DNA from: an uncultured Solirubrobacterales bacterium
GTDB lineage: Bacteria > Actinomycetota > Thermoleophilia > Solirubrobacterales > 70-9
DNA length: 64,000 bases
Assembly (NCBI GenBank): GCA_903939845.1
Contig: CAJAIJ010000053.1
Coordinates: 37,889-101,888 of the forward strand
Direction: 5' to 3'
Part shown: piece by piece, positions 1 through 64,000 of the stretch
Layout: each line of letters starts with the position of its first letter
Numbering within the stretch: the stretch's first letter is position 1
Made by a program: the position numbers and the translations under genes
The notes under the pieces: generated by a model
What the model was told of the DNA's origin: nothing
Databases searched by the model: none
Seen by the model: only the letters and a program-made list of their open reading frames with translations

Positions 1-565
1 GTGACAGCTCGGCTCGGATAATGGCCTCGAGGGCCTCGACCGCACCCTCGAAGTCACCGTTTACGACCTCGTGTTCGAACTCGGGACGAGCCCTGAGCTC
101 GTCTACTGCAACCTTCATTCGGGCATCGATCGCCTCGGGTCCGTCGGTTCCCCTGCCCTCGAGCCGCTCCCTCAGGACCTCGACCCTGGGTGGGGCGATG
201 AAGATCTGGACGGCCTCTGGCATGGCCGTCCTTATCTGCCTAGCACCCTGCACCTCGATCTCCAGGATCACGGGAATGCCCCTGCCGGCCTTGGTCTCTA
301 TCTCGGACCTGAGAGTCCCGTAGCGGTTGCCGCTGTAATCGGCATGCTCGAGAAAGGCGTTGTCCTGAACGCTTCGCTCGAATTCTCCGGCGTCGAGAAA
401 GTGGTAGTGGACGCCGTCCATCTCCCCGGTCCTCGGCGCTCTGGTCGTGGCCGAAATCGAGACCTGAAGCTCAGGGATTCGCTCGCGAACGGCCGCGATC
501 AGGGAACCCTTGCCGACCCCGGAGGGGCCGGTCACCACGAAAACCCTTCCCCAGGATCCGGGCAC
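1..565 (-). CDS. gmk: Guanylate kinase (3' end cut by window edge)
   Basis: Reverse-strand translation from GTG at 565: VPGSWGRVFVVTGPSGVGKGSLIAAVRERIPELQVSISATTRAPRTGEMDGVHYHFLD...; P-loop GPSGVGKGS and SxTTRxPRxGExxGxxYxF motif. Not in the ORF track because of the GTG start and edge. Confidence 0.95.
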   Translation of the reverse strand, partial: MPGSWGRVFVVTGPSGVGKGSLIAAVRERIPELQVSISATTRAPRTGEMDGVHYHFLDAGEFERSVQDNAFLEHADYSGNRYGTLRSEIETKAGRGIPVILEIEVQGARQIRTAMPEAVQIFIAPPRVEVLRERLEGRGTDGPEAIDARMKVAVDELRARPEFEHEVVNGDFEGAVEALEAIIRAELS

Positions 566-591
566 CCGTAGCGATCCCGCCAGTTACCCCG

Positions 592-936
592 CTACCTGCG
601 GAGCCTGGAGACCAGCTCGGCCCTCTGCCTCTCGGAAAGGCCGCCGATCGTCTTTGCCGGAGAGATCCGGCACTGGTTCAGCACCCGGTTTGCCTTCACG
701 CGACCGTACTTCGGCACGGCCAGGAGCATGTCGAACACCTTGGCCGTGAGGACGTACTCGGGGGGTGAGGAGAGAAGGTCGATGATGTTCTTCCGACCGG
801 CCTTCAGATCGCGCTTGAGCTGGGCGCGGGCCGAACGGATTCCGTTCGCCCTCTCCAAGGCGGCCATTCTCTGGTCGAGGGACCTCTTCGGCGTCGAAGA
901 GGTCGACTTGGTCGTCTTACTGGAGGAGGGTGCCAT
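592..936 (-). CDS. mihF: Integration host factor, actinobacterial type (mIHF)
   Basis: MAALERANGIRSARAQLKRDLKAG...VLNQCRISPAKTIGGLSERQRAEL; adjacent to gmk as is usual in actinobacteria. Start taken at internal Met (MAPSSSK...). Confidence 0.93.
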   Translation of the reverse strand: MAPSSSKTTKSTSSTPKRSLDQRMAALERANGIRSARAQLKRDLKAGRKNIIDLLSSPPEYVLTAKVFDMLLAVPKYGRVKANRVLNQCRISPAKTIGGLSERQRAELVSRLRR

Positions 937-1013
937 GGAAGGCGGCGAGTATAACCACGAACCGGCCGGCCGGGGCGCGAGGAAGGCCAACAATTTCGAA
1001 ACTCACCTGAACC

Positions 1014-1949
1014 TCAACTGGAGGGTCGGTCACAAAAGGCACCGATCGAGTCGAAGCCGCGGCGGGTCAGCTCGGCCCCGAGTTCCCTCTCGATACGCCG
1101 TCCGGCAACCGGGTCACGGAAGTTCTCGGTTCCCACCGCCACCAGAGAGGCGCCGGCCAGGAGGAACTCGAGCGCGCTCTCGCCATCGGTAACTCCTCCC
1201 ATCCCGATGATGGGGATCGAGACCCTGGAGCGGATGGCCCGGACCTGCTGGAGAGCGACTGGCCTCACGGCGGGGCCGGAGAGTCCTCCGCTCCCGGCAC
1301 CGATCGCAGGTGAACCCGAGACGGGGTCGATCGCCGTGGCCTTGATCGTGTTGATGAGGGAGACGGCATCGGCTCCTCCTGCCTCGGCGGCCACGGCCAC
1401 CTCTTCCGGTGAAGCGACGTTGGGTGTCAACTTCACGATCAAGGGGAGTTCGGTCCGACCCTTCAGGTGCTTCATCAGCTGTTCCGTTTCGGTCGGCTGC
1501 TCGCCGACGATCAGGCCCGAGTGGACGTTCGGACAGGAGACGTTCAGCTCGAGAGCAGAGGCCCGGCCGGTCTCTTCGATCCTCTCGACGAGCCTGGTGA
1601 AACCCTCCGGGGTTTCGGCCATGACCGAAACGATCAGGGGCACGGGCAGCTCCGCGAGGATCGGGAGATGGTCCTCGACGAAACCATCGAGCCCGGGGTT
1701 CGGAAGCCCGATCGAGTTGATCATGCCGGTCGGCGTCTCCCAGATCCGGTTCGGAGGGTTTCCGGCCCGTGGATTCTCGGTGATCGTCTTGGAGACGAAA
1801 GCGGCGAAGGGAAAGTTCTCCGACGCAAAGGCCTCGTCTCCGAAGATCCGGCGGGAAGCGATCGCGTCATAGGTTCCCGAACCATTGATGACCGGGCTGG
1901 AGAGCTCGATTCCACAGAACTCGATCGGAAGCGATGCCGTTGTCTTCAT
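1014..1949 (-). CDS. pyrD: Dihydroorotate dehydrogenase, catalytic subunit (class 1B)
   Basis: 311 aa; motifs ELNVSCPNVHSG, IVKLTPNV, GMGGVTDGESALEFLLAGASLVAVGT. Confidence 0.95.
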   Translation of the reverse strand: MKTTASLPIEFCGIELSSPVINGSGTYDAIASRRIFGDEAFASENFPFAAFVSKTITENPRAGNPPNRIWETPTGMINSIGLPNPGLDGFVEDHLPILAELPVPLIVSVMAETPEGFTRLVERIEETGRASALELNVSCPNVHSGLIVGEQPTETEQLMKHLKGRTELPLIVKLTPNVASPEEVAVAAEAGGADAVSLINTIKATAIDPVSGSPAIGAGSGGLSGPAVRPVALQQVRAIRSRVSIPIIGMGGVTDGESALEFLLAGASLVAVGTENFRDPVAGRRIERELGAELTRRGFDSIGAFCDRPSS

Positions 1950-2789
1950 CCCGACTCACCGACCAGAGCGGTTGCGATCTCCTCGGACCTAACTACCGGA
2001 CCGTCGATACAGAGCCGGAGATATCCATTCCCGTCAGCCCGCGGCACGGCACAGCCGAAGCAGGCCCCGAATCCGCAAGCCATCGGGGACTCCAATGCAA
2101 GCTCGGCCGGGACTCCGGCCGATGCGCAGATCTTCTTCACTGCCTCGAGCATGGCCGGTGGCCCACAGGAGTAGACAATCGCGCCGCCCGGATCATCTCT
2201 CTCGAGCAGCAGTTCGAGCAGGTCGGTCACATAGCCGTGGTGTCCGGAGCTTCCGTCTTCGAAGGCGAGCCGAACCTCCTCGCACCCGAAGAGGGACTCG
2301 ACGGCTCCCGAGTGTTCGAGATCCCTGAAGCCCAGAAGTGTCCGGGTCGGAAACCCCTTCGAGATCAGGGAGCGGCGAAATGCGGCAAGCGGAGCGATCC
2401 CGATGCCACCGCCGACGAGAATGGCGCCGGCAGGCGACTCCGCGATCTCCCGCGGTGCCGAAAAGGGGTTGCCGAATGGTCCCGTGATCCAGCAGCCATC
2501 ACCCTTTTCGAGACGACCAAGCCGCTTCGTCCCCGGACCGACATCGTCGATCAGGAATTCAAGCAGCAACTCCCCCTCTCGTCCGGTCGAACGGGCGTAG
2601 GAGATGGCCCTGGGCAGATAAGGGCGACCCTCGATCGATGACCATTCCGGAGCCTCGCACAACATGTAGAACTGCCCAGGGAGCGGCTCCGGCCCCTCCC
2701 GGTCCACCAGTGTGAAGATTCGATAGCCACCATCGGCCGCGGCCTCTCTTACCTCGACGGCTCTCCTTCCGAACGGCGGAGTCGGCCGG

Positions 2790-2800
<11 letters not shown>
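1946..2800 (-). CDS. pyrK: Dihydroorotate dehydrogenase electron transfer subunit
   Basis: FAD/NAD-binding fold and C-terminal 2Fe-2S motif [13 protein letters not shown]; start at MAPDRPTPP overlapping the carB end. Confidence 0.92.
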
Positions 2801-5866
<3,066 letters not shown>

Positions 5867-5867
<1 letters not shown>

Positions 5868-6994
5868 CAGGCGGCGAGCTCCAGAAACCTGTCGAAGAGG
5901 TGGCGGGAGTCATGCGGTCCGGGGCCGGCCTCGGGGTGATGCTGAACGGTCATGGCACCTGCATCCGGGAGTCGGAGGCCCTCGACCGTGCGGTCGTAGA
6001 GATTGATGTGCGAGAGCACCGCCTCCCCGAAGTCCGTGTTCCACCTGACCGGCTCGTCGCTCTCGATGGTCCGATTCCCGTCAGGACCCAGTACGGCGAA
6101 CCCATGGTTCTGGGACGTGATCTCGATCACTCCGGTCTCGAGATCCTTGACTGGATGGTTCGAACCCCGGTGGCCGAATGGGAGTTTGAAGGTCTCGAGA
6201 CCGACGGCACGGCAGAGGAGCTGGTGTCCGAGACAGATGCCGACGATCGGCCGGGTGCCGATCAACGACCGGATCGTCTCGATCACTCCGCCCACTGCAG
6301 CCGGATCGCCAGGGCCATTGGCCAGAAAGATCAGGTCGGGGTTTCGGTCGAGCACCTCCTCGGCTCCGGAGCTACATGGCAGCAGGGTGACCCGACATCC
6401 CCGCTCCGTGAACTGGGAGACGATGCTCGCCTTGATCCCGGTGTCGAGTGCGACTACGTGTGGTCCGTCGCCGGCGTGCTCGATCGGCTCATCGGGACTG
6501 ACTGCGGATGCCAGGTCCTGTCCGGCCATCGGAGGGGATGCCTCGATCATCGCCAGAGCCTCTTCGACCGGGACCGACGCGGGGAAGATGCCGCCCCTCA
6601 TCGCCCCGAGGTCCCTGATGTGACGGACCAGCGCACGCGTGTTGACTTCAGAGATCGCAACTACGCCCTGTTCTTCGAGCCAGTCGAGCCATCCCGCCTC
6701 GGCGGTCGCGGCGTCGGCCCGGTTGACTGCGTTTCTCATCACGACTCCGACCGCCTGGGCCCGGCCGGACTCCATGGCCGCCGAAGAGACACCGTAGTTG
6801 CCGACCATGGGGTAGGTAAACGTGATCACCTGACCTGCGTAGGAAGGGTCCGTTACGGCCTCCTGGTAGCCAGTCATTGCCGTGTTGAAGACCACCTCTC
6901 CCAACGTCTGGCCCGGGGTCGCTCCCGTCACGAGTCCATCGAAGCGGGCGCCATCCTCCAGGAGGACGAATCCGGTTTCCGATCTTTCCCTCAT
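5867..6994 (-). CDS. carA: Carbamoyl-phosphate synthase small (glutaminase) subunit
   Basis: [15 protein letters not shown] glutaminase motif; [20 protein letters not shown]; start at MRERSETG. Confidence 0.97.
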
Positions 6995-8367
6995 GCAACC
7001 CCCAGACTGAAGGACCGGAGACGCCATGCCACCTGCCCGTTTGCGACCGTCATCAACACCCTCCCCGTAAGCCTTTCCCCGGCGCACCACGAATTCTCCG
7101 ACCTGCTCTCGTAGCCGTCCTCACCGACGACCCACTCCGCTTCGAGGTCGACGAGGGTGAAGTTGGCCGGAGATTCCTCGACCACCGCGAAGGGCTCGAT
7201 GTCGAACGCCCTGCCCCCACAGCCGAGCTTCTCGATCACGGTCTCGAGAGGGACCGTGCCCGGCAGCACGAGGTGGGTGTAGAGGGAAGAGAAGGCGGTT
7301 TCGAGCCCGGTCACGCCCATCGCGGCCGCCTCGAACGGGACCTCTTTCTCCTGCCGGGCGTGCGGAGCGTGATCGGTGGCGATGCAGTCGATCGTGCCGT
7401 CGAGAAGGGCCCCGATCAAAGCCTCCCTGTCGGCCGCGGTTCGAATCGGTGGGTTCATCTTGTGCCGCGAGGGGTCGAGATCCCTGACGCAGGACTCATC
7501 CAGACAGAGATGGTGTGGCGTGACCTCGGCGAAGATGTCCACCCCGGCAGCGCGAGCGGCCCTGACGGCCTCGACGGATTCGGCTGCAGAGAGGTGCTGG
7601 ACCTGGATCCGCCCGTTTTCATAGCCGGCGATATCGGCATCGCGGGCGATCATCGTGGACTCCGAGATCGAGGGAATCCCACGAAGTCCGAGCACGGCCG
7701 AGACCTCTCCTTCGTGCATTACTCCACCGGCAGACAGCGACGGATCCTCTTCGTGAAGGGCGATGGTGCCCCCGCACATGCGCTGATAGCGAAGCGCCCT
7801 TCGGAGCAGCCCGGCGTCGGTGACCGGAAGGCCGTCATCGGTGAAGCCGACCGCACCGGCCTCTCTCAGCTCGGCCATGTCGACCAGGTCACGGCCCTCC
7901 ATGTCGCGGGAGAGGGTTGCCAGGAAGCCGACGGGGATGACGGCATCGTTCGAGGCCCTGTGCCGGAGGGCCTCGATGTCCGCAGGGCTGGAGACCGGCG
8001 GGACCGTGTTCGCCATCGCGAGGATGCCGGCATACCCGCCCGCTGCGGCCGAACGGGAGCCAGTCTCGATGTCTTCCTTGTATTCCTGCCCCGGAGTCCT
8101 GAGGTGAACGTGGGGGTCGAAGAAGGCCGGGAACAGATGCTTTCCCGTCCCGTCGATCTCCTCGACTCCTTCCGGTGGAGCGATCGTGCCCGGGGCTGCA
8201 AGAGACGAAAGGACACCGCCTTCGACGAGAACATCTCTCGCCTCGTCGATTCCGGAGCCGGGATCGAACACCTGGACGGACCTCACGAGGAGGTCGGCGG
8301 CAGGGCCGCCCCGCTGGACCAGAGGTTCGGGTCCACGCCCGACGACTTCTTCGGGAACCCTCATCAT
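6991..8367 (-). CDS. pyrC: Dihydroorotase
   Basis: 458 aa; FPAFFDPHVHLRTPGQEYKEDIETG, CIATDHAPHARQEKEVPFEAAAMGVTGLET. Confidence 0.96.
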   Translation of the reverse strand: MMRVPEEVVGRGPEPLVQRGGPAADLLVRSVQVFDPGSGIDEARDVLVEGGVLSSLAAPGTIAPPEGVEEIDGTGKHLFPAFFDPHVHLRTPGQEYKEDIETGSRSAAAGGYAGILAMANTVPPVSSPADIEALRHRASNDAVIPVGFLATLSRDMEGRDLVDMAELREAGAVGFTDDGLPVTDAGLLRRALRYQRMCGGTIALHEEDPSLSAGGVMHEGEVSAVLGLRGIPSISESTMIARDADIAGYENGRIQVQHLSAAESVEAVRAARAAGVDIFAEVTPHHLCLDESCVRDLDPSRHKMNPPIRTAADREALIGALLDGTIDCIATDHAPHARQEKEVPFEAAAMGVTGLETAFSSLYTHLVLPGTVPLETVIEKLGCGGRAFDIEPFAVVEESPANFTLVDLEAEWVVGEDGYESRSENSWCAGERLTGRVLMTVANGQVAWRLRSFSLGVA

Positions 8368-9317
8368 GCCGGCGCTCCGATGGTCGGGAGCGGATCAGAT
8401 GGTCCCTCTCCACCCTCGACCGGTCGGCCGGCGAGGAGCTCGTAGAGGATGGCCATACGGACGGCCAGCCCTGATTCGACCTGATCGGAAATCAGTGAAC
8501 GGTCGGAGTCGACGATCTCACTCGCAATCTCGACCCCCCTGTTGACCGGTCCGGGATGCATGACCAGCTGCCTCGGCCCCAACCGCTGTTCGTTGATCTG
8601 GAAGAGACGCGCGTATTCCCTCACCGAAGGAATGAAGTTCCCCTCCATCCTCTCGCTCTGCATCCTGAGCAGGTAGACGACGTCGGCCTCTTCCATTCGC
8701 TCGAGCGAGAACTCCACCTTGCACCCGAGCTTCTCGATTTCCCGAGGGATCAGGGTCGGGGGACCCGCGACCGTGACTTCAGCTCCCATCATCTGGAACG
8801 CCTCGATGTTCGAACGGGCGACTCGACTGTGAAGGACGTCGCCGACTATCCAGATCTTCAGACCATCGATGCTGCCGATTCGGGTCCTGAGGGTGAAGAG
8901 ATCGAGCAGGGCCTGGCTCGGATGCTGGTGCATCCCGTCACCCGCGTTGACCACCGAGGCGTCGACCCACTGGGTCAGCATTCCGGCCGCTCCCGCGTTC
9001 GGATGTCGGATCACGATGGCGGCCGGTCCGTAGGCCGACAGCGTTTCGACCGTATCGCGGAGCGACTCCCCCTTTTCGACCGAAGAGCCTCCCGCCTTGA
9101 CGGACATGACATCGGCGGAGAGTCGCTTCGCCGCCAGCTCGAACGAGGACGAGGTTCTGGTGCTCGACTCGTAGAAGAGGGTGACTACCGTTTTTCCCCT
9201 GAGCGTCGGAACCTTCTTGATCTCGCGCCGGGATACCTCGGCGAAACTCTCTGCTCGATCGAGAATGGCGGTCAGGTCATCCAAAGTGAGGTCGGAGATG
9301 GAAAGCAGGTTCTTCAT
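8364..9317 (-). CDS. pyrB: Aspartate carbamoyltransferase catalytic subunit
   Basis: MKNLLSISDLTLDDL...LFYESSTRTSSSFELAAKRLSADV (STRTRxSFE-type), MHPGPVNRGVEI. Confidence 0.97.
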   Translation of the reverse strand: MKNLLSISDLTLDDLTAILDRAESFAEVSRREIKKVPTLRGKTVVTLFYESSTRTSSSFELAAKRLSADVMSVKAGGSSVEKGESLRDTVETLSAYGPAAIVIRHPNAGAAGMLTQWVDASVVNAGDGMHQHPSQALLDLFTLRTRIGSIDGLKIWIVGDVLHSRVARSNIEAFQMMGAEVTVAGPPTLIPREIEKLGCKVEFSLERMEEADVVYLLRMQSERMEGNFIPSVREYARLFQINEQRLGPRQLVMHPGPVNRGVEIASEIVDSDRSLISDQVESGLAVRMAILYELLAGRPVEGGEGPSDPLPTIGAPA

Positions 9318-9868
9318 TCCACGACCTCCACGGGGGAGACGAGGTTCACTCCGTCCCGACCATCGGTCTCCTCGAGCAGTACGGAGACCCTCTCGCCCGA
9401 CGAAGTCGGGAGGTTCTTGCCGACGTAATCCGGTCGGATCGGAAGCTCCCGGTGGCCCCGATCGCACAGGACTGCGAGCTGAACTCGAGACGGCCGGCCG
9501 TAATCGAACATCGCATCGATCGCAGCCCTAACGGTTCGACCGGTGTAAAGGACGTCATCGACGAGGACGACCGTCTTGTCTTCGATCGGGAAGTCGAGCT
9601 TGGTCGCGTGTACGACGGGCTGGGCATCCGGTGACCGAACCGAGAGGTCATCACGGTAGAAAGAGATGTCTACCTCTCCGAGGGAGACGGCTGTCCCTGA
9701 GAGTTCCTCGAGAACCGCGACCAAGCGACGGGCCAGGAAGGCTCCGCGGGTATGGATCCCGACCACGGCGATCTTCTCCGGGGAGGGATTTCCCTCGATG
9801 ATCTCGTGGGCGATCCTCGTCAGGGACCGCGCAAGATCGTCCGCGCTCAGAACCTCGGTTTCCTTCAC
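9314..9868 (-). CDS. pyrR: Bifunctional pyr operon regulator / uracil phosphoribosyltransferase
   Basis: 184 aa; VVLVDDVLYTGRTVRAAIDA PRPP motif; head of the pyr operon. Confidence 0.96.
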   Translation of the reverse strand: MKETEVLSADDLARSLTRIAHEIIEGNPSPEKIAVVGIHTRGAFLARRLVAVLEELSGTAVSLGEVDISFYRDDLSVRSPDAQPVVHATKLDFPIEDKTVVLVDDVLYTGRTVRAAIDAMFDYGRPSRVQLAVLCDRGHRELPIRPDYVGKNLPTSSGERVSVLLEETDGRDGVNLVSPVEVVE

Positions 9869-9905
9869 TGCGTCCTTCCTGGCCTCTCTGGACCCGGTTA
9901 AAGAA
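9869..9905 (-). promoter_or_regulatory. PyrR-binding RNA element overlapping the pyrR ribosome-binding site
   Basis: Minus strand reads TTAACCGGGTCCAGAGAGGCCAGGAAGGACGCA directly before the pyrR GTG. It matches the PyrR binding-loop pattern (GTCCAGAGAGGC...AAGGAC) with GTCC/GGAC stem; the SD (AGGAAGGA) lies inside it. Confidence 0.85.
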
Positions 9906-9935
9906 CTTTCGATCAGAGTAGCACCGGTTCAGGCG

Positions 9936-10901
9936 TCAGCTGCTGGCCTCCCCGGCCTGCGGAATCGCGCCCTCCCGGAGATGACTGGGCTCACCCTTCT
10001 CCTCGAAGGGGATCTCGATCAGGTCGAAATCCCGCGGGGCACAGGTATTCGGGAAGACCTCTCTTGCTTCTTCCAGTGCAGCGCCAACGTGATAGCGAGC
10101 CGAGATATGCACCAGAGCGAGCATCTTCACGTTCGCCTCGGCGGCCAGACCGGCTGCGCCGGAAGCGGTCGAATGACCGGTCTCGATCGCCCGTTCGAGA
10201 TCTTCGGAGAGGAAGCTGGAGTCATGGACGAGGAGGTCGGCGTCGGCAGCAGCGGTCAGGGTCTGCCGGCAGGGAGACGTGTCGCCCGTAATCACCACCG
10301 CTCTCCCCGGTCTGTCTTCACCCATCACCTGTTCAGGCCGAACCTCTCCCGAGGCAACTGCGACGGTCTCGCCGCGCTGGAGGGCGCCGAGGTCCGGACC
10401 ATCGGTGACTCCGAGCTCAGCTGCACGTTTCGGGTCCAGCTTGCCGGGCCGATCGTCTTCGAGCAGGGCATATCCGAGAGCCCGCGTCCTGTGCTCGGTC
10501 GCAAAGGCCTCGACTTCGAAGTCGGGGTGCCCGACGACGTCGCCGCTGGCCAGCTCCTCGACCTCCACGTGGTAGCCGAGCCTCCCGATCAGAGGACCGA
10601 GGTCGTCCATGAACCGGTGCATCCCTTCCGGGCCGAACAGCCTGAGCGGCTCGGATCGTTCGTTCAGGTCCCAGGTCTTCAGGAGTCCGGGGATTCCCAG
10701 GCAGTGATCCAGGTGAAAGTGGGTCAGGTAGATCTCGTCGATCTGGAGCAGGCCGGTGGACTTCCTCAACTGCCGCTGGGTCCCCTCGCCGCAATCGAAC
10801 ATCAGCCTCGTCCCCTCACGGGTGACGAGCACGCTTGGCATGCCGCGAAGCGCCGTCGGAACGGGGCCCCCGGTGCCGATGAATGCGACCGATAAATCCA
10901 C
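9936..10901 (-). CDS. rnz: Ribonuclease Z (MBL fold)
   Basis: 321 aa; FDCGEGTQRQL, LTHFHLDHCLGIPGLL, TEHRTRALGYAL. Confidence 0.92.
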   Translation of the reverse strand: MDLSVAFIGTGGPVPTALRGMPSVLVTREGTRLMFDCGEGTQRQLRKSTGLLQIDEIYLTHFHLDHCLGIPGLLKTWDLNERSEPLRLFGPEGMHRFMDDLGPLIGRLGYHVEVEELASGDVVGHPDFEVEAFATEHRTRALGYALLEDDRPGKLDPKRAAELGVTDGPDLGALQRGETVAVASGEVRPEQVMGEDRPGRAVVITGDTSPCRQTLTAAADADLLVHDSSFLSEDLERAIETGHSTASGAAGLAAEANVKMLALVHISARYHVGAALEEAREVFPNTCAPRDFDLIEIPFEEKGEPSHLREGAIPQAGEASS

Positions 10902-10993
10902 AGGCCCTAGCGTAGATGCCCAGAGCGAGCCCCGTGCCGCCGGGTCGGACCGGGGATCGCCCGGCCAGTCCCGGCACTAGACTCCGCGATTCC

Positions 10994-11067
<74 letters not shown>

Positions 11068-11187
11068 TCGGTCCTGGGTCGAGTGCTCCTTCCTCCCCAA
11101 CCCGGCCCGGTTCGAGGAGGACGGACCGGATTCCTGAATACGACCGCGCGCCGGATAGGGACCCGATCGAACGGCTATTTTTCGGCC

Positions 11188-11829
11188 ATGACGATCTGGT
11201 CCGACCCCGATCAACTGCTCCAGAGGACCCTCAACAGACCCCCTGGAATCCTCCAGAAGGCTCTCAAGGCCGGACTTCGGCTTCCGATGAAGGCCTGGAG
11301 AACCTCGGTGGACGGTCTGGACCGAATCCCGGCTTCCGGCGGTGTCCTGATCGCTTCCAATCACGGCTCCTATCTCGATCACTTCTTCCTGGCCTTCCGG
11401 ATCCGCAGGCCGGTGAACTTCATGGCTGCCGCAGAGCTCTTCTCCAACCCGCTCGCAGCGAGAGTGCTCTCGACCCTCGGAGCATTTCCGGTTCGACGGG
11501 GAGAACGCGACTCCCGCTCGGTCGAGACGGCAGCGGAGCTGGTCCGATCCGGACGTCTGGTGGTGATCTATCCGCAGGGTGGTATTCGTCCGTCGCTCGA
11601 ACCGACGAAGCCCAAGGCTGGAGTCGGCCTCGTCGCCACCTCGAGCGGTGCCACCGTGGTTCCGGCCGGGATTATCGACGCCACCACGCTCCACCGTTCG
11701 GGTTTTCTCCGCTTTCCCAGGATCACCGTCCGCTTCGGAGAGGGATCGTCCTACGTGGATACTGCCGCGCACGAAGTGGCAGAGATCGTTTGGGAGAAAG
11801 TGGTAGAGCTCAACCTCCGGGGCCACTGA
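11188..11829 (+). CDS. 1-acyl-sn-glycerol-3-phosphate acyltransferase family protein (PlsC-like)
   Basis: NHGSYLDHF (HX4D) and YPQGGIRP motifs. Confidence 0.85.
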   Translation: MTIWSDPDQLLQRTLNRPPGILQKALKAGLRLPMKAWRTSVDGLDRIPASGGVLIASNHGSYLDHFFLAFRIRRPVNFMAAAELFSNPLAARVLSTLGAFPVRRGERDSRSVETAAELVRSGRLVVIYPQGGIRPSLEPTKPKAGVGLVATSSGATVVPAGIIDATTLHRSGFLRFPRITVRFGEGSSYVDTAAHEVAEIVWEKVVELNLRGH

Positions 11830-11939
11830 GGTCCATGAAAGGTCGTCCCGGGGCGGGGCCTGAGCCCAGAGCCGGTCGTCCTGCAGGTTTCCCTCGCGGC
11901 CGGTAGGACGCCTACCCCTTCCCTATCCTCCGGACCCCG

Positions 11940-12698
11940 ATGACCTGGTTGAAGAAAATCGCTGAGCCGGTCCGACGCATGCCCCGCGCGGCTCTGATCA
12001 CCGTCGGGATCGGCCTGCTCCTCTCGGTGATGATCTTCGGCCTGCGGTTCGTCGACCTCGGCCTCTCTGCCGAGCTCGACTGGGCCGTCACCGAAACCGT
12101 CGAGACCCCGGATCCCGTTGGGATCCCCGGGGGCGGCTCCATCGATCTGGCCCGAACCTCCGTTGCTTCGATCGCCCCCACCGACCGGGATGAGCTCATC
12201 TTTCGGGTTTCCGGGGTGGTCGTAGCCTCGAGCGACAGGGGTCCTCTGCGTGTCAGATGCGACATAGACGCTGCAGATCCCGAGACCACCGTTGCGAGGA
12301 CCCCAAAGAAGCGGGCGGCCTGGCCACGTCCGAGCGAGGACCTTGCGATTCAGGAAGTTCCGGAACTCCTGGTGATTTCATTCAGTGCCGACGGTGCCGA
12401 GACCCTGGGGCTCGAGGTCAGGGATTCTGTTCGGCGTTACACCGATTCCGCCGATCTCACGACCGTGATTTGGGACGGCTTCGAAGAGAGTTCCCAGAAC
12501 TGGGTTTGGGAGATTCCGAAGGGCACCCGGGGGGTCCCTGTGACTCTCGGCTACGCAGTCGTATTCAAGACCTCCGAGCGGCCAGCAGCAACGATCGACT
12601 GTCGGGCATCCATCGACGGGGGCCGTGACGCCGGGATCGAGGCCGGTGTCCTCCAGGAAACCTGGCCTGTCCCGGGCGAGACCGAAGACGCCGCCTGA
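11940..12698 (+). CDS. Hypothetical protein with N-terminal transmembrane anchor
   Basis: 252 aa; single hydrophobic segment ALITVGIGLLLSVMIFGL; no recognised domain. Confidence 0.65.
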   Translation: MTWLKKIAEPVRRMPRAALITVGIGLLLSVMIFGLRFVDLGLSAELDWAVTETVETPDPVGIPGGGSIDLARTSVASIAPTDRDELIFRVSGVVVASSDRGPLRVRCDIDAADPETTVARTPKKRAAWPRPSEDLAIQEVPELLVISFSADGAETLGLEVRDSVRRYTDSADLTTVIWDGFEESSQNWVWEIPKGTRGVPVTLGYAVVFKTSERPAATIDCRASIDGGRDAGIEAGVLQETWPVPGETEDAA

Positions 12699-12712
12699 GG
12701 CCGGAGGTCCGG

Positions 12713-13408
12713 CTACAGGGGCTCGAGGAGGTCGGGGCCCTCAGGGACCGCACCTACCCTGTTGAGCGCCGTGTTCGCCATTCGGGATGAGAGTCGCGCC
12801 GGATCGAGCGGGTTCAGGATTGCGCGGGCTCCCTGCGGTGAGGTCGTGTCGTCCATCCATTCCGCTTCCTGTACTCGGTCCGGAAGGATCGCCGGCATTC
12901 GATCGTGGATCGGTGCGACGGCTTCGTTCGCCTCGACCGTGATCACCGTGCAGGAGACGAGCCTCTTTCCTTCCCACTCACGCTCAGTGCAGAGGCCAGC
13001 CATCGCGAAGGTCTGCCCCTCGTCCACCGTGAACCTGACCGGACGCTTCGGGCCTCCCGCCTCCCCTGGTCCGGTCCACTCGAAAAAACCGTCAGCCGGT
13101 ATGAGGCACCTGCGCACAGAAGATCGGACCAGGGGTCCGTAGGCCCGGCTCTCGAGAACCGTTTCCGAGCGGGCGTTGATCATTCGGTAACCGGTCTTGA
13201 GATCGGGCGCCCACGCCGGAACGAGGCCCCATCTCGCCGCCTCCGCCACTCTGTCGCCATCGTCGACGGCGTGGATGATCAGGACCTCCTGACCAGGGGC
13301 GGCATTGAAGCGACCGAGCAGCCGGTCCAGAGGGTCGGGCATCGCGACACCGAACCTCGCCTCGAGCTGTCTCGGGTCGGCTCCGGTCAAGGTGAACCTT
13401 CCGCACAT
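12713..13408 (-). CDS. SRAP (YedK/HMCES-type) abasic-site processing protein
   Basis: Starts MCGRFTL (catalytic Cys2), FNAAPGQ, INARSET, CLIPADGFFEW, HDRMPAIL. Confidence 0.93.
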   Translation of the reverse strand: MCGRFTLTGADPRQLEARFGVAMPDPLDRLLGRFNAAPGQEVLIIHAVDDGDRVAEAARWGLVPAWAPDLKTGYRMINARSETVLESRAYGPLVRSSVRRCLIPADGFFEWTGPGEAGGPKRPVRFTVDEGQTFAMAGLCTEREWEGKRLVSCTVITVEANEAVAPIHDRMPAILPDRVQEAEWMDDTTSPQGARAILNPLDPARLSSRMANTALNRVGAVPEGPDLLEPL

Positions 13409-13458
13409 GGCCCCATTATCGGGCAGAGGTGGCCCGTAAAGAGAGACCGCTCAGGAAA

Positions 13459-14415
13459 TCAGGGGCAGAGATCGGGTCTGGACCGATACCACTCGAAGGC
13501 CTCACGCAGGCCGGTATCGAGGTCCGTCCGGGCACGCCATCCCGTCAGGTCGAAGAGGCGCGACGGATCGACGAACTGGTCGTCTATCTCGCCCTCGGGA
13601 GGACCGTCTGCGAGCTCCGACTTCCCGAACTCGTTCCCGGTCGTCCTGCCTGTCGCCTCGATGACGTCTGCCACAGACGTCGGAATTCCAGTTCCTGCGT
13701 TCACTGCGAGACCGTGGCCACGACCTGCGGCCAGAGCATCGGCGAGGGTGAGGTAGGCCGTGACCGCGTCGGACACGTGGAGAAAGTCCCGTCTCGGTGA
13801 CCCGTCGGAACGAAACCTGGGCTCGCGCCGATGGACGGCGGCCGCCATGAGTTCCGGCACGATCCGGGAGAAGTTGAGATCGCCCCCGCCGTAGACGTTG
13901 GCGAGCCTGGTGACCGCGACCGGAACCCCTGCGGCAGATGAATAGCTTCTGGCGATGACGTCGGTTGCAGCCTTGCTGGCCTCATAGGTTGCCGCCGGCT
14001 CGAGCGGCTGGTCCTCACTGTAGGGAAGCGATGTAGAAGGACCGTAGGCCTTGTCGGAGGATGCGACGACCACCGCCTCGGGGCCGGCCGCACGACAGGC
14101 CTCGAGGACTCTCCAGGTTCCCTCGACGTTGCTACGAAAGGTGCCGAGGGGATCGCTGGCGGCAGGTCCGACCAGTGTCTGGGCCGCGAGGTGGAACACC
14201 CGGTCCATGCCCGCGACCGCCGAGCTCGTCACCGCCCCGTCCGCGACATCCCCGGAAATCACCTCCACCTCCTCGAGGATGCCACGAGCCGAGAGTCCGG
14301 CAAACGAAGGTCGAGGGAGGTCGAGCACCCTGACGTCGTCGCCCCGCTCCAGGAGCTCCATGCAGATCGCGCTTCCGATGAAGCCCTGACCGCCCGTCAC
14401 GAGGACTTGAGCCAC
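13459..14415 (-). CDS. NAD-dependent NDP-sugar epimerase/dehydratase
   Basis: From GTG at 14415: VAQVLVTGGQGFIGSAIC (GxxGxxG), YEASKAATD (YxxxK), RRDFLHVSDAV. Downstream of an RfbF-like gene. Confidence 0.88.
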   Translation of the reverse strand: MAQVLVTGGQGFIGSAICMELLERGDDVRVLDLPRPSFAGLSARGILEEVEVISGDVADGAVTSSAVAGMDRVFHLAAQTLVGPAASDPLGTFRSNVEGTWRVLEACRAAGPEAVVVASSDKAYGPSTSLPYSEDQPLEPAATYEASKAATDVIARSYSSAAGVPVAVTRLANVYGGGDLNFSRIVPELMAAAVHRREPRFRSDGSPRRDFLHVSDAVTAYLTLADALAAGRGHGLAVNAGTGIPTSVADVIEATGRTTGNEFGKSELADGPPEGEIDDQFVDPSRLFDLTGWRARTDLDTGLREAFEWYRSRPDLCP

Positions 14416-15110
14416 GAAGCCCTCCCCTGGTCCCAGAGATCGTTGACGGCGACAAGATCCTTGTAGGTGTCTACGCAGTCCCAGAACCCGCGATGGCGGT
14501 AGGCCATCAACTGGTCGGCGGAAGCGAGCCCGGTCAGCGGACCCTCCTCGAGCACGTCGTCCTCCTCGATGAAGTCGAGCGCCCCGGGCTCCAGGCAGAG
14601 GAAGCCGCCGTTGATCCATTGGTCGACCCTGGGCTTCTCGACGAAGGCCTCGACACGGTCGTCCTCGCCGATCCTCGCCACTCCCCACTGGAGATTCGGC
14701 CTGACGGTGGTCATGGTTGCGAGGCGGCCGTGGGACTGATGAAAGGCCAGCAGTGCCTGAAGATCGATGTCCGCGAGACCATCGACATAGGTCAGGCAGA
14801 AGGTCTCGTCTCCGATTGCGTCAGCCGCCCTCCTGACCCTCCCGCCGGTCGGCGTGTCGAGGCCGGTGTCGAGCGCCGTGCATTCGATCCCGTCGAGGGA
14901 AGGCTCCGAAGCGATGTAGTCCTCGATCATCTGGCCGAGGTAGCCGGTGAGGAGAACGAAGCGTTCGAACCCCTGGGTCCTGTAGATGGTGATGACGTGC
15001 CAGAGCAGGGGCCGGCCACCGACCTCGACCAGGGCCTTCGGCAGCTCACCGGTCTTCTCCCGAAGACGGGTGCCCCTGCCGCCGCAGAGGATCAGGACCG
15101 GGGGCTTCAG
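14397..15110 (-). CDS. Sugar-nucleotidyltransferase, glucose-1-phosphate cytidylyltransferase (RfbF)-like
   Basis: LKPPVLILCGGRGTRLREKTGELPKALVEVGGRPLLWHVITIYRTQGF...FCLTYVDGLADIDLQALLAFHQSHGRLATMTTV...WINGGFLCLEPGALDFI...YRHRGFWDCVDTYKD. No ATG/GTG/TTG start upstream of the conserved N-terminus; candidate CTG at 15110. Confidence 0.85.
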   Translation of the reverse strand: MKPPVLILCGGRGTRLREKTGELPKALVEVGGRPLLWHVITIYRTQGFERFVLLTGYLGQMIEDYIASEPSLDGIECTALDTGLDTPTGGRVRRAADAIGDETFCLTYVDGLADIDLQALLAFHQSHGRLATMTTVRPNLQWGVARIGEDDRVEAFVEKPRVDQWINGGFLCLEPGALDFIEEDDVLEEGPLTGLASADQLMAYRHRGFWDCVDTYKDLVAVNDLWDQGRASWLKSS

Positions 15111-15376
15111 CCGCCGGCCACGGCGGGCAGGATGGTCAGCTCGGACCCGTCTTCGACGATCGTTTCGAGCCCATCTCCGAAACGAATGTCCTCGCCTCCG
15201 AGATAAACATTCACGAATCGCCTCAGCTGGCCGCCTTCGGTGATCCGCTCCCTCAGGTCGGGACTCTCGAGAAAGAGCGCCTCGAGGACCTCGCCGACGG
15301 TCTCGCCGCCGAGTTCGACTTCGGCCCTGCCGCCGGCAGAGGGCCTCAACTGTGTGGGGATCTTTACGGTGACCAT
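15107..15376 (-). CDS. MoaD/ThiS-family sulfur carrier protein
   Basis: 89 aa, beta-grasp-like MVTVKIPTQLRPSAGGRAEVELGGETVGEVLEALF...VYLGGEDIRFGDGLETIVEDGSELTILPAVAGG; diglycine C-terminus. Confidence 0.9.
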   Translation of the reverse strand: MVTVKIPTQLRPSAGGRAEVELGGETVGEVLEALFLESPDLRERITEGGQLRRFVNVYLGGEDIRFGDGLETIVEDGSELTILPAVAGG

Positions 15377-15379
15377 CGT

Positions 15380-16615
15380 TCAGGCGAAAGTGGTCGCGAA
15401 AGTCGATTCGAAACTCTCGACCGTCGGTTCTATCTCGCGGAGCGAGAAGGTATCGCGATTTGCGTCGAGGGTCTTGAGACCCTCGCCGGTTATGTACACG
15501 ACGACCTTCTCACCGTCGGCGAGTTCGCCCCGCTCAGCCAGCTTGGCGAGGACGGCAGTGGTGACTCCGCCCGCCGTCTCGGTGAAGATGCCGGTGGTCT
15601 CAGCGAGGAGCCGGATCCCGGCGCGAATCTCGTCGTCGGTGACGGAGTCCACCCCTCCCCCGGTCCTCCTGGCCTGATCCAGCGCATAGGGTCCATCTGC
15701 GGGGTCTCCGATCGCGAGACTCTTGGCGATGGTGTCGGGCTTCTGGGGCCGACAGAAGTCCTCGCCGTCCCGGAATGCCGCCGCCACCGGCGAACAGCCC
15801 TCGGCCTGGGCCCCGTTGAAGACGGGCGTGTCGCCTTCGACCAGCCCAACCTCCTGCCACTCGGAGAACCCACGCCCGATCTTGGTGAACAGAGACCCCG
15901 ACGCGATCGGACAGACGACGCGATCGGGAAGCCTCCAGCCGAGCTGCTCGATGGTTTCGAAGGCCAGTGTCTTCGACCCTTCCGAGTAGTACGGCCGCAG
16001 GTTCACGTTGACGAAGGCCCAGGGCTTCTCGTCCGAGAGCTGCGTGCAGAGCCGGTTGACGTCGTCGTAGTTGCCCTTGACACCCACCAGGTTGCTCCCG
16101 TAGATGTCGGTGGCCAGGAGCTTTTGCTCCTCGAGGTTGGACGGAACGAAGACGTAGCAGTCGAAACCGCCGGCAGCGGCATTGGCCGCAACCGAATTCG
16201 CCAGATTGCCGGTCGAGGCACAGGCGACGGTCTGGTACCCGAGCTCCCGTGCCTTGGCCAGGGCAACCGAGACGACCCTGTCCTTGAATGAGTGGGTCGG
16301 ATTCGCGGCATCGTTCTTGACCCAGATCTCGGCACCGGTCCCGAGAGCCTCGGCGAGGCGATCGGCCTTGATCAGAGGAGTCATGCCGGGCTCCAATGGT
16401 CCGACCTCCGGCCTGCCACCGGTGAAAGGCAGGAAGTCGAGGTAGCGCCAGATTCCGTTCGATCCGGCCTGAATCCTCCTTCGCGCTTCATCCGGCTCGA
16501 GACCCGAGTGGTCGTAGCGCACCTCGAGTGGTCCGAAACACTGCCCACAGAAATAGGCGGCCCCTAAATCCAGGGTCGCTCCACACTCCTTGCATCCGAG
16601 TTCCACAGCTGACAT
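15380..16615 (-). CDS. thrC: PLP-dependent threonine synthase-type enzyme with N-terminal zinc ribbon (function may differ, see findings)
   Basis: 411 aa; CKECG...CGQC; NPTHSFKDRVV (PLP Lys), CASTGNLANSVAA; RBS AGGAAAGGA before ATG 16615. Confidence 0.88.
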   Translation of the reverse strand: MSAVELGCKECGATLDLGAAYFCGQCFGPLEVRYDHSGLEPDEARRRIQAGSNGIWRYLDFLPFTGGRPEVGPLEPGMTPLIKADRLAEALGTGAEIWVKNDAANPTHSFKDRVVSVALAKARELGYQTVACASTGNLANSVAANAAAGGFDCYVFVPSNLEEQKLLATDIYGSNLVGVKGNYDDVNRLCTQLSDEKPWAFVNVNLRPYYSEGSKTLAFETIEQLGWRLPDRVVCPIASGSLFTKIGRGFSEWQEVGLVEGDTPVFNGAQAEGCSPVAAAFRDGEDFCRPQKPDTIAKSLAIGDPADGPYALDQARRTGGGVDSVTDDEIRAGIRLLAETTGIFTETAGGVTTAVLAKLAERGELADGEKVVVYITGEGLKTLDANRDTFSLREIEPTVESFESTFATTFA

Positions 16616-16644
16616 CCGACCGTTCCTTTCCTAGTCCAAATATG

Positions 16645-16670
16645 AAAAAACCTTCGCCCGTGGGCGAAGG
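16645..16670 (-). terminator. Rho-independent terminator of the SAM riboswitch expression platform
   Basis: Minus strand CCTTCGCCC AC GGGCGAAGG TTTTTT between the aptamer and thrC. Confidence 0.93.
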
Positions 16671-16687
16671 TCCGGTCGGACTTTCCC

Positions 16688-16796
16688 CCACATCTACCGG
16701 CTGACTGCCGATGGATTTGGCACCTTCTTCGGAGACGAGCTCCGATTGGTTGCCGGGGTTTCACTGGGCCATTTCCCTCCACCCCTCTTGATGTGG
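16688..16796 (-). ncRNA. SAM-I (S-box) riboswitch aptamer
   Basis: Minus strand CCACATCAAGAGGGGTGGAGGGAAATGGCCCAGTGAAACCCCGGCAACCAATCGGAGCTCGTCTCCGAAGAAGGTGCCAAATCCATCGGCAGTCAGCCGGTAGATGTGG. P1 CCACATC/GATGTGG, P2 GGGGT/ACCCC, P3 TCGGAG/CTCCGA, P4 ATCGGC/GCCGGT; conserved ATCAAGAG, GGAGGGA..TGGCCC, GGCAACC, AAGGTGCCAAATCC. Confidence 0.95.
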
Positions 16797-16951
16797 CGAC
16801 TGCTATGTGGCCGGGAAGATAACAGAACGACCCGTTGGTCGCCGTGCCTTCGGATCATTCGGGGATGGCTCCGTGCCTTCACATCCCTTTCATGCGCAAC
16901 GACCGGCTTTCCCTTACCCTTGGGCCATGGAGACGAAGCGTTCGGAAATGA

Positions 16952-17980
16952 ATGGAGGCGGCGATGCCGAGCCTCCCTCGTCTCAAGAGGCCCCGTGAAG
17001 CGGTTCCTTCCGCTGCACCGGTGGCCGCACCCGAGATAAAGGCCCCGCGGGTCGAGGAGATCTCATCGAACGGTCTCCGCTGGTTCAACGTCGAGCAGCC
17101 CGGCAGCCTCGAACAGGCATGGCTCCAGGAGCACTTCGCCTTTCACGCACTCGACCTCGAAGATGTCCTTTCCCGGAATCAGAGGCCGAAGATCGACGAA
17201 TATCCGGACTACCTCTTCCTCGTCGTCCACATCCCGGTCTTCAACAGCAAGGTCGGGAGGCTCGGAACCGGCGAGCTGGACATGTTCGTCGGCCCGGACT
17301 TCGTGGTCACGCTCCCGAACCAGCCTCTCCCACCAGTCGAATACCTCTTCGGGAGGTGTCAGTCCGACGCAGACTTCAGGGAGGCCATCTTCGCCCGCGG
17401 TGCCGGCTACCTCATGTATCGACTCGTCGACGACTCTTTCGATTACTGCTTCCCGATGCTCCGGAAGATCTCGAACAAGCTCGACGGTCTCGAGGATGAG
17501 ATCTTCGAAGGGCGCTCGGACGATGTCGTGCGCGACATCTCGAATCTGAAGCAGGAGATCATCAACTTCCGAAAGGTGATCCGACCCCAACGGACCGTTC
17601 TGGGTGATCTCGAGAAGGTGAAAGGTCGCTACCTGACCGAGGAGATCGATCTCGAGATCTACTTCGATGACATCGCGGATGCACACGAGCGAATCTGGGA
17701 CCTGCTCGAGAACTACAAGGAGGTCGTCGTCGGTCTCGAGGAGACCAACGAATCGATCCTGAGCCACCGCTCGATGGAACGCCTCAACGTCCTGACGGCC
17801 ATCACTGTGATCGTTCTGCCGCTGACCCTGATCGCCTCGGTATTCGGCATGAACGTGGGTCTGCCTGGAGGTGGCATCCCCCAGTCCTCCGGGCTCGCAA
17901 CTTTCCTGACCGTGATCGGCGTGATGGTCGCCCTCGGCGTCGGGATGGTCGCCTTCTTTCGCATTCGGCGTTGGCTGTAG
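16952..17980 (+). CDS. corA: CorA-family magnesium/divalent cation transporter
   Basis: 342 aa; C-terminal two TMs with ASVFGMNVGLPG (GMN motif). Confidence 0.93.
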   Translation: MEAAMPSLPRLKRPREAVPSAAPVAAPEIKAPRVEEISSNGLRWFNVEQPGSLEQAWLQEHFAFHALDLEDVLSRNQRPKIDEYPDYLFLVVHIPVFNSKVGRLGTGELDMFVGPDFVVTLPNQPLPPVEYLFGRCQSDADFREAIFARGAGYLMYRLVDDSFDYCFPMLRKISNKLDGLEDEIFEGRSDDVVRDISNLKQEIINFRKVIRPQRTVLGDLEKVKGRYLTEEIDLEIYFDDIADAHERIWDLLENYKEVVVGLEETNESILSHRSMERLNVLTAITVIVLPLTLIASVFGMNVGLPGGGIPQSSGLATFLTVIGVMVALGVGMVAFFRIRRWL

Positions 17981-17992
17981 CCTGAGGCCTTC

Positions 17993-18508
17993 ATGACTCC
18001 GAACCGAATCTGGGCTCCGTGGCGCCTCGAATACGTCAAGGATGCCTCCAAGGACGAGGAGGACGCCTGCGTCTTTTGCGCCAAGCCGGCCCTGGGTGAC
18101 GACGAGACAGCCTTGATCGTCCATCGGGGCGAGACCTGCTTCGTGATCCTCAATCTCTATCCCTACACGAACGGACACCTCATGGTCACCCCGTTCGAGC
18201 ACTGCGGGCGACTCCAGGACCTGCCTGCAGAGACCACTGCCGAGATGCTCGAACTCTCGAAGATCGCCATGAGCCGACTCGAGACCGTCTACCGCCCTCA
18301 CGGTTTCAACGTCGGGTTCAATCAGGGCCGTGCAGCAGGGGCGGGAGTCGAGCACCACATCCACATGCACGTCGTTCCCCGCTGGGGAGGCGACACGAAC
18401 TTCATGCCGGTCATTGCCGACCACAGGGTCATGCCCCAGTCCCTCGAAGACAGCTACCGGGCCCTGGTCGGAGCGTTCGCTGACCCCACGACCGGGCCTG
18501 ATTCATGA
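17993..18508 (+). CDS. HIT-family hydrolase/phosphorylase (Ap4A phosphorylase-like)
   Basis: HHIHMHVVPRWGGDTNFMPV HIT motif; NLYPYTNGHLMV. Confidence 0.92.
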   Translation: MTPNRIWAPWRLEYVKDASKDEEDACVFCAKPALGDDETALIVHRGETCFVILNLYPYTNGHLMVTPFEHCGRLQDLPAETTAEMLELSKIAMSRLETVYRPHGFNVGFNQGRAAGAGVEHHIHMHVVPRWGGDTNFMPVIADHRVMPQSLEDSYRALVGAFADPTTGPDS

Positions 18509-19866
18509 GCGGGATATTCAAGGCCTACGACATCCGCGGAGTCCACGGTTCCGAGATGGACGAAAGCGATGCCCGGAGAATAGGAAGGGCCTTCGTCGAG
18601 GTTCTTGCCGGCCTTCGGTCCAAGGCACCCAAAGACCTTCGGATCGGACTCGGCCGGGATATGCGCCTTACCGCTCCGGCCATGGCCGAGGCGGTCAGGG
18701 ACGGGATGGTCGAGCAGGGGGCAGAGGTCCTCGACGCCGGCATGGTCGGAACCGAGATGCTCTACTTCCTCGTCGGTGACCACGGTCTGGACGGCGGTGC
18801 CATGGTTACGGCCTCCCACAACCCGAAGGCCTACACCGGAATCAAGCTGGTTCGTGAAGGTGCCCTGGCCCTGTCTGGCGAGGCCGGAATCGGCGAGATC
18901 GCGAAGATGATCGATCGAGGAATCCCGGATTCGACCGGGGCGGGAAGTCACTCCGCCGTCGACGTGTATCCGGCCTACCGCGACAAGGTCATCGGCTTCG
19001 TGGATCCGAGCCGAATCGGTCCGCTGAAGGTCGTGGTCGACGGAGGCAACGGCATGGCCGGTCCGATGGTCGGTCCGATCCTGCGTGACCTGGAGCTCGA
19101 ACTGACCGAGCTCTACTTCGAACCCGACGGTGAGTTCCCCGACCACGAACCGAATCCCCTCCTGGAGGAGAACCGGCGATTGATTTCCGAGACCGTCCGG
19201 GAGACCGGCGCCGATCTCGGAATCGCCTGGGACGGGGATGCTGACCGTTGCTTCTTCATCGATGAGACCGGTGCCTTTTGCGACGGAGACTTCATCTGCG
19301 CACTCCTCGCACGTTCACTGCTGGAGTCCGCGCCGGGTGCCCGGGTCCTCTTCGACCCCCGCTCCAGTCGTGCCGTCCCGGAAACCGTCGACGCCGCCGG
19401 TGGCTCGACGGCACTGTCGAGAGTCGGACACGCCTTCTTCAAGAAGCGAATGCGCGAGGAGGGGGCCGTTTTCGGCGGGGAGGTCTCGGGCCACTACTAC
19501 TTCCGTGATTTCTACTGCGCCGACTCGGGCGCGATCCCCGCTCTGCTGATTCTCGAGATGGTCTCGACCCAGGGAAACTCGCTCGGAGAAATGATGAATG
19601 AGTTCCGTTCCCGATATTTCATATCCGGCGAGATCAACTCATCGGTGCCCGAGCCGGTCGAGACGATCGGGGAGGTCCGCTCCCGGTTCAGCGACGGTGA
19701 GATCACCGAGCTCGATGGCCTCTCGGTGGACTACCCCGACTGGCACTTCAACCTGAGGCCCTCGAACACCGAGCCCCTTCTCAGGCTCAACCTCGAATCC
19801 CTCGTTTCGCTCGAAGACATGCAACTGCGCCGTGATGCAATCCTCAGGATGATCCGCGATGAGTAA
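18505..19866 (+). CDS. manB: Phosphomannomutase/phosphoglucomutase
   Basis: 453 aa; MVTASHNPKAYTGIK, AWDGDADRCFFIDE, GEVSGHYYF, RPSNTEPLLRLNLE. Confidence 0.93.
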   Translation: MSGIFKAYDIRGVHGSEMDESDARRIGRAFVEVLAGLRSKAPKDLRIGLGRDMRLTAPAMAEAVRDGMVEQGAEVLDAGMVGTEMLYFLVGDHGLDGGAMVTASHNPKAYTGIKLVREGALALSGEAGIGEIAKMIDRGIPDSTGAGSHSAVDVYPAYRDKVIGFVDPSRIGPLKVVVDGGNGMAGPMVGPILRDLELELTELYFEPDGEFPDHEPNPLLEENRRLISETVRETGADLGIAWDGDADRCFFIDETGAFCDGDFICALLARSLLESAPGARVLFDPRSSRAVPETVDAAGGSTALSRVGHAFFKKRMREEGAVFGGEVSGHYYFRDFYCADSGAIPALLILEMVSTQGNSLGEMMNEFRSRYFISGEINSSVPEPVETIGEVRSRFSDGEITELDGLSVDYPDWHFNLRPSNTEPLLRLNLESLVSLEDMQLRRDAILRMIRDE

Positions 19867-20872
19867 GAGTCCCGAGCGAAACCCCGAAGCGGTACTGGCC
19901 GAGGCCCGAACGAAGGGCATCCACTGCCTGCCGATCCCGACGCCGTTCGCGGTCGGTCGGGTCAATTGTTACCTGGTCGAGGGGAGCCGGCTGGTGCTGA
20001 TCGATGCCGGCCCGAACTCCGAGAGGTCACTCGAGGAGCTCGAAGCCATGATCGGGACGGCCGGTCATGCCATCGAGGACATCGACCTCGTCATTGCCAC
20101 TCACCAGCACATCGACCACATCGGACTCATCCAGACGGTTGCCGACCGGGCCGGTGCCGAGGTGGCGGCTCTCGACAGGTCGATCGAGCGCCTCGCCAAC
20201 TTCGGCCTCAATGCCGATGCCGAAGACGACATGGCGGTTTCGCTGATGCTCAGACACGGCATCTCTGAAGAGATCGCCACAACCCTCAAGGCCGTCTCCT
20301 CCACCTACCGCGGCTGGGGAGACCGGGTGGAAGTGACGCTTCCCCTGGCGGCAGGCACGACTATCGAGATCGGCGGAATGGAGATGGAAATACATCACCG
20401 CCCCGGCCACAGCCCCTCCGACACGATCTTCTTCGATCCGGCTAGTGGAATCGCTTTCGGGGGCGACCACCTCCTTTCCCACATTTCCTCTAACCCTCTC
20501 ATCGCCAGGCCTCTCGATGGCGAGGGTGAACGGACCCGCTCGCTCATCGACTACACCGATTCGTTGCTGAAGACCAGAGAGATGGAGGTCGAAGTCATGT
20601 TCTCGGGCCACGGCGACCCGGTCACGGGGCATCGAGAGCTCATCGACTCCCGTCTGGCTGCCCAGGACAGACGTCGAGAGAAGATCTTCGGAATCATCGA
20701 GGCGGGGCCGATCTCCGCCTACGGGATAGCAGAGGCGATCTGGGGGGACGTCGCCGTCACCCAGGCCTACCTGACACTCTCCGAGGTCATCGGGCATGTC
20801 GACGTCCTGCTCGAAGAGGGCCGGGTCAGGGAGGTCACACAGGGCGACCTCATTACCTTCGAGGCGGCCTGA
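19859..20872 (+). CDS. MBL-fold metallo-hydrolase
   Basis: IATHQHIDHIGL, HHRPGHSPSDTIFFD, GGDHLL. Confidence 0.9.
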   Translation: MSKSPERNPEAVLAEARTKGIHCLPIPTPFAVGRVNCYLVEGSRLVLIDAGPNSERSLEELEAMIGTAGHAIEDIDLVIATHQHIDHIGLIQTVADRAGAEVAALDRSIERLANFGLNADAEDDMAVSLMLRHGISEEIATTLKAVSSTYRGWGDRVEVTLPLAAGTTIEIGGMEMEIHHRPGHSPSDTIFFDPASGIAFGGDHLLSHISSNPLIARPLDGEGERTRSLIDYTDSLLKTREMEVEVMFSGHGDPVTGHRELIDSRLAAQDRRREKIFGIIEAGPISAYGIAEAIWGDVAVTQAYLTLSEVIGHVDVLLEEGRVREVTQGDLITFEAA

Positions 20873-21822
20873 TGCCCGGGGACGGCCGCCGGAGAATCCT
20901 GGTGATCGTCAATCCCCACGCGACGACCGTCTCCGATCGGCTCAAGAACCTCGTCATCTACGCGCTGCAGAGCAGGTTCGAGGTAGAGGTTGAGGCGACG
21001 CAGGGCCAGAATCACGCGACCGAGATCGGGCGAGGGGCCAGGGACGGGGCGTGGGAGATGGTGGTGGCCTTCGGCGGCGACGGCACGATCAACGAAGTCG
21101 CGAACGGTCTCGCCGGCACCGAGATTCCACTCGGCCTTCTTCCGGGAGGCAATACGAATGTCGTCTGCCGGACTCTCGGCATTCCGAATGACGTGGTCGA
21201 AGCGACCGAACACCTGCTTTCCCTTGCTGACGACCTGCGAACTACCCGTGTAGCACTCGGCCGGGTAGGCGACCGCCACTTCGTCTTCTCCTGTGGTTGC
21301 GGAATCGATGCGACAGTCGTGGAGAGGGTCGACGCCAACCCCGGCCTCAAGTCGACGGCCGGCCCGTGGTACTACTCGTGGTCTGCCCTCTCGGGATACA
21401 TGCGCTCCTACATGCGGGATCCCGTGATGCTGGAGGTAGCCACTCCGGAGAAGAGCGTCGAGGGTGTCACCGTGCTGGCCCAGAACTCCGACCCGTTCAC
21501 CTTCTTCGGCAGTCGCGCCGTCCATGTCTGCCCGTCGGTGGCGATGGCCGACCCCTTCCTCTCGATGTCTGTCCTCAAGAGAGGAAACCAGCTCGACGCG
21601 GCAACCCTGATACCCCGCTTGCTCTCGTCCCGGCTCGATGCCGGCCGCCACGGCCAGATGGAGACCTTCGACCGGCTGATCGAAGCCAGGATCCGGTCCC
21701 TCTCGACCGAGGCCGATGGAACCGTCCGTACCTTTCCTGTTCAGGTCGACGGAGACTTCATAGGGCGGTTCGAAGAGGTCGAGATCTCGATCGTGCCCGA
21801 CGCCCTTTCCATCGTCGCCTGA
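20872..21822 (+). CDS. Diacylglycerol kinase-family lipid kinase
   Basis: VIVNPHATTVSDRL, VVAFGGDGTINEVANGLAGT, PLGLLPGGNTNVVCRTLG. Confidence 0.92.
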   Translation: MPGDGRRRILVIVNPHATTVSDRLKNLVIYALQSRFEVEVEATQGQNHATEIGRGARDGAWEMVVAFGGDGTINEVANGLAGTEIPLGLLPGGNTNVVCRTLGIPNDVVEATEHLLSLADDLRTTRVALGRVGDRHFVFSCGCGIDATVVERVDANPGLKSTAGPWYYSWSALSGYMRSYMRDPVMLEVATPEKSVEGVTVLAQNSDPFTFFGSRAVHVCPSVAMADPFLSMSVLKRGNQLDAATLIPRLLSSRLDAGRHGQMETFDRLIEARIRSLSTEADGTVRTFPVQVDGDFIGRFEEVEISIVPDALSIVA

Positions 21823-21829
21823 CCGCGCA

Positions 21830-22309
21830 GTGCGGCTCTGCTGCAAGTGCAACGAGGCGGCGATCGAGCCCAATACTGACCGGGATACCGGAATCTGCCG
21901 GGCATGTGAGCTCGAGCGCCAGGCCGCCGAACGCCCGCTTCTTCCCGACGCCCCCAATCTGGAGCGGGCGGAGGCTTTCATCGGGGAGTCTGGCTGGCGC
22001 CTCGCAAAGACGATGCTGGACATTCCGCACCAATATACGGTCAGGGATCTCGCTTCGCCGGATGCCGTCAAGACGACCGCCCGTGATCACTCGAGCTTCG
22101 AATGGTTCGTTCGATACGTGCGGGAGGCCGGAGTCCGAAAGCGCTGGGGCCCCCACCACAACACCTATCTGATCGTCGACGAGTGGGAGTACTGGACGAT
22201 GGGATATCCGGTTGAGAACACGACGATCATCAACCGACAGGCGGTGGGCCCGGGAGCGAAGGAGAGGATCGACGCCGAGGTCAGGGAAGCGTTACGGGGC
22301 CGGGGCTGA
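21830..22309 (+). CDS. Hypothetical protein with N-terminal zinc-ribbon-like cysteines
   Basis: 159 aa; CCKCN...CRAC; no recognised family; 7 bp after the preceding gene. Confidence 0.7.
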   Translation: MRLCCKCNEAAIEPNTDRDTGICRACELERQAAERPLLPDAPNLERAEAFIGESGWRLAKTMLDIPHQYTVRDLASPDAVKTTARDHSSFEWFVRYVREAGVRKRWGPHHNTYLIVDEWEYWTMGYPVENTTIINRQAVGPGAKERIDAEVREALRGRG

Positions 22310-22375
22310 GCGCTTCTCGGGCATGGAGATGCCGGCTCGTCTGAAGCCGAGACCGGACAGGACTACGATTGCCCT

Positions 22376-22714
22376 ATGGCAACTGCAGAGATCACCGTCA
22401 TCCCCATCGGGCGGGAAGGTGCCGGAATCGGAGACATTCTGGCTGAGGTTGCGCGCCACCTCGCGGCGCAGGATCGCGTCCGGTTCGAGATGCATGCCAT
22501 GGGGACCGACCTCGAGGGCGACGTCCCCGACATCCTCAAGCTGGCTGGCGAACTCCAGGAGATACCGCTGATGCTCGGAGTTCCACGGGTCTACACCGTC
22601 CTGAAGATCGACAATCGAGTCGACAGGGACCAGACATTGGAGGAGAAGGTGGCGTCGGTCGAGGCAAGAATCCTCGATTCCGATGGCCTCCCCTCCCCTA
22701 CTCCCCCGGAGTAA
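22376..22714 (+). CDS. MTH1187-family thiamine-binding protein
   Basis: MATAEITVIPIG...FEMHAMGTDLEGDVPDIL...GVPRVYTVLKIDNRVDRDQTLEEKVASV. Confidence 0.85.
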   Translation: MATAEITVIPIGREGAGIGDILAEVARHLAAQDRVRFEMHAMGTDLEGDVPDILKLAGELQEIPLMLGVPRVYTVLKIDNRVDRDQTLEEKVASVEARILDSDGLPSPTPPE

Positions 22715-24884
22715 CCCTGAAGGCGTCGAAGACGGAGTCGACCTGCCGCAGGCGTGAGATGCACTGCTTGAGCTGGCCCGTGTCACCGACCTCGACCACG
22801 AAACGGTTTTTGACCATCGGTGGGCTCGTCATGCAGGAGGCCGAGATGATGTTCACGCCGGCCTCGGCAAGGCTTCGGGAGAGATCCTCGAGTAGACGTG
22901 TGCGGTCGTAGGCATCGACCTGAACCTCGACCCTGAAGGTCGTCTCGTTATCGCCTTCCCAGGAGACTTCGACCATGCGCTCCGGGGTCTTCGAAAGCTC
23001 GCCTACGTTCCTGCAGTCCTCACGGTGCACCGTGATCCCGCGACCCAGTGAGACATAACCGACGATTCCATCGCCGGGTACGGGACGACAGCACTTCGCC
23101 AGCCTGAGCGAAACGTTCTGCTGCCCGTCCACGACGATGCCGAAGTCGGATGCCTCGCGAGCCTTCTCGCGACGCTCGGTGCCGGCGACTCCCGAACTTG
23201 GGCCGGGCTCCATGACCTCGCCACTTCGGAGCCTCTGCATCAGCTTCGTCGCCGTGGTGCGAGACGAAATCTTTCCCTGACCGAGTGCGATGTAGAAATC
23301 GTCGGCCTTCCGGAAACCCATCTCCCGCATGATGTCGGCCAGGATCGGGGAGCCAGAGAAGTGCTGTGGAGGCAGGTCAGCCTTCTTCAGCGCCCTCCCG
23401 AGGGCCTCTCTCCCCTTGCGCTCGGCGTCCTCTCTGCTCTCCTCACGAAACCAGGCGCGGATCTTGTTCCTGGCCCTGCTGGTCGTCACCAGCGTCAACC
23501 AGTCCCTCGAAGGGCCCCTCTCCTTCTTGGAGGTCATGACCTCGACGATGTCACCTGACTTCAGTTGATAGTGGAGTGGGACGATCGTTCCGTTGACCTT
23601 GGCGCCGACACAGCGATGGCCGACGTCGGTATGGATCGAGTATGCGAAGTCGAGCGGTGTCGCGCCGGCGCTCAGGCTCTTCACCTCACCCTTCGGGGTA
23701 AAGACATAGACCTCGTCCTCGAAGAGATCGATCTTCAGTGACTCGAGGAACTCGGAGGGATCCTGATCTCCCCCCTCTTCCACGAGTTGCGTCAGCCAGG
23801 GCATCGGGCCACCATCGCCACCCTGCGAGGCACCCTCCTTGTAAGCGACGTGGGCGGCAATCCCGTACTCGGCCAGCCGATGCATGTCCCTGGTCCGGAT
23901 CTGGATCTCCAGCGGTTTACCGTCGATGCCGGCAACGGTGGTGTGGAGCGCCTGATAGAGGTTGGCCTTCGGCATCGCCACGTAGTCCTTGAATCGCCCT
24001 GGCAGGGGCTTCCAGAGCGAGTGGATCACTCCGATCGCTCCGTAACAGTCCTTGACCGAGTCGACGAGCACCCGCATCGCGGTCAAGTCGAGGATCTCGT
24101 TGAACTCGCGATCCTTGGTAACCATTTTCTTGTGGATCGAATAGAAGTGCTTGGGGCGCCCCGAGATGTCGGACGGAATGCCGTTCTTCTCGAGCTCCAC
24201 GGTCAGGAAGTCCCGCGCCCGTTCGACCAGATCCTCCCGCTCGGCCCTCTGCCGGCCGACCAGCTGTTTGATCTCGGTGTATTTACGTGGATGGAGAGTC
24301 GCGAAGGCCAGGTCTTCGAGCTCCCACTTGAGCTTGTGGATGCCGAGTCGATGTGCGAGCGGGGCGTAGATCTCGAGCGTCTCCCGTGACTTCGCGATCT
24401 GCTTCTGCTTGGGCAGCGAACCCAGCGTCCTCATGTTGTGGAGGCGATCGGCCAACTTGATCAGGATCACCCTGATGTCCGAAGCCATCGCGACGATCAT
24501 CTTCCGGTAGTTCTCGGCCTGCCGTTCGTCCCGACTCTCGAAGGTGACCTCGGTCAGCTTGGTAACTCCATCGACCAGGTTTGCGACCCGGCTTCCGAAG
24601 GAAGCTTCGATCTCCTCGAGGCTGGCCGAAGTGTCTTCGACCGTATCGTGGAGCAGTGCGGCGCAGACCGTCTCCGTGTCCACCCCGAGCTCGAGGCAGA
24701 TCCTCGCAACGCCTACCGGATGGGTGATGAACTCATCGCCGGACTTCCTCTTCTGGTCGCCGTGATGAAGGCAGGCGAAGGCGAAGGCCGATGAAATTGC
24801 AACGGTGTCGACCCGGTCGGAGTCATCGCCACCGGCCCGCGCGGAGCCTCCCTCAGAGGCGACCGCGACGAGATCGTCCAGCAT
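22698..24884 (-). CDS. relA: Bifunctional (p)ppGpp synthetase/hydrolase (RSH)
   Basis: 728 aa; HDTVEDT HD domain, synthetase, TGS (VYVFTPKGEVKSL) and C-terminal ACT domain. Confidence 0.96.
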   Translation of the reverse strand: MLDDLVAVASEGGSARAGGDDSDRVDTVAISSAFAFACLHHGDQKRKSGDEFITHPVGVARICLELGVDTETVCAALLHDTVEDTSASLEEIEASFGSRVANLVDGVTKLTEVTFESRDERQAENYRKMIVAMASDIRVILIKLADRLHNMRTLGSLPKQKQIAKSRETLEIYAPLAHRLGIHKLKWELEDLAFATLHPRKYTEIKQLVGRQRAEREDLVERARDFLTVELEKNGIPSDISGRPKHFYSIHKKMVTKDREFNEILDLTAMRVLVDSVKDCYGAIGVIHSLWKPLPGRFKDYVAMPKANLYQALHTTVAGIDGKPLEIQIRTRDMHRLAEYGIAAHVAYKEGASQGGDGGPMPWLTQLVEEGGDQDPSEFLESLKIDLFEDEVYVFTPKGEVKSLSAGATPLDFAYSIHTDVGHRCVGAKVNGTIVPLHYQLKSGDIVEVMTSKKERGPSRDWLTLVTTSRARNKIRAWFREESREDAERKGREALGRALKKADLPPQHFSGSPILADIMREMGFRKADDFYIALGQGKISSRTTATKLMQRLRSGEVMEPGPSSGVAGTERREKAREASDFGIVVDGQQNVSLRLAKCCRPVPGDGIVGYVSLGRGITVHREDCRNVGELSKTPERMVEVSWEGDNETTFRVEVQVDAYDRTRLLEDLSRSLAEAGVNIISASCMTSPPMVKNRFVVEVGDTGQLKQCISRLRQVDSVFDAFRVTPGE

Positions 24885-24925
24885 CGCTCGCTGGTGAGGG
24901 GTGAGATTCGCCCCCTCTCCGGTCT

Positions 24926-27505
24926 CTAGCTTCTCTGATTTTCCGACTGCCTGATGAATGAAATCTGCTCCTCTTGAATACGTGCAAGCTTCCGGAACTC
25001 GGCCGAACTATCGAGATCTACCTCCTTCGAGGATACGACCTCGAGGCCACGATCGGGCCCGATTCCTTCGCTGGTGACGATCCCGGCCTCCAGCATCACC
25101 GTGACAAGGGTCGCGGCCCGCTCCGGGGACCTCGCTACATCGGAGGATCCCTGGAGGGCGTCCAGCAGGCCCGAACCGACGAGGGCCCCGGCCTCGAGGA
25201 TCTGCCGATAGAGAACCCTGAGTCTGGGAACGGGATCACTGCGTTCGGCGACTGCCGCCAGTGAGAACGCGAGCGATGCCCGGTCCTCGACCCGATGAAC
25301 TCTGGCTCCGGACGCTCCGGCTCTCGCCAGGTCCTCCTCCGACGAGGGCGAGTCGAAAACGACGACCTCTTCGAAGGGCTCGGCGAGGCCAGGCGAAAGC
25401 GCCAGGGTCTCGAAATCGAGCAGCACCACCTGGTGATCTCCCGATCCCTTGCCGGGGCTGAGCGACTCGATCGGGCTCCCGGACCAAAGACCACAGACGG
25501 CATCGACTCCGGCCTCGACCGGATGCGGGATGAATCGCCCGATGGCCCCTCCACCCAATGTGATCCACCTGCGAAAGGCCTCGGCCGTGAGGACCAGGGC
25601 GCGGGAACCTGATGAGACGATCTGAGCCATGGCGGCCTCGGCCGACCCCGGCCAGACGACGACATCCTTCGGCCGGCCCTCGAAGGCCCTGGGGAAGACC
25701 AGTGGATCCCCGGCCAGCGCTGCCTCGAAACGCTCCCTCCACTCGGCATCGTCGGCCGACTCCAGAGGCCCGGAGTCGTCGTCCGGCCGAGGCGCGACAC
25801 CGGTCACCTGAAACCGGGGCCCCGAAGTGCCCTTCCAGTGGTTGATCGACAGTTCACCGAGCAGATCGAGAGGGGCGTCCTTCGAACCCGGAAAGGAGTT
25901 GCGACCGAAGGCCAGCCCGGCCGCCCGGTGGCCGCCCGAGACGATCGAAAAACGGCAGTGCTTTCCCTCGCCCATCTCTCTAACGTCCTCGACTCTGGCA
26001 CTGGGAATGACGAGACAGGGTGCACGGTTGCCGTTGCCGAAAGGCTCGAGCCTGGAAAGCTGCTCGGCTGCTTCGATGTCGACATCGCTACCTCCGACGA
26101 AGGCATCGACCGTAGGCGTGATGGTCACCGGACCGCCGCCGGTCCTCGCTGCCACTGCCCGGTCCAGTTCGACCCGCAGCTGGTCGATCCGATCCTCAGG
26201 GACAGTTAGACCGGCAGCGGCCTTGTGACCTCCGAAAGTCACCAGGAGGTCAGCGACTTCGGAAATCGCGTCATGCAGGTCGAGTCCGGGAACGCTGCGA
26301 GCCGACCCCTTTCCGATGCCGTCGGCCATCGAAATGACGACCGCGGGCAGGCCGTGCTCGCGGGAGAGTCGAGCTGCGACGATGCCGACGACCCCGGCGT
26401 GCCAGCCCTCTCCGGCTACGACGATCACGGATGCGTCGTCGCCATGGGTCCCCTGGAATTCGCGTTCGGCCTCGGCTTCGACCTGGCGTTCCACGGCCTT
26501 GCGTTCGGCGTTGGCTCTGGAAAGCTCCTTTCCGATCTCTCCGGCCCTAATCGGGTCGTCGGTCAGAAAGAGCTCCACCCCGGCATCGGCCCGATACATC
26601 CGCCCGACGGCATTGATCCGCGGACCCAGGCGGAAACCGAAGTCTTTGGACGAAAGCGCGACCGGTTCGACGCCTGACGCCGACATCAGTGCCCTCATCC
26701 CGAGACGACCACCCCGCCTGGCGACCGCAGTCCCTTCCCGCACCAGGGTTCGGTTCTCGCCATCCAGAGGCATCATGTCGGCGACCGTCGCCAGGGCCAC
26801 CAGGTCGAGGTCTGCCTCGTCACCGGCAGGATCGAGGCCGGCAACCTCCCGAATCACGGAGGCCAGCTTGGCTGCAACACCGGCCCCGCAGAGGTGCGGG
26901 TAGGGATATTCATTGAGCACCGGGTGCAGGAGAGGGCAGTCAGGGAGCTCATCTCCGAACTGATGGTGATCGGTTATCACGATCTCCATCCCGAGGCTCC
27001 GCGCAAGTTCGGCTTCGGCCACCGAATTGATCCCGCAATCGACGGTCACGATCAGGTCGGTACCCCTTGCGGCGAGCGTTTCGATCAGATCCGGGTTGAG
27101 GCCGTAACCCTCGGTTATCCGATCCGGAATGAGCCAGTCGCAATCGCCTCCCAGACCCCTCAGGAGATCGACCAGTATCGCCGTGGCGCAGACGCCGTCG
27201 GCGTCGTAGTCGCCATAGATGGTCACCTTCCGACCCGACCTCACGGCTTCGAGAACCGTCCCGGCGATCGGAACGATCCCGTCGAAGTCGGTAGCCGGGT
27301 GCCGTTCGGCCGCTTCGAGGAAGGTTGCGGCCTCCTCCGAAGACCTGAATCCCTTGCGGACGAGAGTCGTGGCGCTCGGCAGACCTACACCGAGCTCTCG
27401 GTCGAGACCGATGGCCTCGTCGAGGCTGAACGGCTCGGGCCTGAAGACGGGCGACTCGCCTACGAGCCGGGCTCCGGTTCGGTGGACTCGAAGTCTTCCT
27501 GCTTC
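24926..27505 (-). CDS. recJ: Single-stranded-DNA-specific exonuclease RecJ
   Basis: VTIYGDYDADGVCATAIL (DHH), VTDHHQFGDELPDC, SARSVPGLDLHDAI, FGGHKAAAGLT. Homology-like N-terminus (LDRELGVGLPSATTLVRKGFRSSEEAATFLEA) extends upstream of the first canonical start (GTG 27244) with no ATG/GTG/TTG; 27505 is the limit of the open frame, not a start call. Confidence 0.9.
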   Translation of the reverse strand, partial: EAGRLRVHRTGARLVGESPVFRPEPFSLDEAIGLDRELGVGLPSATTLVRKGFRSSEEAATFLEAAERHPATDFDGIVPIAGTVLEAVRSGRKVTIYGDYDADGVCATAILVDLLRGLGGDCDWLIPDRITEGYGLNPDLIETLAARGTDLIVTVDCGINSVAEAELARSLGMEIVITDHHQFGDELPDCPLLHPVLNEYPYPHLCGAGVAAKLASVIREVAGLDPAGDEADLDLVALATVADMMPLDGENRTLVREGTAVARRGGRLGMRALMSASGVEPVALSSKDFGFRLGPRINAVGRMYRADAGVELFLTDDPIRAGEIGKELSRANAERKAVERQVEAEAEREFQGTHGDDASVIVVAGEGWHAGVVGIVAARLSREHGLPAVVISMADGIGKGSARSVPGLDLHDAISEVADLLVTFGGHKAAAGLTVPEDRIDQLRVELDRAVAARTGGGPVTITPTVDAFVGGSDVDIEAAEQLSRLEPFGNGNRAPCLVIPSARVEDVREMGEGKHCRFSIVSGGHRAAGLAFGRNSFPGSKDAPLDLLGELSINHWKGTSGPRFQVTGVAPRPDDDSGPLESADDAEWRERFEAALAGDPLVFPRAFEGRPKDVVVWPGSAEAAMAQIVSSGSRALVLTAEAFRRWITLGGGAIGRFIPHPVEAGVDAVCGLWSGSPIESLSPGKGSGDHQVVLLDFETLALSPGLAEPFEEVVVFDSPSSEEDLARAGASGARVHRVEDRASLAFSLAAVAERSDPVPRLRVLYRQILEAGALVGSGLLDALQGSSDVARSPERAATLVTVMLEAGIVTSEGIGPDRGLEVVSSKEVDLDSSAEFRKLARIQEEQISFIRQSENQRS

Positions 27506-27747
27506 TCACCGATCTTGTAGATGATCCAGACGCCGATCAGGAACCCCGGAATCGCGGCGAAGAAGGTGATCAGATCGGTCTCTCCGATCGACCTCCCGAG
27601 CGCCGCCTGAACGATCGCGCCGCTCACGACGGCTCCGACCATCGCCCCGAGGAAAGCTCCGACTATTCCCTGCCAGAAACGATCGGGAACGAAGATCGTG
27701 AGGTGCCAGAGGGCGATGCCGACCATTATCCAGACCACTATTGCCAT
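27460..27747 (-). CDS. Small membrane protein (GlsB/YeaQ-like)
   Basis: 95 aa, glycine-rich hydrophobic segments GIVGAFLGAMVGAVVSGAI. Confidence 0.7.
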   Translation of the reverse strand: MAIVVWIMVGIALWHLTIFVPDRFWQGIVGAFLGAMVGAVVSGAIVQAALGRSIGETDLITFFAAIPGFLIGVWIIYKIGEKQEDFESTEPEPGS

Positions 27748-27748
27748 C

Positions 27749-30523
27749 TCAGACCGTCCCTCCCGGTGTCGCCGGCTGGCCGTCGCTCTCGGCCTGTCCG
27801 GATCCCTCGTCGTCCGTCTTCGAAACCTCGAGGTCGGACGCGAAAGAGGGAACGTAGCCCTGGGTCTCGATCTGCTGCCTCGCGCGACGGCGGAATGCCG
27901 GTTCGCGGTCCTTCCAGAGCGCCAGAACCGGTGAAGCGATGAAGATCGACGAATAGGTCCCGGAGGTGATCCCGACCAGGATGGCGATCGCGAAAGCCGT
28001 CAGGGTCTCGCCGCCGAAGATGAGGAGCGCGAGGACACCGAAAAGGGTCGAGAAGCTGGTGACTATGGATCTGGTCAAGACTTCGTTCATCGACTTGTTC
28101 ACGACCTGGGAGAAGGTCGCCCTGGGCATGGTCGGTTGGTTCTCACGTATTCGGTCGAACACGATGATCGTGTCGTAGAGCGAGTATCCGAGGATCGTCA
28201 GGAAGGCTGCGACCGTTGCGCTCGAGACCTCGGCACCGATGAGGGCGTAGATCCCGAGTGCGATCAGGATGTCGTGCAGGATCGCGATGAGGACGGGGAC
28301 CGTGTACTTGGCTCCAAATCGAACCGCGATGTAGCCAGCAATAAGAAGCAGCGAGAAGATGAGGGCGAGCCCGGCGCTTCGGATCACCGACTGTCCGAAG
28401 GTCGGACCGACGCTGGTGCTGCTGAAACCACCGGATCCAAGGCCGAGCTCCTGCGTGATCCTCTCCTTGACGCTGACCAGACCTTCCGGACCGAGGGTCG
28501 AACTCCTCAGCTGGAAGACCTGTCCTCCCAGGGCCGGGTTGTCGACCTTCTGGATCTTTGCGTCCCCGAGGCCGACCGGTGCAACGACCTCCCGGAGCTG
28601 TTCAGTCGTGGTCGGTTTCTTCACGGCGACCTCGATCCTCGTGCCGGACTCGAAGTCGATGCCGAAGTTGAGACCGTTGATCGTCAGTGCCAGCGCTCCG
28701 ACGGTGAGGATCGCGGCCGACAGGGCGAAGAGCATCCGGGCACGGCCCATGAAGTCGAAATGCCAGCGCTGCTTGCCCTCGACACCGCCGAGGAGCTTGC
28801 CCGACCTGAATGCCTTCGTATTGCTCACTGCCCCCAGCAGGGCCTGGGTGAAGACCACCGCCGTGAGCAGCGAGACAATCGTCCCGACTCCGAGAGTGAA
28901 GGCGAATCCCTTGATGCCCGACGTCGCGAGCACGAAGAGGATGAAGGCGGTCAGGAGGACGACGACGTTTGCGTCGATGATCGTCCCGATCCCCCGCTTG
29001 TATCCGATCGAGACGGCAGAGGCGACCGGTCTGCCCGCCCTCAACTCTTCCTTTATTCGTTCGAAGATGACGATGTTCGAGTCCGCAGCGACTCCGATCG
29101 TGAGAACGAGACCGGCGATCCCGGGCAGGGTCAGCGTGATCGGGATCAGCTTGACCAGAGCAAAGAAGATCAGGGCGTAAGCAAGGAGTGCCAGGGATGC
29201 GACCAGGCCCAGGAACCGGTACATCGCGATCAGGAAGATGATCACCAGCAGAAGACCGACAGCGAGAGCGGTCTCGCCCTGGGTCAGGGCTTCCTGCCCG
29301 AGGCTCGCCGATATCTGACTCTGGCTGATCAGCTTGAGGTCGATCGGGAGCGCGCCCCTCTGCAGATACTCCGCGAGCTCCTGGGCCTCTTCGATGTCGA
29401 AGGAGCCCGAGATCTGTGCACCGGTCCTTCCGTCGATCCCGTCCGGGTTCTCCTGGAAGTTGATGATCGGCCGGGTTACGACCTGATTGTCGAGCACGAT
29501 CGCAAACTTGCCGGAGAGGGCAGACGCGGTGTTTGCATCCACCGGACCGATGGCCCGGGCCTGTCCGTCCTGGGCGATCCGCCTGGTTATCTCCTGGAAG
29601 GCCTCGCGCCCCTTGTCGGTGAATTCGAAGGTGACGTTGGGCTGGTTGGTGGCAGGGTCCGTCTGCTGGTTGGGATCCCTGATGTCATCGCCCGAGAGCT
29701 CGGCTCGATCGGTGATGACGAAGTAGGCCTCCTGCGACGGATCGTTTACCGACCTGCCGGTCGCCGGGTCGGTGGGGAGTTCACTGACGACCGCAGTTCC
29801 CTGGGGAACCTTCTTGACGATCCCGTCCTTGGGCAGAGGCTTCCCCTGCTCGTCGAAGTAGAGGTCGGCCTTCTCAGTGACCGGGCCCGAGAGAAGTTCG
29901 TGCTTGTCGTCGTCGGTGAAGAGGTAGTACTTGTCGCCGCTGGCACAGAGTCCCTCGCACTCTTCATCGCTCAGCCTCGGCTGCTTCGAGGCAAGCTCGA
30001 CCGCATCCCACATCGTCGGTTCGGCGCCCTCGCGGATGAAGTTGTTGTTGAAGCCTTCGGTCGGGAGACGGCCGGCGTCGATCCACTTCTGACGCTGCTG
30101 GCGGAATGTTCCGTCATCAGACTGGCCGAGAACCGGGTTGAGTACCGAGGCCGGGCCGACGAGGTTGTTGTCCCAGTCGTAGAAAGAGAGTTTGGCCGGA
30201 CGGGTCGCACACTCAGTTGCCTTGCCGAGACTGCTGGCTCCCGGAATTCCCACCGCGATCTGATCGCGCCCGAGACGCGAGATCTCGATCTCGGAAACAC
30301 CGAGCCGGTCGCAGCCGGAACGGATGATGTCGACGGACCGATCCATGGCCTCGTTCGTGACTTCCTTGACCTGTGGTGTCGGGCGGCCCTGGAGCGTGAG
30401 TTCGATTCCGCCCTTGAGGTCGAGGCCGAGCTGGGTAGGACGATTCAAGACGACTAGAGCCGACCCGATCAGGATTCCTGCCACGAACAGCAGGATGAAT
30501 ATGTTCAGGCGCCTGCCTCCCAC
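27749..30523 (-). CDS. secDF: Fused protein translocase subunit SecDF
   Basis: 924 aa; SecD half (LGLDLKGGIELTL... GVAADSNIVIFERIKEELRAGR) followed by SecF half (FGIDFESGTRIEV... YSLYDTIIVFDRIREN). Confidence 0.95.
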   Translation of the reverse strand: MGGRRLNIFILLFVAGILIGSALVVLNRPTQLGLDLKGGIELTLQGRPTPQVKEVTNEAMDRSVDIIRSGCDRLGVSEIEISRLGRDQIAVGIPGASSLGKATECATRPAKLSFYDWDNNLVGPASVLNPVLGQSDDGTFRQQRQKWIDAGRLPTEGFNNNFIREGAEPTMWDAVELASKQPRLSDEECEGLCASGDKYYLFTDDDKHELLSGPVTEKADLYFDEQGKPLPKDGIVKKVPQGTAVVSELPTDPATGRSVNDPSQEAYFVITDRAELSGDDIRDPNQQTDPATNQPNVTFEFTDKGREAFQEITRRIAQDGQARAIGPVDANTASALSGKFAIVLDNQVVTRPIINFQENPDGIDGRTGAQISGSFDIEEAQELAEYLQRGALPIDLKLISQSQISASLGQEALTQGETALAVGLLLVIIFLIAMYRFLGLVASLALLAYALIFFALVKLIPITLTLPGIAGLVLTIGVAADSNIVIFERIKEELRAGRPVASAVSIGYKRGIGTIIDANVVVLLTAFILFVLATSGIKGFAFTLGVGTIVSLLTAVVFTQALLGAVSNTKAFRSGKLLGGVEGKQRWHFDFMGRARMLFALSAAILTVGALALTINGLNFGIDFESGTRIEVAVKKPTTTEQLREVVAPVGLGDAKIQKVDNPALGGQVFQLRSSTLGPEGLVSVKERITQELGLGSGGFSSTSVGPTFGQSVIRSAGLALIFSLLLIAGYIAVRFGAKYTVPVLIAILHDILIALGIYALIGAEVSSATVAAFLTILGYSLYDTIIVFDRIRENQPTMPRATFSQVVNKSMNEVLTRSIVTSFSTLFGVLALLIFGGETLTAFAIAILVGITSGTYSSIFIASPVLALWKDREPAFRRRARQQIETQGYVPSFASDLEVSKTDDEGSGQAESDGQPATPGGTV

Positions 30524-30534
30524 GAGCGGGGAGT

Positions 30535-31023
30535 CTATCCCTCGGGGGTGAAGATGATCAGGAGACCACCATCGTCGTCATAGGCCGGAAAGACGTCCGC
30601 GACGGCCTCGGCGACCGTCGGCTTGCCGACGTTTAGTGCGACTCGCTTTCCCAGAGACCTCACACCCCATTCCAGAGAGGTCTCGATCGGATCGGTGAAA
30701 CCGTCGCCATTGGTGTCGCTTCCGGCTCCACCGTCACCTGTATCGCGCCACTGCAGAGCCAGGGCCTCCCCGAGGGCCCGACCGATCACGTCCTCGTCGT
30801 GGAGTCCGGTCAACTCGAAACTGCCCTTGCCCGCATCGAGGATGCGGCCCTTCTGATCGCAGACGAAAAAGGCGGCATTCGGGGCCGGGTAGTAGTCGTC
30901 GAGGAGTTCGAACACGAAACCGAACCCGCACTTCGAACACCCCTTCGGTCGGGTGCTGAAACCGGCGGTCCGCTCGCCCCCGGTTTCACGACTCCCACAG
31001 CTTGGACAGATGAAGAAAGGCAC
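30535..31023 (-). CDS. Zinc-ribbon plus PAS-like protein with an EF-hand-like loop
   Basis: FFICPSCG...CSKCGFG; AAFFVCDQKGRILDAGKGSFELTG PAS-like; DTNGDGFTDPIE insert. Confidence 0.72.
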   Translation of the reverse strand: MPFFICPSCGSRETGGERTAGFSTRPKGCSKCGFGFVFELLDDYYPAPNAAFFVCDQKGRILDAGKGSFELTGLHDEDVIGRALGEALALQWRDTGDGGAGSDTNGDGFTDPIETSLEWGVRSLGKRVALNVGKPTVAEAVADVFPAYDDDGGLLIIFTPEG

Positions 31024-31142
31024 GGGCCGAAGGCTAGCCGAGCCGGTCGTCGTCTGTCGTCGGACGGGAGCCGGTATCTTGCGCCGGGAGAGGGACGGCC
31101 CGTCCGGGCAACCGTGTCATTCAAGGGAGAGGGTTCGAGTAA

Positions 31143-32039
31143 ATGGTGACAACAGTCGTTCTGCCACTGGCAATCGCCTTCATCATGTTCACCATCGGCC
31201 TGGGGCTGACCCTGGACGACTTCAGGCGTGTCGTGCGGTTCCCGAAGGGCATCTCGATCGGGCTCGTCAACCTGATCCTCATCTCCCCCCTCCTGGCCTT
31301 CGGGATTGCCGAGCTCTTCGGTCTGGATCCCCTCATGGCGGTGGGTCTGGTGCTGCTCGGAGCCTCACCGGGCGGGACGCTTGCAAACATGCTCACCCAT
31401 CTGGCAAAGGGCGAGACGGCCCTCTCGGTAACCATGACCGCGATCTCGAGCATCACGGCAGTCGTGACCATTCCCCTCTTCTTCAGCCTCGCCAACGAAT
31501 ACTTCGGGGCAGGCGGTTCGCTCGCCATCTCCGAGATGTGGTCGGTCGTCCTGAGGACCTTCCTGATCACGGTCGTCCCGCTCAGCGTGGGAATGTTCGT
31601 TCGCTCCAGGGCTCCCGGTTGGGTCGACAGGACCAAGGACGGAATTTCCAAGGGCGCTGTCGTCGTCTTCGTCCTGGTCGTAATCGGAGCGGTCGCCTCG
31701 GAGTGGGACCTGATCACCGACAACATCGCCCGGGTGGCAGCTGCCGCGATCGCCCTCAACGTTGTCGCGATGACCTTCAGCTTCTCGGTCTCGAAGGTCG
31801 CTCGACTCTCGGACCGGCAGGCAACTGCCATCGCTCTGGAGCTCGGCGTCCACAACGGCACCGTCGCAATCGCCGTCGCTGCGATCATCAGCGATGTCTC
31901 ACCCACGATCGGGGACGAGCTCCTCATTCCTGCAGCCGTCTACAGCCTGTTCCAGTTCATCACCGGCGGCACCTTCGCCTGGTTCATGTCGAAGCGGAAC
32001 ACGGCCTCGGCGGAGGCTGCTGCATCTGATCCGGCCTGA
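31143..32039 (+). CDS. Bile acid:sodium symporter (BASS) family transporter
   Basis: 298 aa multi-TM; MFTIGLGLTLDDFRRVVRFPK, LLGASPGGTLANMLTHLAKGETALSVTMTAISS, ALELGVHNGTVAIAVA. Confidence 0.88.
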   Translation: MVTTVVLPLAIAFIMFTIGLGLTLDDFRRVVRFPKGISIGLVNLILISPLLAFGIAELFGLDPLMAVGLVLLGASPGGTLANMLTHLAKGETALSVTMTAISSITAVVTIPLFFSLANEYFGAGGSLAISEMWSVVLRTFLITVVPLSVGMFVRSRAPGWVDRTKDGISKGAVVVFVLVVIGAVASEWDLITDNIARVAAAAIALNVVAMTFSFSVSKVARLSDRQATAIALELGVHNGTVAIAVAAIISDVSPTIGDELLIPAAVYSLFQFITGGTFAWFMSKRNTASAEAAASDPA

Positions 32040-32072
32040 CCGCGCACTGCATCCTTCCCTGGATGGAAGGAA

Positions 32073-33164
32073 TCAGAAAAGTGACTCGTGCCCGGTGGGA
32101 ACAGGCCTGCCGAGGTGTTCCCAGGCCGACCTCGTGAGCACCCGGCCCCTCGGTGTCCGTTTCATCATTCCCAGCTGGAGGAGGTAAGGCTCCAGCACGT
32201 CTTCGATGGTGTCGGTCTCTTCGCCGATCGCCACCGAAAGGGTCGAAAGGCCGACTGGCCCGCCGCCGAACCTGTCCGCGATCACCTCGAGCAGGGCACG
32301 GTCGGAGCGGTCGAGTCCGGCCGAGTCGACCTCGAGCATCTCCAGGGCAGCGATCGCTACTCCCCCATCCACATGGCCGGAGCCTTCCACCTCGGCAAAG
32401 TCCCGCACCCGCTTGAGCAGCCGGTTGGCAACTCTGGGCGTCCCCCTGGATCTCCGGGCGATTTCCAGAGCACCGTCGCGATCGATCTCGACCTCGAGGA
32501 TCGAGGCGGACCTGACGACGATCTCGGTCAGGTGCTCGGGAGAGTAGTACTCGAGCCGATGGGTGACCCCGAAACGATCTCGTAGAGGCGTGGTCAGAAG
32601 ACCGCTCCTGGTGGTTGCACCGATCAAGGTGAAGGGCGGGAGCGGCAGGGTCACGGTCCGTGCGCCGGCCCCCTGGCCGAGTACGACCGGCAGCTCGCCG
32701 TCCTCCATCGCGGGATAGAGGGTCTCTTCGATGGCCCTGCCGAGCCTGTGGATCTCGTCGATGAAGAAGACCGATCCGGGCTCCAGCGAAGTCAGAAAGG
32801 CCGCGACGTCCCCCTTCTTCTCCAGGGCCGGGCCGGCCGTCTGGACCAGCGGAACTCCCATCTCGGCCGCGACGATGTTGGCCAGCGAAGTCTTGCCGAG
32901 GCCGGGAGGCCCTGCCAGAAGGACGTGGTCGAGGGGCTCTCCCCGCCTTCGAGCGGCCTCGATGAAGACCGAGAGCTGGCCGGTGACCTGCTCCTGATTG
33001 ACGAAATCCTCGAGGGTCGGAGGGCGCAGGGACCGATCGAGCTCACGATCGGGAAGGTCGGCTCGTGCGTCGTGGACTCTCGGCTCAGCACCCTCGGGGA
33101 GATCGGCCTGGATCCCGAGGTCGATTCGGCGACCGTCGATCTCGGGCAGATCGTCTTCCATCAT
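32073..33164 (-). CDS. ruvB: Holliday junction branch migration DNA helicase RuvB
   Basis: [46 protein letters not shown]. Confidence 0.98.
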
Positions 33165-33766
33165 GAACCTCCGGCCGTTCCCGAGGCAGCCTTGCGGAGA
33201 GCCTTCCCGATCAATTCTTCGGGATCCTCCCCGGGGTCGAGTCCGTCGAGCAGCCGTTCGGCCTCGAGCGGCGCGTATCCGAGGTTGACGAGCCCATCCC
33301 GGGCGAGGGATCGGGCATTGCTCTCTTCGCTCGTCGCAACGGTCCCGCCGGACTCCTCGACCTGTGCGCTGACCCTGTCCTTGAGCTCGAGGATGATCCG
33401 CTCGGCCGTCCTCTTCCCGATCCCGGGGACGGCCTGGAACCTCTTGGCGTCCCCGGCGACGATCGCGGAGACCAGCTCCCGGCAGGGACCCCCGGAAAGG
33501 GTCGCGATTGCAACCTTGGGGCCGATACCGCTGACGCCGATCAGGAGGACGAAGAGGTCCCGCTCTTCCTCGGAGGAAAAGCCGTAGAGGGAGATGCCGT
33601 CATCACGGCTGACGGTCTCGCAATGAAGGAAGGCTTCCTGTCCCGAGGCAGGCACCGTCCTGAGAGTCTCGGAGCTGACCGCAATCCGGTAACCGACCCC
33701 CGAAGCCTCGAGGATGACGTGGTCCCCCCTTCTCACCAGGACCTGCCCCCTTACTGCCGCGATCAA
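33161..33766 (-). CDS. ruvA: Holliday junction branch migration protein RuvA
   Basis: Starts TTG at 33766 ([28 protein letters not shown]...); [33 protein letters not shown]. Confidence 0.95.
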
Positions 33767-34299
33767 CTGGCCACCCGGAGCGACCGGTCGCCGGGATCGA
33801 CCCCGGCAGCACGCGCGGCGCCCCTGAGCCCGTCCGAGCCTCCGTGACAGATCGCCACCGCCAGGGCATCGGCTGCGTGGTCCGGCTTCGGAGTCTCCTT
33901 GAGCCCGAGCAGTACCCCGACCATCTTCTGAACCTGCTTCTTGCCTGCATCGCCGGAACCACATACGGCCTTCTTGATGGCCTGAGGGGTGTAGGTGAAG
34001 CACTCGACGCCCTTCTGGGCCCCGGCCAGCATTGCCACTCCGGACGCCTGTCCGACCTTCATCGCGGAGTCGACGTTTCGACCGAAGTAGACCTCTTCCA
34101 GGGCGATCCCCGCCGGGCGATGCCACTCGATCAACTCGGTCAGCCCTTCGTAGATCTTCTTGAGGCGCTCTTCGAGCGTACGAGCGGAATCCGTCTCGAT
34201 CACACCACCGTCGAGGGGGGACATCTGGCCACCCTCGATCCTGATCACGCCAAACCCGAGATTGGCCGTGCCGGGATCTATGCCCATAACGACTCTCAT
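33763..34299 (-). CDS. ruvC: Crossover junction endodeoxyribonuclease RuvC
   Basis: MRVVMGIDPGTANLGFGVI, ALEEVYFGRN, HAADALAVAICH. Confidence 0.97.
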   Translation of the reverse strand: MRVVMGIDPGTANLGFGVIRIEGGQMSPLDGGVIETDSARTLEERLKKIYEGLTELIEWHRPAGIALEEVYFGRNVDSAMKVGQASGVAMLAGAQKGVECFTYTPQAIKKAVCGSGDAGKKQVQKMVGVLLGLKETPKPDHAADALAVAICHGGSDGLRGAARAAGVDPGDRSLRVAS

Positions 34300-34367
34300 C
34301 CGTCAATGATTCTGGCCCGGGCGTCGGATGCCTTCCCGGCAACCGCAGCGACGGGTCCTGTCACGAC

Positions 34368-35117
34368 CTAGTCCGCGAGAGTGCGGAGAACCTCTTCGTC
34401 TATGTCGAAGTTGGCCCAGACCTCGTTCACGTCATCCTGGTCTTCGATTGCGTCGAGCATTCTCAGGAGAGTTCCGGCGTCCGACTCCCCTATCTCCACG
34501 GTGTTCTTCGGCTCGGTGACGAGCCCACCCGACCGTATCTCGACGCCGTCGGCCTCCAGTGCCTCGCGAACCGAAGTCAAGTCCGACGGTTCACAGACGA
34601 CGACCAGGAGGCCGTCATCCTCGATCACATCAGTCGCGCCCGCATCGATCGCCCCGATCACGTCATCGTCGCCGTATTTGCCAGCGTCGAGCTGAATCGC
34701 CCCCTTCTTCTCGAACATCCAGGCGACGGACCCCGGTTCCCCGAGGCTGCCTCCGTGACGGGTGAAGGCATGCCTCACCTCGGCGCTCGTCCTGTTCCTG
34801 TTGTCGGTGAGGGCCTCGACCAGAACGGCTGCTCCACCCGGCCCATACCCCTCGAACTGGATTCGCTCGACGATGACGGCATCTGCGCCCTGCCCGGTTC
34901 CGCGATCGATTGCTCGCTCGATATTGGCCTTCGGCATCGATTCCGATCGGGCCTTCTGTATCGCCGTGGCGAGAGAGGGATTCGAGTCGGGATCGCCTCC
35001 ACCTTCGCGAGCGGCCACAGTTATCGCTCTTGCAAGCTTGGTGAAGAGCTGGCCACGCTTGGCATCGGCGGCGCCCTTCTTGTGTTTGATCGATGACCAT
35101 TTCGAATGACCGGACAT
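34368..35117 (-). CDS. YebC/PmpR-family DNA-binding regulatory protein
   Basis: MSGHSKWSSIKHKKGAADAKRGQLFTKLARAI. Confidence 0.97.
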   Translation of the reverse strand: MSGHSKWSSIKHKKGAADAKRGQLFTKLARAITVAAREGGGDPDSNPSLATAIQKARSESMPKANIERAIDRGTGQGADAVIVERIQFEGYGPGGAAVLVEALTDNRNRTSAEVRHAFTRHGGSLGEPGSVAWMFEKKGAIQLDAGKYGDDDVIGAIDAGATDVIEDDGLLVVVCEPSDLTSVREALEADGVEIRSGGLVTEPKNTVEIGESDAGTLLRMLDAIEDQDDVNEVWANFDIDEEVLRTLAD

Positions 35118-35125
35118 AATCTGGA

Positions 35126-35563
35126 TTGTATGGAGCGAAGATGACTCGCAGGGACGGCAAGGGGGTCCTCAGGTCGGCGGCGGCATATCTCGTGGCGGCC
35201 GTGATGCTCATCGCCGCCCTCTCTCTGTGGACCCTGATTCCATTGGTCTGGCTCTGGATCGGATCACAGTTGGCAGCAACACAGTTTCCGAGCATGGGCC
35301 CATACGCTGTGGTCCTGATCGGAGTGATCGTCTCGATCCTTCTCGTGGCCTGGCTGCTCGGCCACCTCAACGAGGTCTACCTGCGGCTGACCGGCAGCAG
35401 GACGGTCGAGCCGATACGGCTCGGCTGGCTCAAGAGCCTCCGCGACAGCGGGTCGACCCGGCCGCCAACGCTGCTGGAGGCCGTGATCGTGGGATCGGTG
35501 GTGATCTCTTTCATCGCACTGATCACCTGGTTCTTCACGCTCGCGGGCTCACCCGTCGACTGA
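35126..35563 (+). CDS. Hypothetical membrane protein
   Basis: 145 aa with three hydrophobic segments; divergent from yebC. Confidence 0.65.
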   Translation: MYGAKMTRRDGKGVLRSAAAYLVAAVMLIAALSLWTLIPLVWLWIGSQLAATQFPSMGPYAVVLIGVIVSILLVAWLLGHLNEVYLRLTGSRTVEPIRLGWLKSLRDSGSTRPPTLLEAVIVGSVVISFIALITWFFTLAGSPVD

Positions 35564-36121
35564 GGCGGCCCACTCCCTGCACTGCGCGGCGAACCATGAG
35601 TGGATCCGGTCGTCACCCGAAAGCTCGGGATGAAATGAAAGAGCGGTCACATTCTTCGAGCTGACCGCGACGGGGTGCCCTTCGACCTCGGCAAGAACCT
35701 CGACCCCCTTTCCGGTCTGCTCGACCCAGGGCGCACGAATGAAGACCGCCCTGATCGGATCTTCGCCGACGAGGGCCGGAATCTCGATGTCGGCCTCGAA
35801 GCTCGCGAGTTGGCGACCGAAAGCGTTACGGCGGGTCTCGATGTCGATCAGCCCCAGATGTGAGTTCCCGAGGAGAATCATCCCGGCGCAGGTACCGAGG
35901 ACCGGCATTCCCGACCCCGCGGCTTCCTCGATCGCCCCGGCCAGATCATCCCTCTCGATTCCCTTCGAGATCGTCGTGCTCTCCCCACCGGGGATGATCA
36001 GACCTGCCACCGACGAAAGCTCTTCCGGACGTCGGATCTCGATACCGGGCCCGCAGGCGGACCCCAGGTGCTCCAGGTGAGCCTGAAAGCCGCCCTGGAC
36101 TGCGAGAACCCCGATCCGGAC
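35549..36121 (-). CDS. pdxT: Pyridoxal 5'-phosphate synthase glutaminase subunit PdxT
   Basis: GTG start VRIGVLAVQGGFQAHLEHL; LIIPGGESTTISKGI; GTCAGMILLG. Confidence 0.95.
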   Translation of the reverse strand, partial: VRIGVLAVQGGFQAHLEHLGSACGPGIEIRRPEELSSVAGLIIPGGESTTISKGIERDDLAGAIEEAAGSGMPVLGTCAGMILLGNSHLGLIDIETRRNAFGRQLASFEADIEIPALVGEDPIRAVFIRAPWVEQTGKGVEVLAEVEGHPVAVSSKNVTALSFHPELSGDDRIHSWFAAQCREWAASVDG

Positions 36122-36146
36122 CGGAAGATCGTCCGGTCCCGAAGAG

Positions 36147-37031
36147 CTACCAGCCTCGCTCTGCAAGCCTGCCGTCGTCGCCGAGCGCCGACATCTCGAT
36201 TCCCGGCATCGCTTCTCCGAGCTGCTCGCACGCGGCAGCGACTCGCTCGGGATCGTTGTAGTGCGTGGTCGCCTCGACGATCGCACGGGCGCGCCTCTCG
36301 GGGTCTTCGCTCTTGAAGATGCCCGAGCCGACGAAGTTGCCCTCGGCGCCGAGCTGCATCATCAGTGCGGCATCGGCCGGCGTCGCGATGCCTCCGGCAC
36401 AAAAGAGCGGCACCGGGAGCCAGCCGCTGGTCGCGACCTCACGGACGATCTCGAGAGGAGCCCTGATCTGCTTGGCCGCGGCGGGAAGTTCAGTGGAGGA
36501 CATGGTCCCGAGCATCCGGATGCCGGAGATGATCTCCCGAAGATGCCGGACGGCCTCGACGATGTTGCCGGTTCCGGCCTCGCCCTTGGATCGGATCATC
36601 GCGGCCCCCTCGCCGATCCTCCTGAGAGCTTCTCCGAGATCGGTCGCCCCGCAGACGAAAGGAGCATCGAACTCGAACTTGTCGATGTGGTTGGCCTCGT
36701 CGGCCGGGGTGAGTACCTCTGACTCGTCGATGAAATCGACGTCGAGGGATTGCAGGACCTGAGCCTCGGCGAAGTGGCCGATCCTGGCCTTTGCCATCAC
36801 CGGAATGCTCACGGCTTCCTGGATGCCGCGGATCATCGAAGGGTTGGACATCCGAGCCACTCCACCGTCACGCCTGATGTCGGCCGGCACTCGCTCGAGA
36901 GCCATCACGGCGCAGGCACCCGATTCCTCGGCAACCTTCGCCTGCTCGGCGTCGACCACGTCCATGATCACACCGCCCTTCAGCATCTCAGCCAGGCCCG
37001 TCTTCACACGGAAAGTCGCTCGTTCAGTCAT
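36147..37031 (-). CDS. pdxS: Pyridoxal 5'-phosphate synthase lyase subunit PdxS
   Basis: [52 protein letters not shown]; pdxS-pdxT pair. Confidence 0.98.
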
Positions 37032-37089
37032 GAGCGAAATATAGATGGTCGGGGCCTTACGGCGACCGGCGTCCCCCGTGGGGCCGCTA

Positions 37090-37968
37090 CTACTTCAGTT
37101 TGTAAGCCCTGATCCGATCACGGTGGGCGTCCTCGTCGCGAGAGTAGACCCCGTGGGCGAGGGCGTGGACGACAGCCATCAGTGCCGTGCTGGACCGGAA
37201 GAACGAGGGGCTGTTGGACGAGTAGTAGAGACTGAGGTCGGACTTCTTGACTGTCTCCGAGAGAGAGGCGTCGGCGATGGCGAGAGTCGTCGCCTCCCGG
37301 TGCTCGGCAAGCTTCATCGCCCTGGCAATGAGGGGATGTGCCCGGCCGGCGGTCAACGTCACCAGGACCGTGCTCTCGTCGATCCGACCGAGACGCTGGA
37401 GGGACGGCCCGGCCGTCGACGTGACGATCTCTGCGCGGATGTCGAGGAGACTGAGTGTGTGCCTCAGGTAACTCGCGAAGAAAGCCATCTGGTCGGTTCC
37501 AACGATGATCACCTGTGAAGCCGAGGAGAGCGCTGCGACGGCATCGTCGATCTGCTCTTCCTTCAGCTTGCGAGCCGTCTCCTCGAGGTTGGAGTAGTCG
37601 GTGCCGAGCGAAGCTTCGAAATCGGACCGATCGAAAGAGAAGAGAGTCCCGCTACCGGCACCCTCTGCTCCGACGGTCGCCCTGTACTCCTCGATGGCCG
37701 AGGCCTGAAGTTCGGGAAAGCCCTCGAAACCGAGTGCCTGGGAGAACCGGACGACGGTCGAAGAAGATGTCCCCGCCCTTCGGGCCAGCTCTTCGGCGGT
37801 AAGGAAGGCGGCTTCGTCGAGGTGGTCGACGATATAGCGGGCCACGTCCTTCTGGGACCGCGAGAATTCGTCGAGACGTTCCTCGATGTAACTGGACAGG
37901 GACTTGATCTGAGGGGTCGTGCTGGTCACGACGGACAGTTTCTCTGCCGGCCGCCGTTTCCCTTCCAT
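37090..37968 (-). CDS. MurR/RpiR-family transcriptional regulator (HTH + SIS)
   Basis: [39 protein letters not shown]-like domain. Confidence 0.9.
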
Positions 37969-38006
37969 GAACGCAGAGTCCGCCCGAAAAGTAAGGTGGG
38001 GAGCCG

Positions 38007-38342
38007 ATGTCGAGATTCGAGGGCCTTCCAGACAGACGCCAGAGCCTGACCGGCGTGACCGATCAGGGCGACGAAGTCTGGCTGATCCGATCGATCTCGC
38101 AGAAGCTGTATCGGTGCGGGTGCTGCCACGACTCGATCGAGCCCGGCGACGAAAACGTGGTGGTCCAATACGTCATGCGAACGGGCGGCACCGAGCACAG
38201 TCATTGGCACCGACGTTGTGCCGCCGAGGTCCTGATGCCCTCCATCCGTGCCCTGAAGGCGGTCAACGCCTCCGATGCTTCGCGTGGGAAGCTCGAGTCC
38301 AGGGGCCGACGCTCACCCGGTCGACGCCGAAAGCCGCGCTAA
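38007..38342 (+). CDS. Hypothetical protein with putative zinc-binding Cys/His motif
   Basis: 111 aa; CGCCHDSIEPGDENVVVQYV...HSHWHRRCAAEVL. Confidence 0.7.
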   Translation: MSRFEGLPDRRQSLTGVTDQGDEVWLIRSISQKLYRCGCCHDSIEPGDENVVVQYVMRTGGTEHSHWHRRCAAEVLMPSIRALKAVNASDASRGKLESRGRRSPGRRRKPR

Positions 38343-38803
38343 CCGAAGGCTCTGCGACGGCGCAGGACTACGAACCCGGCCGCGAGGAGTGCAACGAGCC
38401 CCAGGGCCAGGAAGTGGAAGGCCGGATTGGACTGTGGGACTTCGGGAGGCGGTGGGTTCTCGGCGGAAACCTGACTGGCGGCCCCATCATTCGATCCCCC
38501 TTCCCCGGAGGGCATGGTTCCGCCCTTGTCACCGGCTCGGTCTCCAGTAGCCGTTTCCGCCTCCCGGGACCCGGCCCGCTTCCCGTCCTTCGGAGGGACG
38601 GCCGCCTTCTCGGCCTTCGGGGCCGGTTCGGTGTGAACTTCGCCGGCATGGCCCGCGGCAAGGGCGGGCATCAAGACGGCAGCGCCCAGAGTGGTGATCA
38701 CGAAAAAGGCCAGCAACCGTGCTCCCCGGCGGTCTCGCCGAAGGTCGGAATCACCCGATCGGATTGCCGTCAGAAGATCGCTCACCAATTCCATTCTAGG
38801 CAT
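38339..38803 (-). CDS. Hypothetical exported protein with C-terminal TM anchor
   Basis: MPRMELVSDLL... signal-like LLAFFVITTLGAAVLMPALAAGHAGEVH, low-complexity middle, C-terminal LALGLVALLAAGFVVLRRRRAFG. Confidence 0.6.
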   Translation of the reverse strand: MPRMELVSDLLTAIRSGDSDLRRDRRGARLLAFFVITTLGAAVLMPALAAGHAGEVHTEPAPKAEKAAVPPKDGKRAGSREAETATGDRAGDKGGTMPSGEGGSNDGAASQVSAENPPPPEVPQSNPAFHFLALGLVALLAAGFVVLRRRRAFG

Positions 38804-39500
38804 CGCTACCGCTCGAGCCGACCGGATGGCCTCCCGCTCGCCGTCGGCCCAGGATGACCAGACCTGCACCGATCGCCAGCCCACCAAGCAGCAGGAATGG
38901 CCAGAGGGGTGCCCCGCCGCCCGAACCGACCCAGAAGAGGGTCCCGGTGAGTTCGGCTCTGCGCCCGTCGACCTCCAAGGGGATCGAATAGCCGAATACC
39001 TCGGTTTTGACCGAGGGGTCGGTGACTTGAGGTGGCACCCCCTTTCCCATCCAGTGGGAACGATGGTCGTGCCATGCAAAACGTCCCTCTTCGCCGACCG
39101 GCTTCCACCTCGGCGCCGCCTCGGCATCGGCGAAATCGGGGACCTCGCCCTCCCCATAGCGATCCCGGTTGGCAAACCAGGCCGGAGACCGTGTGTTGGC
39201 ATCGACCCTTCCGTCCGGAAGGAATCTGAGATAGGGCTCTCCCCTGTAGCCCTCAACGATCACGGTGCTGCCCGAGCGGTTCGAGAGCGTGATGAAGTCG
39301 TCGTAGTTGCCGACCGTGAAGGTAAGGCCATCTGCCAGGAATCCCGGGCGCACCGCTTCGATCTCGGAGCGATAGTTCGGGTCCCCCTGGTGAGCGTCGG
39401 CCCTCTGCGGCATGGACCCCGGAATGGTCAGCAGGACGGTGAGCAACAAGAAAATCACGGTCAGACCTACCGGCCCCGATATGAATCTGGCTCGCGCCAT
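38796..39500 (-). CDS. Hypothetical exported His-containing protein with C-terminal TM anchor
   Basis: MARARFISGPVGLTVIFLLLTVLLTIPGSMPQRADAHQGDPNYRSEI...FAWHDHRSHWMGKGVPPQV...LLLGGLAIGAGLVILGRRR. Confidence 0.7.
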   Translation of the reverse strand: MARARFISGPVGLTVIFLLLTVLLTIPGSMPQRADAHQGDPNYRSEIEAVRPGFLADGLTFTVGNYDDFITLSNRSGSTVIVEGYRGEPYLRFLPDGRVDANTRSPAWFANRDRYGEGEVPDFADAEAAPRWKPVGEEGRFAWHDHRSHWMGKGVPPQVTDPSVKTEVFGYSIPLEVDGRRAELTGTLFWVGSGGGAPLWPFLLLGGLAIGAGLVILGRRRAGGHPVGSSGSDA

Positions 39501-39594
39501 TGACTGATTGTAGGAAGCCCTGCTTCCGGGCCGAACCTCTACCCTCACTGGTGGAGGAGCCGGGCAGCCTGCTAAATGTGACTGGAGTACGGCC

Positions 39595-40518
39595 ATGAAG
39601 AAGGAAAAGAAGAAGAAATCAAAGGACACAGTGGGCGCTGGAGCCGCGATTCGAGCCACCCTCTTCATCGATCCGGTCTGTCCGTGGGGATACTCGGCCG
39701 GCCCTGCCCTCAGGACGATCGAGTGGCGCTACAGGGATCAGATCGCCTGGGAGATGGTCCTGATCGGGCTCAGCTCCCCCGGAGGGCCGCCTCCCCCCTA
39801 CACACCGACCAAGCTGGCCCAGGTCCAGGTCCCGATCCGCGACCGGTTCGGAATGCCGTTCTCGCTGGAACCCAAGTCGAGGCCGTTCACGAGCTCGCGT
39901 GCCTGCGAGGCAATCGCTGCCGTTCGTGCGACCCAGCCGGGCGCCGAATGGAAGGCCCTGAGGGCGATCCAGCTCCTCTACTTCAACACGCCCCTTCTGC
40001 CCGATGAAGACGAGCAACTCCGGGCCGCACTGGACTCGGTCCAGGGCCTGGACGGCGACGGCGCGATGGCTGCGATCGATTCGGCCGAAGTCCAGAACGC
40101 CTACGCAAAGGACAGGGCGCGAGCGCGCTCGGCGTCGGGAGGGCCGGCCTACGCTCAGGGAAAGACGGCCGACTCACCGGAAGGCCCCCGCTATACCGCT
40201 CCATCACTGATCCTCGAGTCCGACGGGGCGACTATTGAGGTCGGAGGATTCCAACCCGTCGAGGCCTATGACCTGGCCATCGCGAACCTCGCTCCGGGAC
40301 TGAAGCGGATCCCGCCACCGGAAAGCCCCCTGGAAGCCCTCACCCTCTATCCGGGCGGCCTGACCACCCGAGAGGTCGCCGCGATCATGTCGAAGGGCCT
40401 GGAAGGGCCCGAACCCGAGACCGTCGAGCAGGCCCTCCTGGGCCTCTCGGGGGAGAACCGTGTCTCGCGGGTGCCGCTCGGAAACGACGCACTCTGGATC
40501 GCCGCAACTCCGGCCTGA
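39595..40518 (+). CDS. DsbA/FrnE-like thioredoxin-fold protein (CPWG motif)
   Basis: ATLFIDPVCPWGYSAGPALRTIEWRY; alpha-helical insertion typical of the DsbA family. Confidence 0.75.
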   Translation: MKKEKKKKSKDTVGAGAAIRATLFIDPVCPWGYSAGPALRTIEWRYRDQIAWEMVLIGLSSPGGPPPPYTPTKLAQVQVPIRDRFGMPFSLEPKSRPFTSSRACEAIAAVRATQPGAEWKALRAIQLLYFNTPLLPDEDEQLRAALDSVQGLDGDGAMAAIDSAEVQNAYAKDRARARSASGGPAYAQGKTADSPEGPRYTAPSLILESDGATIEVGGFQPVEAYDLAIANLAPGLKRIPPPESPLEALTLYPGGLTTREVAAIMSKGLEGPEPETVEQALLGLSGENRVSRVPLGNDALWIAATPA

Positions 40519-40549
40519 CCGAACCGGACCGTCGGGAGGCAATCGCGAG

Positions 40550-40849
40550 ATGGGCAGCGAGTCCGAGAGGATCCGGATCGACCGAACGAAGTCGGCCACC
40601 GGTGGCGGTTTCGGTGACGGTGAACTGGCCTACCTGCACTTCACTCTCGACCACAACGGCGTGGCCTTCCTCGACGATCTCGGCGGCGGTTGGGTGGCCG
40701 GAGAGGGACCGGGCTGGGTCCTCCACTATCGCTCCGAGCCGTCCGACTCCGAAGGCCTGACGGCCTTCTTCCCGGGAATGGCCCTGACCGACGAGAAGGG
40801 CGCGATTTCCGCCGCGATCGATTTCCTGTCAGACCTCGAGGGAGCCTGA
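40550..40849 (+). CDS. Hypothetical protein
   Basis: 99 aa; ATG 40550 close behind the previous gene. Confidence 0.55.
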   Translation: MGSESERIRIDRTKSATGGGFGDGELAYLHFTLDHNGVAFLDDLGGGWVAGEGPGWVLHYRSEPSDSEGLTAFFPGMALTDEKGAISAAIDFLSDLEGA

Positions 40850-40857
40850 CCCGGGCG

Positions 40858-41208
40858 TCATTCCGTTTCCTGGATCCGGAAAAGGGTTCCCCAGACGTCG
40901 GAATAGAGACTGGCACGAGCCGGGTCCTTCTGGCCGACACGATTCTTGAAATTGTCGTAATCGATCCGTCCAACCATCGCCGCCGTCAGGGCAGCGAAGT
41001 CATCACGACGAACCTCGAGTCTCCACCTGTAATCGGCCTGCTCGAGACTGAACACCCCAACTGGATCGAAGCCCTCCACTCCCTCTTCGGCCGCGATTCG
41101 GCAGAGGTTCTCCAGGTCTCCTCGTGCCCTGGCTCTGACCAGCAGGTGGTCGGGCCTCTCTCGATGAGCCACGACGCTTGCGAATCCATCCTCAGTGATC
41201 AACCACAT
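40858..41208 (-). CDS. Hypothetical protein
   Basis: MWLITEDGFASVVAHRERPDHLLVRARARGDLENL... 116 aa, coherent globular protein. Confidence 0.65.
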   Translation of the reverse strand: MWLITEDGFASVVAHRERPDHLLVRARARGDLENLCRIAAEEGVEGFDPVGVFSLEQADYRWRLEVRRDDFAALTAAMVGRIDYDNFKNRVGQKDPARASLYSDVWGTLFRIQETE

Positions 41209-41274
41209 GAAAACCCCCTTTTCCAGGAAACGGTAAGTAACAGTGTCGCGGGGACAGATGTATTCCTGACACGA

Positions 41275-41997
41275 CTATTCGCGAGATCCGACACCATCAG
41301 AGGGCGGCATCAACAGGGCGCCGGCGAGGAAGAGGAGGCCTCCGACGAAGGTGCCGAGATTCATCAGGGCGACCGCCAGGGCGCCGGAGTCGAAGGCGAC
41401 GAAATATCCGGCGAGCGCCGAGACGCCGAAGGCGACCGACCCGCCGAGGTTGGCGACGGCAACCTGCCAGTTTCGGACTCTCGGGTCCCAGAGTCTGTCC
41501 CTGATGCGTACTGCCTGAAAGGCAAGGAGGCTCGAGACGAGGAAGGCAACCGAACCGAAGGCGTCCGGTGCCCAGGCCCGCAGGTCCTCCTGCCCGGAGA
41601 GCAGACCTTTTCGCACGGCTGCGAACGTGCTTACGTTGAACAGGATGGTGCCGACGAACTGGATGGCCGCAGACCACCAGTCGGCTCTCGCTGGGCCTTT
41701 CCAGGCGCCGGGCCGCCACCTCCCGGTCAGCCGAAGCTGGACGAAGGCCGCGATGGTGAAGAAGACCGAGCCGAGGGCAAAGGTCAGGTTGTCGACGTTC
41801 GAGCCGACCAGAACGGCCCACCCCGGAACGGCACCGAGCGCGAAAAGGACCGAACCGATGGCGAAGAAGCGCGATTCGAGCCTTGCGTTCTCGAACCGGG
41901 TGAACCGGAGCTTCACCGTCTGGCCTGCCCGGAGCCGGTCAATCCTTCGGGCCCCGCCGGATTCCGACGAGGACGATGCCTCCAAGGAGCCCGGCAA
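41275..41997 (-). CDS. YrhK-like multi-TM membrane protein (real start probably downstream of 41997)
   Basis: FFAIGSVLFALGAVPGWAVLVG...FTIAAFVQLRLTGR...FQFVGTILFNVSTFAA-like repeated TM segments. Confidence 0.65.
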   Translation of the reverse strand: MPGSLEASSSSESGGARRIDRLRAGQTVKLRFTRFENARLESRFFAIGSVLFALGAVPGWAVLVGSNVDNLTFALGSVFFTIAAFVQLRLTGRWRPGAWKGPARADWWSAAIQFVGTILFNVSTFAAVRKGLLSGQEDLRAWAPDAFGSVAFLVSSLLAFQAVRIRDRLWDPRVRNWQVAVANLGGSVAFGVSALAGYFVAFDSGALAVALMNLGTFVGGLLFLAGALLMPPSDGVGSRE

Positions 41998-42144
41998 CGC
42001 CGAGGAGGATCGCGAATATCCCGAGATCAGTCACCGTCGGGAGGATAGGGCGATCGATCGTGGGAGACTCACCTGACCGGTGGTCCAGCCGGTGCCAACG
42101 CTCGAGCCGGCACCGGGAAGTCTCCCGTCTGAAGGTGGAATCGA

Positions 42145-42218
<74 letters not shown>

Positions 42219-42278
42219 GCGGGGCGATTGTAGGGGCACCGCGAGCGAGCGCGGCGCTCAGGCGCACGGGCCTCCGGA

Positions 42279-42641
42279 TCAGATCGCGAAGAGCTGGGAG
42301 AGGGAGCGGCCGACGTCCGGGGGCTCCTCTTCTCCTGCGGCGAAGGCCTTGACGCCCTGGGCGAGCGCTTCGGCCGCCTCGGAGATCTGGGTGGCCCTCT
42401 GCGGTTTGATCTCTCCGGCCTCTGCGGCTTCGGCGAGGTCCGATTCCATCAGCCCGGCAAGTTCGGCGACCCGCCTCATGCCGAGCGTCCCGGCCGTTCC
42501 GTGGAGCGTGTGAGCCTCCTGGCGTAGGGTCTCGAAATCCGTGGTCCCGGTGTCGAGGCCCGCCGAAATAACGTCACAGCGTTGCCGGGACTCCTTTACG
42601 AACTCCTTGATCAGTTCGGGATCGGGTGCTTCGTCGCTCAA
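42279..42641 (-). CDS. HPt (histidine phosphotransfer) domain protein
   Basis: AHTLHGTAGTLGMRRVAELAGLME HPt motif; stand-alone. Confidence 0.8.
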   Translation of the reverse strand: MSDEAPDPELIKEFVKESRQRCDVISAGLDTGTTDFETLRQEAHTLHGTAGTLGMRRVAELAGLMESDLAEAAEAGEIKPQRATQISEAAEALAQGVKAFAAGEEEPPDVGRSLSQLFAI

Positions 42642-42828
42642 CTGTTTCCCCCTTCGGAAAACGAAAACCGGCCGACCTCGGCCGTGTGGCCCTTCGAAAC
42701 CTCTACTCCTCTGGCAGAGACGGGGTCAGACTAGACCACAGCGCCGGTTATGGGAAGGCCGGCTGCAGCCCCGGGGCCTCTCACCTGCCATAGGCTGTTC
42801 CGGCCCGGAGGCGAGGAAAGGAAGAGCT

Positions 42829-43566
42829 TTGACCAAGAGAGCAGCATTGGTAACCGGAGGATCCGGAGGCATAGGGCTCGCGATAGCCCGGAGGTTGGCC
42901 GAGAACGGCTACCACCTCACGATCTCGGGACGGCGGGAGGAAAAGCTTCTGAACACGGCCGAGGCCCTGGCAAATGAGGATTTCAAGGTCGAGGCCGTCG
43001 TGGCCGACCTGAGCAAGCCCGAGGCCATGGTCGAGCTGGTGGCCGAGCACAAGCGTCAGTGGGGACGGATGGACTGTCTGGTCAACAACGCCGGCATAGG
43101 CATCGGTCAGCCGATCGAGTCGATCGAAGACAGGTATTTCGACCTCCAGATCGCGGTCAATCTCCAGGCGATGGTGGTAGCGACCCGCGAGTCTTTCGGC
43201 CTGCTCAAGGAGGCTGGCGCCGAACACGGCAAGGCACTCGTGGTCAACATGGCGTCGGTCGCCGGCAAGATGGGACCACCCTGGCTCTCGGTCTACGGCG
43301 CCACGAAGGCTGCGGTGATCTCCTTCTCCCAGTCCAGCCAGAAGGAGTTCGGAGATGCCGGAGTGGGCGTCACTGCGATCGCGCCCGGCTTCGTCGCAAC
43401 CGAGATGACCGAATTCGTCCAGGGCGAAGTTCCGGCCGAGGAGATGATCCAGCCCGATGACATCGCCGAGGCAGTCGAGTTCCTGCTCGGGATTTCTCCC
43501 AACTGCGTCGTGCCGGAAATGGTCCTGAACCGACCCGGCTCGGGCCCCGACAGCGGCGGAATGTGA
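42829..43566 (+). CDS. SDR-family oxidoreductase
   Basis: TTG start LTKRAALVTGGSGGIGLAIARRL; NNAGIGIG; VYGATKAAV (YxxxK). Confidence 0.9.
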   Translation: MTKRAALVTGGSGGIGLAIARRLAENGYHLTISGRREEKLLNTAEALANEDFKVEAVVADLSKPEAMVELVAEHKRQWGRMDCLVNNAGIGIGQPIESIEDRYFDLQIAVNLQAMVVATRESFGLLKEAGAEHGKALVVNMASVAGKMGPPWLSVYGATKAAVISFSQSSQKEFGDAGVGVTAIAPGFVATEMTEFVQGEVPAEEMIQPDDIAEAVEFLLGISPNCVVPEMVLNRPGSGPDSGGM

Positions 43567-43593
43567 CCGGGTCCGGTCGGTGACCGGCTGTCT

Positions 43594-44796
43594 GTGGACC
43601 GTAGAGAGGGCGAGAATCCCGGCAGGCTGAAGTGTCTGGTTGCCGCCTTCGGCGACCCCGGGCACGTGTTCCCGGCCATCTCTCTCTCCAAGGCCCTTGC
43701 GGGTCGCGGGCACGAGGTCGTCCTCGAGACCTGGCCCCAGTGGGAGGATCTGGTCAAGGGGGAAGGTCTCGGATTTGCCAGTGCCGATCAGTATCAGGTC
43801 TTCCCTCCCCCCTCCTCGGGAATTGCAGGCGGAGGAGAGGCGGCCGTCGCCCTGATGCCGCTCCTCGAGGAATTCCAGCCAGACGTCGTGGTCAACGACA
43901 TCCTCACCGTCGCCCCGTCACTGGCGGCAGAGAAGTTCGGCTGCCGCCGGGTGACCCTGGTCCCTCACCTCTGGCCGGAAGGCAGACGGGACTACCCCTT
44001 CTTTTCGATCGGCGCCCTGCCACCCCGCACTCCGGTCGGCAGGGCCTTCTGGCGCTCCACTTCGAAGATCCTGGATCGCGGCCTGATTCGGGGCCGAGAT
44101 GATCTGAACGCCCAGCGAAGGGTGATCGGGCTTCCACCTACGGACCGGTTCCACGGTGCCACCAGCCCCGACCTCGACCTGATCGCGACCTTTCCTCAGC
44201 TCGAATACGAAGGCGGACTGCCCGAGCGGGCCGTGATCACGGGGCCGATGCCCTGGGAGGCGCCACACCCCGACGTCGATCTGCCCGATGGGGACGACCC
44301 CTTGATCCTGGTCGCGCCGAGCACCTCTCAGGATCCCGACAACAGGTTGGTCCGTGCCGCCCTGGATGGCCTCGCCGGATTGCCGGTGAGGGTCGTAGCG
44401 ACGACGAACCGGGTCGTTCCGAGTCGGCCGATCGAGGTCCCGGCGAACGTAGTTCTCGTCGACTGGCTCCGCTACTCACAGGTGATTCCGCTTGCCTCGG
44501 TCGTGATCTGCCACGGAGGTCACGGCACGGTTGCCCGCTCGCTCGCCGAAGGGGTCCCCCTGCTGGTCTGCCCGATCGCAGGCGACATGAACGAGAACGC
44601 GATAAGGGTCACCTGGTCTGGAACCGGACTCTCGATCCGATGGAGCCTCGTAGGGCCCGGCAGCGTCAGGTGGGCGGTGGCGGAGTTGCTCGGCGACGAG
44701 TCCTTTGCAGGACGTGCCGGTGAGATTTCCAGGTGGTCCGAAGACCACGACGGGCCGACCGCCGGCGCTCGACTGATCGAGGCACTGGCGGGGTGA
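43594..44796 (+). CDS. Glycosyltransferase (MGT/UDP-glycosyltransferase-like, GT1)
   Basis: LVAAFGDPGHVFPAISLSKALAGRGHEVVLET; VVICHGGHGTVARSLAEGVPLLVCPIAGDMNENAIRV. Confidence 0.85.
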   Translation: MDRREGENPGRLKCLVAAFGDPGHVFPAISLSKALAGRGHEVVLETWPQWEDLVKGEGLGFASADQYQVFPPPSSGIAGGGEAAVALMPLLEEFQPDVVVNDILTVAPSLAAEKFGCRRVTLVPHLWPEGRRDYPFFSIGALPPRTPVGRAFWRSTSKILDRGLIRGRDDLNAQRRVIGLPPTDRFHGATSPDLDLIATFPQLEYEGGLPERAVITGPMPWEAPHPDVDLPDGDDPLILVAPSTSQDPDNRLVRAALDGLAGLPVRVVATTNRVVPSRPIEVPANVVLVDWLRYSQVIPLASVVICHGGHGTVARSLAEGVPLLVCPIAGDMNENAIRVTWSGTGLSIRWSLVGPGSVRWAVAELLGDESFAGRAGEISRWSEDHDGPTAGARLIEALAG

Positions 44797-44797
44797 G

Positions 44798-44869
44798 CTC
44801 GGGGGGGCGGACTCGAACCGCCAACCACCGACTTAACAGGACGGCGCTCTACCATTGAGCTACCCCCGA
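44798..44869 (-). tRNA. tRNA-Asn (anticodon GTT)
   Basis: TCGGGGG TA GCTC AATGGTA GAGC G CCGTC CTGTTAA GTCGG TGGTT GGCGG TTCGAGT CCGCC CCCCCGA G; one T.T mismatch in the anticodon stem. Confidence 0.93.
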
Positions 44870-44969
44870 TCGACGCCTCCCGAACATTCGGTCGGTTCCG
44901 CCGAAACTGGGTTCCAGATCGGCATCAGCGTTGAGCGGGAACCCTACCGGACAGGGACAGCTCGGAAGT

Positions 44970-46754
44970 TCACGATGCGGCCCTCTCGTCCTCGGCCTTC
45001 CGGACCTGTTCGATCAGATCGGACCGACGCCGGTTCAGATCGGCCCTGACCTCCGGCGAGGCATCCTTCGCCGCAGAGATCTCTTCCTCGAGGGCAGCCA
45101 GCTCCAGCTCCATGAAGTTCCTCCGTATCGCGCCCTTTCCGACCAGCTCCGGATCGGCTCTGACGACCATGGCGGAGACGAGGCGATAGAGCTCCGGGTC
45201 GTCCTTGTCCAGTCCCTCCATCGGGTCATCGAGATTCCCGCTGAGCCAGGCTGCCGTCCGGACCATCAGAGGTCCGGAGAGGTGGCGCTCCTCGAGTCGA
45301 CCGAGCCACTCTCGTCCCTCCGAGGGATTGGCGATACACATGACCAGGAGAGAGCGCTCGCGCCGCTCCCGCTTGAACAGGACCGGAGCCGCAGGTGGAG
45401 CGGCTTCGGCGACGGATTCGGCCGGTTGCGAGAGGGACGCGCTTCCCCCCGAGTCAGGGCCCTTCTCGAGCCTCGACACCACGACCGAGGGCTCGATCCC
45501 GAGTCCATCTGCGGTCCGCCGAACCAGCTCGTTCCTCAAGGCACCAGGCTCGACACCGAGGATCACGGGAACGGCCCCCGCGAGTCCGTCGTCCCTCGAT
45601 CTGGGGGATGCGGGATCGACCGAATCGAGTATCAGTGAAAGGTGGAATTCCGGCAGGACGACCGCCGCGTCGAGCATCTCCCGGAACCGATCGGGCCCCC
45701 CGGGTGCAGTCGAAATCTCTGCCGGATCCTCCCCGGCAGGCATCGCGACGACGAGGATCGTGACCTTGCGCCCGGCAGCGACTTCCTGGGCCCTGAGCAT
45801 GGCCTTCTGGCCGGCGGCGTCGGCGTCGAGTGCGAGGACGACCGTGTCGACGGTGGCCGAGAGGCGGGCGATCTGGTGCTCGGTCATGGCCGTTCCCATG
45901 ATTCCGACGGTCTCGGTGAGGCCTGCCTGGTGGAGTGCGATGACGTCGGTGTAGCCCTCGACGAGGATGGCTCTACCGGCCTTGGCCATGGCAGGCCTGG
46001 CCAGATCTATCCCGTAGAGGATCTCGCTCTTTCGAAAGAACGACGTCTCGGCGGTGTTCAGATACTTGGGCTTCTGGTCTTCCCGCGTGGCCCTCGCTCC
46101 GAATCCGACCACCCGACCGCGGGCATCCCTGATCGGAAACATGATTCGGGAACGGAATCGGTCGTACATGCCGCCGTTCTTGCCTTTCTGTGCGAGTCCG
46201 ACCGTCGCCATCTCCTGTGGCGAGAATCCTGCCCTCTGGGCGCGGACGATCAATGTGTCCCACGCACTCGGTGCAAATCCGACGCCGAAGCTCTCGAGCG
46301 CCCCGGCTTCCAGACCTCTCGAGGTCAGATATTCACGCGACTTCGCTGCCTCTTCCGAGTCTCTGTACGTTGCCGCATAGAAGGAGGCCGAACGCTCGAG
46401 CAGTTGCTGAAGCCGATCCCGCTCCTTGCGCCGCTTCTCGGCTTCGGGGTCTTCCTTGTCTCGCTTGACCTCGACCCCGTAGCGCTCGGCCAGGAGCTCG
46501 ACCGCCTGGGGAAAATCGATCCCTTCCTTCTCGCATACGAAGTCGAACAGGTCCCCCCCGACCCCGCAGCCGAAGCAGTGGTAGAGCTTCTCTTCCGCGT
46601 GGACCGAGAACGAAGGCGAACGCTCGTCGTGGAACGGGCAGAGGCCCTGGTATCGGGCACCGGCCCTCTTCAGCTCGGTATGAGCCGAGACGATTTCGAC
46701 CATGTCGGCCGCCGTCCGGACCCGGTCGATGGTGTCAGGGGTGAACTTGGACAC
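44970..46754 (-). CDS. dnaG: DNA primase
   Basis: 594 aa; CPFHDERSPSF...CFGCG zinc-binding; TOPRIM ILVEGYTDVIALHQAG. Confidence 0.97.
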   Translation of the reverse strand: MSKFTPDTIDRVRTAADMVEIVSAHTELKRAGARYQGLCPFHDERSPSFSVHAEEKLYHCFGCGVGGDLFDFVCEKEGIDFPQAVELLAERYGVEVKRDKEDPEAEKRRKERDRLQQLLERSASFYAATYRDSEEAAKSREYLTSRGLEAGALESFGVGFAPSAWDTLIVRAQRAGFSPQEMATVGLAQKGKNGGMYDRFRSRIMFPIRDARGRVVGFGARATREDQKPKYLNTAETSFFRKSEILYGIDLARPAMAKAGRAILVEGYTDVIALHQAGLTETVGIMGTAMTEHQIARLSATVDTVVLALDADAAGQKAMLRAQEVAAGRKVTILVVAMPAGEDPAEISTAPGGPDRFREMLDAAVVLPEFHLSLILDSVDPASPRSRDDGLAGAVPVILGVEPGALRNELVRRTADGLGIEPSVVVSRLEKGPDSGGSASLSQPAESVAEAAPPAAPVLFKRERRERSLLVMCIANPSEGREWLGRLEERHLSGPLMVRTAAWLSGNLDDPMEGLDKDDPELYRLVSAMVVRADPELVGKGAIRRNFMELELAALEEEISAAKDASPEVRADLNRRRSDLIEQVRKAEDERAAS

Positions 46755-46795
46755 TTCGGTCCAGCATAGAGCCGGGCGAGGCTTCGAACTCTCCC

Positions 46796-47848
46796 CTAGA
46801 AGCGGCTGACTCTGGGAACGACCAGGCCCTCGTAGGTCGCAATGCAGAAACGGTCCGTCATCCCGGCGATCATGTCGATCGCTTTCTGTTTGTCCGAGGG
46901 CTCCTCGCCCTTGCGATAGGTGACGGTGACCTCCCCGGGATTGGCGACGTAGTGATCGAAGAGCGTCTCTATTGCGAGCCCGATCCTCTCCTTCTCGCGC
47001 CGCGCCGGCTCGCTCACGTAGACCTCGCTGAACATGAAGTCACGCAACCGCTCCATCGCACCTCCGACCTTGGCTCCCTGCTGTATCTCCCCGGCATCAC
47101 GGGAGGATTCGATGATGTCCATGACCAACGTGTCGATCCGGCGGGAGCCCGTCGGCCCGAGGATCGCGATCTCCTTCGCCGGAAGATCGGAACGCTCGAG
47201 CACTCCGGCTCGAATGGCGTCGTCGATGTCGTGGTTTATGTATGCGACCCGATCGACGAGCCTGACGATCTGGCCCTCCAGCGATCTGGGCTTCGGAGTG
47301 TTGGTGCCGCTGTGGCGGCGGATTCCGTCGATCACGGCATCGTTGAGGTTGAGTCCCTCTCCGTCGCGCTCCAACTTCTCGACTATCCGGACCGAGTGCC
47401 GGTAGTGCCTGAAGGCCGGGCCCTTGCGGGCCCGGCTGACCTCGTCCAGAGCCTCCTCGCCGAGGTGTCCGAAGGGGGTGTGGCCGAGGTCGTGGCCGAG
47501 GCCGATCGCCTCGGTCAGATCCTCGTTCAGATCCAGCGCCCTGGCGACGGTTCGTGCGATGCCGGTCACCTCGAGGGTATGGGTGAGCCTGGTCCGGAAA
47601 TGGTCTCCTTCCGGCGCAATGAAGACCTGGGTCTTGTGCATCAACCTCCTGAAGGCCTTGCTGTGCACGATCCGGTCCCGATCTCGTTGAAATGGCGTTC
47701 GAACCTCGCTGTCTACCTCGGGCCTCTTCCGTTTAGCCGGATAGGACCGGACTGCCGACGGCGAGAGTTCCCGGGCCTCCCTTGCCTGCCACTCGACGGC
47801 AAACGGAGAGGCGGCACCGGTCCGGCTGGATTTCCGCTTCGTGCTCAT
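46796..47848 (-). CDS. dgt: Deoxyguanosinetriphosphate triphosphohydrolase-like protein
   Basis: FRTRLTHTLEVTGIART, GLGHDLGHTPFGHLGEEAL HD motifs. Confidence 0.94.
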   Translation of the reverse strand: MSTKRKSSRTGAASPFAVEWQAREARELSPSAVRSYPAKRKRPEVDSEVRTPFQRDRDRIVHSKAFRRLMHKTQVFIAPEGDHFRTRLTHTLEVTGIARTVARALDLNEDLTEAIGLGHDLGHTPFGHLGEEALDEVSRARKGPAFRHYRHSVRIVEKLERDGEGLNLNDAVIDGIRRHSGTNTPKPRSLEGQIVRLVDRVAYINHDIDDAIRAGVLERSDLPAKEIAILGPTGSRRIDTLVMDIIESSRDAGEIQQGAKVGGAMERLRDFMFSEVYVSEPARREKERIGLAIETLFDHYVANPGEVTVTYRKGEEPSDKQKAIDMIAGMTDRFCIATYEGLVVPRVSRF

Positions 47849-48582
47849 GCTGCCCGAGTCTCCTCCGGACGGGGAAGTCTGACATGGGCATGGTGTTCGA
47901 GTGTCTCACCGACCGCCCTCCCGGCCTGCCTGACGGCCGCCGCCGGTGCCTCGGGAAGCTGTGCCAGGGGTCTGCCCAGGGCCTCGACCATGAAGCCGTG
48001 TGCTTCGGCCGTGATCGGGAATGAATTGGCCTCACATGACGGACAGACGACCCCGCCCGCAGGTCCCGAGAAAGCCGAAACGTGATCGCTCGCACCGCAC
48101 CTCGAACAGGAGGCGAGCTCGGGTGCAAACCCTGCCGCGAGTGCCAACTTGAGCCTGAAGGCGACCATGCCTGCAGGTCCGGCCAGTGGGCCCTCGGGGT
48201 CCCTGTCGATCAGGGAGAGGTACCGGACCAGGAGGTTGTAGGCCGGCTCGTTCGGTTCGACGCCGTCGAGCAGCTTCAGGACCGCCCCGCATGCGTCGGA
48301 AGCCGCCGTGATCGCACGGCCGGAGCTCCTGAGCTCCGGGTAGCCATCCACCGTCTCGGCAGCCGTGACCGTGGAGAGGTCGCCCCGGCCCCGGTGGAGT
48401 ATTAGCGAGAGACGGAAGAAGGGCTCGAGTCTTCCCCCGAACCTCGACCTCGGCTTCCGGGAGCCCTTGGCTATCGCACCGATCCGGCCGTGCTCCCGGC
48501 TGTAGAGGTGAAGGATTCGGTCGGCCTCGCCGTATCGGATCGACCGCAGAACGATCGCCTCTGTCTTGTAAGTACGACTCAC
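47845..48582 (-). CDS. recO: DNA repair protein RecO
   Basis: MSRTYKTEAIVLRSIRYGEADRILHLYSREHGRIGAIAKGSRKPRSRFGGRLEPF; CSRCG zinc motif. Confidence 0.95.
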   Translation of the reverse strand: MSRTYKTEAIVLRSIRYGEADRILHLYSREHGRIGAIAKGSRKPRSRFGGRLEPFFRLSLILHRGRGDLSTVTAAETVDGYPELRSSGRAITAASDACGAVLKLLDGVEPNEPAYNLLVRYLSLIDRDPEGPLAGPAGMVAFRLKLALAAGFAPELASCSRCGASDHVSAFSGPAGGVVCPSCEANSFPITAEAHGFMVEALGRPLAQLPEAPAAAVRQAGRAVGETLEHHAHVRLPRPEETRAA

Positions 48583-48615
48583 CGTTCTAAGGGTGCCTAA
48601 TGGCCCGGACGGGGA

Positions 48616-49509
48616 TCACGCCTTCTTCCTGCGAGGACGACGCCGCAAACGGCTCTGACAGGAGCCACAGAAATAGGTCGAACGGCCACCCACCACGATT
48701 CTCGTTATTGCTTCGCCACAGCGTGGACAGGGCCGACCCTCGCGGCGATGGACGAGGAACTCATCCTGCATCTGGCCGCTCTCGCCACGGGCATCGCGAT
48801 AGTCGTCGATGGAGGCACCACCCAGGTCGAGACCCCTCTCCAGCGCTGCCACGATGCCGTCCCTGAGTGCACTCTGATGATCCGGCTTCATCGAGCCGGC
48901 CGGAGAGAGTGGGTGAAGACTGGCTCGGTGAAGTGCTTCGTCGGCATAGATGTTTCCGATCCCGGCTACGGCCTTCTGGTCCAGGAGGAAGGATTTGAGC
49001 GGCGCGGTCCTGCCCTCGGAGGCAGTCGCGAGCGCTTCGGCCGTGAACCCCTCAGATAGAGGCTCGGGTCCCAGCCGGGCGGCGAAGTAGGTATCCAGCT
49101 CTTCGGGTCCGGCGATGAATCCGCGACCGAACCGCCGGGGATCGGTAAACCTGAGCTCGCCGCCGTCGTCGAGGTGGAAGCGGGCCTTGAGGTGCCTGGT
49201 CCCGTCGTCCTGGCGGTATATCCGGGCATCGCCCGGGCCGGTGTGTCCCTCCGGGTCGACCAGGACTAGGTTCCCGGTCATCCGGAGGTGGATGACCATG
49301 GCCTCGCCATCAGCGAACTCGATCAGGAGATACTTCCCGCGTCGACCTACGTCGGTGACCTCCCGTCCGGTCGCGGCCTGTTCGAAACCGGAGGCCGACG
49401 ACGGCTTCGAGAAATAGTGGTCGAGAACCTCGACCCGATCGAATCTGCGACCGACCAGGTCCGGTTCGAGCTGGCGGCGAATCGTCTCGACCTCCGGGAG
49501 TTCTGGCAC
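48616..49509 (-). CDS. mutM: Formamidopyrimidine-DNA glycosylase
   Basis: MPELPEVETIRRQLEP; GIGNIYADEALHRA; C-terminal zinc finger CPRCG...CGSCQ. Confidence 0.97.
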   Translation of the reverse strand: MPELPEVETIRRQLEPDLVGRRFDRVEVLDHYFSKPSSASGFEQAATGREVTDVGRRGKYLLIEFADGEAMVIHLRMTGNLVLVDPEGHTGPGDARIYRQDDGTRHLKARFHLDDGGELRFTDPRRFGRGFIAGPEELDTYFAARLGPEPLSEGFTAEALATASEGRTAPLKSFLLDQKAVAGIGNIYADEALHRASLHPLSPAGSMKPDHQSALRDGIVAALERGLDLGGASIDDYRDARGESGQMQDEFLVHRREGRPCPRCGEAITRIVVGGRSTYFCGSCQSRLRRRPRRKKA

Positions 49510-49521
49510 TCCCGGTTTGTA

Positions 49522-50487
49522 TCAGCCCCGATCCATCGATCCGGCGGCCCGGGGATGGGTCCTCGTGTAGACATCCCGGAGTTCGCGGCCGGACAGGTGC
49601 GTGTACATCTGCGTGGTGGCGACGTCTGCATGCCCGAGCATCTCCTGCACCGAGCGGAGATCACATCCCCCGGCCAGCAGGTGCGTGGCGAAGGAGTGCC
49701 TGAGGGTGTGGGGGCTCATCCTGTCGGCCAGTCCCACCGACCCGGCGTGACCCTGAATGATCTTGTAGAGGCCCTGGCGGGTGAGCGGTCTGCCCCGGTA
49801 GTTGAGGAAGAGCGCCTTTTCGTGTCTCTCCCCGACCAGACGGGGTCGTCCGACCACGAGATAGGCCTCTATCGCCCGGATCGCCTCGCGGCCGATCGGA
49901 ACGACCCGTTCGCGATTGCCTTTTCCGCGAGCCTTCAAGACCCCTTCACGAGTATCGACGTCACTCATCTCCAGGCCGATCACCTCGGAAGCCCTGAGCC
50001 CGGCCGCGTACATGACCTCGAGGATCGCCCTGTCCCTCGATACCTGCGGAGAGCTACCTGTCGGAGCAGCGAGGAGACGACCCACCTCGGCCTCGGTCAG
50101 AACCCTCGGCAAGGTCTTGCGCCTCTTCTGAGATGCGATGCCGACGGTGGGGTCGTCGTCGACCATGCCCTCCAGACGCATGTAGCGAAACAGTGACCTG
50201 ATCGCCGCGGTCTTTCGGTGAACGGTCGACGGCGCCGGGGTTGGACCGTCCTCGGGGTTCGCGAGCAGGGCGACGTATTCGGCGAGATCCCGAGGGGCTG
50301 CCGACGCGACCTCGACATCCCTACCGTCGAGGAATTCCCCAAAACGATCGAGATCTGATCGATAGGCCGAGATGGTGTTCGGCGAGAGACCGCGTTCGAG
50401 TTCGAGGTAGGCGAGGAAATCCAAAAGTAGAGCGTCGTATCGGGCTCGTCCGGGTGAAACGGTCCTGGACTCGACGGAAGCGGTCAT
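49522..50487 (-). CDS. xerD: Tyrosine recombinase XerD
   Basis: LYAAGLRASEVIGL-type (MYAAGLRASEV), SPHTLRHSFATHLLAGG, LGHADVATTQMYTHLS; neighbours match actinobacterial xerD loci. Confidence 0.93.
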   Translation of the reverse strand: MTASVESRTVSPGRARYDALLLDFLAYLELERGLSPNTISAYRSDLDRFGEFLDGRDVEVASAAPRDLAEYVALLANPEDGPTPAPSTVHRKTAAIRSLFRYMRLEGMVDDDPTVGIASQKRRKTLPRVLTEAEVGRLLAAPTGSSPQVSRDRAILEVMYAAGLRASEVIGLEMSDVDTREGVLKARGKGNRERVVPIGREAIRAIEAYLVVGRPRLVGERHEKALFLNYRGRPLTRQGLYKIIQGHAGSVGLADRMSPHTLRHSFATHLLAGGCDLRSVQEMLGHADVATTQMYTHLSGRELRDVYTRTHPRAAGSMDRG

Positions 50488-50568
50488 TGGGAGCCGTTTC
50501 TCCGGCGGGAACACTTCCCCTTGCCCCGCAACGGCGCGCCCGACGAGGGGACACCGGATCGGGAGATC

Positions 50569-51606
50569 TCAGGACGAAACCAGTTCGGCCAGTCGGGTGC
50601 CGGCCGCCAGCGCGCCCGAGAAGAACTCGGGGTCGGTCGCGAGGTCTCGACCCATGGTCCGGGTCGGAAGGCCAGAGGCCTCGTAACCGACGAGATCGAC
50701 TTCCTCGATCACGACCCTGTGCCTGCCCCTGGCGGCAAGTGCAACCTCTTCCGACAGCGACTCGAACCCAGAGGGCAGGGGCAAGTCGACGCCGGCCAGC
50801 AGATGCGAGAGCACGGTCCGGGAGTGATGACTGAGCCCACGGTGTCTAGGCCGGGGATCCGCTCCCGAGAGCCTCGGAGCAATCACCGTCGGAAGACCGA
50901 GGGCCAGGGCGGCATGGGCGGTATCCAGCGCGACCATCCCGCCATGGCCGAAGGTCGTGCCCGACCCCAGGATTCCGGGACCTGGTCCGGCGATGACCGC
51001 GTCCCACCCGAGTGAGCCGGCTGCGTCCAGGGCCCCGATAGTGGTGATCGCCTCACCCTCGCCTCCCCAGGTGGGGCCGGCGGTCACATGCCCGGCGAGC
51101 AGGCCCCGCTCCCGAAGCTCACGGACGTCCCGGGAGAGCTGGCCCGGAAGGGCGCCGCCCGCGGTCTGGACGAAGCCGACTTCGGCCCTGCCACGGCCCT
51201 CGGCCTCCATTTTCGCGGCAAAGGCCCATGCCGCCGGAGCCAGGTGGCCGTGAAGGCCGACTACGAGGACCGGAATCGGACTCGGGGGCTTCGGGTCGGC
51301 CGATGAATCGGTGACCTCGCGCTCGACGGTTGCGACCGGATGCTGCAACGCCGAGTAGTTGAGCTTCATCACGTGCTCGGTCTCAGAGCCCTGTCCCTCC
51401 AGTCCGCGGGTCAGATTTACGACGACGATGTCGAAACCACCGGAACCGAGTCCGAGGTCCAGAGCCTCGGTGTTGATCACGACCTCATCGCCAATCTCGC
51501 ACGGGCCGACCAGCACGGGGTCGGCCCAGGCCACCCGGCGTTCACCCCCCAGCTCGACCTCGAGCGGCGTCGTAGCCGTCACGATTCCGCGTCGCAGCTT
51601 CAGCAA
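50569..51606 (-). CDS. DUF3866-family protein
   Basis: TTG start LLKLRRGIVTATTPLEVELGGERRVAWADPVLVGPCEIGDEVVINTEALDLGLGSGGFDIVVVNL; GLSHHSRTVLSHLLAGVDLPLP. Confidence 0.85.
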   Translation of the reverse strand: MLKLRRGIVTATTPLEVELGGERRVAWADPVLVGPCEIGDEVVINTEALDLGLGSGGFDIVVVNLTRGLEGQGSETEHVMKLNYSALQHPVATVEREVTDSSADPKPPSPIPVLVVGLHGHLAPAAWAFAAKMEAEGRGRAEVGFVQTAGGALPGQLSRDVRELRERGLLAGHVTAGPTWGGEGEAITTIGALDAAGSLGWDAVIAGPGPGILGSGTTFGHGGMVALDTAHAALALGLPTVIAPRLSGADPRPRHRGLSHHSRTVLSHLLAGVDLPLPSGFESLSEEVALAARGRHRVVIEEVDLVGYEASGLPTRTMGRDLATDPEFFSGALAAGTRLAELVSS

Positions 51607-52697
51607 GTCGGTTCGACTTCCTCGATGAGGCCGCAACAGATCTCGAACATCTCTGCAAGGTTCTCTCGTGGGACCGACTCGTCTGCGGTGTGGTTGTCGT
51701 AAGTCCCGTTTGCCAGCAGCAAAGCATCGAGCCCCTTTGCTCGCAGGACGTTGGCATCACTGCCCCCGCCGGGAGAGACCCGGCTGGGTTCATGCCCGCG
51801 AGCCGCAAGGACGGCCTCCGCTGCCGTCAGGGCCTTCGAGTCGTCCGGGACCGTGTAGCCGGCGAAGACCTCCTTGATCTCGACCTCTACCTCGCAACCG
51901 ATCTCAGAGGCCTCGGCCATCAGCGCCTCGGCCATCTTCCCGAGGACCTCTGCCGATCGGCCTTCCACCGTCGAGCGGGCCTCGCCGAAGACCTCACACC
52001 TGCCGGGAACGACGTTGCCGGAGGTCCCGCCCTCGATCAGCCCGATGTTCGCCGTCGTGTCCTCGTCGATCCGTCCGAGGGGCATCGTGGCGATGGCTCG
52101 TGCCGCAGCCTCTATTGCCGAGGCCCCCTTTTCCGGCGCAAGCCCGGCGTGGGCCTCGACCCCGGTCACGACGGCCCTCAACTGGCCGTGGGTCGGTGAC
52201 ACGGTCGCGATCTGACCGATGTCGGAGGCCAGGTCGAGCACGAAGAAGAGATTGGAGGAGAGCGTCGAGGCGTCCAGTGCGAATGCCCCGAGAAGTCCCT
52301 GTTCCTCGGCAACGGTGAACAGGAGCTCGATTCCGACCGGTGGCGGCTCCTTCGCATAGCGCCGAGCCAACTCCAGCATGACCACGACTGCGGCCTTGTT
52401 GTCGGCTCCGAGGATCGTCTCCCCCGCGCTCCGATACACCCCCTCCCCGTCGAGGAGAACCTCGATCGGTCCGGTGTGCGGGACGGTGTCGAGGTGCGAA
52501 CAGAACCCGATCCAGGAATCGGTACGACCCTCTATCCGGGCGAGGAGGTTTCCGCAGCCGGCTCCCGTGGGTGCCGCAGCGTCGTCCTCGCTGACGGAAA
52601 GTCCAAGAGCCTCGAGGCGCTGGGTCACGATTGCCCCGACGGCAGCCTCGTCGCCGGTAGGGCTTGCGGTCTCGCAGAGTTCTACGAAGAGGTTCAC
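51600..52697 (-). CDS. M20-family peptidase (peptidase T-like)
   Basis: GTG start VNLFVELCETASPTGDE; FCSHLDTVP, GADNKAAVV, EEQGLLGA, SPGGGSDANVL. Confidence 0.88.
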   Translation of the reverse strand: MNLFVELCETASPTGDEAAVGAIVTQRLEALGLSVSEDDAAAPTGAGCGNLLARIEGRTDSWIGFCSHLDTVPHTGPIEVLLDGEGVYRSAGETILGADNKAAVVVMLELARRYAKEPPPVGIELLFTVAEEQGLLGAFALDASTLSSNLFFVLDLASDIGQIATVSPTHGQLRAVVTGVEAHAGLAPEKGASAIEAAARAIATMPLGRIDEDTTANIGLIEGGTSGNVVPGRCEVFGEARSTVEGRSAEVLGKMAEALMAEASEIGCEVEVEIKEVFAGYTVPDDSKALTAAEAVLAARGHEPSRVSPGGGSDANVLRAKGLDALLLANGTYDNHTADESVPRENLAEMFEICCGLIEEVEPTC

Positions 52698-52740
52698 GTC
52701 GGACCGATCGACATCGAGTCCGGGCCGACCGAGCGCAGCC

Positions 52741-55232
<2,492 letters not shown>

Positions 55233-55280
55233 GGCGAGGGCGAAGATGAAGGAGACCGCGATTCCGGACCAGAGAATGGC

Positions 55281-56174
55281 TCAGCCCCGCCCGGACGGCT
55301 TCCTGTCGGGTGCCGCCAGGGGTTGCGGCGTCAGCGAGTCGGCCGTCTCCTTGACCCCGAAGCTGCCGTCGGCTCCGTCGATGGCGAACACCAGCGAAAG
55401 CCTCCCGGAGGCGAGGTCGACCGAGTCGATGGATGGAACTCTCCGGGCGGTGAAGAACCTGACCCCGGATGGCCGGGTCTCCAGCTCCTCGACTCCGACG
55501 AGCCGCGCTCGGGTCGTCCCCATGCCGGCGACGATCGAGCTGGCCAGAGCTCTGGCCTTCAGCCTGTCCGGACTACCGGCTTCGCCCTCCGGAAGGGGTC
55601 CCCTGAACAGCACCACTGCGTCGAGGCGTCCGAAGCTCCCGCTGGAACGGGACATCAGCTCGGACCTGCTCAACCGGAAAATGGGTCCGCCGACGACCAT
55701 CTGCCTGCCGACCGTCCTGCCGTAATCGACGAGGCTCCCCTTCTGTCGATCCAGGTTTCCGAACCTGGTGCCGGAGAGGCTTTCGGCAAGCGCCTCCGGA
55801 GAGGGCGGTTCACGGACGGTGCCGACGGCCACGACACGAGCGCCCGTCGGTCGGAGGGCCTCATCCACGGCTCCGGCGACCGAGTCCGGGAGCGACCCGA
55901 AACCGACCAGCCCGATCCGGAGTCCGTCGAGGCGGCCGTCCACCAGGGGGAGACTGGCCGAAACACCGAGCTCGTCAGACCATCCGAGCTCACGCCTCAG
56001 ACTTTCGTTCTCGGCCCTGGTCTTGTCGAGATCTTCGTTCAGGCTCTTCTCGAGGTCCCGTCGGGTCTCGTTGAGAATGTCTCCCCCGACCTCTGAGCCG
56101 ATCAGGATCCCGACGGCAAGAGCGAGGAAGACCGCCGCCAGGGAAGCCACGTGGTATCGGGAGCTGTAACCCAT
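55281..56174 (-). CDS. Copper transporter family protein (MctB-like)
   Basis: MGYSSRYHVASLAAVFLALAVGILIGSEVG followed by coiled-coil; between steA-like and pyrG as in actinobacteria. Confidence 0.85.
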   Translation of the reverse strand: MGYSSRYHVASLAAVFLALAVGILIGSEVGGDILNETRRDLEKSLNEDLDKTRAENESLRRELGWSDELGVSASLPLVDGRLDGLRIGLVGFGSLPDSVAGAVDEALRPTGARVVAVGTVREPPSPEALAESLSGTRFGNLDRQKGSLVDYGRTVGRQMVVGGPIFRLSRSELMSRSSGSFGRLDAVVLFRGPLPEGEAGSPDRLKARALASSIVAGMGTTRARLVGVEELETRPSGVRFFTARRVPSIDSVDLASGRLSLVFAIDGADGSFGVKETADSLTPQPLAAPDRKPSGRG

Positions 56175-56232
56175 ATGGATCAGAGCCTAGGCATTGCGGA
56201 TGAGGCGAGGTCGGATCGCGCCATCGTGATGC

Positions 56233-57447
56233 TCAGAAGCCGAGCGAGACCTTGACCTTGAGCCAGACCAGCTCGAACAGGTCGGCCAGCGCCGGCGAGG
56301 TGAAGACGACGATCGCGGCAAGGAGGACGAACGCTCCGAGAAATGCCACCAGGGGTCCGACCGGAATGCCAGGGGAGTAGAGCCTGCTCACGCCCTTGGC
56401 GTCGACCAGCGACTCCCCGATCCTCAGTCTCGTCAGGAATGTCGACGACATCCCATCCCTGTCCTTGTCGAGGAATTCGACGAGGTTGAAATGGGCCCCT
56501 ACGGACACGATCATTTCGGCACCCATCTCATACGCGAGGAGCATCGCAACGTCCTGACTGGTCCCGTCTGCAGGAAACACGGTGTGGTCCAGACCGGCGG
56601 CAGCAAGACGGTCGCGACCCGGGGCCCTGCCGTCCGGATAGCCGTGGACGATCAACTCCGCCCCGCTCTCAAGCGCGCCATCAGAGGCGGAGTCCATGTC
56701 ACCGAGTATCACCGAGGGGGTGTGGCCGGCCTCGATGATGGCATCGGCCCCTCCATCCACGCCGACCAGAACCGGCCTCACATCCCTTATGTATGCATCG
56801 AGGGCTCTCAGGTCGCTGCGATAGTCAGGTCCCCTCACCACGATCAGGACGTGACGGTCCCGGAATGACGTCCGGATCTCCGGGAGCGCGATGTCGCCGG
56901 TGAGGATCTCGCTCTCTCTCTGAACGTGGGTGACCGTGTTCTCGGCGAAGGCGGCCAGGGCGACGTGGATCTCGCTCTCCTGACGAGCCAGCCTCTTGAC
57001 CAGGCCGGCCCTGTCCATCGCCACGCCCTGGGCTACCGGGTCACCATCGCGGAGGATCGTCGGCCCGTCGATGACGACACGGTCGCCGTCGGAGAGCAGG
57101 GAGAACAGATCCGTCTCCGGGAAGTCGACGAGGACGATGCCGGCCTCGACCAACATCAGTGGTCCCCGATTCGGGTAGCGATCATCGCTCGAGGGCTCGG
57201 TGTTGAGCACGGCAACGATTCCGCTGGCAGCGAGATCCTCGGCCGCCACCCTGTCGATGTTGCGGTGGCCGATGACCGCGATCTCGCCCGGTCTTAGTGC
57301 CTTGACGAGGTCCTTGGTCCTCGTTCCAAGCCTGACCGGCCCGGCAACCTGCGGGCCGCCCGGACCGATGTCACCACTGGCACTCCGACCGCCGGCGTTC
57401 CGGACGCCCCGGCTGCCGATCCGGGGGATCACCCTCCGTGATTCCAT
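56233..57447 (-). CDS. SteA-like putative cytokinetic ring protein
   Basis: 404 aa; VRLGTRTKDLVKALRPGEIAVIGHRNIDRVAAEDL; thiamin-pyrophosphokinase-like VLVGVDGGADAIIEAGHTPSVILGDMDS; C-terminal TM. Confidence 0.88.
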   Translation of the reverse strand: MESRRVIPRIGSRGVRNAGGRSASGDIGPGGPQVAGPVRLGTRTKDLVKALRPGEIAVIGHRNIDRVAAEDLAASGIVAVLNTEPSSDDRYPNRGPLMLVEAGIVLVDFPETDLFSLLSDGDRVVIDGPTILRDGDPVAQGVAMDRAGLVKRLARQESEIHVALAAFAENTVTHVQRESEILTGDIALPEIRTSFRDRHVLIVVRGPDYRSDLRALDAYIRDVRPVLVGVDGGADAIIEAGHTPSVILGDMDSASDGALESGAELIVHGYPDGRAPGRDRLAAAGLDHTVFPADGTSQDVAMLLAYEMGAEMIVSVGAHFNLVEFLDKDRDGMSSTFLTRLRIGESLVDAKGVSRLYSPGIPVGPLVAFLGAFVLLAAIVVFTSPALADLFELVWLKVKVSLGF

Positions 57448-57500
57448 GAAGCGAGACTAATGCCTGAAAGCCGTGACCGGGCCTGACGGGTGCATTGGTC

Positions 57501-59177
57501 CTACCTGCCCGAGGAGACAAGCTCACGGGCATGACGGGTGGCGGCCTCGTCATCCTCGCCGGCGCCCATCATCCGAGCGACCTCGAGGATGACCTGCTCA
57601 TCCTCGAGGTGAGTAACGGTGGCCGTCGCAACGCCCGACTCGGAATCCTTGGCGACCGCAAAATGCCGATCGGCGCGTGATGCGACCTGAGGGAGGTGAG
57701 TTATCGCAATCACCTGTCCGTCGCGCGATGCATCCCTCAGCCTGTCGGCGACTACGAGTGCGGTCTTGCCGCCGATTCCGGCATCGATCTCGTCGAAGAC
57801 GATCGTCCGCCCTCCCTGCCGCCCACCGACCCCGGCCAGGGCGAGCATCACGCGGGACAGTTCACCCCCGGATGCCGTCTCCCGCAGGGGACGGGGCGCA
57901 ATGCCGGCGTTTGGAGAGAACATGAACTCGACCGATTCCGCTCCGAACGGCCCTGGGCCCTCGGCAAGGGGGACGAGCTCGACCTCGAGGGCGGCGCCCT
58001 TCATCGCGAGCTCCTCGAGGTCCCCCGAGATTCCCGACGCGAGCGAACGTGCAGCCGCCTCCCGTGCGGCAGTCAACTTTCGGGCGGTCGTCTCCAGCTT
58101 CTCCCTCGTCGACCTGACCCTCTCGGCCAGCTCCCTCTCGCGCTCCGCTCCGCCCTCGAGATCAGCGATCCGAACTCGGCAGGCATCAGCATGCGCGAGC
58201 ACTGCTTCGACCGATCCCCCGTGCTTGAGCTCGAGTCGGGCGATCAGGTCCAGTCTCTCTTCGACTTCACGCAGGCGATCGGGGTCGGCTTCGAGACCCT
58301 GCAGATAGGCAGAGAGCTCGACCGCGATATCCCCGAGCTCGACCGATGCCGACTCCATCCGTTCGGCGAGTCGATCGAGATCGCCGTCTTTGCCGGTCTC
58401 GGCGCCGAGCAGCCCGGCAGCCCGGGCCGCCGCATCGGCAATCCCTTCTGATCCCCCGGTGCCCCGAGTCAGGTCGGCAGCCGAGTCGGCGGCGGTCCGG
58501 AGGGCCTCGACGTGGCGCAGACGGGCGCGCTCGACATCGAGAGCCTGCTTCTCGGCCGAGTCCAGACCCGCGGCATCGATTTCATCGAGTTCGAACCTGA
58601 GGAGATCGAGATCCCGAACCCCACCTGCATCGGTAACGGAGGCGAGTTCGGCCTCAGCCTCACGAAGCTCGGCCCACACTGCGCGGTGGTCGTCGAAGAC
58701 CGTCTCGAGGGCGCGACCCCCGGCAGAATCCAGGACCGCCATCTGGGTAGAAGCGATGGTCAGTTGGCGGTGCTCATGCTGCCCGTAGAACGAGATCAGC
58801 TTCTCGGCCAGCAGCCGGAGCTCACCTGCCGTGGCCGATCGCCCTCCGATGAAGGCGCTCGTCCTTCCCCCGGACGAGACCCTCCGCCCGAGCACGAGCT
58901 CTTCGGCCTCCTCGGGGAGCCGCTCCCTGATCTCGGCCAACTCATCCGCCTCCCTCCAGTCGGGCGGGAGATCAAAGACTCCCTCGACCCATGCCTCGGA
59001 TGCGCCTGGCCGGACTATTCCCTTCCTTGCCTTGCCGCCACCCAGAAGATCCAGGGAGTGGGCCAGCACCGTCTTGCCTGCCCCCGTCTCGCCCGTGAGG
59101 ACCGTGAAGCCGTCCTCGAAGCGGAGTTCGGCCCTTTCGATCACCAGGAGGTTCTCTATCCGAAGCTCTCTGAGCAC
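57501..59177 (-). CDS. recN: DNA repair protein RecN
   Basis: MLRELRIENLLVIERAELRFEDGFTVLTGETGAGKTVL; FDEIDAGIGGKTA; ITHLPQVASRADRHF. Confidence 0.97.
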   Translation of the reverse strand: MLRELRIENLLVIERAELRFEDGFTVLTGETGAGKTVLAHSLDLLGGGKARKGIVRPGASEAWVEGVFDLPPDWREADELAEIRERLPEEAEELVLGRRVSSGGRTSAFIGGRSATAGELRLLAEKLISFYGQHEHRQLTIASTQMAVLDSAGGRALETVFDDHRAVWAELREAEAELASVTDAGGVRDLDLLRFELDEIDAAGLDSAEKQALDVERARLRHVEALRTAADSAADLTRGTGGSEGIADAAARAAGLLGAETGKDGDLDRLAERMESASVELGDIAVELSAYLQGLEADPDRLREVEERLDLIARLELKHGGSVEAVLAHADACRVRIADLEGGAERERELAERVRSTREKLETTARKLTAAREAAARSLASGISGDLEELAMKGAALEVELVPLAEGPGPFGAESVEFMFSPNAGIAPRPLRETASGGELSRVMLALAGVGGRQGGRTIVFDEIDAGIGGKTALVVADRLRDASRDGQVIAITHLPQVASRADRHFAVAKDSESGVATATVTHLEDEQVILEVARMMGAGEDDEAATRHARELVSSGR

Positions 59178-59259
59178 GCACCCGGTTTAGCACCGGACCC
59201 GGACACTTCGCCCCTGCGGGCAACTCCATGCTGGGCCCCTACCAGGCCCTTGTTGGCCC

Positions 59260-60081
59260 TTATTGGGCCAGATGGCCGAACTTCTCGCGAATCCGTTGAT
59301 AGAAGTTCGCGCCCGGAAGCTGGGCGAGGCTTGCCATCGCCGAACGGAAGCGGACCTCGGCTCCCATTCCCGGCTCGAGGCCACCGACTTCGACCCCGTC
59401 GACGACTATTTCGACCCCGTCACGACTGCGGTGATTGACCACCTCGAGGACGTCGTCGGGCGCTACGACCAGAGCTCGGGCCGTGAGCGTGTGCGGCGCG
59501 ATGTACGAGACCGCGTAGCCGGCCACGCCCCAGGCGAGGATCGGGCCGTTGTTTGCGAGGTTGTAGCCGGTCGAACCGGTGGCGGTTGCGGCCACGAGGC
59601 CATCGCAACGGACCCTCCCCACTTCCTCATCGGCGATCCGGTAGCTCAGTTCGGCGACGCCGGAGTGGGGCCTTCGGCTGAAACCGACGTCATTGAGGCC
59701 GATCGCGCTGCCGCCGTCCCAGGAGACCTCCAGACCGGGAAGGTCGACCAGCTCGATCTCGCCCGCGAGAGCACGGTCCACCGCCTCCTCGACCTCCTCG
59801 GCCTCTGCCGCCGCGAGGAACCCCACTCGACCGAAGTTGATCCCGAACACCGGGAACTCGTGTCCGATGCCCAGCCTGAGCGCCCGGAGGATCGTTCCAT
59901 CGCCGCCGAGCACGATGCAAAGGGCAGGTTCGCGCCCGTCAAAGGAGTCGCTTTCCCCGTCGAAGACGGAGAGATCCCAGTTCCGCCGTTCAGCGACCCT
60001 GGTAACGGTCTCGGCCGCATCGTCGATGCCGGCGGCATGGCCGTGGGTCAGGAGCAGCGCGAGCGGTCTCGTCTCATTCAC
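59260..60081 (-). CDS. nadK: NAD+ kinase
   Basis: IVLGGDGTILRALR, GINFGRVGFLA, TATGSTGYNLANNGPI. Confidence 0.96.
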   Translation of the reverse strand: MNETRPLALLLTHGHAAGIDDAAETVTRVAERRNWDLSVFDGESDSFDGREPALCIVLGGDGTILRALRLGIGHEFPVFGINFGRVGFLAAAEAEEVEEAVDRALAGEIELVDLPGLEVSWDGGSAIGLNDVGFSRRPHSGVAELSYRIADEEVGRVRCDGLVAATATGSTGYNLANNGPILAWGVAGYAVSYIAPHTLTARALVVAPDDVLEVVNHRSRDGVEIVVDGVEVGGLEPGMGAEVRFRSAMASLAQLPGANFYQRIREKFGHLAQ

Positions 60082-60878
60082 AGCTCGACACCTTGGCAGA
60101 GGGTCCGTCCATCTTCCACTCCGACACCGGATTTGCCGAGTCTCAGGAACGTCTCGAGATTGCCCTTGGGCCCCGGAAGCCCGGTGGGCTGGACTCCGAG
60201 CAGCGACAAGCCGAGGGCTCGGCCGTGGTCCGCCACCATCTCGACGGCCTCGCGACGGTCGTCCGGGTTCCTGACTACTCCACCGCGACCGACCCTCTTG
60301 CGTCCGAGCTCGAACTGTGGCTTGACCATGGCCAGTATTTCCCCGCCGGGTGAGACACAGTCGGCAACGGGGCCGAGGACCTTCGTCAAGGAGATGAAGG
60401 AAACGTCGATCACTGCGAGATCCGGAGAAAAGGAGAGATCTGTTGGTTCCAGATTCCTGGCGTTCAGTCGTTCGATGACCGTCACCCGGGGTTCGTTCCG
60501 CAGGCCGAAGTCGATCTGACCATAGGCGACATCGAGAGCGATCACCTCGGTCGCCCCACGTTTCAGGAGGCAGTCCGTGAACCCGCCGGTCGAAGCCCCG
60601 ACGTCCAGACAGCGAAGCCCGGACACGTCGATTTCGAGGCCATCGAGGGCATTCCTCAACTTCACGCCGCCCCGGGACACGAAGTCGGGCTCGCCCCGGA
60701 TCTCGAGAACCTCGTCGAGGGCGACGTCCTGACTCGGCCGGAGCGCCATGGGGCCATCACTTCCTATCTGGACCTTCCCGGCTCGAACGGCCCGGGCTGC
60801 CGCAGTCCTCGACGGGAAAAGTCCGCGATCGGCGAGAACGCGATCGATCCTCATTCTTTCGGCAGCCATGAAGGGCAA
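60078..60878 (-). CDS. tlyA: TlyA-family rRNA 2'-O-methyltransferase / S4 domain protein
   Basis: MRIDRVLADRGLFPSRTAAARAVRAGKV (S4), CLDVGASTGGFTDCLLKRGA, MVKPQFELGR. Confidence 0.95.
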   Translation of the reverse strand: MPFMAAERMRIDRVLADRGLFPSRTAAARAVRAGKVQIGSDGPMALRPSQDVALDEVLEIRGEPDFVSRGGVKLRNALDGLEIDVSGLRCLDVGASTGGFTDCLLKRGATEVIALDVAYGQIDFGLRNEPRVTVIERLNARNLEPTDLSFSPDLAVIDVSFISLTKVLGPVADCVSPGGEILAMVKPQFELGRKRVGRGGVVRNPDDRREAVEMVADHGRALGLSLLGVQPTGLPGPKGNLETFLRLGKSGVGVEDGRTLCQGVEL

Positions 60879-61018
60879 CGCTACCGACCGTCCGGCACAG
60901 TCAGAAGATCCCGCAGATTACGCAAAGGCGGAACCGGGAAAAACCCTTCATTTGCGGGTAAATGTGAGGCGACTCACACACAGCCCGGTCTGACGGGCCT
61001 ACTCTTTCCCTACCCCTC

Positions 61019-61375
61019 ATGCTCCTTCATAGGCCCCTCACCCTCCACACTCACAACGCGATCCTCATTGCGGCGAGCCCGCTACTGATGATCGTTCCGT
61101 TCGTGCTCTCTGCCGACCCCGGCGTCGGCTTCCTGACTTTCTTCATCGGGGCCTTCCTGCTGGGGGTAGCCCTCACCAGCACCTCTCCTCGCCGACCGGT
61201 TCCCCTTTCGGCGCACAGAGGACTCGAGCTGGCACTCGGGATCTCCCTCATCCTCGTCGGAATCTCCGGCGCCCTCATCGACGGCGCCTCTGCAGTAACG
61301 ATCTTCCTGGTTGGGTTCGGCGCCGCTCAGATAGCGCTGACCACGGCAACGCGGTACACCGCCCGCGGCGCATGA
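61019..61375 (+). CDS. Hypothetical membrane protein
   Basis: 118 aa with four hydrophobic segments. Confidence 0.6.
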   Translation: MLLHRPLTLHTHNAILIAASPLLMIVPFVLSADPGVGFLTFFIGAFLLGVALTSTSPRRPVPLSAHRGLELALGISLILVGISGALIDGASAVTIFLVGFGAAQIALTTATRYTARGA

Positions 61376-61446
61376 CGGACCTGCCTACCTCCCATCGATC
61401 AAAATCACATATGAGATGAAAATCTCTCTCCTCCCTAAGTAACACC

Positions 61447-61478
61447 GAAAGCCCCGCCCCAGGCGGGGCTTTCGTTTT
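61447..61478 (+). terminator. Rho-independent terminator
   Basis: GAAAGCCCCGCC CCA GGCGGGGCTTTC GTTTT. Confidence 0.85.
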
Positions 61479-61553
61479 CCCCCAGGCCTCGGCGAGACCG
61501 CGACGGACGCGGCCTCGATGCGAAGTGCGGCAACCGGGAGCCGCTCTGAGGGG

Positions 61554-63575
61554 TCAGGAAGCCGGAGTGAGGCTCTCGCCCAGCGCGGTGGCGACCCTGG
61601 TCGCAACGGCCTGGCCGGTGAAGCCGACTTCTTCGTGGAGCAAAGCCGGGCTGCCGTGGGTCACGAACCGATCGGGAAGGCCTATGCGCACCACTCGTGC
61701 CCGCTCGCCGGGCGTGGTGAAGCTGTCCTCCAGATGCTCCAGGACGGCCGAGCCGAACCCGCCGGTGAGGACGCCCTCTTCGATGGTGACGATGAGGTCA
61801 TGGGAGAGGGCGAGTCGCTCGACCAGCTCGGAATCGAGCGGCTTGACGAACCTTGCATCGGCAACTGTCGGGTTGAGACCTGACTCGCCGAGAATCTCGG
61901 CCGCTTCGAGTGCCACCTGGACACCGGTCCCGTAACCGAGCAAGGCGACCCTCTCGCCGGTCTGGAGGGTCTCCCCGGATCCGATCGGCAGCGCCTCGGC
62001 CGAGTCCGGAATCTCGACTCCGACTGCCGCGCCGCGCGGGTAACGCAGGGCCGCAGGCCCGTCGAAGGCAATCGCGGTTCGAAGCATTCTCACCAGCATC
62101 GCCTCGTCCCTCGGCGCCATCGCAACGACGTTCGGAAGTGGCCTGAAGTAGGCGATATCGAAGGCTCCGTGGTGAGTAGGACCGTCATCACCGACCAGCC
62201 CGGCCCGATCCATTGCGAAAGTGACATCGAGGTTCTGGAGACACACGTCATGGACGATCTGGTCATAGGAGCGCTGCAGGAAGGTGGAATAGATCGCACA
62301 GACAGGCTTGCCGCCCTGCAGTGCGATCCCGGAAGCCATGAGGACTGCGTTCTGCTCGGCGATCCCTACGTCGAAATAGCTGTCAGGGAGCTCGTCCGCG
62401 AGCTTCTGCAGGCCCGTCCCCCCCGCCATCGCGGCGGTGATTCCGACCACCCGTTCGTCATCCCTGGCCTCCCGAACCATGGCATCGGCAAACACCTGGG
62501 TGTACTGAGGCGGGGCCGATGCCGGGTCCGGCTTCTCGAGGATTTCTGGTGCTATCGACTCGGGGGCATCGGACTCGCGAACCGGGATCAGGTCCGTCTT
62601 CACTGCCGGCTCGCCCCCGACGATCGATCCGGGCTTCGCGGCATGCCACTTCTCCATCCCGGCCAGACCATTCTCTTCGGCCGGACCAAAACCGCGGCCC
62701 TTGACGGTCTGGGCATGAACGACCACGGGGCGATCGGCCAAGAGTGCCTCGGTCAAGGCCTGCCTGAGTGCGGCGACGTCATGTCCATCTATGGGGCCCA
62801 TGTAGGCGAGGTCCAGCTCCTCGAAAAGCAGCCCCGGAGCCCAGTAGGCCTTGACCGCGGACTTGAGCTCCGGTCCGAGTCGCTCGATTCGCCGACCCAG
62901 GCCCAGAGGCAAACGGGTCAACCTGTCCTCGAAGTCTTCTCTTCGGTGGAACAGGCCGGGCTTCAGCCTGGTCCGCTGGAAGTAGGAGGCAAGGGCTCCG
63001 ACATTGGGAGAGATCGACATCCCGTTGTCATTGAGAAGGATGACCATCGGGGTCTGGAGTCCCCCGGCGGCATGCATGGCCTCGTAGGCGACGCCCCCGG
63101 TGAGTGCTCCGTCGCCGATCACCGCGACGACCCGTCCGTCGTCCCCGATCCCGTGGCGCATCGCCTCCTTCAGGCCCAGCCCGTAGGAGATCGAAGTCGA
63201 GGCATGGCCCGCACCCATGATGTCGTGGGGAGACTCCGGAATCGAGCAGAAGGGCGCCAGACCCTCGTACTGCCTGATCGTCGGTAGTTCGTCACGCCGC
63301 CCGGTCAGGATCTTGTGGGGATAGGCCTGATGGCCGACATCCCAGAGGATCTTGTCCCGGGGTGAATCGAGAAGGCTGTGCAGGGCGACGGCGATCTCAC
63401 AGGTCCCGAGGTTCGCACCGAAATGGCCGCCGATATCTCCGATCACGTCGATGATGTACGAACGCACCTCGGCCGCGAGCTCCTGCAACTGATCTTCGGA
63501 GAGACCGTGCAGGTCAGCAGGCCCTTCGACACTTGCGAGGAGGGGTCCGACGGACGGGTTTTCGGGGGAGGTCAT
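61554..63575 (-). CDS. dxs: 1-deoxy-D-xylulose-5-phosphate synthase
   Basis: 673 aa; GHQAYPHKILTGRRDELPTIRQYEGLAPF, VIGDGALTGGVAYEAMHAAG, GDDGPTHHGAFDIAYFR. Confidence 0.98.
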   Translation of the reverse strand: MTSPENPSVGPLLASVEGPADLHGLSEDQLQELAAEVRSYIIDVIGDIGGHFGANLGTCEIAVALHSLLDSPRDKILWDVGHQAYPHKILTGRRDELPTIRQYEGLAPFCSIPESPHDIMGAGHASTSISYGLGLKEAMRHGIGDDGRVVAVIGDGALTGGVAYEAMHAAGGLQTPMVILLNDNGMSISPNVGALASYFQRTRLKPGLFHRREDFEDRLTRLPLGLGRRIERLGPELKSAVKAYWAPGLLFEELDLAYMGPIDGHDVAALRQALTEALLADRPVVVHAQTVKGRGFGPAEENGLAGMEKWHAAKPGSIVGGEPAVKTDLIPVRESDAPESIAPEILEKPDPASAPPQYTQVFADAMVREARDDERVVGITAAMAGGTGLQKLADELPDSYFDVGIAEQNAVLMASGIALQGGKPVCAIYSTFLQRSYDQIVHDVCLQNLDVTFAMDRAGLVGDDGPTHHGAFDIAYFRPLPNVVAMAPRDEAMLVRMLRTAIAFDGPAALRYPRGAAVGVEIPDSAEALPIGSGETLQTGERVALLGYGTGVQVALEAAEILGESGLNPTVADARFVKPLDSELVERLALSHDLIVTIEEGVLTGGFGSAVLEHLEDSFTTPGERARVVRIGLPDRFVTHGSPALLHEEVGFTGQAVATRVATALGESLTPAS

Positions 63576-64000
63576 CTGTCTCTGTCGTGGATGTAGTCGG
63601 CTACGGCCTTGAGGGATTCGGTCTCACCGTCGACCTTCGACAGTGATTCCAGTGCCTTGCCATGTGATTCTGCGGCGAGTCTTCGGGCCTGATCGAGCCC
63701 GTGGAGGGTTACATAGGTGATTTTACCGTGCCTCTCGTCGCTGCCCTGTGGCTTGCCGGTTTCCTCGGCAGCTCCGGTGACATCGAGGATGTCATCGACG
63801 ATCTGAAACAGGATGCCGAGCTCCCCCGCGAACTCCCGGTAACCGGCCCTATCGTCCTCAGGGGTGCCGGAGACGGCAAGGGCCATCTCGACGGAGGCCC
63901 CGATCAAGGCCCCCGTCTTGAGTTCGTGGAGTCGAACGAGGCCCTCGGGACCGAGGGAACTCGCGGTCACGTCCACGAACTGGCCACCGACCATCCCCTC
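63572..64000 (-). CDS. Polyprenyl (farnesyl/geranylgeranyl) diphosphate synthase, 5' end outside window
   Basis: MVGGQFVDV...LHELKTGALIGASVEMAL...LGILFQIVDDILDVTG (second Asp-rich motif DDILD); upstream of dxs. Confidence 0.93.
   Translation of the reverse strand, partial: EGMVGGQFVDVTASSLGPEGLVRLHELKTGALIGASVEMALAVSGTPEDDRAGYREFAGELGILFQIVDDILDVTGAAEETGKPQGSDERHGKITYVTLHGLDQARRLAAESHGKALESLSKVDGETESLKAVADYIHDRDR

Follow-up and report, generated by a model that had tools for sequence, protein, structure and literature searches.

In Mycobacterium tuberculosis, the CysM-CysO-Mec+ system makes cysteine from O-phosphoserine and a protein thiocarboxylate. Wolinella succinogenes uses a PF01053-type enzyme, MetY, in methionine synthesis. 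Together with HcyS and HcyD, it forms the protein-thiocarboxylate methionine pathway of this organism (Krishnamoorthy and Begley 2011, as cited in PMC5764234). Acidimicrobium ferrooxidans was reported to be without any known route to homocysteine, its pathway being one that "remains to be discovered" (Price et al. 2018, PMC5764234). In a microarray study of Streptomyces coelicolor, SCO4293, annotated as thrC, and SCO4294 were listed among the co-regulated sulfate assimilation genes (PMC2267785).

Here we analysed a 64,000-nt stretch of DNA (the window) from an uncultured Solirubrobacterales bacterium, in which a SAM-I riboswitch precedes a gene resembling threonine synthase (ThrC) and a gene for a sulfur carrier protein. 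In our reading, to which we assign a probability of about 70%, the riboswitch represses a two-gene operon dedicated to homocysteine synthesis by the ThrC-like enzyme and the carrier, acting together with a JAB protease and MetH.

A SAM-I riboswitch with a transcriptional attenuator

The SAM-I (S box) aptamer is located on the minus strand at positions 16687-16797. In an Infernal/Rfam search of the window it matched RF00162 with 80.4 bits (E 2.4e-17; gathering cut-off 44.4 bits) over model positions 1-108 without truncation. The sequence-only reading had proposed a complete SAM-I riboswitch and had named the Infernal score as a check, and the score bears this out. The closing P1 helix that it had described, CCACATC (16796-16790) paired with GATGTGG (16694-16688) on the minus strand, was likewise confirmed by sequence and fold. 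As an RNA, the riboswitch is a typical representative of its established class, and its aptamer would be expected to bind SAM.

Sequence, fold and covariation identify an intrinsic terminator, CCTTCGCC-CACG-GGCGAAGG-TTTTTT, at 16670-16645 on the minus strand. A hairpin followed by a T6 run had been noted before and is present; the 9-bp arms given for it would leave a 2-nt loop, so that the realistic hairpin has 8 bp and a CACG tetraloop. Fold and covariation further support an antiterminator on the same strand (16660-16691), in which GUGGG (16691-16687) pairs with CCCAC (16664-16660) and GUCC (16681-16678) with GGAC (16673-16670). GUGGG belongs to the P1 3' strand and CCCAC spans terminator arm and loop; the antiterminator is mutually exclusive with both P1 and the terminator. 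When the platform was folded in isolation, the antiterminator reached -20.5 kcal/mol and the terminator -22.8 kcal/mol.

In 25 distinct leaders of the same family, the antiterminator and terminator helices were 97.7% paired, with double-sided changes at 7 pairs, compared to 25-53% paired in slid controls. The antiterminator helix was 99.2% paired, its fourth pair changing from GC to AU in 6 of the 25 leaders (GUGGG/CCCAC becomes GUGAG/CUCAC), and the 6 terminator pairs tested were 100% paired, 5 of them with double-sided changes. A simple scan found the terminator in 29 of 30 family leaders. The transcription-termination platform anticipated from the sequence is thus a standard attenuator, and the antiterminator, mentioned there as a possibility, is real and stronger than claimed, using the P1 3' strand itself. 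Plentiful SAM would stabilise P1 and make its 3' strand unavailable to the antiterminator; the terminator would then form and transcription would halt ahead of the operon. At low SAM, the P1 3' strand would pair with the loop of the terminator and its 5' arm, allowing the operon to be transcribed. Elsewhere in the phylum, the spacing to the start codon is often below 30 nt and a terminator is lacking, which suggests translational control.

The source genome contains two more SAM-I matches on the plus strand of a 5.6-kb contig with duplicated ORFs (C4; 4077-4177 with 54.9 bits and 4488-4594 with 57.4 bits), each directly preceding a small ORF.

The operon joins a ThrC-like enzyme to a CysO-like carrier

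The first gene (15380-16615, minus strand) encodes a 411-aa PLP enzyme, the predicted homocysteine synthase, which matches PF00291 with 244 bits and TIGR00260 with 277.9 bits (cut-off 167.1 bits) and has a zinc-ribbon-like CxxC...CxxCFGPLE motif at its N-terminus. Beginning 3 nt past its stop codon, a second gene (15107-15376, minus strand) that was absent from the earlier reading encodes an 89-aa ThiS-family sulfur carrier ending in AVAGG (PF02597, 55.2 bits). Judged by position, both genes would be co-transcribed. The carrier resembles CysO in its ThiS fold and C-terminal Gly-Gly, and its nearest solved structure is M. tuberculosis CysO (3DWG, E 9.6e-21). The operon is flanked by a divergent CorA-like gene, assigned by eye (16952-17980, plus strand), and an NTP_transferase gene (14400-15107, minus strand); both flanks are kept in many family relatives, with no evident functional link to the operon.

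Elsewhere in the source genome, a separate canonical lysA-hom-thrC cluster (lysA and hom assigned by eye) lies on contig C16 without a SAM-I element, and a full-length MetH is encoded on C20. On C32, a cysteine synthase gene is followed by a JAB protease gene; no second CysO was found beside this cysM-JAB pair in the source genome, and the carrier may therefore serve CysM too. In the genus to which the window belongs, metX and metY are present too, and the source genome itself encodes a PF01053 enzyme, so that both homocysteine routes may operate there. No SAM-I element was found at the three metX/metY loci of the genus that were fetched.

The S-box enzyme is set apart from threonine synthase

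A structure search returned ThrC proteins as nearest folds, the enzyme being 33-36% identical to solved bacterial ThrC and retaining the PLP-binding lysine motif SFKDR. A tree that included ThrC proteins of solved structure and the canonical ThrC of the same organisms separates the S-box enzyme, together with its paralogue, from all of these (SH-aLRT 99, branch 1.03). Among 203 ThrC-like sequences, T88L and R160Y (Tth numbering throughout) occur in 100%, S155N and N157R in at least 96%, and Q164S, N188S and A240S in nearly all, compared to 0 of 18 canonical ThrC with these pocket changes. We take T88, S155, N157, R160 and N188 to be substrate-pocket or ligand positions of ThrC, with R160 presumably binding phosphate. 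Relatives' genomes carrying the ThrC-like gene also have a canonical thrC, which is without SAM-I where examined. An AF2 model of the enzyme was of moderate confidence (pLDDT 74.7), several segments of the active site being weak, and was therefore taken for the fold only. These comparisons suggest that the S-box gene represents a separate, ancient subfamily that arose from the threonine-synthase lineage.

Ordinary thrC identity was rejected in view of the canonical paralogue, the residue changes and the tree. The sequence-only reading had seen unusual S-box control of a threonine synthase; given a canonical thrC elsewhere, a separate clade, a replaced pocket and an adjoining carrier gene, this interpretation was abandoned. 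As the gene probably encodes no threonine synthase, there is most likely no puzzle of an S box on thrC to explain.

The resemblance of the carrier to M. tuberculosis CysO, and its possible sharing with CysM, would also suit a CysM-type cysteine synthase acting on O-phosphoserine with the help of the carrier, in which case the riboswitch would read SAM as a final product of sulfur metabolism. We regard this as unlikely, as separate CysM/CysK enzymes are found in the same genomes and even in the same clusters, the enzyme groups with ThrC and not with CysM in the tree, and the missing homocysteine route described below would be left unexplained. It is distinctly improbable that the gene encodes a genuine second threonine synthase repressed by SAM, for example to spare O-phosphohomoserine for another use: the TIGR00260 score above cut-off, the ThrC folds and the conserved SFKDR are what such an enzyme should have, but it would duplicate the canonical thrC, lack pocket residues invariant in ThrC and occur in conserved association with genes of sulfur metabolism, among them that of a sulfur carrier, and there is no obvious logic in repressing threonine synthesis at high SAM.

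The ThrC-like gene may fill a gap left by known homocysteine genes

The distribution of the ThrC-like gene is complementary to that of known homocysteine genes. PF01053 (MetY/MetB/MetZ), scored at E 1e-40, is absent from 53 of 199 genomes of the class, and the ThrC-like gene is present in 49 of these 53 (Fisher p 1.4e-10, with genomes counted as independent and kinship ignored). MetX is missing from 99 of the 199, and 47 of the 50 class genomes in which both MetX and PF01053 are missing carry the ThrC-like gene. The DUF39 protein HcyBio (PF01837) was found in 0 of 52 genomes tested. The single-contig A. ferrooxidans genome (G308, 2,158,157 bp) has a SAM-I element (60 bits), the ThrC-like gene, the carrier, a JAB protease and MetH.

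A JAB protease was found in 17 of 17 cases, and most genomes tested encode a complete or almost complete MetH, among them A. ferrooxidans and four genomes that consist of a single contig. Several nearly complete genomes of one family (f9; G054, G060, G066 and others) have the ThrC-like operon and no recognisable full-length MetH, which implies that in these bacteria another methionine synthase must act or methionine is taken up.

With a divergent active site and a substrate and product that are only predicted, the enzyme might instead form some other sulfur product from activated homoserine and sulfur supplied by the carrier; a thiol metabolite, or methionine made from methanethiol, would be examples. 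Two observations make this very unlikely: the co-occurring MetH needs homocysteine, and in locus L107, a member of a sister group, a homocysteine S-methyltransferase gene takes the place of the carrier next to the gene.

Riboswitch, enzyme and carrier are conserved as a unit

An orthologue of the ThrC-like gene was present in 46 of 50 genomes of the same family, a 47th containing a short fragment only. SAM-I preceded all 29 family orthologues fetched, and at every family locus that could be evaluated the carrier gene came immediately after that of the enzyme. Of 54 class orthologues, 53 have SAM-I upstream, the sequence before the remaining one being no longer than about 180 nt, and the carrier is adjacent in nearly all class orthologues of at least 62% identity. 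In the sister group at 51-60% identity (f7, f10 and f11), SAM-I is kept and the carrier is not adjacent. Class paralogues of about 42% identity have neither SAM-I nor carrier. Within the family and the order, several genomes encode a third ThrC-family paralogue (about 42-44% identity; L112-L114, L284-L287 and others), also without SAM-I or carrier and with pocket residues of its own.

In the phylum, SAM-I was found at 29 of 39 loci, the carrier at 31 of 39 and a T-box at 1, with Streptomyces, Nocardioides and Acidimicrobium ferrooxidans among the examples of the SAM-I/ThrC-like/carrier operon. We take SCO4293-SCO4294 to be the ThrC-like/carrier pair of S. coelicolor. The T-box leader (1393-1691, 102.9 bits) replaces SAM-I before the orthologue in L151; when it is aligned to the B. 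subtilis glyQS arrangement, its specifier appears to be ATG (Met), with a TGGT bulge, and by this analogy the leader would be a methionine T-box. Among the matches listed for named records, and with a model trained on other loci, 55 of 56 actinobacterial records have SAM-I, as do 3 Chloroflexi and 1 Acidobacteria record; none was found in the remaining non-actinobacterial records among these matches, most of which keep enzyme and carrier. Most named records among the matches listed have the carrier downstream. No relatives were found in viral contigs.

Several non-actinobacterial clusters add genes for a NIL-domain protein, a ThiF-type E1, a JAB protease, cysteine synthase, PAPS reductase or cysteine desulfurase. 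In the Nitrospirota-type records L177 and L180, a canonical ThrC lies inside the same cluster as the ThrC-like gene, showing that both enzymes coexist. The NIL-domain protein is a stand-alone protein of about 80 aa (L168, L174, L177, L178, L180, L186, L188 and L216, from non-actinobacterial phyla) that could sense methionine or aid sulfur transfer. Some carriers have residues past Gly-Gly (GGC, GGR, GGRR, GGSR or GGGHD; L064, L076, L120, L126, L162, L168 and others); these would have to be removed before the carrier is activated, and the JAB protease might do this.

The f7 relatives with SAM-I and enzyme and no adjacent carrier might suggest that the second gene encodes a carrier for molybdopterin or thiamine synthesis which adjoins by chance, while the enzyme uses free sulfide. 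This is scarcely credible for a CysO-like, not MoaD-like protein whose adjacency is kept in many phyla, at some loci with E1 and JAB alongside.

A proposed pathway for homocysteine synthesis

The separate subfamily, the replaced ThrC pocket and the CysO-like carrier together point to methionine/homocysteine synthesis, the usual target pathway of S boxes. The enzyme would be a fold-type II PLP enzyme of the threonine-synthase lineage. The carrier's C-terminal Gly-Gly would presumably be adenylated and thiocarboxylated by a ThiF/MoeZ-type E1, genes for which are seen in related clusters of other phyla. With the aid of PLP, activated homoserine would lose its gamma leaving group and be attacked by the carrier thiocarboxylate; a Mec+-like JAB protease would then free homocysteine for methylation by MetH. 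The activated homoserine is most plausibly O-phosphohomoserine, favoured since MetX is absent from many such genomes and the enzyme descends from ThrC, although the replacement of R160 makes this substrate less than certain. We know of no fold-type II enzyme for gamma-replacement, which counts against the proposal.

Against synthesis of homocysteine by the operon stand the metX and metY genes of the window's genus, where the predicted route would not be unique, and the f7, f10 and f11 relatives that keep SAM-I without a carrier next door; MetH by itself could serve SAM recycling. A broader proposal, which we hold with somewhat less confidence and still consider probable, is that the ThrC-derived fold-type II PLP enzyme, O-phosphohomoserine and a thiocarboxylated CysO-like carrier, with JAB release and SAM-I control, constitute an undescribed pathway that is widespread in Actinomycetota, including A. 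ferrooxidans and Streptomyces, extends to several other phyla and has been wrongly annotated as threonine synthase. Within CC-licensed PMC articles, we found no report assigning the ThrC-like/carrier pair to homocysteine synthesis.

Significance and comparison with known systems

The riboswitch marks a probable variant of protein-thiocarboxylate amino acid synthesis that is widespread, mis-annotated and directly testable, and that may explain methionine synthesis in many bacteria without known enzymes. It provides a candidate for the homocysteine pathway missing in A. ferrooxidans (Price et al. 2018, PMC5764234): with SAM-I, ThrC-like gene, carrier, JAB and MetH all present in this organism, the RNA element leads to a testable enzyme for the gap. 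Our analysis also suggests that the name thrC is wrong for many genes that bear it, and methionine auxotrophies predicted for many uncultured bacteria would be affected.

The window element shares with other SAM-I (S box) RNAs of RF00162 all core elements, the logic of P1 competition and the intrinsic terminator; instead of a classical met gene, however, it precedes the genes for a ThrC-like enzyme and a sulfur carrier. With ThrC (PDB 1UIM, 2ZSJ, 2D1F and 6CGQ), the S-box enzyme has the fold and the PLP lysine motif in common; it differs by T88L, S155N, N157R, R160Y, Q164S, N188S and A240S, all fixed or nearly so. A NIL-domain protein accompanies both the present system and the DUF39/HcyBio pathway in some phyla, and yet HcyBio is missing from every one of the 52 genomes. 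Like the pathway proposed here, HcyS-HcyD-MetY of Wolinella passes carrier-bound sulfur to homocysteine, but the enzyme in our case is a fold-type II ThrC relative, and 49 class genomes with its gene have no PF01053 protein. The M. tuberculosis CysM-CysO-Mec+ system likewise combines a CysO-like carrier, a fold-type II PLP enzyme, a JAB protease and the logic of a phosphorylated hydroxy amino acid, whereas the S-box enzyme is of the ThrC lineage and is predicted to convert activated homoserine to homocysteine and to be under the control of SAM.
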